From Candidatus Poseidoniaceae archaeon (GTDB lineage Archaea; Thermoplasmatota; Poseidoniia; Poseidoniales; Poseidoniaceae), in contig CASIBX010000022.1 of NCBI GenBank assembly GCA_949373075.1, positions 1-36,886 of the forward strand: a stretch of DNA of 36,886 nt, read 5' to 3'. Within the stretch, counting starts at the first letter, position 1, and each line of letters begins with the position of its first letter. This document shows positions 1 to 36,886 of the stretch, piece after piece. The position numbers were made by a program, and so were the translations under genes. Below the pieces are notes generated by a model. It was given only the letters and a program-made list of their open reading frames with translations, had not been told where the DNA came from and did no database searches.

Positions 1-1
1 T

Positions 2-742
2 CTAGATAATAAGCAATTACGTAAAATATTGCAGGGGTGTGATGTTTGCATACATTTGGCAGCGGTTGCTGACCTATATATCGCTGAACAATTCCCTACA
101 AGAGCCCAGAGTATTAATGTCGATGGAACAAAGTTGATCGTCGAAATGTGTGATGAAATGGATATACGATTGTTATATGCCTCAACTTGTTGTGTATATG
201 GGAATAATGATGTTGAGATTTCAAACGAATTGTCACCTATATCTCCCACTGAGCATTATGCTAAAACAAAGTTAGAAGGAGAGAATCATGTTCTAAATTC
301 AAAAAATGGGCATACTATTATGAGAATTGCTACATTCTATGGTATTGGAATGAGGGAGAGTCTAGCAACTGCAATTTTCCTACGAGCCGCTATCGAGGGA
401 AAGCCCATCAAAATCCATGGTAATGGGGAGCAAACTCGTTGTTTCACTCATGTTTACGACATTAGCACGGGAATCATTTGTGTAATGGAGAACCTTGAGT
501 TTAAGGGTATAGTGAATATTTCAGGTAATAGAGAGATTAGTATTAATCGATTAGCAGATATTGCTAAAGAGGTATCTGGTAATGATGTTGAGATTATTTA
601 TCAGTCTGAAAGAGAAGGTCAGATCTTTCGTAGTGTAATAGATAATTCCTTGCTCAGGAGCATGGGTTGGGAGTCGACTAGAACATTGAGAGATGGACTC
701 AAAGACTGTGCGAGCATTTATTCTATGGAGGAGCATTCATGA
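2..742 (+). CDS. NAD-dependent epimerase/dehydratase family protein, 5' truncated by window edge
   Basis: This is the C-terminal part of an extended short-chain dehydrogenase, probably acting on a nucleotide sugar. The frame is open to the window edge, so the real start and the N-terminal GxxGxxG nucleotide loop lie outside. The visible part begins with the family's pattern of a short charged stretch followed by GCDVCIHLAAVAD. It continues with the strand YASTCCVYG and the catalytic YAKTK (YxxxK). A substrate-binding region follows (TFYGIGM, GEQTRCFTHVYD), as in UDP-glucose or UDP-galacturonate epimerases. A TTG at 29 is only an internal codon. The stop overlaps the next start by 4 bases (ATGA), so the two genes are almost certainly co-transcribed. 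Base composition is clearly more AT-rich than the rest of the window. The substrate cannot be told from this fragment. Confidence 0.85.
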   Translation, partial: LDNKQLRKILQGCDVCIHLAAVADLYIAEQFPTRAQSINVDGTKLIVEMCDEMDIRLLYASTCCVYGNNDVEISNELSPISPTEHYAKTKLEGENHVLNSKNGHTIMRIATFYGIGMRESLATAIFLRAAIEGKPIKIHGNGEQTRCFTHVYDISTGIICVMENLEFKGIVNISGNREISINRLADIAKEVSGNDVEIIYQSEREGQIFRSVIDNSLLRSMGWESTRTLRDGLKDCASIYSMEEHS

Positions 743-1632
743 ATAAAATAATAGTTTCTGGTGCATTATTCGATAAATCATATGGAATATTATCAGTTAT
801 CAATTGTTCATCTCACAGTATGACAATTGAATCAGAACATATTATTGAGCACCCATATCCTGAAATTGCTATTATAGGTAAAGGAATTACTGGAATTGCA
901 GTTGATGGAAGTCATGTTTGGGCGTGTTTTTCTAATGTGATTGTGAAAATAAACTTAGACGAATTTTCAATTGTCGATACTATTACAGATGTTTGTTTCA
1001 ATGATTTACACAGTATCACAATCCATGATAATCATCTCTATGTTGCTAATACAGGTAATGAATCAATAGATATTATCAATTTACAAAATAAAAAGTTAGA
1101 GCGGTTTGATTTTCTAGGAGGGCATTTACGCAATATTCGCCCGAACTACTCTCAAGACCAAGATACTAAACCGCATATACATCATATATCCTGTGTGACA
1201 ATTAATGATGAAGATGAACTCATTGTCGGATTGGTTAGACAACAAAGAACTCTCAACCTAAGTAAATGGAAATGGCTTAGTGCAAAGGAGTCAAGCCCTT
1301 TACATGATGTGGAGTTCATCGATGGAAGGATTTGGTATACCACTGTTGGAGGTGAAATCTCGAACTCTGAACAAACATGGAAATTGTCAGATTATCAATC
1401 TACCTTAGGTTGGACTCGGGGGTTAGCTGTGATTGACCATGGCATGTATGTTGGAACAACTGCAATCAGAGAAAGTAATCATAATTATTACGAGATAATT
1501 ACAGATTCAACTACTAAAAATACGGGTGCCAAGATTTGCTATATTCCATTCTCTAACGAGGATTTATCTGTAGAAATAGAATTACCAAATGCCGAAAATA
1601 GAAAGGTTTTTTCTATTGAACTATTAGATTGA
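739..1632 (+). CDS. Beta-propeller-like protein of unknown function (DUF4915-like)
   Basis: A 297-residue protein with no signal peptide or membrane segment. It shows repeated blade-like units, each with a short strand motif and turn, for example GIAVDGSHVWACFSN, HSITIHDNHLYVANTGN and HDVEFIDGRIWYTTVGG. The LGWTRGLAVIDHGMYVGTTA block near residues 228-247 resembles proteins described as DUF4915/TIGR03032-like, which are often found near glycosyltransferases; this is recalled from family knowledge and not searched. It overlaps the upstream epimerase by 4 bases, supporting a role in the same sugar or surface-polysaccharide pathway. AT-rich like its partner, which may indicate acquired DNA. No catalytic residues could be assigned. 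Confidence 0.7.
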   Translation: MNKIIVSGALFDKSYGILSVINCSSHSMTIESEHIIEHPYPEIAIIGKGITGIAVDGSHVWACFSNVIVKINLDEFSIVDTITDVCFNDLHSITIHDNHLYVANTGNESIDIINLQNKKLERFDFLGGHLRNIRPNYSQDQDTKPHIHHISCVTINDEDELIVGLVRQQRTLNLSKWKWLSAKESSPLHDVEFIDGRIWYTTVGGEISNSEQTWKLSDYQSTLGWTRGLAVIDHGMYVGTTAIRESNHNYYEIITDSTTKNTGAKICYIPFSNEDLSVEIELPNAENRKVFSIELLD

Positions 1633-1643
1633 ATAAAACTGAT

Positions 1644-2791
1644 TTATGCGAGTGAAATCCTCATTGCAACTGCATTGCCGCCACCAAGGCAAAGAGATAC
1701 AATTCCACTCTTAGCCTCAAGTCGGCGCATTACTCCAATCATTGTGATTAGACAGCGAGTTCCACTGCTTCCGAGCGGATGGCCAAGTGCAACAGCTCCA
1801 CCATGAAGGTTGAATCTATCATCTGGGATTCCTACGTCTTGGGCAACTGCGCATGATGCGCTTGCAAAGGCTTCATTATGCTCGTAAACATCAACATCCA
1901 TTACATCCATGTTTGCCCTTTCTAGTAGCATCTTGATCGCTGGAACTGGAGCATACATGACACGGCTAGGCTCAACCCCTGCAGTGCAGTAGTCTTCGAT
2001 TGTTGCAATTATGTCCCAACCATTTTCCTTAGCGAAATCTTCGTCAGCAACCAAGATTGCAGAAGCACCGTCGTTTAGAGTGGATGCGTTGCCTGCTGTA
2101 ACCATTCCATCATCTTGGAAGACTGGCTTTAGACCTGCTAGTTTCTCTGCGGTAGTTCCTGCACGCACTCCTTCATCTGTTGAAAGTTCAGGCATGTCGA
2201 ATCTCTCCCAAGCAAACCAGCCGTTTGCTTCAGCTTGTGCTGCTTTGTTTTGCGAGCGTGCTGCGAAAGCATCCATCTTTTCTCGTGAAATATTACATTC
2301 ATTGGCAACGATCTCTCCGGTATTGCCCATGTGCACATCGTTGTAAACATCCCACAGTCCGTCATGAATCATAGTGGATACCATTTCCTTGTCCTCACCA
2401 TTTCGCTTCTCGAACTTAGGAGCATTGGTCATGCTCTCCATTCCACCTGCAATAATTGCCTTGTATTCTCCAGCCTTGAATGCTATTTGCAGCCATCATT
2501 GCCGCTTTGAGAGAAGAGCCACATACCTTGTTGATGGTAGTAGCGGCGGTAGAATTAGGCAAGTCCTGCCCCTAATGCGACCTGTCGAGCAGGCGCTTGG
2601 CCCGCACCTGCCTGCAAGACTTGACCGAAGAGCACCTCGTCAACTATCCGCTAGATGCTGTCGATAATCACATCGATTCAACAATTCTTTAACTGCACGA
2701 ATACCTAACTCAACTGCACTCAAATTAGAGAGACTCCCCGGAATTTACCAATTGGAGTTCGGGCAACACCGCAGATAGCCACTCTAGGCAT
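1644..2791 (-). pseudogene. Acetyl-CoA acetyltransferase (thiolase), N-terminal third broken by frameshifts
   Basis: Thiolases make or cleave acetoacetyl-CoA or 3-ketoacyl-CoA. The intact frame (2441 down to 1644, 265 residues) carries GGMESM-type sequence, the active-site NEAFA, GGAVALGHPLGSSGTR and the terminal CLGGGNA. Upstream, the missing N-terminus is present in pieces. A start at 2791 gives MPRVAICGVARTPIGKF. Then come SLSNLSAVELG, VDEVLFGQVLQAGAGQ and [15 protein letters not shown], which holds the nucleophilic cysteine (codon 2523-2521). Finally [14 protein letters not shown] joins the intact frame near 2470. The total of about 382 residues fits the family. At least four frame changes lie between 2470 and 2760. 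All conserved blocks survive, so sequence error is more likely than decay. It is divergent from the RNase PH gene, with about 80 bases between them. Confidence 0.85.
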
Positions 2792-2868
2792 GAACGGCCC
2801 AACCGGGTATCATTCTTCAACCTGTGCGTTGAGGGAAGTTTCTTGATGTAGTGGTTACTCGCCGAAGC

Positions 2869-3694
2869 ATGGCCAAGTTCAAGACCGGCATTGAACCGAC
2901 CGAGCAAAAGACGAAATGAGACATGTCGAAGTTGAAATCGATTTCACCCCAAATGCACTTGCAGTCAATCCTATACAGGCAAGGAGATACTGTGATTCTA
3001 TGTGTGTGTAACCAAAGAAGCAAGGTTACCTGGCTGGTTCCCAAGAGATGCTTCAAAGGGCTGGGTTCATGCTGAATATTCACTTCTACCGGGTTCAACT
3101 GATTCTCGCTTCCGCCGTGAAAGAAGAGGTGCAAAGGGAAGAACTCAAGAAATTGAGCGCTTGTTGCTCGCTCATTACGTGGTGCAATTGATCTCGAGGC
3201 ACTCGGTCCAATCGCACTCAATGTTGATTGTGATATTCTAAATGCAGATGGAGGAACACGTTGTGCATCGATAACTGCGGGAAACCTCGCATTGAGATTA
3301 GCAGTTCGAAGGCTTATTGCAAGGGATTTGTCTTCCAAAGATCTTCGGCCAACTCGTGAACAACAAGAAGAAGGAATTGGGTTGCCCCTAAATTATCTGA
3401 AGCTGAAGCAACCAACCATGAAAACGCGGTTATCCCACACGACTTAGCTGCAATCTCTGTTGGATTGATTGCCATGAAGTTTGCCTAGACCTAGATTATT
3501 TGCTAGATTCTAATGCGGATGTTGACATGAATGTCGTCGGAACTGCTGATGGTAAATTTGTCGAAATTCAAGGAACTGGAGAAGAAGCGACATTCTCTGA
3601 TGATGAGTTCATGCACTACTCGGACATGCACGATGGTGGACTAGCACATTTAGCTGAAATGCAGATTAGTGATGCTAGAAGACATCTTGAGTGA
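2869..3694 (+). pseudogene. rph: Ribonuclease PH (bacterial type), interrupted by about seven frame changes
   Basis: RNase PH is a phosphate-dependent 3' exonuclease that trims tRNA 3' ends. Reading across frames gives MAKF at 2869, RAKDEMRHVEVEIDF (2901-2945), [13 protein letters not shown] (2965-3003) and [19 protein letters not shown] (from 3008). These are followed by [25 protein letters not shown] (from 3166), [35 protein letters not shown], and the intact end [20 protein letters not shown]. These blocks match RNase PH rather than archaeal exosome Rrp41 (the TDMNVV and QGTAEG-type motifs). Frame changes fall near 2890, 2963, 3007, 3165, 3324, 3386 and 3478. The reconstructed length of about 275 residues is slightly long for the family. 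Only the last 64 codons or so (from 3500) read intact. It lies just upstream of a tRNA-Phe gene. The start is uncertain. Confidence 0.85.
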
Positions 3695-3697
3695 TTG

Positions 3698-3709
3698 AGC
3701 CGTAAGGCT
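3698..3709 (+). other. Small hairpin after the RNase PH stop
   Basis: A 4-bp stem (agcc/ggct) closes a GTAA tetraloop four bases after the rph stop codon (TGA at 3692-3694). The loop is of the GNRA class. It could mark the 3' end of the rph transcript or part of the tRNA leader. No T-run follows, so it is not a typical terminator, and it may be chance. Confidence 0.3.
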
Positions 3710-3745
3710 TGAAATGCAGATGCCTTGTGGCGAGGGGTATCCAAC

Positions 3746-3821
3746 GGGTTAGTAGCTTAGTTGGGAGAGCGCGGCACTGAAGATGCCGAGGTCGCTGGTT
3801 CAAGTCCGGCCTAACCCACCA
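3746..3821 (+). tRNA. tRNA-Phe (anticodon GAA)
   Basis: A full cloverleaf can be drawn. The acceptor stem is gggttag with ctaaccc (3746-3752 and 3811-3817), and the discriminator is A3818. The D arm is gcttagttgggagagc. The anticodon stem cggca/tgccg encloses loop CTGAAGA, with anticodon GAA at 3779-3781. The T arm is gctgg/ccggc around TTCAAGT. The 3' CCA is encoded (3819-3821). There is no intron. It lies about 50 bases after the RNase PH gene, which is notable because RNase PH matures tRNA 3' ends. I see no clear TATA box immediately upstream, so it may be co-transcribed with rph. Confidence 0.97.
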
Positions 3822-3908
3822 TAATCTGAATTAGTTTGCATCGTATTTGCATTCTGAGGATACTTGGTCATTTGAGCAATTTTCACTCATGATATAGCAT
3901 AGCCTTCA

Positions 3909-3934
3909 TGTGCCGATGCCCCGTAGGGGCACAC
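3909..3934 (+). promoter_or_regulatory. GC hairpin immediately upstream of the start codon at 3935
   Basis: The inverted repeat gcccc-gta-ggggc (3918-3930) is extended by tgtg/caca on the outside (3909-3912 and 3930-3933). Its 3' arm contains the only Shine-Dalgarno-like stretch (taggggc) before the ATG at 3935, so the fold could hide the ribosome-binding site. A TATA-like stretch (gatatagcata) sits at about 3891-3901. Function is inferred only. Confidence 0.4.
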
Positions 3935-6049
3935 ATGGCGTCCAACAATATCGATTCTGGTATGGACGCTTTGCCGGGAGAGGCTGAGGAAGCCAAACCT
4001 ATCGACAAGATTTCTAAGGAACTCGCCGGAATTAGAAAACGCCGTAATACGGATTCAAAAAGGCGCTTTCCCTCAGCCATTGAAGACTGGACTTTACTGA
4101 TGGGATTGGGGTATGGCGCACTTTATGCACTCTTGTTATTTGGAATGTCAGGGGGAGTATTTGGCGAGACTACAAGCCTAGATCATTGGGCTAGTGGCAC
4201 TTTTCTAGATAGTGGAGAACAATGTGAGGAGGTTCTTGACACCCCCTGGATTCACGCTTATCCTGACAATGATGCTGAAGTTTTGAAAATCTCAGGCAGA
4301 AACCTTGGAGAAGGTATGGCAATCCTGAATTGGACAGTATTAGCGGATGAAGATTCATCTACACCCGAGCCCAGTGGAGATGAAGTCGAGAAACGTAATG
4401 TGAAAATTGACTATTCTGAATGGGAAACTGGAATGTATCAAGTCGTGATTTTCATCGACATGTATCCGAAGGATGTTGTCTATGAAAATATCACGGATGA
4501 GAATAGAGATGAGTTGAGAAAGAACGATACTGAGAGAATCTCCAAGGAATTTGAATTCGAGATTAGTACTTCTGAAAATGCTTTGTCATTCCTGCCATTC
4601 GTCGATTCTGAAGTTAAGAGAGAAGGGCATATCGTCGAAGATGGTCCACGTTCTTGCTGGTCTGTAACCGACCTAGGAAACTGGGGATTCGTTCTGATGG
4701 GGGCTGAACTTGGCGGTGGTCGTGAAACTGCAATGTTGACAGGAGGAGCAGCTGGCATACCTGCATGGTGGATGGCTTTCATCTCTCTTTCTTTGTCGGT
4801 TATTTCCCTGTTTTTGGCTTACCCTGTAATGTACAAATTGTACCATCAAGAAACTGACGACATGCTATCTAGGACTCACATTCGAAAAGTGGTTGCTGAT
4901 GTATTACGAAATACTGAGCGGCGACTTCATATCAAGATAGATTGGGACCTTTACAAAATAGAAGTGCGCGATTTGTCTATCGACATCATGGTCCCGTATT
5001 CTAACACAGATGGAACATTTTCCGATGTTGCAGATGTTAGATCTGATGTTTTGAAAGAAGTGCTAGAAGAATTCGCACTATTCCGAGTTTTCAAACCAGT
5101 TCAACTAACCGTACGCTCGATTGGTGACAATCAGGCTATCGACTTCGAAACAGGAGTTGGTGTTGGAAGTGGAATGGTAGAAGAAGAGGACATGGAAGAC
5201 CAAGATTACACTTCTTTCTTCCGTGACCTACACATGCTATCAAAGGTTGAGGATGAAGTTAGAGAATCGGTAAAGGGATACTTCCGCTCTAAAAATGACT
5301 TGATATTGCAAATGGCAACTGTAACCAGTGAGGACTCAATCATCTTCGTGAGAGTTGCTTACAAGCCGAATCAGAGATTTGCTTTCTTCAGGTTCAAGGA
5401 CTCTAACTCTGAAATTGAGAAACATTTGCGAAAGTACATCTCGAGAGAGAACCCTGAATTGGTAGGAGCACAGGAATTAATCGTCAAGGGCCGTAATCTT
5501 GTTTCAACTCTTGCTGACCGCTCAGGCGCAGGACGTGTAGAGACACTCTCCTCAAAGGGTGACAAGGATTCCAGAGTTGCTGCTGTTGCTAAACAAGACG
5601 GTTTAGGTGGGCGTGTTCTTCAAACCAAATTGTTTGGAGATATTCTTTCGACGGTAGAGTATACTGCGAATGAAAAGCGTGAGATGATTAACAAATGGGG
5701 ATTCTGGGGATTGATTGTGTTCGTGTGGATCCCATTCATGGCCTCGGGAGTTTTGGTTGGAGCAATGCTAGGATTGTTGTCACGAATGAAATTCATGCGT
5801 GTTCTGTGGGCTACGTTTGTAGGAGGAGCCGTTGCTTCTCTAACATGGGCGTATACTGCTGAAGGTATCGTTACTGTGATGCACAAGTACAAACTTGAAG
5901 CTGCAATACCAATAGCTATTATCGCATTCATTGGAATGGCATTCCTTCACATGCGATCTACTAAGACGAGGAGACAAGCAGAGTTGTTCGAAGATACACT
6001 TCTAGATTCATTCCATGCCGATATACGCGACAAGTACGGCAATGAGTGA
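3935..6049 (+). CDS. Multi-domain membrane protein with C-terminal small-multidrug-export-like domain
   Basis: A 704-residue protein from the ATG at 3935. An earlier in-frame ATG at 3908 would place the GC hairpin inside the coding region, so I prefer 3935. It has an acidic then basic cytoplasmic start, a membrane segment near residues 52-75, and an extracytoplasmic domain of about 190 residues. A second helix follows (about 269-299, AWWMAFISLSLSVISLFLAY), then a mixed alpha/beta cytoplasmic domain of about 280 residues. The C-terminal region (about 582-676) has several hydrophobic helices, WGFWGLIVFVWIPFMASG and VGAMLGLLSRMKFMRVLWA. This region resembles PF06695, called small multi-drug export protein, whose transport role is poorly documented. 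mogA starts 9 bases downstream. The N-terminal parts match nothing I recognise, so the role is unknown. Confidence 0.75.
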   Translation: MASNNIDSGMDALPGEAEEAKPIDKISKELAGIRKRRNTDSKRRFPSAIEDWTLLMGLGYGALYALLLFGMSGGVFGETTSLDHWASGTFLDSGEQCEEVLDTPWIHAYPDNDAEVLKISGRNLGEGMAILNWTVLADEDSSTPEPSGDEVEKRNVKIDYSEWETGMYQVVIFIDMYPKDVVYENITDENRDELRKNDTERISKEFEFEISTSENALSFLPFVDSEVKREGHIVEDGPRSCWSVTDLGNWGFVLMGAELGGGRETAMLTGGAAGIPAWWMAFISLSLSVISLFLAYPVMYKLYHQETDDMLSRTHIRKVVADVLRNTERRLHIKIDWDLYKIEVRDLSIDIMVPYSNTDGTFSDVADVRSDVLKEVLEEFALFRVFKPVQLTVRSIGDNQAIDFETGVGVGSGMVEEEDMEDQDYTSFFRDLHMLSKVEDEVRESVKGYFRSKNDLILQMATVTSEDSIIFVRVAYKPNQRFAFFRFKDSNSEIEKHLRKYISRENPELVGAQELIVKGRNLVSTLADRSGAGRVETLSSKGDKDSRVAAVAKQDGLGGRVLQTKLFGDILSTVEYTANEKREMINKWGFWGLIVFVWIPFMASGVLVGAMLGLLSRMKFMRVLWATFVGGAVASLTWAYTAEGIVTVMHKYKLEAAIPIAIIAFIGMAFLHMRSTKTRRQAELFEDTLLDSFHADIRDKYGNE

Positions 6050-6058
6050 GGTGTAAGG

Positions 6059-6607
6059 ATGGTTGGAGACCCCGCTGTATTTGGGATACTTACCGTCTCT
6101 GACAGAGCGCATTCAGGAGAATACGAAGACGAGGGAGGCCCTGCAATCCTAGGCTTTTTCGAAGAAGCTATTGCCTCACAATGGACTCACTACTATCGAA
6201 TAGTTCCTGATGAATTAGATTTGATCTCTAAAGCCCTAATCGAAATGGTTGACGAGTTAGGATGTAATGTAGTCGTTACAACCGGAGGGACCGGGCCTGC
6301 ACAAAGAGACGTCACTCCAGAAGCAACTGAACTGGTATGTGAGAGAATTCTTCCTGGCTTTGGGGAACAAATGAGAGCTGTTTCTTTGGAATTTGTACCT
6401 ACGGCAATACTTTCTAGACAACTCGGAGGAGTTCGAGGTAATAGTCTAATTTTCAATTTACCTGGGCGCCCAAAGGCAATACGAGAAACCATTGATGAAG
6501 TTTGGAAGGCAGTTCCCTACTGTATCGATTTACTGAGTGGGCCATATATCGACATGAACGATAATATATGCAATGCTTTCAGGCCAAAAAGTGCTAAAAG
6601 AAGGTGA
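6059..6607 (+). CDS. mogA: MoaB/MogA family molybdenum cofactor biosynthesis protein
   Basis: This 182-residue protein belongs to the family that adenylylates molybdopterin before molybdenum insertion. Family marks are GILTVSDRAHSGEYEDEGGP at the start, the TTGGTGPAQRDVTPEAT loop, ILPGFGEQMRAVSLEF, and NLPGRPKAIRETIDEVW near the end. All are in the expected order, and the length is right for a stand-alone MogA. A good Shine-Dalgarno (gaggtg, 6048-6053) precedes the ATG by five bases. It is packed between the membrane protein upstream (9-base gap) and dihydroorotase downstream. No other cofactor gene is nearby, so the operon is mixed in function. MoaB and MogA cannot be separated with certainty here. 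Confidence 0.93.
   Translation: MVGDPAVFGILTVSDRAHSGEYEDEGGPAILGFFEEAIASQWTHYYRIVPDELDLISKALIEMVDELGCNVVVTTGGTGPAQRDVTPEATELVCERILPGFGEQMRAVSLEFVPTAILSRQLGGVRGNSLIFNLPGRPKAIRETIDEVWKAVPYCIDLLSGPYIDMNDNICNAFRPKSAKRR
6601..6607 (+). promoter_or_regulatory. Ribosome-binding site deciding the dihydroorotase start
   Basis: The sequence aaggtga overlaps the mogA stop codon and sits four bases before GTG 6612. The alternative ATG at 6573 has no such site and would overlap mogA by 35 bases. This favours the GTG start. Confidence 0.6.
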
Positions 6608-6611
6608 AAAT

Positions 6612-8015
6612 GTGACTGGAGATATTTTGATTACTGGAGCAACAATGGTTCTGCCTAATGGAACTGTAACTGGAGATTTGCGAATTACTGATGGAGTTAT
6701 CTCAGAAATATCGACAGATGCTAATCTTGAATCACGTGATGATGAATTACTACTAGATGCCACAGGACTGTATTTACTTCCGGGAATGATAGACCCTCAA
6801 GTTCACTTCAGAGACCCAGGCCAACCTGAAAAAGAAGACTTGTACACAGGTTCCCGTGCAGCCGCTAGTGGTGGAGTCACATCTTTCCTCGATATGCCGA
6901 ACAATGTTCCTAGCCAAACCACATTACAATCAATGTATGATAAATTGAAAGTTGCAGATAATAGATGTGTAACCAATTATGGATTCTTTATCGGAGCTAC
7001 TGAAACTAACGTTGAAGAATTGAAAAAGACAGTAGGAACTCCAGATGCACCTATTTCGATTCCAGGAATTTGTGGAATAAAGATATTCATGGGTTCATCT
7101 ACTGGAGATTTATTAGTCAACGAATCAAGTGCCCTGAAAACTATTTTCGATAATACTGCTGGACTAATTGCTGTTCATGCTGAAGATGAAGACCGAATGA
7201 ATGAAAGAAAGAAGGGTATCGAGGGGCGAACTGATATGGCAGCTCATGCAGAATGGCGAGACGATGAAACTGCATTAATTGCAACAAAGAGAGCGGTGAA
7301 TTATGCTCGAGATAGTTGTCACCGCCTGCACATACTCCACCTAACTTCAGGAATTGAAGCAGATTGGTTAAACGAAGTTACCTCATTACATGGAATCGAA
7401 GGTAAAGCACACATTACAACAGAAACACTGCCTCAACACCTGACACTTGACGAAAGAGATGTTGAAGTGCACGGAACTCGATTGAAGATGAATCCACCGA
7501 TTCGATATCAAAAGGATAAGGATACATTGTGGAAGAGATTGCAAGACGGAACTATCAATTGTATTGCAACTGATCACGCTCCTCACACACTTGAAGATAA
7601 AGCAAAGGGATTCCCTAGCGCTCCAAGTGGAATGCCTGGTGTAGAAACATCACTTCCAGTTATGCTAACACATGCTGCAAAAGGAGAGTGTACAATCGAA
7701 CAAGTCGTTCAATGGATGTCTAGCAATGTTGCAGAATGCTACCAAATGGTCGGCAAAGGCAGACTTGAAGAAGGCTATGACGGAGATATCGTACTAGTCG
7801 ACATGAAGAAAGAACAACTTGTTGAAGATAAGAATACATGGTCCAATGTCGGATGGAATCCATTCGCAGGACATGCACTGGTCGGATGGCCGGTTGTTAC
7901 CGTAGTTGCAGGAACTCCAGTGTTTGAAAGAAATGATGATACTGGTCCAAAAGGAAAATGCCTTGTAGAGCCTGGACAAGTAGGAAAACCTCTGGTTATG
8001 CTGCCTTGGAATTAA
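6612..8015 (+). CDS. pyrC: Dihydroorotase
   Basis: The enzyme cyclises carbamoyl-aspartate to dihydroorotate in pyrimidine synthesis, as a cytoplasmic amidohydrolase. From GTG 6612 it has 467 residues, and the N-terminus then begins at the usual GDILITGATMVLPNG strand. Metal-site features are DPQVHFRDPG near residue 63, GIKIFMGSSTG with the lysine expected to be carbamylated (about 157), VHAEDED (about 189), HILHLTSG (about 240) and TDHAPH (about 321). The end of the active-site loop reads PSAPSGMPGVETSLP. The first residue of the usual HxH pair is glutamine (QVH), a variant I recall in some class I dihydroorotases, so activity is not excluded. It is probably translated together with mogA. 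An upstream ATG at 6573 would add 13 residues. Confidence 0.93.
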   Translation: MTGDILITGATMVLPNGTVTGDLRITDGVISEISTDANLESRDDELLLDATGLYLLPGMIDPQVHFRDPGQPEKEDLYTGSRAAASGGVTSFLDMPNNVPSQTTLQSMYDKLKVADNRCVTNYGFFIGATETNVEELKKTVGTPDAPISIPGICGIKIFMGSSTGDLLVNESSALKTIFDNTAGLIAVHAEDEDRMNERKKGIEGRTDMAAHAEWRDDETALIATKRAVNYARDSCHRLHILHLTSGIEADWLNEVTSLHGIEGKAHITTETLPQHLTLDERDVEVHGTRLKMNPPIRYQKDKDTLWKRLQDGTINCIATDHAPHTLEDKAKGFPSAPSGMPGVETSLPVMLTHAAKGECTIEQVVQWMSSNVAECYQMVGKGRLEEGYDGDIVLVDMKKEQLVEDKNTWSNVGWNPFAGHALVGWPVVTVVAGTPVFERNDDTGPKGKCLVEPGQVGKPLVMLPWN

Positions 8016-8033
8016 TTTTCGAACTAAAATAGA

Positions 8034-8070
8034 AAAAATATCCGATGATATTTTAACTGAGGGATATATC
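8034..8070 (+). promoter_or_regulatory. AT-rich putative promoter for the small membrane protein
   Basis: The 74-base gap after pyrC contains AT-rich, TATA-like stretches (aaaaaatatcc at about 8033-8043 and gatatatc near 8063). It ends in a weak ribosome site (cggggaa) eight bases before ATG 8090. Placement rests on composition only. Confidence 0.35.
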
Positions 8071-8089
8071 TTCCAAGCGGGGAAACACA

Positions 8090-8398
8090 ATGAGTGGACT
8101 AGAAGAAAAACTTGGACCTGGACATCAACAGATTATACTTGGACTGCTAATATTTGCATCCGGTGCCCTTTGGGGAATCATGTTAGCTAACGGAGAAGAT
8201 ACTGATTTGAAGGATCTTTTCGTATCAGCAGTGATTATGTTATCTGGTGCAATGATAACCTTGTTAGGTGTATCATTCGGTACAGACAATGAAGAAGACA
8301 GAACTAATGATTTGCAAGACGCAATCAGCGATTTAACTGGAATGCTTAACGACCTACAAGCAAAGATTTCCGGTGGCAATGACGACGCAGAAGAATAA
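8090..8398 (+). CDS. Small two-helix membrane protein with coiled-coil tail
   Basis: A 102-residue protein of unknown family. It has two hydrophobic helices with a short charged loop between them: about 15-33 (IILGLLIFASGALWGIML) and about 46-64 (VSAVIMLSGAMITLLGVSF). A strongly acidic C-terminal tail follows, with heptad-like spacing of leucine and isoleucine (LQDAISDLTGMLNDLQAKI, about 75-93), which suggests a short coiled coil. This implies a small membrane scaffold, possibly an oligomer. Its TAA stop directly abuts the stop of the convergent carboxypeptidase gene. I do not recognise it and assign no function. Confidence 0.75.
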   Translation: MSGLEEKLGPGHQQIILGLLIFASGALWGIMLANGEDTDLKDLFVSAVIMLSGAMITLLGVSFGTDNEEDRTNDLQDAISDLTGMLNDLQAKISGGNDDAEE

Positions 8399-9886
8399 TT
8401 ACAAGTTGTATAACTTGGAATATTTACTCTCAACATAGTTGAGAAACGCATCTGGACTAGGGGCTTTGCCTGTTGCAGATTCAATCAGTTCTGAAGGGGT
8501 CATAACAGACCCCTTGTCGTGGATTTGTAAGCGTAGCCAAGATAGCATACTGGACCAATCTCCTGATGAGATTATTTCATCTATATTCCCCAACTCATCT
8601 TCCATTGATTCAAGCAACTGAGCCGCATACAAATTACCTAGAGTATAGGTAGGGAAGTAGCCGAACGCACCCATAGACCAATGGATATCTTGTAAGCAGC
8701 CAAACGAATCATCTGGTACTTCGATTCCAAACCAATCTTTCATCATCTTGTTCCATGTTTGTGGAATATCTTCAACCGCCAACCCCTCATTGAAAATCAT
8801 CTTTTCAATCTCATATCGAATCATGATATGTAAATTATAAGTCACTTCATCCGCTTCAACACGGATGAAATCAGGTTTCACTTCATTTGCGACTAAATCT
8901 AGAGTTTCATTACTCCAGTCTGGACAATCTGGGAATTGTTCTCTAAACCAAGGCATTGCTACATTCCAAAACGCTGCAGTCCGACCAATTTGGTTCTCCC
9001 AAAACCTACTTTGTGATTCGTGAACACCTAAAGAAACCGCCATACCTACTGGAGAATAACTGTGTTGTCTAGGCAAACCCTGTTCATACAATCCATGTCC
9101 TGACTCATGCATAACAGCATAGAGGCAAGAGAATGGGTCTTTTTCATCAAACCTGGTGGTAAATCTAGTATCGTCTGGCCATAGTCCCGCACAGAAGGGA
9201 TGAGTCGATCTATCCATACGGCCTGCATCAAAGTCAAAGCCCATAGATTTGCTAACCTGCTTGCAGAATTTCTCCTGAGAGTCGATTGGGAATGTCATTT
9301 CATCTGGTAATCTAGGCACCTCAGTACCCGATTTCATAATTCGTGTCAATAAAGGTACTAGCCTTTCTTTAAGACCGGCGAATAGTGGGTCATAGTCGGC
9401 GACAGTCATCCCAACTTCGTATTCATCTAGAAGAACATCATATGGCGTTGACTCATTACCAAGATACTCAACTTTCTGACGAGTTAATTTGACCATATTC
9501 TCCAAGTGTGGAGCAAATTGACTGAAATCACTATCACTACGAGCTTTTTGCCAGGAGATTAAGGCTTCACTTCGTGCTTTGGTGAAAGAGGATACAAATT
9601 CCGTGGGTAGTTTTACTGCTTCATCATATTTCCTTCTCATCTCTTTCACATTGGCTGCAAGGAAATCATCTAACTCTTTTGTTTCGAGTACCGCTATGAG
9701 TTCGCCTAAATCTGGGTCGATAAGACGGCTGTGTCGTTGACCGGCTAGCCAAGCAAGAATTTCACCGCGTGCTTTTGCACCTTTAGTCGGCATAATCGTT
9801 TCTTGGTCCCAGCCTAGGTGGCCCTGAATAGCCTCAAATCGGTATAAATCATTAACTCGCATCATGAATTCTTCTTGCTCGTCCAT
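8399..9886 (-). CDS. M32 family metallocarboxypeptidase (Taq type)
   Basis: A 495-residue cytoplasmic zinc carboxypeptidase that removes C-terminal amino acids from peptides. The zinc motif HESGHGLYEQG lies at residues 260-270, with the downstream glutamate in GVHESQSRFWEN (about 288-299). Other M32 marks are HPF (229-231), the DxRxT motif DTRFT (239-243), MIRYEIEKM, and the late block DIHWSMGAFGYFPTYTLGN. Length fits the family (about 500). The start is fixed by a strong Shine-Dalgarno four bases upstream. It is divergent from the M29-like aminopeptidase homologue, so two peptidase-family genes share one 83-base upstream region, which suggests a peptide-recycling pair. The 3' end abuts the convergent small membrane protein. 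Confidence 0.96.
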   Translation of the reverse strand: MDEQEEFMMRVNDLYRFEAIQGHLGWDQETIMPTKGAKARGEILAWLAGQRHSRLIDPDLGELIAVLETKELDDFLAANVKEMRRKYDEAVKLPTEFVSSFTKARSEALISWQKARSDSDFSQFAPHLENMVKLTRQKVEYLGNESTPYDVLLDEYEVGMTVADYDPLFAGLKERLVPLLTRIMKSGTEVPRLPDEMTFPIDSQEKFCKQVSKSMGFDFDAGRMDRSTHPFCAGLWPDDTRFTTRFDEKDPFSCLYAVMHESGHGLYEQGLPRQHSYSPVGMAVSLGVHESQSRFWENQIGRTAAFWNVAMPWFREQFPDCPDWSNETLDLVANEVKPDFIRVEADEVTYNLHIMIRYEIEKMIFNEGLAVEDIPQTWNKMMKDWFGIEVPDDSFGCLQDIHWSMGAFGYFPTYTLGNLYAAQLLESMEDELGNIDEIISSGDWSSMLSWLRLQIHDKGSVMTPSELIESATGKAPSPDAFLNYVESKYSKLYNL

Positions 9887-9889
9887 ATA

Positions 9890-9896
9890 CCCTCCT
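9890..9896 (-). promoter_or_regulatory. Strong Shine-Dalgarno for the M32 carboxypeptidase
   Basis: AGGAGGG on the minus strand, three to four bases before the ATG at 9886. It fixes the start. Confidence 0.75.
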
Positions 9897-9969
9897 AAAG
9901 TCGGTTATTCTTCAAGATTTCATAACGAACTGGGCACAATTTGAAGTCGTATGCGTGCTTGCGCTATAC

Positions 9970-11085
9970 ATGGTCTCACCCTTCCGCCGTAAGTCGAAGG
10001 ATGAAAAACCCGATATTGAGGATGACCTTGAAATTGATGAAGTTGTTGAAGCGGAAGTCGATGAAGAAGAATTTATTGAGGAAAAAAAGATGGAAATCGA
10101 CCTCGAAGCTGCTCTACTAGAGTCCGCAAAACGTGTAACACATACATGTATGGACATACGAAGAGGAGAGAATGTCCTGATTGTTTGTGACCCCACTACC
10201 GGAGAGATTGGACAGGCGCTTCACCGGGCGGCGACTGAGCGTTCTGATAGAGTGCTACTGATTGTTATGCCCAAAAGTCGCCACCATGGAGAAGAACCCC
10301 CCGCTCCAGTTGCTAACTTGATGCGTCAACAACAAATCGTAATCGCCCCAACAAGGTATTCCCTTACCCACACAAGAGGGATTAGGAGTGCTGTAAAAGA
10401 AGGAGCAAGGGTTGCAACTATGCCAGGCATGACTCCTGAAATGTTCGTAGAAGGAGGCATGACCGCAGACTTCACTCAGATTAAGAAGAATTTATCGGAA
10501 TTATCCAGCACACTTCGGAGGAAGCGTTTGGTTCATGTAAAAGATACAAACGGTACAGATATCGAATTTGAAGTATCTTGGAGAGATTGGAAATTAGATG
10601 ATAATGGGATTTGTAACCGGCCACGGATGATTACAAATTTACCAGCAGGTAAGGCGTTCGTTCTACCGCGTGAAGGTTCCATGAACGGTACTATTTTCAT
10701 TGATGGTACTTGGGAGTCTACGCTTCTAGAAGAACCGTTAGAACTGACTGTTGAAAATGGAATTGTAATTGATATCAAGGGAGACTCTACCGCTGCACAG
10801 ATTAGACAACAGTTTGGAGAAGCCGCCTCAAGACTTCGTTCAAAAGACCGAGAAATGGTTTGGACTGTTGCTGAATTTGGGTTCGGAATGAATCCAAATG
10901 CTAGAATGACTGGCCATGTTCTTGAGGATGAGAAACAACTTGGAACATGCTACTTTTCGATAGGTGACAATTCAAGTCTTGGAGGAAGTGCTGCAGTTGG
11001 CATCCATATCCCAGGAGTAATTACCAAACCATCTGTTTGGTTAGATGACACCCAAATATTAGATGACGGAGTTTTCGTTGTTTGA
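9970..11085 (+). CDS. M29/aminopeptidase T-like protein (COG2309 type)
   Basis: A 371-residue protein from ATG 9970; a GTG at 9955 is possible but no ribosome site supports it. The first 45 residues are highly charged and acidic. The rest follows the pattern of leucyl aminopeptidase T-like proteins: an N-terminal alpha/beta domain (RRGENVLIVCDPTTGEIG), NLPAGKAFVLPREGSMNG, and the C-terminal block AEFGFGMNPNARMTG with GDNSSLGG and GIHIPGV. Glutamates in PREGS and AEFGFG match metal ligands of M29 enzymes. The usual histidine and aspartate pair near the end appears as GIHIPG, so one ligand may be missing and peptidase activity is not assured. It is divergent from the M32 gene. The TGA stop shares a TGATCA palindrome with the next gene's stop. 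Confidence 0.72.
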   Translation: MVSPFRRKSKDEKPDIEDDLEIDEVVEAEVDEEEFIEEKKMEIDLEAALLESAKRVTHTCMDIRRGENVLIVCDPTTGEIGQALHRAATERSDRVLLIVMPKSRHHGEEPPAPVANLMRQQQIVIAPTRYSLTHTRGIRSAVKEGARVATMPGMTPEMFVEGGMTADFTQIKKNLSELSSTLRRKRLVHVKDTNGTDIEFEVSWRDWKLDDNGICNRPRMITNLPAGKAFVLPREGSMNGTIFIDGTWESTLLEEPLELTVENGIVIDIKGDSTAAQIRQQFGEAASRLRSKDREMVWTVAEFGFGMNPNARMTGHVLEDEKQLGTCYFSIGDNSSLGGSAAVGIHIPGVITKPSVWLDDTQILDDGVFVV

Positions 11086-12591
11086 TCAACGATTTTGAGT
11101 TCCACAGACTGGGCAGAAGCGCCAATTAGGATCGACTCCAATTCGACAACCTCTGCAGTGAAGTCCTGAGCGGATTGTTGGTTGCATTGGCTGAACTGGT
11201 TGATTCCACCCTTGTTGTTGCTGCTGTTGCTGCTGTTGCTGTTGCTGTTGAGCCCAAGCCTGCTGTTGTTGTTGCTGAGCCCAAGCCTGTTGCTGTTGCT
11301 GCTGTTCTTGCTGCTGTTGCTGCTGTTGTTGCTGAGCCCAAGCCTGCTGCTGTTGTTGCTGTTGTTGCTGAGCCCATGCCTGCTGCTGTTCTTGCTGTTG
11401 GTCTTGCTGCTGAACCGGCTGAGGCTTCTGAATGCTAGCTCTAATCGGTTTCACAGGCTTAGGCAAAGCCATCTTTTCAATGACTTCGGGTTTAGATTTT
11501 AATTCTTCAAGAGTTACTTCTCCATCACCATCAGCATCAGCCTCCAAATGCAATTTTGTAGCTTCTTCAACTCCAAGGCCTGTCGCTTGTACTACTTCTT
11601 CGATAGACAGACCGCCACTTTTGTTAGTATCTGCTGCAGCGAAGGCATCATCAAGAGTAGGCTCGGGCTCAGGCTCTGGTTCTGGTTCAGGCTCTGGTTC
11701 TGGTTCAGGCTCTGGCTCTGGTTCCGGCTCTGGTTCCGGCTCTGGTTCCGGGTCAGGTTCTTCCTCAACCATTCCAAATGCTCCAGCGAACGCATCTTCT
11801 GTTTTCTCTGATTCTTTACGAACGTCGACCTCTACTTTTGGTTGCTCAATTGCAGGAAGAGGGACTGGATCGTCACTAGGAAGAGGAACGGTTTCATCTT
11901 GTTTTGGAAGTGGAATCGATGCAGGTTCTGGTTGCATCACAGGGTCTGGTTTGATCACCTGTGGCTTTACCTCAGGCTTAATTTCTTCAACTGTAGGTGT
12001 GGGTGGAACGTATGCTGCTTCGACTTCTTTGGCGATTGCATCTCCGCTAGACAAACTAGCGATAGGTGTTACATGACCTGCCACATCAAATGCTGCTTGT
12101 ACTTCGGTTGCTAGAGATAGTAAAGAATCCTTATTTGCAGCAGGGTTGGACATCAAAGATTCAACACCTTTGAGATACTTTGTTGCTTCTCCAGGCCCCC
12201 CTGTTTGCTGAGCGATTGCGAATAATTTTAGCAATCGCATTGGGTCCGCAATTTCACTCAATGATTTAGCGTCATCATCGGAAAATTGCCCTTCATTAAT
12301 AGCCAATGAAAGTTGCTCTGGCAATGACATTAGTCCAAGGTGGCCTGCCACGAGGAAATAGATCTCTCCTCCTTCGCAGGATAGCCGTTCACTGGCTAGT
12401 TCAAAGTCAAAATCTCCTGGCTTGAGAACAAGGTCTGACAGGAGACTAAAGAATTTCTCAAAGGCGTCTTCTCGAGACATCTCCATCATCTGATGAAGTG
12501 TATCAGATGACTCGAATACACCGAAATAAGCAGCGGCATCATCGACTTCGATACCATCTGGCATCGAGACATCGGCAATATCGTTACTCAT
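11086..12591 (-). CDS. EF-hand, polyglutamine and zinc-ribbon protein
   Basis: A 501-residue protein with no signal peptide or helix, so likely cytoplasmic. The start is ATG 12591, supported by a purine-rich ribosome site; a TTG at 12618 is less likely. Domains in order: a helical N-terminal domain (about 1-170), a Pro/Glu/Lys-rich linker, and a run of about fifteen Glu-Pro repeats (about 277-311). Two canonical EF-hand loops follow, DTNKSGGLSIEE (about 320-331) and DADGDGEVTLEE (about 351-362). Next is a glutamine tract cut by five AWAQ units (about 390-462). A C-terminal zinc ribbon of CxxC-x10-CxxC (CRGC...CPVC) ends the protein. It probably binds calcium and zinc. The low-complexity tracts suggest a flexible scaffold. 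It sits directly downstream of the giant surface protein gene on the same strand. No known family fits as a whole. Confidence 0.82.
   Translation of the reverse strand: MSNDIADVSMPDGIEVDDAAAYFGVFESSDTLHQMMEMSREDAFEKFFSLLSDLVLKPGDFDFELASERLSCEGGEIYFLVAGHLGLMSLPEQLSLAINEGQFSDDDAKSLSEIADPMRLLKLFAIAQQTGGPGEATKYLKGVESLMSNPAANKDSLLSLATEVQAAFDVAGHVTPIASLSSGDAIAKEVEAAYVPPTPTVEEIKPEVKPQVIKPDPVMQPEPASIPLPKQDETVPLPSDDPVPLPAIEQPKVEVDVRKESEKTEDAFAGAFGMVEEEPDPEPEPEPEPEPEPEPEPEPEPEPEPEPEPEPTLDDAFAAADTNKSGGLSIEEVVQATGLGVEEATKLHLEADADGDGEVTLEELKSKPEVIEKMALPKPVKPIRASIQKPQPVQQQDQQQEQQQAWAQQQQQQQQQAWAQQQQQQQQQEQQQQQQAWAQQQQQQAWAQQQQQQQQQQQQQGWNQPVQPMQPTIRSGLHCRGCRIGVDPNWRFCPVCGTQNR
11207..11420 (-). repeat. CAG/CAA-type repeat encoding (AWAQ)-interrupted polyglutamine
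   Basis: About 210 bases of mixed glutamine codons, seen as ctg/ttg triplets on the plus strand. They are broken at intervals by agcccaagcctg or agcccatgcctg (Ala-Trp-Ala-Gln). Such a tract can change length by slippage. The strand choice follows the gene; the antisense frames read as leucine or alanine/valine runs and are not genes. Confidence 0.9.
11656..11763 (-). repeat. Glu-Pro dipeptide repeat region
   Basis: Hexanucleotide-like repeats (ggttct, ggctct, ggttca, ggttcc on the plus strand) encode about fifteen Glu-Pro pairs. Third positions vary, so selection seems to keep the peptide, not the DNA. The peptide is expected to be a stiff, extended spacer before the EF-hands. Confidence 0.85.
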
Positions 12592-12595
12592 GAAA

Positions 12596-12606
12596 CCCCT
12601 CTCCTC
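12596..12606 (-). promoter_or_regulatory. Purine-rich ribosome-binding site for the EF-hand/polyQ gene
   Basis: The minus strand reads gaggagagggg a few bases before ATG 12591. It selects that start over TTG 12618. Confidence 0.6.
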
Positions 12607-12659
12607 TTTCGCTGCCAACTGTCCGCACTTATTGAGCCTGATGCCTTACAAATAATTCC

Positions 12660-15600
12660 TCATTGCTTAGACAAATCAATGATTGCCCTAGATTGTGGAG
12701 CAGACCAACCAGTAGTTTGGAGTTGCATCAGGATTGTCCTTTCGGATTCTCCATCTTTCAAAGCGCCCTTTGTCCAATCGATTGCAGCTGTTCTGTCCTC
12801 TAATTCCTGAGGGGAAAATAAATCTGGGTCCATGGCAGCAACAGCCTTTCTGGCACTAGCGTCACCTATTGGTTTACGCTTGGCTACCTTCTTGCCCTTA
12901 CTTGGACCGCCTGGACCTCTACTAGGTCCACCTGGGCCTCTGCTTGGACCTGCTCCGCCGGGTGGACCACGACTTGGACCTCCTGGGCCTCGGCTTGGAC
13001 CTTCTCCGCCGGGTGGACCACGACTTGGGCCTCCTGGGCCTCGGCTTGGACCTTCTCCGCCGGGTGGACCACGACTTGGACCTCCTGGGCCTCGGCTTGG
13101 ACCTGCATTACTAGGTGGTCCTCGACTTGGGCCTGCATTACTAGGTGGACCACGTGATTGGTTTCTTCCGAGAACACTAGCCATGAAATCATCGTCGTCA
13201 TCATCATCATCTTCGTCATCCCAATCATCATCGTCTAAGTCAAAGTCATCTCCACCTCGAGATTTGGAAATTATGAAAATTATCAATATGATGAGGATAA
13301 GTCCCCCTCCTCCCGCAACAGCAAAGAAAGTCATTGAATCCATACCCATGATTAATTCCTCATCAGGTTCAGGTTCTGCCTGCGTTTCTTTCTTACAACC
13401 ACTAGGGTAAACTTCCGCTCCAGCTACAGTTCCTGGACAAGCATCTGCATCATCGGTTACTCCATCATTGTCGCTATCAGATTGGTAGTCTGCGCAACCA
13501 AAGTTGATTCTTGCTTGTTGAGTTCTGTCTCCTGCAGTACTAGTGTTCAAACATTGGTCTGCATCATTTCCGGCAGGGTTGTCACCCCAACTATCCAAGT
13601 CTTTGTCTTCCCACTGAGTACCATCTGCTGGGAATTTATCATCACCAAGGTTGTCATGATATCCATCTCCGTCAGAATCTAAACATCCGTATCGAGATTT
13701 CATTGTTGAATTGCCCCACTCTTCTGGGCAATCATCGGAATTATTGGCACTAGGGGCTTGTGAATCTCCATATCCATCGCCGTCCATATCATGCCACTGA
13801 GTAGAATCTAATGGGAAAGCATCGCCTTCATGAGTATCATTATCGGGATTGTAAGAGTAAGGTCCTTTGTAACCATCACCATCGATATCTTCTGCAAGAG
13901 CAGCCTCATCTAAGCAGCCATTGGATAGGACTGGTATGCCAGTTTCAGTACCTGGACAATCGTCCATCAAGTCGTTCACTCCGTCATCATCTGTATCCTT
14001 TTGAGCCAAGTTGCATCCACTTTCATCGATTGTTAATTGCGGGTTTGAGTCTGGACATAGGTCGTAAGGGTCAAAGATTCCATCTTCATCAGAATCGACC
14101 AGATTCTGACTATCTGAACATCCCATGCTGTCAACATCTTCACCAATAGGAGTGCTTGGACACATATCTTCTGCATCTGAAACATAATCTTGGTCGGTGT
14201 CTTTTTGATAATCGGAACATCCAATTTCATCAACTGCCTGTCCGGCTTGAGTATTATTACAATCATCGTAATCATCAGATACACCGTCTTGGTCATAATC
14301 GCTTTCTTCACCGATTATTGGACAGCCTACTCCATTGGTTCCGTTAATGACACCAAAGTCATACGGGCATCTATCAGGGTCGTTTCCTTGCTGGTTATCT
14401 CCCCAGCCGTCACCATCTGTATCTGCCATTTGTGTTGGGTCACCTGGGAATACATCTGATGAATCTTCTCGACCGTCACCATCTGTATCAGTACAACCAT
14501 AGTAGGATACTATCAGGCCAGAAGAGTCTACTGAAGATGTTGAATTACCAGCCACATTAGGGCAATTATCTACCATAAGTCCTGCACGATTTGTACCATC
14601 GTCTAATGCAGTCCAGTTATTTGGATAGCCGTCGTTATCGGTATCATTTGCTGCTGAAGGGTTGGTAGGGAATTTATCGGGAAGAGTTGCTCCATCTGAT
14701 GAATTATCTCCATATCCATCTTCGTCACTATCGGCCCATTGCGTACCATCACTTGGCCACCAGTCTGCACCATCTTGCTCATTCCACTCTTTACTTGTGC
14801 CAATGTCAGACGGGTCTGAAGCACCATCCCCATCAGTATCTACACATCCAAGTCGGTCTCTCCATGAGAATCCTTGGATCCAAAAACATGCGTCACCAAA
14901 TTCCTCATCGGATGAATTGTCACCGTAGCCATCATTGTCATTGTCTTCCCATTGCATACGGTTGTATGGGAATAGGTCAGGAACACTGCTTTCTACAGTG
15001 CCTAAGACGGTTACATCACAACAATCAGGCCCATGGTTATCGCCGAAGGAGTCTCTATCTGAATCTAGAGCTTGTTTCCAATTTGTTGGATATCTATCTC
15101 CATCTACGAATACTGCGTCATTATCTGCCCAGCCATCTTGGTCATAATCGTCACAACCATAGTAACCCCACCAAGAGGTTCCGTCATCGTTTACACAGTC
15201 ATCGGTGATATCTGACCAGCCATCTTCGTCATAATCATCACAGCCATTTCGGTCATAGGTAGATAATCCGAATGAAGATGGGCATTCATCGGATAATGGC
15301 CCTAATGAGTTGTCTCCAAAACCATCTAAATCTGAATCTGCCCACTGGTTTCCAAGCATAGGTAAGTCATCATGCGAATCTGGAATCAAATCCCTATCTA
15401 AATCACTAACCATCCTCATCAAGAGGAAATCATCTGTAGATGATTGAGAGTAAGCCATCATCAAAGTGCCATCGCTCTCTAAGAGAGGTACACCATAATC
15501 TGTGGTTATTGCAGGGAATACTGTTGAGATTTGAATATCTGATGATGAAAGTGTTCCAGTAGTCCAAACCAATTGGTTAGAGGAATCTGTAGATGTAAGA

Positions 15601-18600
15601 TGCCATCTCTGTCCGACTTGCAGTAGATGGTACTCGGTCATAGTGTCAGGAATATCTCGCAAATCTACACTCCAATTTCCGTTATCTTCGGTTATGATAC
15701 CTTGAGATGTGGAGTTATTTGTATCAAAGAAAATAATCTGCCCTGTCATTACCAAATTGTAATTGTCACTAACTAGCAACCCAATTTGTTTAGCAACACT
15801 CCAATTACCACCATTAATGAGTCTCTCATAAACAGTTAACTGATTGGAGTCCATGACTGAAATTACCAATTTATCATCAAAATCGGTAATCTCTATCTCT
15901 GCACTAGTCGTGACATTGGCAATATCTGTGACCGTAGATGTTCCATTGTGATATTCAACTAATTGTAGGGCAGTAGAGTTTGAGGAATTCGCAACTTGAA
16001 TGAATAGAAGAGTATCATCTAACCAGATTGAATCGAAGTCATCTCCGATTGTAGTGTTTAGAATTGATTCTTCACTCCAGGTGCTATTTAGGGTAGCTAA
16101 TGTGACCATATTCTCATCATCAACGTATACCATTCTAGACATTTCATCCCCATCGACGAACATATTGATTGGGTGAATTAAATCAATTCCAGTACGCATT
16201 GTACTGGTTGTGAAACCATCAGCTGTCTCTTCGGTGTAGAAGATTGATGAGAAGCCAGGAGAGGCATGGCCAATCCTCTGATAACCGTTAGAATCGAGAT
16301 CTGAGCCCATTAATTTGCCCAGTCCAGTTCCTGTGTTCAAGGAATAATCTAGACCAGTGTTGCCTTCAACTGTCATTGTAGCCAGTGAATTATTTGCAGT
16401 GATTAGGATAAGCAACGGTTTGCCTGAACTAGAAATGCCCATGTGCGCGTCGTTTGCAGAAGTTAGTGTTCGTGTCACCCATCGGCCTGAAGGAGTACCA
16501 TCTAGGGTATTTTCGACGATATTGACACTGGAATCTGAAAGCATTACCATCATCGAAGGACTACCTCGCAAGGGAGTATGCATATCGATTCCAACAACTG
16601 GGTTTTCGAATGAGAAATCGACATACTCCCAATCTCTTTCTGACATTATGGTTAGTAGTGGACCGAAATCATCGCCTCGAGTTAAGTCTCTAGAAGAGTA
16701 AAGGATTTCACCCATTCCATCACCATCTAAGTCAATGCCTGAAAGAATATTCAATCCGACATTTTCACCATTAGAGCCTTGAGCGAATAATTGGGTGTCG
16801 ATTCTAGGGCCGTTGGCAGAACCGAGGTAAAGGTCGATTTTACCTGACTTTGTTGGACCAGGTGACATCAATAAGAAATCATCAAATCCATCTTCATTTA
16901 CATCTCCTGCTGGCGAAATGGTTTGTCCCACCAAATCATTGGCAGAGCCTACTACATTCCATGTCGTACCGGGAACTGGGAAAACCGGACCTGTACTAGA
17001 GCCAGCCCACATGTACACTTTCCCTGAATGATAAAGATTGGTTTGAGCGTATAATTCGCTGATTAAAATATCATCAAAACCATCGCCATTGACATCTCCA
17101 ATAAATGCCATCTCGGCCCCATACAATCGACCTTGGTCGAGCGGAGCGTGCGTATTACCTGTACTATCGAGAACAATACCGGTTGAGTCCCCAAAGAAGA
17201 ATTCTACAGAAGAATATCCGGTTGGAGTATCTAGGCTACCTGTGTTGGAGACAACCATATCTAGGAAACCATCTCCATTTATGTCACCGTTTCCGATGAC
17301 TTGACGTCCAAACATAGTGCCTGATTCTGATTGTGTTACGTTACCATGGTGAATCATGGAGGACATATTTCCTTTGAGAACCATTACCAATCCATTCTTA
17401 GATAAACTCGCAGTCGAATTTTCTTCTATCATTTTGTCGGCAACGACTGCCAAATCAGTACAACCATCTGACTCTACATCTCCTAGGGATGTCAAAGACC
17501 ATCCAAGGTTGTCATCATCGCTACCATTCATTTCCCACCATGCATCGGTAGCGACTCCAGAAGAAGAGCCCAACCTGATAGAGATATGTCCTGAGTTATT
17601 GATTGCCATTCCCGGTTCACTAGAAGCGATATCATCAAACCCATCACAGTTGAAATCGCCGATTGCTAAACCAGTACCCAACATTGAGTCGCTAAATGAA
17701 CCAACCAAAATTCTGTCAGCTAATGCACCCGGCCCATCTGGAGAGCCATAGTGAATTGAGATTGTGCCATTTCCATCAGTATCGGTGTAAACTAAATCGT
17801 CTCTACCATCACCGTTCAAATCACCGCTTACAACTGTGCCTTCAACTGAATCATCATCATAATTGATGATCCATTTAGGGTCAGGGTCAATTCTGCCAGT
17901 ATCCTTGCCAGAAAGACTACGAAGTAGCGAAATTGTGTTATTTCCTAATCCATCTGATTTAGAATAAGTGATTTGTCCGACATCATTGGTATCAAGGTCC
18001 ATGCCGATAGCAGAAGTTACCGTACTACCTCTTGCTAAGACTTGTCTTGTCTCGATTGTGTCATTGAACTTTAACAAGCGTAATTCGCCTTCAGCTGAAT
18101 TTGTGTATAGAATGTGATACATGCCACTGGAGTCGATTTCCACTTCGATATCGTCACCGATTGGCCCTTGGTCTAGAATTGTATTATTCCAGTATGCTTT
18201 GTTGAACCAAAGATGATGCAGTGCCATATCGGTATTTTGGAATATGATTTGAGTCTTTGAATCTGCATCTAGGGAGATAGTTAATCCTCCATTGAAAACA
18301 TCTTCAACTATTGTTCGCAAATGCCATGTTCTTTCTGCGTACACTGCATTTGGCTCTGCTAACCTAGCCAATCGCAGGTCATCATCGACATTGTATACGA
18401 TTTGAATTCGATGCTGAATCCCTATTGCAATTGCACATTCATCTGCCTGTACCGATAATGTCTCGACCAAAATAGTTTCAAAAGTACCATCCAGGGAGAT
18501 GGTGTGCATATTCACTTCAGTGCCATTGATTGAACAAGCATAACCTATACCATCCTCGGTAACAATCAGGTCCATTGCAGCGCTAGCATTTACATCATGA

Positions 18601-18848
18601 GATGTCAAATTCCAATAATCAAGAACAGATTCTCCCCTGACTGTCCAATTCTTGCCATCAATGCTGATTAAATCTCCTTGCAAGTCATGACCTGAGCCAC
18701 TAGATAATGACACAGATTGCGACGGAGTTGCCTCTTTGGAAGGTAATTCAGTAGTAGGAAGGGCAACCATGGGCGCGAGGATTTGAATTACAAAGACAGC
18801 GAAAATCGCGAGGGGTATTCCCTTGTTTCGCCATGACATAACTTCCAT
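12660..18848 (-). CDS. Giant membrane-anchored surface protein: FG-GAP propeller, type-3 repeats, long cytoplasmic tail
   Basis: A 2062-residue protein. It has a signal peptide (residues about 1-30, PLAIFAVFVIQILAPMVA), then about 300 residues with propeller-like strands. At about 340-720 there are FG-GAP (integrin alpha-like) calcium repeats such as GDLNGDGRDDLVYTD, GDVNGDGFDDILISE and GDVNEDGFDDFLLMSPG. A second propeller-like region precedes some 650 residues of Asp-rich thrombospondin type-3-like repeats (about 1150-1800, units like DSDGDGYHD with WADSDLDGFGDN). One helix (about 1838-1862, GGGGLILIILIIFIISK) puts the tail inside the cell. The tail has an Asp run, GPSRG repeats and a helical end domain (WTKGALKDGESERTILMQL, TGWSAPQSRAIIDL). 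Starts at GTG 18851 or ATG 18839 are also possible. Likely role: calcium-stiffened adhesion or surface-layer stalk (inferred). Confidence 0.9.
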   Translation of the reverse strand: MEVMSWRNKGIPLAIFAVFVIQILAPMVALPTTELPSKEATPSQSVSLSSGSGHDLQGDLISIDGKNWTVRGESVLDYWNLTSHDVNASAAMDLIVTEDGIGYACSINGTEVNMHTISLDGTFETILVETLSVQADECAIAIGIQHRIQIVYNVDDDLRLARLAEPNAVYAERTWHLRTIVEDVFNGGLTISLDADSKTQIIFQNTDMALHHLWFNKAYWNNTILDQGPIGDDIEVEIDSSGMYHILYTNSAEGELRLLKFNDTIETRQVLARGSTVTSAIGMDLDTNDVGQITYSKSDGLGNNTISLLRSLSGKDTGRIDPDPKWIINYDDDSVEGTVVSGDLNGDGRDDLVYTDTDGNGTISIHYGSPDGPGALADRILVGSFSDSMLGTGLAIGDFNCDGFDDIASSEPGMAINNSGHISIRLGSSSGVATDAWWEMNGSDDDNLGWSLTSLGDVESDGCTDLAVVADKMIEENSTASLSKNGLVMVLKGNMSSMIHHGNVTQSESGTMFGRQVIGNGDINGDGFLDMVVSNTGSLDTPTGYSSVEFFFGDSTGIVLDSTGNTHAPLDQGRLYGAEMAFIGDVNGDGFDDILISELYAQTNLYHSGKVYMWAGSSTGPVFPVPGTTWNVVGSANDLVGQTISPAGDVNEDGFDDFLLMSPGPTKSGKIDLYLGSANGPRIDTQLFAQGSNGENVGLNILSGIDLDGDGMGEILYSSRDLTRGDDFGPLLTIMSERDWEYVDFSFENPVVGIDMHTPLRGSPSMMVMLSDSSVNIVENTLDGTPSGRWVTRTLTSANDAHMGISSSGKPLLILITANNSLATMTVEGNTGLDYSLNTGTGLGKLMGSDLDSNGYQRIGHASPGFSSIFYTEETADGFTTSTMRTGIDLIHPINMFVDGDEMSRMVYVDDENMVTLATLNSTWSEESILNTTIGDDFDSIWLDDTLLFIQVANSSNSTALQLVEYHNGTSTVTDIANVTTSAEIEITDFDDKLVISVMDSNQLTVYERLINGGNWSVAKQIGLLVSDNYNLVMTGQIIFFDTNNSTSQGIITEDNGNWSVDLRDIPDTMTEYHLLQVGQRWHLTSTDSSNQLVWTTGTLSSSDIQISTVFPAITTDYGVPLLESDGTLMMAYSQSSTDDFLLMRMVSDLDRDLIPDSHDDLPMLGNQWADSDLDGFGDNSLGPLSDECPSSFGLSTYDRNGCDDYDEDGWSDITDDCVNDDGTSWWGYYGCDDYDQDGWADNDAVFVDGDRYPTNWKQALDSDRDSFGDNHGPDCCDVTVLGTVESSVPDLFPYNRMQWEDNDNDGYGDNSSDEEFGDACFWIQGFSWRDRLGCVDTDGDGASDPSDIGTSKEWNEQDGADWWPSDGTQWADSDEDGYGDNSSDGATLPDKFPTNPSAANDTDNDGYPNNWTALDDGTNRAGLMVDNCPNVAGNSTSSVDSSGLIVSYYGCTDTDGDGREDSSDVFPGDPTQMADTDGDGWGDNQQGNDPDRCPYDFGVINGTNGVGCPIIGEESDYDQDGVSDDYDDCNNTQAGQAVDEIGCSDYQKDTDQDYVSDAEDMCPSTPIGEDVDSMGCSDSQNLVDSDEDGIFDPYDLCPDSNPQLTIDESGCNLAQKDTDDDGVNDLMDDCPGTETGIPVLSNGCLDEAALAEDIDGDGYKGPYSYNPDNDTHEGDAFPLDSTQWHDMDGDGYGDSQAPSANNSDDCPEEWGNSTMKSRYGCLDSDGDGYHDNLGDDKFPADGTQWEDKDLDSWGDNPAGNDADQCLNTSTAGDRTQQARINFGCADYQSDSDNDGVTDDADACPGTVAGAEVYPSGCKKETQAEPEPDEELIMGMDSMTFFAVAGGGGLILIILIIFIISKSRGGDDFDLDDDDWDDEDDDDDDDDFMASVLGRNQSRGPPSNAGPSRGPPSNAGPSRGPGGPSRGPPGGEGPSRGPGGPSRGPPGGEGPSRGPGGPSRGPPGGAGPSRGPGGPSRGPGGPSKGKKVAKRKPIGDASARKAVAAMDPDLFSPQELEDRTAAIDWTKGALKDGESERTILMQLQTTGWSAPQSRAIIDLSKQ
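12905..13152 (-). repeat. Tandem GPSRG-coding repeat with 51-bp units
   Basis: Three near-identical 51-bp units (12961-13011, 13012-13062, 13063-13113) each encode 17 residues of GPSRGPGGPSRGPPGGE type, flanked by degenerate copies. Near-identity at DNA level points to recent expansion. The units lie in the cytoplasmic tail of the giant surface protein and would be flexible and positively charged next to an Asp run. Confidence 0.9.
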
Positions 18849-18891
18849 CACATCTACCGTCCTACATTACTATTCCCAAGGGATGATTACA

Positions 18892-18912
18892 CGGCCCCCT
18901 TTAAGGGGGCCG
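18892..18912. promoter_or_regulatory. Perfect GC-rich palindrome between divergent genes
   Basis: Ten-base arms (cggccccctt and aagggggccg) surround one central T, 44 bases upstream of the giant surface protein start and 54 bases upstream of the kinase start. It could be an operator, or a hairpin in a leader or terminator of either transcript. No regulator is linked to it. Confidence 0.55.
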
Positions 18913-18965
18913 AGATAGTTGAATTGGAGCGAACCGCTTGAATCGGAGAATATTGTCCCCTCATC

Positions 18966-19544
18966 ATGGCCGACATGGTACTAGTTGTGGCGAACGGAAA
19001 TTGGGGAGATGAATCCCTAGTGAAGGACCTGATCGAGACCGCTGATTTCATAATAGCACTCGATGGAGCTGCAGACCGTTTTGAATCATGGGATGTCGTG
19101 GTAGGAGACCTAGATTCAATATCAAATCCTGAAGGTTTTGAGGCAGATGCAAATCAAGAAAATACAGATTTGTCAAAGGCCTTGATGAAGTATGAAGTCG
19201 ATGCAGTAGTAGGTATTTCAGGAGGCAGATTAGACCATCAAATCGCCTCATTTACCACTTTATTCGAAACTGAATCTGATGCGATTCTATACATCGATGA
19301 TTGGAGAGCATGTCGAGTCGGTCCAGAAGGACTTGAAATCGAATTAGAAAAGGAGACAATTTGCTCAATTATGGCATTTGGAGAAGTTAAGAATGTTGTA
19401 ATCTCAGGTGTAGAATTTGAACTTGCAGGAGAGGATGTTCAAACCGGTAGTAAAGGAGTCGGAAACAAAGTTACTGAAGACGTGGTGAAAGTAACTCGCG
19501 AATCGGGAGATTTACTATTCATTTGGGAGGCAAATGCGCCCTGA
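18966..19544 (+). CDS. thiN: Thiamine pyrophosphokinase
   Basis: The enzyme transfers pyrophosphate from ATP to thiamine, giving the cofactor ThDP. The 192-residue protein has the family motifs in order: ALDGAAD (31-37), GDLDSI (47-52), the TDLSKAL block (67-73) and GISGGRLDHQ (83-92). A C-terminal beta-rich thiamine-binding part follows (GVEFELAG, GVGNKV). It is a little short but complete. This is the type best known from bacteria and eukaryotes; many archaea instead use ThiL-based routes, so it may point to thiamine uptake and salvage or to lateral gain (inference). Its last 26 bases overlap the convergent Lnb-like gene. It is one of only two plus-strand genes in the surface island. The symbol follows B. 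subtilis usage. Confidence 0.88.
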   Translation: MADMVLVVANGNWGDESLVKDLIETADFIIALDGAADRFESWDVVVGDLDSISNPEGFEADANQENTDLSKALMKYEVDAVVGISGGRLDHQIASFTTLFETESDAILYIDDWRACRVGPEGLEIELEKETICSIMAFGEVKNVVISGVEFELAGEDVQTGSKGVGNKVTEDVVKVTRESGDLLFIWEANAP

Positions 19545-20379
19545 TAAACCGCGAATACTCTTCTTTACCATCCCAAGTTCTTGCCCTTTCATCAACTCTT
19601 GAGGCTTCGACTGTAGATTCGTACCCACCCCAATCCTCAATCAACTTGAGTTTCCATGCTGCTTTGGCTGAATGGCCGGGGAATAAAGTCCTCCACATAT
19701 TTGGAATTCGACCTGGAGTGATTAGATTGACTTGGTCTACAATCGATGTTGTACAAGTTTTACCAAATGTGTGATACCACTCAGGGTTCTCTCCAAGTGA
19801 ATTTAGTCGGTCACATAAAGCATTGAATAATGCCTTGTCTTTGCCAGGAGGAGTCTGAACTCTGTAAAGGTGAACCTTGTGCTTTCTGCCGTTGGTTCTC
19901 AAGTGCAATGCGTCTCTTTCAGTAGCTACAAGTAGGTACAACTCAAATGCACGCCACATACCTAGCCATGGGTCATATCTCTCCCCAACTTCTCTACGAG
20001 TTTCGAACGAGAAGGTGATGAATTGACCATCACTAAATTCGAATGTTAACATTGTATGGGCGAGCCCCTTTATTTTGTGGAAATGGTCGATAACATACCA
20101 GATATCTGTGATCTTATCCGTGTCAACACTAGTGTCTATCCACTTAGAGTTGTGGTCTCTTTTACCGATCCATGTGAAATCTCTAACATTTTTCAGGGAA
20201 ACTTTCGAGCCTTTGTAAGATGCTATGCAGTGATGAGCGTTATCAGCAACCCAGTCCTTTTCCAAACCAGGAATTTGTGATTGGAGGTGAACATACCTTT
20301 TCCACATTGCTTTAACGAAAATTATCAGGAGACCAGTTCCGCTGACAATCATTGTCCAAAACGCAATATCACGTAGCAA
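19519..20379 (-). CDS. Membrane-anchored Lnb-like (DUF4105) protein
   Basis: A 286-residue protein from TTG 20379, which has a strong Shine-Dalgarno. One helix (about 5-23, IAFWTMIVSGTGLLIIFVKA) precedes a domain matching the pattern of PF13387/DUF4105, the Lnb N-terminal periplasmic domain: KNVRDFTW (63-70), LAHTMLTFEF with H108, SFETRREVGERYDPWLGMWR, ELYLLVATERDALHLRT, and YHTFGKTCTT with C209. In bacterial Lnb, a lipoprotein N-acyl transferase, a conserved Cys and His act in catalysis; H108 and C209 are the likely counterparts. It follows an anchored exoprotein gene with no gap. The archaeal substrate is unknown. None of the adjacent exoproteins shows a clear lipobox. The tail overlaps the kinase gene by 26 bases. 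Confidence 0.75.
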   Translation of the reverse strand: MLRDIAFWTMIVSGTGLLIIFVKAMWKRYVHLQSQIPGLEKDWVADNAHHCIASYKGSKVSLKNVRDFTWIGKRDHNSKWIDTSVDTDKITDIWYVIDHFHKIKGLAHTMLTFEFSDGQFITFSFETRREVGERYDPWLGMWRAFELYLLVATERDALHLRTNGRKHKVHLYRVQTPPGKDKALFNALCDRLNSLGENPEWYHTFGKTCTTSIVDQVNLITPGRIPNMWRTLFPGHSAKAAWKLKLIEDWGGYESTVEASRVDERARTWDGKEEYSRFIRAHLPPK

Positions 20380-20380
20380 T

Positions 20381-21637
20381 TTACCACCTCTTCCAAACCA
20401 GTGAGGAACGGTCCCACCAATCTACTTCTCCATCGTCATGACGTCGCCAAAGCATCCCATTATCATCTTCATGGGTAGGTAGTCCTTCTGCGTCTGGTTC
20501 GCCTGTTTCATCTAACATTATGTTGCCCACTTGGTCATCTTCAGGGCCTTTCATCATCAATACGAATACTGCAATTCCAAGAACAATTGCTAAAATTCCG
20601 ATTCCGAAAATCCCAACATTCGAGGTTTCAGTTTCTTCACCTCTCGATAGTACTGGAGCATCATCATCTGTAGTAACTTCAGCAGATGGCATTCTGATTA
20701 ACATAGTTCCACCTGTGGTTTTTATTTCCTCATCATTGGTAACGGTGAGGAGGATTTTGTAAACACCAGAATCCCATTTTGAACAATCCAAACTACTAGC
20801 ATTTGCAGCCATTCCGATCGAAGGAGTAATTATCCAATCTTTGGTATAATCGTCATGGTTTTCACCGGCAGCTTGTACATGCGAGATAGTGCATGGAGTG
20901 CCCGCCAATGCGTCGTTACCATTTATTTCAATAGTAAAATGAGGAGGAGGTTTGTTGACAATAACTAGTTCCAATGTATCGGAAGTAGTCTGTCCTAGTC
21001 CATTTTGATAGGTTTCACTTACGATGTAGGTGCCTGCTGGCCAATTGCTACAATCCAACTTGTCATCAGAATCCAAGACCTTGAACGGAGTGCCAATAAT
21101 CGACCTAGTGCCGACAAAGTCCCAACGTGGTCCAGTTTCATCGATGAAATCTCTTGTAATCTCACAACCATCTCCAGTTTGCATTATCTCTGAGCCTGAC
21201 AGTACCAATTCTACCGAAGGAACCGCTAGTGCTGGGCTCAAATCGAATGTTCCAATTGTTATGGATTTGAGTAATCTGCCGTCAGCATCACTAATTTCTA
21301 AAATCAAACGATGCTCTCCAGTTGCCCATGAATCATAGGTTAGTGATGCATTTTCTTGGTCATCAAAGGACATCAATACCTCTTCTTTAACGGTGAATCC
21401 TGAATGTTCACCGATTAGAGTGAGTGTCAAATCAACCCACTGCTGAGTAGAGTTTAGAACGACTACAACCCTAATCGCATCCATCATTCCATCTTGATTA
21501 CTATCCAAACTATCGTTTCTCAAAGCGACCAAATTTAGTCCTGCAGAAACGAATGGATCTGACTCCTCTTCCTCTGCTGAGACTTGCCCAACAAGGGAAA
21601 GTGAGAGCATTAACGCGATTAAGAACCACTCACGCAT
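20381..21637 (-). CDS. Secreted, C-terminally anchored protein with Trp-rich cytoplasmic tail
   Basis: A 418-residue protein from ATG 21637; a GGAGGTGA site rules out the GTG further up. A signal peptide (1-21, WFLIALMLSLSLVGQVSA) is followed by an Asp/Asn calcium-like stretch (DSNQDGMMDAI). Three beta-rich, Ig-like modules of about 90 residues follow; the last two share a paired-cysteine layout (GCEI...DCSNWPAGTYIV and CTISHV...DCSKWDSGVYKI). One helix (about 339-361, GIGILAIVLGIAVFVLMM) leads to a 50-residue inner tail ending GMLWRRHDDGEVDWWDR, which looks like a small Trp-rich binding module. It overlaps the upstream 818-residue protein gene by 8 bases and abuts the Lnb-like gene, so these three form one operon. 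The ligand is unknown. Confidence 0.82.
   Translation of the reverse strand: MREWFLIALMLSLSLVGQVSAEEEESDPFVSAGLNLVALRNDSLDSNQDGMMDAIRVVVVLNSTQQWVDLTLTLIGEHSGFTVKEEVLMSFDDQENASLTYDSWATGEHRLILEISDADGRLLKSITIGTFDLSPALAVPSVELVLSGSEIMQTGDGCEITRDFIDETGPRWDFVGTRSIIGTPFKVLDSDDKLDCSNWPAGTYIVSETYQNGLGQTTSDTLELVIVNKPPPHFTIEINGNDALAGTPCTISHVQAAGENHDDYTKDWIITPSIGMAANASSLDCSKWDSGVYKILLTVTNDEEIKTTGGTMLIRMPSAEVTTDDDAPVLSRGEETETSNVGIFGIGILAIVLGIAVFVLMMKGPEDDQVGNIMLDETGEPDAEGLPTHEDDNGMLWRRHDDGEVDWWDRSSLVWKRW
20384..20390 (-). promoter_or_regulatory. Shine-Dalgarno selecting the TTG start of the Lnb-like gene
   Basis: GAGGTGG on the minus strand, four bases before TTG 20379. It lies inside the last codons of the upstream gene, so translation is likely coupled. 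Confidence 0.7.
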
Positions 21638-24086
21638 CCTGTTCACCTCCATCACGATTGGAAGTCAAGCCTTTTTCGAGAGAAGAAACCGAACGAGAGG
21701 AACGAAGAATCATTGCTAGGCCGGATGAGATTAACATGGAAACTCCCAATATCAGGTAAGAAAGCCAACTGGATGCTGGCTCTTCACCCATTGTAGAAAC
21801 CGCTGCATTCCATCCACCGTACTCGTCAGACCAGCCATCTCCATCTTGGTCTGGACAGCCTTGAACATCTCTAGTAGATGAGCCGGATACATTAGGACAG
21901 TCATCTCTTCTTGAGCCCATACCAACATCGCCAAACCCATCTTCATCAGCATCTTGCCACTGCAATCTGTCTGTTGGGAAGGCGTCTGCTTCACCCCATG
22001 GAGATGCTAACCAATTCTGTGATGGGTCGGACCAACCGTCACCATCTGAATCTCTACATCCTAGTCTATCAAAGAAGGATTGTCCACGTTCATTTGGACA
22101 TGCATCTCCTTCATGTCCATCCGAATTATCTCCAAAACCATCACCGTCGTTATCACGCCACTGGGTTGGTTCATGCATGAAGGAATCTCCTAAGTCAGAC
22201 CACCCATCTCCATCGGTGTCATGACAACCCCAACGGTCTCCACCAGAGGTTGGTCCAAGTGAAGTTCCAGGAACATCTGGGCAAACATCTGCAGTGGTTC
22301 CTCGAGGATTGTCCCCTCTGCCATCTCCATCTCTGTCATGCCATTGTGTAACATCTGCTGGCCAAGCATCTCCGATTCCACCCGGACTTGCTAACCAGTG
22401 AGTAGTAGGGTCAGACCAACCATCGCCGTCTGAATCAGGACAGCCCCAGCGGTCCATGGCAGAGTTTCCTTCAGTTGCTACACAACCGTCGCCACGCCAA
22501 GCTTCACGCCAGGTTTCGCCATCGAAATATTCGAGATTGTCACCATATCCATCATCGTCAGTATCATGCCATTGGCTCTCATCATCAGGGAAAGCATCTG
22601 CGAAACCATCAGGGTGAGAAATCCACCAGTCATCAGGATTGGAATAACCATCAGTATCTGAATCTAGACAACCGAATCTATCAGCCCAACTAATCCATCC
22701 GCTTTCAACTTCCTCAACTGTGCTAAGGGGACAAACATCTCCTTCAAAACCGGTTATATCATCGCCATAACCATCGCCATCTGTATCTCGATATTGACTA
22801 GGAATAAATGGGAAGTCGTCTACTTGAGAGGCTCCATAAGATTGGTTGTCACCCCAACCATCCCCATCTGTATCAAGCCACTGCGAGGGATTATCTGGGA
22901 AATCATCGATTTGTAAAGCGCCTTCACTTTGGTTATCTCCCCAACCATCATTATCTCGATCTTTCCATTGAGTCGGGTTTTCTGGGAAAGCGTCGGCTCC
23001 ACTACCTGCTGTCCAATTAGCATCGGGGTTAGACCAGCCATCATTATCTCCATCAGGACAACCAAACCGGTCTTCGCTTGAGTAGCCGGTTATGAATGGG
23101 CATGCATCTGGCTCACTGGCGTTGTCATACCAGTTGCCGATTGACCAATTCAAGCGAGTATCGTTCCATGTAACGTCTGCCCAATTGTCACCAAACCCGT
23201 CCTCATCAGTATCATTCCACTGACTGGGCACGTATGGGAAAGCGTCTGCTGAACCGTTTGGATGAGCAAACCAAGCCTCTATTCCGTCCAAACCACCAGG
23301 ATCGGCATCCGACCAACTGTCCCCATCAGAATCGAGACAACCAAAGCGGTCAGATGTTGAATAGCCACGGCGGTAAGGGCAGTGGTCTGGTTCGAATCCA
23401 TCGATATTATCACCAAATCCATCGTTATCAGAATCCATCCATTGAGTAGGTTCTGTAGCGAAAGCATCAGCTCCGTTATTTGGGCCCCATCCAGTATCAG
23501 GGTCTGACCATCCATCTGAATCTGTATCGATGCATCCCTTGCGGTCATTGGTTGAAGTTCCCGGTGTCAAATCACAATCATCTTCGTTATCGATGAAACC
23601 ATCTTCATCACTATCGCGATTATCCTGATTCAAAGATGGGGTTAAGGTATAATCAACACCATCATTGCACCAACTATCCTTGCCCTTGATTTTGACATAA
23701 ACCCACCCGGCTCCAGGCATTGTTGTAGAAAGAGTGGTCGATGAACCGCCATCATCCATAGCCTGACTAGCAACTTGTGAACCTTGGTCGTCATGAATTG
23801 AAAAATCTGCTTCCCAGCCATCGCCAGGACACAAAAACCAGGGATTGTTCATCGAACCAGAAAAGCCAACTTGAACTATATCTCCTTTGTAAGCATAAAT
23901 TTTCCACCAATCGACTTCATCGTTTGGAGAACACCCGTCATCATAGCAAACATAGCCGTTTGTAGAGACCCCATTTGTGAGCGGAGTAGCGCTTGTTATG
24001 TCGTCATCCGCTTCCACGGCGGGTAAAACCGTTAACAAGCAGACTGCGAGGAAGAACACCGTCCACTGCCTCGCGCGCATGTACAT
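21630..24086 (-). CDS. Anchored surface protein made of thrombospondin type-3-like calcium repeats
   Basis: An 818-residue protein. After a signal peptide (about 1-26, WTVFFLAVCLLTVLPAVEA), residues 30-145 form a PPC-like beta-sandwich (DEVDWWKIYAYKGDIVQVGF ... GWVYVKIKG). About 620 residues of repeats follow, each pairing DSDGDGWSDP with FPTEPTQWMDSDNDGFGDN and a cysteine block (DACPNERGQS, RLGCRDSD). The spacing is regular at about 35-60 residues and gives a long, calcium-stabilised rod. A C-terminal helix (about 775-796, WLSYLILGVSMLISSGLAMIL) and a short charged tail anchor it. The repeat style closely matches the 2062-residue protein, so the two are probably paralogous rods. ATG 24080 is an alternative start. 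A 28-base palindrome covers the start region. Confidence 0.9.
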   Translation of the reverse strand: MYMRARQWTVFFLAVCLLTVLPAVEADDDITSATPLTNGVSTNGYVCYDDGCSPNDEVDWWKIYAYKGDIVQVGFSGSMNNPWFLCPGDGWEADFSIHDDQGSQVASQAMDDGGSSTTLSTTMPGAGWVYVKIKGKDSWCNDGVDYTLTPSLNQDNRDSDEDGFIDNEDDCDLTPGTSTNDRKGCIDTDSDGWSDPDTGWGPNNGADAFATEPTQWMDSDNDGFGDNIDGFEPDHCPYRRGYSTSDRFGCLDSDGDSWSDADPGGLDGIEAWFAHPNGSADAFPYVPSQWNDTDEDGFGDNWADVTWNDTRLNWSIGNWYDNASEPDACPFITGYSSEDRFGCPDGDNDGWSNPDANWTAGSGADAFPENPTQWKDRDNDGWGDNQSEGALQIDDFPDNPSQWLDTDGDGWGDNQSYGASQVDDFPFIPSQYRDTDGDGYGDDITGFEGDVCPLSTVEEVESGWISWADRFGCLDSDTDGYSNPDDWWISHPDGFADAFPDDESQWHDTDDDGYGDNLEYFDGETWREAWRGDGCVATEGNSAMDRWGCPDSDGDGWSDPTTHWLASPGGIGDAWPADVTQWHDRDGDGRGDNPRGTTADVCPDVPGTSLGPTSGGDRWGCHDTDGDGWSDLGDSFMHEPTQWRDNDGDGFGDNSDGHEGDACPNERGQSFFDRLGCRDSDGDGWSDPSQNWLASPWGEADAFPTDRLQWQDADEDGFGDVGMGSRRDDCPNVSGSSTRDVQGCPDQDGDGWSDEYGGWNAAVSTMGEEPASSWLSYLILGVSMLISSGLAMILRSSRSVSSLEKGLTSNRDGGEQDA
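21643..21650 (-). promoter_or_regulatory. Perfect Shine-Dalgarno for the 418-residue exoprotein
   Basis: GGAGGTGA on the minus strand, five bases before ATG 21637 and within the end of the upstream gene. Confidence 0.8.
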
Positions 24087-24096
24087 GCATGCGAGG
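24069..24096. promoter_or_regulatory. 28-base near-perfect palindrome over a start codon
   Basis: Arms pair from cctcgc (24069-24074) with gcgagg (24091-24096) and through the core gcatgtacatgc (24077-24088). There is one mismatch and one G-T pair between them. The start codon of the 818-residue repeat protein lies in the core. It may hide the start in mRNA or bind a dimeric regulator (inference). Confidence 0.5.
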
Positions 24097-24123
24097 GTTT
24101 GGTTTTCAAGACAACGCCGGAAT

Positions 24124-25848
24124 TCAAAAGTCGGTTGCTACCCAAATTGGACGTTTTATTGCGTTTTCATCCATTGTGATTACAGGTTCAGGTACTTCGC
24201 TAATCACTTCGGCTCTGACGAATTTTATGTAGCGTTGTTCTTCATTTTCTTCGAAAGGATGAAGCCCTACATTTTGTTGATATGCGATGCCAATCCAATC
24301 GGCGTCAGGACCATGAACCGTCTCGAAGAAATCGTGAAGAGCATGCACATCGCCGTTTATTTCTTCATATTCGTTTACGATGTGAAGAGGAGTCTCATCA
24401 CCTTTGACCCATTCGAACACATCCCCTGAATGAGGCTGATAAATTGCTCCAGCCAGTAGGTACCATTCATCTCCCACAGTGTATCCATCATCACCGTATT
24501 CCAGGCCATACCAAGAAACTGAGACCATATTGTTCTCACTTATTGATACGAATGGGTACATCGTAATTCCACCAGAGTCACCCCAATCGGGAGCTATGCT
24601 CCAACTTTCTTCCCAGGTTTCACCATGATCATATGAAATTGCCATCATCATGTCCCATGCGCCTAAATCTCCATTCGGGCAATCTGCCCAAACTACTGCA
24701 ACTGTACCTACTTCGTTATTGTTGACGACTGGATAACCTTCAGGACAATTGCCGTTTCTTGGACCTAATTCCTTAGGGATTTGCCAGGTCCCATCTGAAG
24801 GACCAGGGCCTGTTCCTCGGCCGTAGTCATTGCTTATTCTAATCTGAACCGTTCCAGAACCTGTATCTGCATCTTCTTGAGCAACGTAGACATATGGTCC
24901 TTCTTTTTCGGAAGAGATTGTAGACCAGCCACCAGGCATAGCAAAGCATTGTGAGAATGAATCTCCTCCATTTTCAGAATGATAATACCAATATCTGCCA
25001 GAATCACCAGTACACTCTGGAGGAGATGCTCCTGAATTACCGAGATAATGGATGATTCCATCACCTTGAGCGGCAACCCATGGACGGTCATCTGCAGCCA
25101 TAGTGTTCATTCTTTGGCAAACTGAGCCCATCTCATAGGAGTCTCCACCTTCGGTAAATCTGTGCCACCAATTATCCTCAAGAGTTGTATCGAGATAGTA
25201 GACTACATCTTCGTTATCTACTGCAATATCTCCTTCATCTCCTAAACATTCTGAAGCGCCTCCTGTGAGTGAACCGATTGCCGAATTTGCAAGGTTACCA
25301 GGAGTTGGCTCGAATTGGTCAGCGTGGTCCCAAGTTGTGCCGTTATCGGTAGTTACCCAAAACCATGATGCCCAATAATCCCAACTAGTCATCGCTCCGT
25401 CTTCACAAGCATACCACGTATCAGTAGGCCCACCAAGAATTGGTCCAAAAGGTGTTCCTTCTCCGCCCCAACGCAAATCTTTGTGAGCAGTAATTTGCAT
25501 ATTACCCATCGAATCAATCGATAATGACGGTTCATAACCGACACCATAGCCCGCATATTCTGCATCTTGGCCGTTATCCATGTCGATACATTCTTCATGG
25601 CGAGGCATGTAAATCGGTTCACCAAAAGTGATTTCTACTGTGTCTCCGGGATTGAGTGGTTCAGAGATTACAAACGAGGGTTCTGTAGCAAGTTCACCTA
25701 GAGTCGAAGCAAAAATCAAGAAAGCAACAGATACTGCAAAGGTAACTCCTAACATTCCATTAAGAATCTTAGAATCATCTTCCTCGAATAATTCAGCATC
25801 CTCAAAATCGAGGTCAGCCGGTGGATTAATCGATATCTTGCCAGCCAT
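24124..25848 (-). CDS. Membrane-anchored BNR/sialidase-like beta-propeller ectodomain
   Basis: A 574-residue protein from ATG 25848; a GTG at 25857 is possible. The acidic 25-residue start is followed by one uncleaved-looking helix (about 28-50, ILNGMLGVTFAVSVAFLIFA), so the rest faces outward. The ectodomain has several Asp-box-like (BNR) repeats, S/T-x-D/N-x-G-x-T-W: TTDNGTTW, HSENGGDSF and SYDHGETW. It also has Trp and Cys-rich loops, consistent with a six-bladed sialidase-type propeller. The catalytic Arg triad and Tyr/Glu pair of true sialidases could not be assigned, so glycan binding is as likely as hydrolysis. It follows the family 4 glycosyltransferase gene on the same strand with a 39-base gap, which suggests linked glycan functions. 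Confidence 0.8.
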   Translation of the reverse strand: MAGKISINPPADLDFEDAELFEEDDSKILNGMLGVTFAVSVAFLIFASTLGELATEPSFVISEPLNPGDTVEITFGEPIYMPRHEECIDMDNGQDAEYAGYGVGYEPSLSIDSMGNMQITAHKDLRWGGEGTPFGPILGGPTDTWYACEDGAMTSWDYWASWFWVTTDNGTTWDHADQFEPTPGNLANSAIGSLTGGASECLGDEGDIAVDNEDVVYYLDTTLEDNWWHRFTEGGDSYEMGSVCQRMNTMAADDRPWVAAQGDGIIHYLGNSGASPPECTGDSGRYWYYHSENGGDSFSQCFAMPGGWSTISSEKEGPYVYVAQEDADTGSGTVQIRISNDYGRGTGPGPSDGTWQIPKELGPRNGNCPEGYPVVNNNEVGTVAVVWADCPNGDLGAWDMMMAISYDHGETWEESWSIAPDWGDSGGITMYPFVSISENNMVSVSWYGLEYGDDGYTVGDEWYLLAGAIYQPHSGDVFEWVKGDETPLHIVNEYEEINGDVHALHDFFETVHGPDADWIGIAYQQNVGLHPFEENEEQRYIKFVRAEVISEVPEPVITMDENAIKRPIWVATDF

Positions 25849-25887
25849 GTCTTTCACACCAGTGGTATTGTTTTCAATCTTCGTGGG

Positions 25888-27156
25888 TTATGCCCTTTTA
25901 GAGATAGCCCGTTTAAACACCGCTTCGTAATCAGAAGCATTGTGTTCATAGGTATACTTTGACAACACTCTTTCACGACCCAACCTTGCTTTTTCGGCTG
26001 TTTCGTCGCTTGACAACATTTCATTCACGCAACGTGCCAAATCCTCAGGATTTCCACGTTTGAAAAGACCGCCGACTGTGAGATCAACCATTTCTGTTAG
26101 TGGCTCTTGGTCGACTGTGGCAACTGGTGTGCCACTGGCTAAAGATTCGAGTGGAATTAGTCCTTGACCTTCGTAGTATGAAGGGTAAACAACTAGGTCT
26201 GCTGACCTGAAATGTTGTGATAATTCACTGAAAGAAAGACTGCTTTGAATATGAATCGATTTCTCAATTCCTAATTTCTTAGCATTCTTTTCCAAACTGG
26301 ACTTCATGTGCCCTCTGCCGACAATTACCAATTTAGCATTTGGATTCTCACTGAGAATTTTAGGCATTGCTCTAAGTAAAGTCATGTAACCTTTACGGGC
26401 CACTAAACGTCCCACTGCTAGTAACATTGGCGTTTCAGTTTTAGGTGAATGAGATAATGCAGCCTCATCACCACAACCATATTGTTCACGGATTCTTTCA
26501 TGCTCTAATTGTTCATTTTCATCATCGGTATTTGCCGGCCTGAACACCTTGTGGTCACAACCCCAAAGAATTACTTCGCAATCAAAACTCTCATCTGGAC
26601 GATACCATCTCTTGAACTCCTTTAGAGTAGATTGTGAATTAGATACACAAATAGTCGATTCTAAAATTCCCGCTCTTTCATACTTTGAATACCAACCTGC
26701 AGTTGTTAGAATTGCTAGGTCATTTGGATTTCTCCATGTTGCTGATTCTCGTGCGGCTGCGGCGCGTTTTACTCCTTCCTTCTCACCTAGCCAAGAACCA
26801 TGCAAACATGATACTACGGGGGCAATATTCTGCTGTAGCCATCTGAATTCTTTTCTTTTCCAAGAAACTAGAGGTAGATGGGCATTGATGATATCGATTG
26901 GCTTTTCTGAGTTTAATTTCTTTAGAGCCTTGATTGCACTTTTCCCATACGAGCGGGTAAATGCCATTGGAAGACGAGCCCATCTAACTGGAATCACATT
27001 TACACCCTCTTGTGATGGTACTACATCGGAATGAGAACGTGTGATAATGCTAACCTCATGACCTAATTGAACAAAGTGTCCGGCTAAGTGAAAAACCACT
27101 GAGCCGATACCTCCCCACCTAGGAGGATATTCGCCTGACACTATGGCTATGTGCAT
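25888..27156 (-). CDS. Family 4 glycosyltransferase
   Basis: A 422-residue GT-B enzyme that moves a sugar from a nucleotide sugar to a growing glycan at the inner face of the membrane. The N-terminal motif IVSGEYPPRWGGIGSV (about 4-19) and LGHEVSIITR are typical. The C-terminal donor half has LLAVGRLVARKGYMTLLRAM, KLVIVGRGHM and VVYPSYYEGQGLIPLESLASGTPVA in short form, where the E-x7-E motif (E...LIPLE) contacts the donor. It is divergent from a family 2 glycosyltransferase across 57 bases, giving a glycosyltransferase pair likely used for surface glycan or protein glycosylation. Donor and acceptor are not predictable. Confidence 0.94.
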   Translation of the reverse strand: MHIAIVSGEYPPRWGGIGSVVFHLAGHFVQLGHEVSIITRSHSDVVPSQEGVNVIPVRWARLPMAFTRSYGKSAIKALKKLNSEKPIDIINAHLPLVSWKRKEFRWLQQNIAPVVSCLHGSWLGEKEGVKRAAAARESATWRNPNDLAILTTAGWYSKYERAGILESTICVSNSQSTLKEFKRWYRPDESFDCEVILWGCDHKVFRPANTDDENEQLEHERIREQYGCGDEAALSHSPKTETPMLLAVGRLVARKGYMTLLRAMPKILSENPNAKLVIVGRGHMKSSLEKNAKKLGIEKSIHIQSSLSFSELSQHFRSADLVVYPSYYEGQGLIPLESLASGTPVATVDQEPLTEMVDLTVGGLFKRGNPEDLARCVNEMLSSDETAEKARLGRERVLSKYTYEHNASDYEAVFKRAISKRA

Positions 27157-27179
27157 GTGAACATTTAGTCCACCTCGGG

Positions 27180-27194
27180 CTATCTAAATAATCC
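27180..27194. promoter_or_regulatory. Shared TATA-like box between divergent glycosyltransferase genes
   Basis: The stretch tatctaaataatcc reads as a TATA-like element on both strands. It is about 30 bases before ATG 27156 (minus) and about 27 bases before ATG 27214 (plus). That spacing predicts very short leaders in both directions. Confidence 0.5.
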
Positions 27195-27213
27195 AATGGA
27201 TAGGTGCCTTCAA

Positions 27214-28011
27214 ATGAAATCCTTGAATCGTCAAGACATGGCGGGCAAGTTGCCAGTATCTGTCACAGTGATTCTTCCTACCAGAAATGAGGAAGAAGCA
27301 TTAGCCCCAACAGTCGATTCTATACCGAGAGATTGGTGTGATGAATTGGAGATAATGATAGTAGATGGAAGCTCTACTGACAGAACTCGAGAGATCGCAT
27401 TAGAGAAGGGAATCCGTGTTCATTTAGAGCCTCGAAAGGGGTATGGAAGAGCATATCGCAGTGGTTTCGTTGCTGCCAAGGGAGACATCATAGTAACCAT
27501 GGATGCCGATTGTACATATCCCGCAGAAGTAGTTCCTGAATTGGTAAAGAAATTACTTGATGAAGATTTAGATTTCATTACATGTGACAGACTTACTCTT
27601 GCAGAAGAAGGTTCAATGTCCGGTCTTCATGGATTTGGTAATTGGATGCTCTCAATCAACGCTCGCTTAGCATTTGGATATGGGATTAAAGACTCACAAT
27701 CCGGAATGTGGATTTTCCGTAAATCAATCTTTGAGAATGAAAAGATGCGCCCTACCAATGATGGGATGCCATTATCAGAAGAGATGAAGATTCTTGCACG
27801 CAAAGTTTTGGGCAAGAAAAAAGCAATAGAAGTCTCTGTTCCTTATCGACCTCGAGTTGGAGATGCTGAAATTCACACATGGGGTGATGGCTGGAAGAAT
27901 CTACGATTCATCTGGGCTAAGCGATTCGGACTTCACCGTACCCGTACTGAATGGGGTCCTTTAGATGACAATCCAGATTCTCTAAATGGCGATATTCCTG
28001 AACAGAAATAA
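27214..28011 (+). CDS. Family 2 glycosyltransferase (dolichol-phosphate mannosyltransferase-like)
   Basis: A 265-residue GT-A enzyme. ATG 27214 has an aggtg site seven bases upstream; ATG 27196 lacks one. Motifs are VTVILPTRNEEEAL, MIVDGSSTDRTREIA, GYGRAYRSGFVAAKGD and the metal-binding MDADCTYP. A later SGMWIFRKSIF block resembles archaeal dolichol-phosphate hexose synthases. The first 25 residues are basic and there is no C-terminal membrane helix. It probably loads a sugar onto a lipid carrier, supplying the pathway of the divergent family 4 enzyme. Its TAA stop is directly followed by the stop of the convergent membrane protein gene. The exact sugar is unknown. Confidence 0.92.
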   Translation: MKSLNRQDMAGKLPVSVTVILPTRNEEEALAPTVDSIPRDWCDELEIMIVDGSSTDRTREIALEKGIRVHLEPRKGYGRAYRSGFVAAKGDIIVTMDADCTYPAEVVPELVKKLLDEDLDFITCDRLTLAEEGSMSGLHGFGNWMLSINARLAFGYGIKDSQSGMWIFRKSIFENEKMRPTNDGMPLSEEMKILARKVLGKKKAIEVSVPYRPRVGDAEIHTWGDGWKNLRFIWAKRFGLHRTRTEWGPLDDNPDSLNGDIPEQK

Positions 28012-28848
28012 TCACAATAATTGTGGTTTTTGAATACTTACTCTATTTACTAGTCCAACTGCCATCGGGGATGCTACAAATAACAACAACCAAGCCCAAA
28101 ATAATTCAAACACAAATGCACCATAATGTATTCCGGCTTGACCATCCATCTCTATGAATGAACGATGTTCTTCACCAGGAGAGTCAGCAATAACTTCCTC
28201 CAAGTCGTTTTGATTGACCAATCCAAGGTCGTATTCTTTTATTTCGAAATTATAATCAAAATCTCCATCGAAAATATCGATAGAAGAAGACCCTTCCATC
28301 GAACGATGAACTGTTGATTCACCATCATCATCAATACTACCTGTTCCAAATTCCATTCCGCCAATATATCCAAGAGGTGCTAAAACGATTAATGAAACTA
28401 GTATCCAAAATACAAGGCCATTCAGAATTAAACCTATTATTGCCCGGTTTTTAATTTCAAAAAATGTTAATCCGAACAATAGTATTCCTAGCGACAATGC
28501 GATTTTTGAATACATAGGAACATTTTGTTGGACTTCTGAAAGGGGAATTAAATCCATTTGGTTGTCATCATCTTCGGCTGTATCAGCAGGAATTGATGTG
28601 TCATTACGAGTGTTTTGCCAATTCATGAAAGTGATGAATCCATCGATATGGATGCTACCATCTGCAGATTCCTGGTCAACTTCCAATTCGACTTCCATGC
28701 CTGAACCTTTAGGTAATCCTTCTGAATATTCCACATCCACTACCCCAGTATACCAAGTCTGCGTATTTACAGCTTGGATTAAAGAGAATAGGATGATTAC
28801 TTGCGCTACATGAAGAAGCAACTTGCCGTATGACTTGCCCCCCCTCAT
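28012..28848 (-). CDS. Four-helix membrane protein with extracytoplasmic loops
   Basis: A 278-residue protein from ATG 28848, which gives the start MRGGKSYGKLLLHVAQ; a TTG at 28866 would fall in the palindrome arm. It has a first helix at about 8-27, two or three helices at about 113-175 (IALSLGILLFGLTFF, LILNGLVFWILVSLIVLAPLGYIG) and a last one at about 243-265 (LFWAWLLLFVASPMAVGL). Between them lie two acidic outer domains (about 30-110 and 176-240), each with Gly-Ser-Asp-rich turns. This layout resembles a two-module membrane protein, but I recognise no family. It follows the 687-residue exoprotein on the same strand with a 39-base gap. Confidence 0.72.
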   Translation of the reverse strand: MRGGKSYGKLLLHVAQVIILFSLIQAVNTQTWYTGVVDVEYSEGLPKGSGMEVELEVDQESADGSIHIDGFITFMNWQNTRNDTSIPADTAEDDDNQMDLIPLSEVQQNVPMYSKIALSLGILLFGLTFFEIKNRAIIGLILNGLVFWILVSLIVLAPLGYIGGMEFGTGSIDDDGESTVHRSMEGSSSIDIFDGDFDYNFEIKEYDLGLVNQNDLEEVIADSPGEEHRSFIEMDGQAGIHYGAFVFELFWAWLLLFVASPMAVGLVNRVSIQKPQLL

Positions 28849-28866
28849 AATGACCAAGGGGGGCAA
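28835..28866 (-). promoter_or_regulatory. GC-run hairpin with the start codon in its loop
   Basis: Nine-base arms (ttgcccccc at 28835-28843 and ggggggcaa at 28858-28866) pair perfectly. The ATG of the four-helix membrane protein (28848) lies in the 14-base loop. No Shine-Dalgarno is seen, so presentation of the start in the loop could matter (inference). Confidence 0.5.
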
Positions 28867-28887
28867 TCATTGGTTTCAAATCTTGCT

Positions 28888-30951
28888 TCACTCATCACGA
28901 TTGCGGCGGCTTGCAAAGATACCTGCGACTGCAATCATTGATATTGTAAGGACAGGAGACATGAATGGCAGTAAACCACTATCTGTATCTTCTTCTGTCG
29001 CATCTCCAGAGCCTTCGGTAGGCCCGCCTGCTTCTGGACTATTATCTTCAAGAGACTCTTCTACTGCATCATCGATTAAATCATCGTTGTGAGAGGAAAG
29101 ATCGACTAAGTCACTCAGAGTTGAATCATCTTCAATTTCTGCTTCCTGGGCTATTGCTTGCTGTCCTGAGAAGTATGTGATTGAAACTGGAGAAGTTGCA
29201 GTACCATAGGAGTCTGATTCAGGCCCTACAAGAGTATACCACATGTTGCTATCTTCAGAGGATACAACCATTTGGAAGCCAACAACCATGTTGTTTGTGC
29301 CATCCCAAAGAACGAACATATCCGCTTCATCGTATGGGATATCTGCTTCATAACCTTCAAGCCGATACTCAAGATTGCTTCCGAAATTCTCCATTACATT
29401 TTCAATAGTCGATTCTGAAAAGCCATCTACAATATCCATTACCAAATCACTTGGCTCTGGTTCCTGAGAAACTTCTACACAAGTAGTTACTGAATCGACG
29501 ATAACATTGTTTGTAACATCCTTTAATTGAGCATTGACACAATGTTCTCCCCACTTAGAAGTAGACATACTGCTGTATTCCCAAAGGTAACTGCTACCAG
29601 AATGAGTTAGTGATTCTGCATCTTGTGTAATTAAGTCAGCATCTTCCATTACTAAGATGACTTCGTAGTTGTTGTTGTAATCAAGGTCCCACGCTTCGAC
29701 ATAAACATCGATTTCATCTTGGCCATAAGCATTCACATCCAAAGACAACATGTCGCTAGATGCGTAAGCATCCCCTTCGCCGCCCATACTTTCTGCGATT
29801 TCTTCAGTACTATCCATGATCATATCTTCGAGAGTAGCTGCGTCTTCAGAACCCATGAATGTGTGTACGAATAAATTTGCTACATGGCAGGTCATACCAA
29901 ATGGCAGAGGCGTGGTGTGAGCCTGCATAACTTCGATTTGTTCACCATCAGTAGTAACCATTTGAGTTCCTTCAAATAGTTTCATTCCCATTTCACACTC
30001 AAAATCTTCATCAAATCCGCCATCATCTGTAGTATTGTCACTTGCAGATACGTCCCACTTACCTTCTGGCATTCCCATCTCTTCAGCAGGTAAACCTGTG
30101 AGTTCAAAATTAAAACCAGTAGATGTAGAGAATGTTCCTGTGTGTGACTCGACTTCGTCGACTATCTCTATCTCTCCGTCATGATCATGATGTTCCGAGT
30201 AATCGTTTATCTCCCAGTAGAGTTCTTCTCCACCTTCTAAGTCAGACAACTCTTGGTGCAATACACTTGCTTGAGAGTATACAACTGAACTTTCGGCATT
30301 AGTAACTCCATAAGCGACTCCCATCTCCATATGAATATTAAGAGGCATTACTTTGTCACCGTCTTCTGCTTCGAGGTGACCTTGAATATCAAAGAATACA
30401 GTCGTGTCTGAATCCATAGACATTTCAACATCATGACCATAAATTAGGCCAGCACTGTCACGATACTCGACATAGTAAGCATCGACATTGAATATACCTT
30501 CAGAGCCACCAGAGATTGTCAAATCCCATCCTGCACGAGCATCCGACCATTCTGTAATCAAGGCTATATCTGAAAGTGCACCATGGCGGATTGTCATTTC
30601 AGTAACGTGCTTTGTTACTTCTACTGAACCACTGCCATCTGCAGGATTAAACATCATTGTACCATCTTCATATTGGTCAACAATCATCGATGATGTACCT
30701 GTAATTTCTTCAAGAATTAACATCTCCATACCAGCATCATCAGCAGACTGCATGATGTCAGCTAGGATATCATCCAAAGGTAATCCAGTCATTGATTCAA
30801 AATCAGTATTCATATTCGACCAATCATATTCCATTCCGAATGCAAAGTGTTCGGTCGTATCATCTTGTGCTGCTACGCCTTGTGGCAAAACTGATGCACA
30901 CAGTAAAACGGCTAGCAAGACGGCATTTATTCTCGAGAAACTCTTCCTCAT
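28888..30951 (-). CDS. Secreted acidic surface protein with C-terminal sorting-like anchor
   Basis: A 687-residue protein with a clear signal peptide (1-28, INAVLLAVLLCASVLPQGVAA) and a very acidic, methionine-rich beta ectodomain. I see no repeats of the calcium type found in its neighbours. Four to six cysteines lie in the middle and end (DFECEMGM, TCHVANLF, HCVNAQLKDV, TTCVEV). Residues about 475-500 look like an Ig-like module. The end is a Ser/Glu/Gly-rich spacer, then LLPFMSPVLTISMIAVAGIF and RRNRDE. That tripartite layout resembles archaeal PGF-CTERM-type sorting tails processed by archaeosortase, though the exact motif differs. No archaeosortase gene is in the window. Function unknown; a surface receptor or coat role is plausible. 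Confidence 0.8.
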   Translation of the reverse strand: MRKSFSRINAVLLAVLLCASVLPQGVAAQDDTTEHFAFGMEYDWSNMNTDFESMTGLPLDDILADIMQSADDAGMEMLILEEITGTSSMIVDQYEDGTMMFNPADGSGSVEVTKHVTEMTIRHGALSDIALITEWSDARAGWDLTISGGSEGIFNVDAYYVEYRDSAGLIYGHDVEMSMDSDTTVFFDIQGHLEAEDGDKVMPLNIHMEMGVAYGVTNAESSVVYSQASVLHQELSDLEGGEELYWEINDYSEHHDHDGEIEIVDEVESHTGTFSTSTGFNFELTGLPAEEMGMPEGKWDVSASDNTTDDGGFDEDFECEMGMKLFEGTQMVTTDGEQIEVMQAHTTPLPFGMTCHVANLFVHTFMGSEDAATLEDMIMDSTEEIAESMGGEGDAYASSDMLSLDVNAYGQDEIDVYVEAWDLDYNNNYEVILVMEDADLITQDAESLTHSGSSYLWEYSSMSTSKWGEHCVNAQLKDVTNNVIVDSVTTCVEVSQEPEPSDLVMDIVDGFSESTIENVMENFGSNLEYRLEGYEADIPYDEADMFVLWDGTNNMVVGFQMVVSSEDSNMWYTLVGPESDSYGTATSPVSITYFSGQQAIAQEAEIEDDSTLSDLVDLSSHNDDLIDDAVEESLEDNSPEAGGPTEGSGDATEEDTDSGLLPFMSPVLTISMIAVAGIFASRRNRDE

Positions 30952-31004
30952 GATTAACTGTTTGAACTACTTGCTAATCAATGTACTGCCTACTAAAATG
31001 TTGG

Positions 31005-34000
31005 CTAATTTAGGTCTTCGTCAGGTTTTTCTTCGGGGTCTTCTTCCGATATTTCGACCTGGTTTTCTTCAACTTCATCGGCTAGAACTTCTTTAGTCCC
31101 TGCGCCAAATACTCCCCATGAGTCGATTAAATCGATGTCTGCTAATCGCTTTCCTCTCCTGATTATTACAATACCAATAACGATTGACAATAACAAAAAC
31201 CCACCTACTGAAGCTGCTGCAATAATCATAGCTGTATTATCGCTTTCTTCTTCTTTGAATTCGATTCCTATGCTTGTATAGTCCAAGTTCTCACCATCTA
31301 TTGCAGTGACTTTCAACTGAGCAGTACCAACTTCCCCTGGTGTGATTTTAATTTCTCCAGTCCAGATTCCATCTCCATTATCATCGGTTAAATTAAACTC
31401 CCAAACTTGTAGATTCCTTGTTAATGTTGCAATTACTTGATTGGTAGTTCCATCGGGATCATCTAGTTCTATCGAGACATCAATTGTCACAAGTTCGTCA
31501 ATAAGGACGGTGCTTGGTGATGCTGTTAAGTTTGAAAGGTCAGGGCTACTAGATGCCACTGTAATGTTTAGATGGACTTCATTAGTACCACCCCTTCTAT
31601 CCTCAACGAATAGAGAGATGTGATGAACACCTGGTACAAGAGATGTGGAATGAACTGCATCGTTTGAAATAACCGTTGGATAAAGATCTCCTGGAACATA
31701 CAACCTCCATTCACGACGAGTAATATCTCCATCAGCATCATTTGTACCATTCGAGTCTAGCAAAACTGATTCTCCCGGTTCAAAGAACTGATTGTTCATT
31801 GGCTCATAAATAACAGCTGTAGGGTCGGATTCAATCACAAGCAAATTAACTAATTCATTGCGAGAAAGCCCAGTTCCATCTACTAATTCGAAGGTAAGAG
31901 TATGTTCTCCAGCATCGAGTTGAATTGAATGAATATCCATTGGGTTGGCATCTATGAGAATTTCTCCCGAAATATCACTTATCAAGCTGAAAGTAAAGTT
32001 GTCACCGTCATAATCTACACTGTCACTGACATCAATTTGAATTATGTCGCTAGAGTGGTAACCGACAGTAAGGTCTGGTTGAAGTAGACCCAAGACTGGA
32101 GCGGATGACGCAACATCTAGGCTAACACTAGTTGTGACTGGAGAATGAATTCCATCATCAATAGTCAGAGTTATTGTATGATTCCCACTGCTCAAGTGCC
32201 CTTCAAAAATCAACCAATCCAAACCGTCTTCTTGCAGAATGCCATCAACATCAGACTCCCAAGAATATATCAGATATTCTGAGCCTGTCGCAGGCTCGTC
32301 TTCGGCACAGTGCCAGGAAATGTTGGGCGGGAAGGTTGAGCAAGCACTATCCCAATCGCCTGAACCTGAAGAGTTGAACTCGAACAGGTGACTGGAATCA
32401 TGATTAATTCCAGAGACTGGTGATTGGATTACTGCCTTAGGTGGACTGTTTTCTATAATCAAAACCGTAGAGTTCTGGCTAGTCGAATTGATGTGCTCCA
32501 TACGTCCATCATTGACGCTTAATGTGATAACATGGGCACCTCTAGAAAGGTGGCCTGTCCAACTACTTTGATTGGAGATCACTCCGTCTAGAGAACTTTC
32601 CCAGAGATATGTAATTTCATCACCTTCGGGGTCGATTGTAGTACTTAGAAGATTTATTTCATCTTCAGAAAGATTACCGCTTCGATTAATCTCAAATGAG
32701 GAGATTGGAACTTCGTTATACAATTCCACAGGTATTGTCCATTCACTTGGTGAGTTAACACCATCAGAAACTGTCAAAGTCAAATCGAAAGTAGTGTACG
32801 ACATATTTGCAAAAGATAAGTATCCTGTTCCGTTAACGCAATCCGCAATTGGTTCATTGTTCCCCGGCCAAGACCAAGAACAGGATAGAGTGTCATTCTC
32901 AGGGTCATAGGTGCCATTTAACCAGAATTCCACCGGCTTTGTAATTGGAGTGATCAGTTCACCCCAAGGCGATAGCGATGGGTCTGTGTAAACGACAATT
33001 ACCGGTTCTTGATTAGCCAATTCAATGGTACGAGTTTCTTGAATGCAATTTCCTTTGTCATCACATATTTCCAGAGTTATATCATGAACTCCATCTGATA
33101 ATTGACATGCAAATGTGTCATCAGAATTAGCCGTAAATGGTACGCCGTCGCTTGGCCCATTCGGATATTGCCAACTTCCCGTGCAAGATGATTCAATATT
33201 GCCATCTAAACTACTCGTCCAAGTAAAAGTCAATAGGTCATCATCTAAGTCAGATGAGTTGAAAGCATCAAACAAAACTTCACCTTGAGAAGAATATATG
33301 CTTTGGTCAACAGGAGAGTCCCAAATTATGAACGGCGCTTGATTTGACAACGGAAGATGACACCAAACCATCCGATCTTGCGATAGTGGAGTACTGGTTG
33401 AATTAGCGACTCCATCATATGCACAATCAATCGTAACATTGGTGTAAGGACTCTGACCAACGCTGGTGTACTTTTTACCTCTTAGATCGGGGAAAGTTAC
33501 CCTGCCAATGTCATTTGTAGAATCTGAAATTGAACTTTCTAACTGGTCAAAGCCAAGATGAACTGCAGAACTTGGCACACCATTGGAATTGTTATTTACC
33601 ACCCACACATCTACGTTCCAGGCTTCTTCAATCCAACCGTTTCCAGCGATATTGGCACTTGCATAATCGAGATTGCTAGGCTGGTGTAAGTGCAGATGAG
33701 AATCGGTATCTAGGTTCATAATGTGAGAACCTGAATCTGTAAATTTAGTCCAATTCAATTCAACATTCGTAAATGTCAACTCACCTGTGCAATCGGTTGT
33801 TATTACATTGCCTGAACCAGATAATTGGTCATGATTAGACAGGTTAAGACAACCTGTACCTGATAGGTTTGCATTGGATAGTATGCTATCCCTTTCCACA
33901 TTATGGTCTGCATCCCAAACTAAGCCTTGATGTGTACCATATACGTCAAGGCCATCAATTACACCTTCCGCTGCAGAAATATCGATTGAAGGGCCACTGT

Positions 34001-35657
34001 AATTTATCCATGCTTCGACATCAGACAAGTGGAATTGGCCACCTTGTACGCCGATATTCAGGCCACTATTGTCTATTGTAATTGCAGAACCTGTGACTGG
34101 ATCATGAATATCTAATCCTTGAAGATAGATATCAACAGAGTCTGTAATGACTACGCCTCTATTGTCGCCGATTGACACACAAGACACACAACTAACATCG
34201 CCTGAACCAGATTCTATGTCATTTGCTCGATTAAATTCGAGACCCGCATCCCCATTATAGGAACTGGAAAGGTTGGAGAGGTAAACGTACCTTGCATCAT
34301 CTATATGCACTCCTGAGTCACCATTATTGTTCAGTTCTAGGCCATCTACAATCGTAGCAGCACTTTCGAGATAGAAGCCCTCTTGCCCGTTGTGATGTAA
34401 GTCCCAATCACTCCCTTGAATGGCTCCTCCATTCAATGCAAATACACCGGGTCCAGTTGAATTTGATACTTCAAGCCCATTGAATTTAGCCGCGAAGTAA
34501 GATGAGAGTATTGACACACCTGCGCCATCTGCGCCACTTCCTGAGCCACCTGTATTATTTATTGACAGATTGGTAAATACTGTTGAGGAATCTACGAAAT
34601 ATAGCTGAACTCCAACCGCATCATTGTCCTCTAAATGGGCTTCTTCAATCCACGCACCTGTAGCGTTAATTTCAATTGTGGCACTAGCAATACCTGGTGT
34701 CTTCGCATCAGGGCCACCTGTGCCGCTAATCACCAATCCTTCGATAATTGCGCTCTGATAATTTGTATAATTTGTATGGTCTTCTTTATCAATAATCAAG
34801 GCCTTATACATCGAATTAGTTATCTCTAAATCTCTAATTACTGCTCTGGTGGTAATACCGTCATCAATATGGCGAATTATAGCGCCGTGATCTGAACGGT
34901 CAACTACCGCATTTTCAAAGAGAGGTACGCTGTCTTCAACCCATATTCCTGCAGCTTCAGCAAGTGTTGCACCGGTCACATTAGTAATGGATATGTTGCG
35001 GAATAAACCACCTGAATTGCCCCACATATTGACACCTCTAGTGACTGCATCATTGACTGAAAGCCCATCGACGTTAGGGGCAGAACCCGCTCCAACTGAA
35101 AATCCAATACCATACCTCCAATATGATGGGAAGTTCCAATCCTGACCTGCCTCATCAATCACCATATCACGAATTGTTGGTGTTGCTTGATTGAACATAT
35201 CAACACCGACATCATCAGGATTCCAAATGGTAACATTAGCGAGATATGGGTCTGAACCATAAATGGTAATTCCATATGTTGAATGTATTATTGAGGCGTT
35301 ATCGATTCTACTACCTCTACCATTTGATGAGGAATTAAATTGAATTCCCATGTGGTCACCGCCGCCTGCGAAATCAAAGTACACAGGGCATGACGCTGTA
35401 CCTTCTACCGTAATTCTTCCTTCAACAAATATCCGAACTCCACTAGACATTGTGACATTGGTACATGCTGAAATTACTAACTCGTCTGTAACATCGATGG
35501 TATGAGGATTATTGAGAACAATATTCCCTGACCAAGTAGTTTGAGCGCGTCCACTTGTTTCACTGGCTTCAACATTGGATACAAAGAATGGAGAAAACGA
35601 GGAGAGTAACAGTACGGTTAGTACGCCTAATACCGAGATTGGACGTCCACTCACCAT
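31005..35657 (-). CDS. Large anchored beta-helix plus PKD-like surface protein
   Basis: A 1550-residue protein with a signal peptide (1-32, VLGVLTVLLLSSFSPFFVSNVEA). Residues about 80-640 are right-handed beta-helix repeats, with short phrases such as GVNMWGNSGGLFRNISITN, GVQLYFVDSSTVFTNLSINN and GVHIDDARYVYLSNLSSSYN, as in pectate-lyase-like folds. Residues about 770-1370 hold six or seven PKD/cadherin-like modules (NQAPFIIW, FTWTSSLDG, LTLTVSDGV, ITLSVNDG). A further Ig-like unit and a helix (about 1476-1498, MIIAAASVGGFLLLSIVIGIVII) follow. The inner tail is acidic (DLIDSWGVFGAGTKEVL ... EEDPEEKPDED). It probably binds or cleaves polysaccharide outside the cell, but no catalytic residues were assigned. 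Sequons for N-glycosylation (NxS/T) are abundant, matching the nearby glycosyltransferases. Confidence 0.88.
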   Translation of the reverse strand: MVSGRPISVLGVLTVLLLSSFSPFFVSNVEASETSGRAQTTWSGNIVLNNPHTIDVTDELVISACTNVTMSSGVRIFVEGRITVEGTASCPVYFDFAGGGDHMGIQFNSSSNGRGSRIDNASIIHSTYGITIYGSDPYLANVTIWNPDDVGVDMFNQATPTIRDMVIDEAGQDWNFPSYWRYGIGFSVGAGSAPNVDGLSVNDAVTRGVNMWGNSGGLFRNISITNVTGATLAEAAGIWVEDSVPLFENAVVDRSDHGAIIRHIDDGITTRAVIRDLEITNSMYKALIIDKEDHTNYTNYQSAIIEGLVISGTGGPDAKTPGIASATIEINATGAWIEEAHLEDNDAVGVQLYFVDSSTVFTNLSINNTGGSGSGADGAGVSILSSYFAAKFNGLEVSNSTGPGVFALNGGAIQGSDWDLHHNGQEGFYLESAATIVDGLELNNNGDSGVHIDDARYVYLSNLSSSYNGDAGLEFNRANDIESGSGDVSCVSCVSIGDNRGVVITDSVDIYLQGLDIHDPVTGSAITIDNSGLNIGVQGGQFHLSDVEAWINYSGPSIDISAAEGVIDGLDVYGTHQGLVWDADHNVERDSILSNANLSGTGCLNLSNHDQLSGSGNVITTDCTGELTFTNVELNWTKFTDSGSHIMNLDTDSHLHLHQPSNLDYASANIAGNGWIEEAWNVDVWVVNNNSNGVPSSAVHLGFDQLESSISDSTNDIGRVTFPDLRGKKYTSVGQSPYTNVTIDCAYDGVANSTSTPLSQDRMVWCHLPLSNQAPFIIWDSPVDQSIYSSQGEVLFDAFNSSDLDDDLLTFTWTSSLDGNIESSCTGSWQYPNGPSDGVPFTANSDDTFACQLSDGVHDITLEICDDKGNCIQETRTIELANQEPVIVVYTDPSLSPWGELITPITKPVEFWLNGTYDPENDTLSCSWSWPGNNEPIADCVNGTGYLSFANMSYTTFDLTLTVSDGVNSPSEWTIPVELYNEVPISSFEINRSGNLSEDEINLLSTTIDPEGDEITYLWESSLDGVISNQSSWTGHLSRGAHVITLSVNDGRMEHINSTSQNSTVLIIENSPPKAVIQSPVSGINHDSSHLFEFNSSGSGDWDSACSTFPPNISWHCAEDEPATGSEYLIYSWESDVDGILQEDGLDWLIFEGHLSSGNHTITLTIDDGIHSPVTTSVSLDVASSAPVLGLLQPDLTVGYHSSDIIQIDVSDSVDYDGDNFTFSLISDISGEILIDANPMDIHSIQLDAGEHTLTFELVDGTGLSRNELVNLLVIESDPTAVIYEPMNNQFFEPGESVLLDSNGTNDADGDITRREWRLYVPGDLYPTVISNDAVHSTSLVPGVHHISLFVEDRRGGTNEVHLNITVASSSPDLSNLTASPSTVLIDELVTIDVSIELDDPDGTTNQVIATLTRNLQVWEFNLTDDNGDGIWTGEIKITPGEVGTAQLKVTAIDGENLDYTSIGIEFKEEESDNTAMIIAAASVGGFLLLSIVIGIVIIRRGKRLADIDLIDSWGVFGAGTKEVLADEVEENQVEISEEDPEEKPDEDLN

Positions 35658-35713
35658 AATTTCAACTATAACCCAATAGCATTAGACTATTGCCCTTACA
35701 AGTTCAGAACAAA

Positions 35714-36886
35714 TCACAATAATTTGTGCATCATATCTGCCGCTTCCTTGGCCGCTGTAGGGCAGAGAGCCCTTTGCCAAAGAGCAACTGATTCAGCCAT
35801 TGCTGAGAACTGATTATGTGTTTTGTATGCCGCTCTTAAAAACCAGATTTGGGCCGCTATTCGTCTTGCAGAAGAGAGATTATTTTGAGCATCGGCACTC
35901 GGAATTTTGATTCGATTAAGTAGGTTTTTTGCTCTATCCCCTTCACATGATTGAACCAATGTAACTTGAAGCATAGTTGATCTAAGACCTGATTTTGAGA
36001 ATACTAATCCAATCAATCTTTCAAAATTTGGTGAATTGGGTGAAGTCTGTGCAATTTCAGCTCGAATATTCAGAGCGTGTAATTGAGGGTCATCGGCATG
36101 AGATATCGATTCAAGACCTTCTCTGATTTTTGTAGCAGCACTCCATTTAGAATTTGAGATATACCAAGCGTGCCGAATATGAGCCATAGCGACTAGAATT
36201 ACTTTTTTCATGTCATCATCGATATCTGAAAAATCAATCAAGTCCAGTAAATCCAGTATTTCTGAGTCTGGAGTTTGTCCAGGCAAGCGGTCATCCATTC
36301 GCCTTGCGGCTTCAGATAATATTAATCTGGCACCAGATTTTGACATATCAGTTTCTTCGATTCTACCTTCTAGTAAGGACAAAGAATATTCTAAATCAGG
36401 AGCTGCACAATGTGCTAAATGTTCAGCTGCTACATCTGACTCTCCTCGCTCGATGGCAACCAATGCTGCGATTCTGTGTAACGATTCTGAAGGACTACGA
36501 TAAATTGCATCTCCGATTAGGGTGGCAAGACCGGCACTTGAGCGAACCATCAAAGCCTCAGCATTTGACATGAGATGTGACTCAATATTTCCGCCTGATT
36601 TCAAGATATGATGCATCTCTACTAATCTTGCAAGGTCTCCTTGTCTTTGCGACCAATACTTTGCTGCTGATGCATGGTCTTTTTCAGAGAGCATAGTTGA
36701 GCGCACGTTACGCACTAAGTGATGTAATTCAACACCACTTTCCATCCACCTAAGAAGAGCATGCTCGTCTAACTCGAGAAGATATTCCTCATGTTGAAGG
36801 TGGTCTGTTGGCACCGGCACAGGCAGAAGAGATAACTCATCTAAAACCTTGATTTCTTCACCCAAGTCGCCTAGAACAACTTCCTT
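35714..36886 (-). CDS. Helical-repeat (TPR-like) protein, 5' truncated by window edge
   Basis: At least 390 residues. The frame is open to the right edge (KEVVLGDLGEEIK before the TTG at 36865), so the true start is outside. The visible part is almost wholly alpha-helical, with recurring Ala/Leu patterns of 30-40 residues (SLHRIAALVAIERGESDVAAEHLAH, shortened here; AAQIWFLRAAYKTH; SVALWQRALCPTAA), as in TPR solenoids. There is no signal peptide or membrane segment in this part. The beginning (LLPVPVPTDHLQHEEYLLEL) may link to an upstream domain. It lies 56 bases upstream of the beta-helix surface protein gene on the same strand. Unknown function; a cytoplasmic scaffold is likely. Confidence 0.7.
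   Translation of the reverse strand, partial: KEVVLGDLGEEIKVLDELSLLPVPVPTDHLQHEEYLLELDEHALLRWMESGVELHHLVRNVRSTMLSEKDHASAAKYWSQRQGDLARLVEMHHILKSGGNIESHLMSNAEALMVRSSAGLATLIGDAIYRSPSESLHRIAALVAIERGESDVAAEHLAHCAAPDLEYSLSLLEGRIEETDMSKSGARLILSEAARRMDDRLPGQTPDSEILDLLDLIDFSDIDDDMKKVILVAMAHIRHAWYISNSKWSAATKIREGLESISHADDPQLHALNIRAEIAQTSPNSPNFERLIGLVFSKSGLRSTMLQVTLVQSCEGDRAKNLLNRIKIPSADAQNNLSSARRIAAQIWFLRAAYKTHNQFSAMAESVALWQRALCPTAAKEAADMMHKLL

Follow-up and report, generated by a model that had tools for sequence, protein, structure and literature searches.

Integrin-type receptors that work with a cytoplasmic adaptor combine an FG-GAP propeller outside the cell, one transmembrane helix and an EF-hand-bearing intracellular partner. 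A similar arrangement, by analogy only, is predicted for the archaeal protein pair described here; homology of its intracellular member to talin, kindlin or calcium-and-integrin-binding proteins was not detected. Thrombospondin genes of the order Ca. Poseidoniales, whose published families are Ca. Poseidoniaceae and Ca. Thalassarchaeaceae, have been connected with cell adhesion (Rinke et al., PMC6461757). Q-rich segments have a per-residue occupancy that is uniquely high in eukaryotes (PMC11132505), and no paper on Marine Group II and polyglutamine was found in the literature searched. The window, i.e. the whole stretch of DNA that was analysed, comprises 36,886 nucleotides of contig CASIBX010000022.1 from a Ca. 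Poseidoniaceae archaeon. The product of the ORF at 11086-12591 is termed POI and the product of the upstream gene GIANT; families f1 and f2 were taken as Ca. Poseidoniaceae and Ca. Thalassarchaeaceae, respectively, and g numbers denote genera. POI is an orphan, order-specific and predicted intracellular protein tied to a giant surface protein in Marine Group II, the commonest archaea of the surface ocean and among its most abundant uncultured groups. Its modules are individually known but their combination was not found in the literature searched.

The POI ORF extends on the minus strand from an ATG at 12591 to a stop codon ending at 11086 and encodes 501 aa. The start codon was consistent with the starts of orthologues in an alignment, confirming that the ORF reported in the preliminary description is real. 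From the N- to the C-terminus, POI consists of a helical domain, a Pro/Glu linker, (EP)15, two canonical EF-hand loops, a Gln tract and a CxxC-x10-CxxC motif. The features are as follows:

11086..12591, minus strand: POI, with N-terminal helical domain, disordered linker, EF-hand pair, Q/W tract and zinc ribbon (ORF and orthologues)
12022..12591, minus strand: N-terminal all-alpha domain, aa 1-190, with a confident fold from about aa 28 (invariant columns and AlphaFold2)
11776..11796, minus strand: DAFAGAF motif of the disordered linker, kept in most relatives in the form xAFxxAF / ASAF (orthologue sequences)
11659..11748, minus strand: (Glu-Pro)15 rod, variable in length and nearly absent in several congeners
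11596..11631, minus strand: EF-hand loop 1, DTNKSGGLSIEE, canonical here and degenerate in genus g11 (Pfam EF-hand)
11503..11538, minus strand: EF-hand loop 2, DADGDGEVTLEE, canonical (Pfam)
11440..11466, minus strand: LPKPVKPIR motif, generally of the form LP[KR]PVxPxRxPI / APKRAPI and kept throughout the order
11206..11412, minus strand: interrupted polyglutamine tract with four AWAQ units (codons, runs, W spacing and genus-wide (CAR)8 scan)
11104..11157, minus strand: C-terminal zinc ribbon, CRGCRIGVDPNWRFCPVC, CxxC-x10-CxxC (orthologue alignments)

The domain list of the preliminary description, its claim that polyQ is rare and the connection with a giant surface-protein gene all held, whilst its calcium and condensate reading was weakened as a core function by the absence of the EF-hands or Q tract from several genera. 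The best conserved part of POI is the N-terminal ~190 aa (12022-12591), which had been overlooked. A signal peptide was looked for in POI and none was found, and the 19-residue hydropathy maximum was 1.2; on these grounds POI is predicted to be a cytoplasmic, i.e. intracellular, protein. The parts that are constant across the order are the N-terminal helical domain and the C-terminal zinc ribbon, and the linker between them is Pro-rich and disordered with recurring VPLP, DAFAGAF and LPKPVxPxRxPI motifs. The CxxC-x10-CxxC motif was kept in all orthologues with an intact frame read to the end. This ribbon resembles DZR with scores under the Pfam cut-offs (DZR, 17.6 vs 27.3; Zn_Ribbon_1, 15 vs 25). 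NCBIfam matches to SslE, DNA polymerase III gamma/tau and XopAW were rejected as due to low complexity or EF-hands and fell far under the cut-offs; the match to the XopAW-type calcium-binding effector (24.4 bits vs a cut-off of 120) came from the EF-hand and Q-rich part only.

The preliminary description had named a giant calcium-repeat surface protein with a low-complexity inner tail as the product of the preceding gene, and GIANT was indeed found directly upstream on the same strand:

12660..18851, minus strand: GIANT, 2063 aa, with signal peptide, FG-GAP repeats, thrombospondin-3-like Ca repeats and one TM helix
13269..13337, minus strand: transmembrane helix, followed by basic residues (hydropathy)
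13188..13250, minus strand: juxtamembrane Asp-rich stretch, net charge -18, conserved
12900..13187, minus strand: cytoplasmic GPSRGPP low-complexity tail (Arg/Gly/Pro-rich), net charge +9
12666..12812, minus strand: C-terminal three-helix module, ERTILMQLQTTGWSAPQSRAI, a candidate docking site for POI (alignments and AlphaFold2)

FG-GAP matches in GIANT exceeded the Pfam cut-offs (36.5 vs 26.9; 32.1 vs 22.1), and the plan of the protein (~2,100 aa) was common to all complete relatives read. As basic residues follow the transmembrane helix, the tail is predicted by the positive-inside rule to be cytoplasmic. GIANT resembles the thrombospondin-type-3/FG-GAP surface adhesins of Marine Group II in having FG-GAP and TSP3-like Asp repeats (thrombospondin genes in the order: PMC6461757). 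It differs in the GIANT-POI pairing, the intracellular tail module and POI itself, which were not found described in the literature searched. AlphaFold2 modelled the C-terminal module as three helices (about 89-97 pLDDT). This module gave nothing significant in a PDB fold search (best E 0.96) and no match in Pfam; a UBA-like identity was rejected, being matched by 1 of 36 members at E 0.13 with no significant PDB fold. Among seven genomes searched, the module occurred once in each of four with POI and in none of three without it. A short RKPIG-like motif is common to the GIANT tail (KVAKRKPIG, 12870-12890) and the POI linker (11440-11466; PVRKPIG-type in relatives).

The N-terminal 215 aa of POI, used as a query, detected the gene in most genomes of its own family and in some of the sister family. 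The best 80 matches kept from a scan of 84,980 species genomes were Marine Group II records and one Ca. Thermoplasmatota record. A search of related archaeal genomes for the domain combination had been suggested; in a phylum-wide profile search homologues were found only in Ca. Poseidoniales, with none outside this order in the sample, and none were present in viral contigs or plasmids. GIANT was located immediately upstream of POI on the same strand in 99 of 102 loci, separated by -11 to 211 nt (median 67), the exceptions being two contig/locus edges and one locus of genus g5. In locus L039 the pair was intact though most other neighbours were rearranged. The block TPK-GIANT-POI-M29 is broadly syntenic in the order and hence the adjacency partly reflects descent. 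Both genes were present in 14 of 22 genera and neither in seven; POI occurred alone in one (g5) and GIANT alone in none, a co-occurrence that may reflect only one or two losses. In the genomes checked that had GIANT and no detected POI, GIANT ran to the contig end. An association with the archaellum was rejected, as g7, g17 and g21 have POI/GIANT without archaellin (PF01917) and g14 and g22 show the reverse.

In genus g5 (four genomes; L131, L132, L133 and L166), GIANT is gone from between the thiamin pyrophosphokinase gene and POI whilst the flanking genes are kept, indicating that POI has a use without GIANT. This retention of POI at the same place, together with the synteny of the neighbourhood as a block, would be expected if POI were a general cytosolic factor (e.g. 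one assisting the biogenesis or translocation of large surface proteins) that follows GIANT for historical reasons and carries its EF-hands and Q-rich linker as lineage embellishments. However, g18 and g20 encode other giant FG-GAP proteins (about 2,150 aa) and yet lack both POI and GIANT, which argues that POI is no general helper for giant surface proteins. This explanation is considered rather unlikely, but it is a serious rival to the adaptor reading proposed below.

The N-terminal domain is defined by the invariant alignment columns VDDAAAYFG...FDFExASERLxCEGGEIYYLVAGHLG, with a GGEIYYL-type core, and was modelled by AlphaFold2 with nine helices (pLDDT 82.5, pTM 0.77). Nothing significant was obtained for this domain in a PDB fold search (best E 0.8, TM about 0.2) or in Pfam, and a PDB sequence profile gave one chance match (E 0.23). 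Both this domain and the GIANT tail module are without a Pfam or PDB counterpart at the sensitivities used. The helix-rich nature of the domain, a weak HTH_ParB match in 2 of 72 members (under the Pfam cut-off) and the appearance of weak TetR-type folds in the PDB fold list are compatible with POI being a gene-expression regulator in which an HTH-like N-terminal domain is combined with a zinc ribbon and a region that is glutamine-rich and activation-like. None of these folds was significant, and the domain and most of POI are strongly acidic (net charge of -23 for aa 1-195), which disfavours DNA binding; a regulatory role is very improbable.

We tentatively propose, as a plausible reading, that POI is a cytoplasmic adaptor of the giant adhesin-like surface protein GIANT. 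This proposal is supported by the predicted topology, in which POI shares a compartment with the GIANT tail, by the genetic linkage of the two and by the occurrence of the GIANT C-terminal module only in genomes with POI among the seven searched. Counted against it were the retention of POI without GIANT in g5, the share of descent in the adjacency and the lack of resemblance of the N-terminal domain to any known adaptor. POI and GIANT would then constitute a two-gene unit of Ca. Poseidoniales with the POI gene as the downstream half. GIANT would expose its FG-GAP propeller and calcium-binding repeats on the cell exterior, cross the membrane once as a helix and continue inside as a low-complexity tail that terminates in the small helical module. 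We infer physical contact between POI and GIANT, in which POI would dock on this tail through its N-terminal domain or linker motifs and bind another partner through its zinc ribbon, whilst several copies would be tethered and clustered by the long disordered linker. The linker of Poseidoniaceae gained a Q-rich segment with regularly spaced Trp, which would permit multivalent self-association, and many lineages acquired an EF-hand pair through which the assembly could respond to cytosolic Ca2+. If the adaptor reading is true, it provides a testable path by which contact outside could be converted into organisation within a cell so far uncultured.

Both EF-hand loops of POI fit the canonical DxDxDG...E pattern and scored above the Pfam cut-offs for EF-hand_5 (34.5 vs 25.9 bits, E=1.2e-8) and EF-hand_1 (34.2 vs 25.4 bits, E=1.3e-8), and their PDB sequence matches were calmodulin-type chains (best E=7e-8). 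As in EF-hand proteins of the calmodulin superfamily, these 12-residue canonical loops are paired and lie about 31 residues apart; POI differs in that its single pair sits within a disordered protein, has degenerated in one genus and is missing from others. The pair was present in f1 genera g1, g2, g3, g4, g6, g8, g9 and g10, whilst one loop was degenerate in g11 and one was off the strict pattern in g15. EF-hands were absent from g5, g7, g19 and two of three g17 members, all of which kept the N-terminal domain and zinc ribbon, so calcium binding cannot be the core function of POI. Gain and loss of the EF-hands required at least four changes on the domain tree. Most POI lineages carry loops of a predicted calcium-binding type as an optional add-on. 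The g5 POI lacks both EF-hands and Q tract, a coincidence suggestive only of the add-ons mattering when GIANT is present, and a weak one because an EF-less POI accompanies GIANT in g7, g19 and part of g17.

The polyglutamine tract contains 52 Q in 69 residues, with Gln runs of 3, 3, 3, 9, 9, 6, 6 and 13. Ten matches to eight consecutive Gln codons were found in the window genome, equalling the ten expected from the POI runs of 9, 9 and 13; all (CAR)8 matches thus belong to the POI gene, in agreement with the claimed rarity of polyQ. Such matches were present in 18 of 27 genus genomes and, among the matches listed, most genomes had all of them in one stretch. This archaeal tract is nearly the sole one in its genome, and has been repeatedly rebuilt with spaced tryptophans; long Gln runs appear confined to the POI gene in nearly all genomes of the genus. 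In several genomes the matches lay at a contig end or on a contig other than that of the N-terminal half, as expected of assemblies interrupted within the gene. Just one further clear polyQ site was seen in the genus, a Gln-codon run at G005:C2:74122-74151, on a contig other than that of the G005 POI. Assemblies seem to break in EP or Gln stretches (G014:C48, G008:C3, G024:C146, G009:C66 and G022:C4), with the C-terminal half often on another contig, and the POI gene is therefore under-reported in metagenome assemblies.

Absence of the tract from all orthologues, or its origin as an assembly artefact, had been named as grounds for doubt. Every complete orthologue examined in the genus had a Gln-rich tract (longest pure run 4 to 14 Gln), and an artefact was rejected since the tract is complete in many species-level relatives, among them AG-461-G23 and AH-273-F07, single-cell genomes judging by their names. 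Across the order, the Q-rich segment was confined to most Poseidoniaceae genera, being absent from f2 and from g2, g5 and g6 with the N-terminal domain and zinc ribbon kept, and the fewest changes on the domain tree were two. PolyQ is thus an optional, derived trait of part of Poseidoniaceae.

Four AWAQ units were present as previously described, but these were only roughly regular in this species (W-W gaps of 12, 19, 9 and 16; p=0.036 vs random placement) and more regular in relatives. Pooling of 55 linkers gave 49% Gln, 16% Pro and 5.6% Trp; for the 41 linkers with at least four Trp, the median CV of Trp spacing was 0.16 vs 0.66 for random placement, and 78% had p<=0.05. The W-containing units varied among relatives (i.e. 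AWAQ, AWLAQ, AWQ and GWNQ), and Trp was retained while Gln runs drifted. One explanation is that repeat slippage produces and varies the polyQ/AWAQ and EP stretches, which would be neutral disordered spacers with no condensate or calcium role: tract sequence and length differ between species, EP is nearly absent in some congeners, the sister family has no Gln tract and G022 has a long (CAGCAA)n run suggestive of slippage. Even Trp spacing could arise solely through tandem duplication of a W-containing unit. Set against this are the maintenance of Trp with far more even spacing than random though the units differ by species, and the interleaving of the Gln codons (29 CAG and 23 CAA) with no pure triplet run; neutrality is unlikely, but is a serious rival to the adaptor reading. 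Nine other window genes used 151 CAA vs 49 CAG.

The Q/W tract is hypothesised to fit a sticker-and-spacer type. Like eukaryotic polyQ and prion-like proteins, POI has a long Gln tract with regularly placed aromatics, a sticker-and-spacer-like pattern in composition and spacing only; it differs in being archaeal, in its CAA/CAG mixture and in the position of the tract between EF-hands and a zinc ribbon. A calcium-gated condensate scaffold under the giant adhesin, with Q/W linkers clustering POI on GIANT tails and EF-hands tuning this clustering as a prokaryotic counterpart of animal adhesion plaques, is improbable. Within the adaptor reading, calcium sensing and condensation would be lineage-specific options.

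A second giant family of 2,157-2,231 aa, with a weak FG-GAP match and QGYDEATAAQYAQQYAAQYAQ-like tail ends, was observed at L135 4686-11159, L136 4121-10597, L137 7567-14103 and L138 4157-10852. This family occurs in genera without GIANT/POI and also in G036. Within the window, an 818-aa neighbour at 21630-24086 is similar to GIANT (about 30% identity over part), hinting at a possible cluster of calcium-repeat surface proteins.
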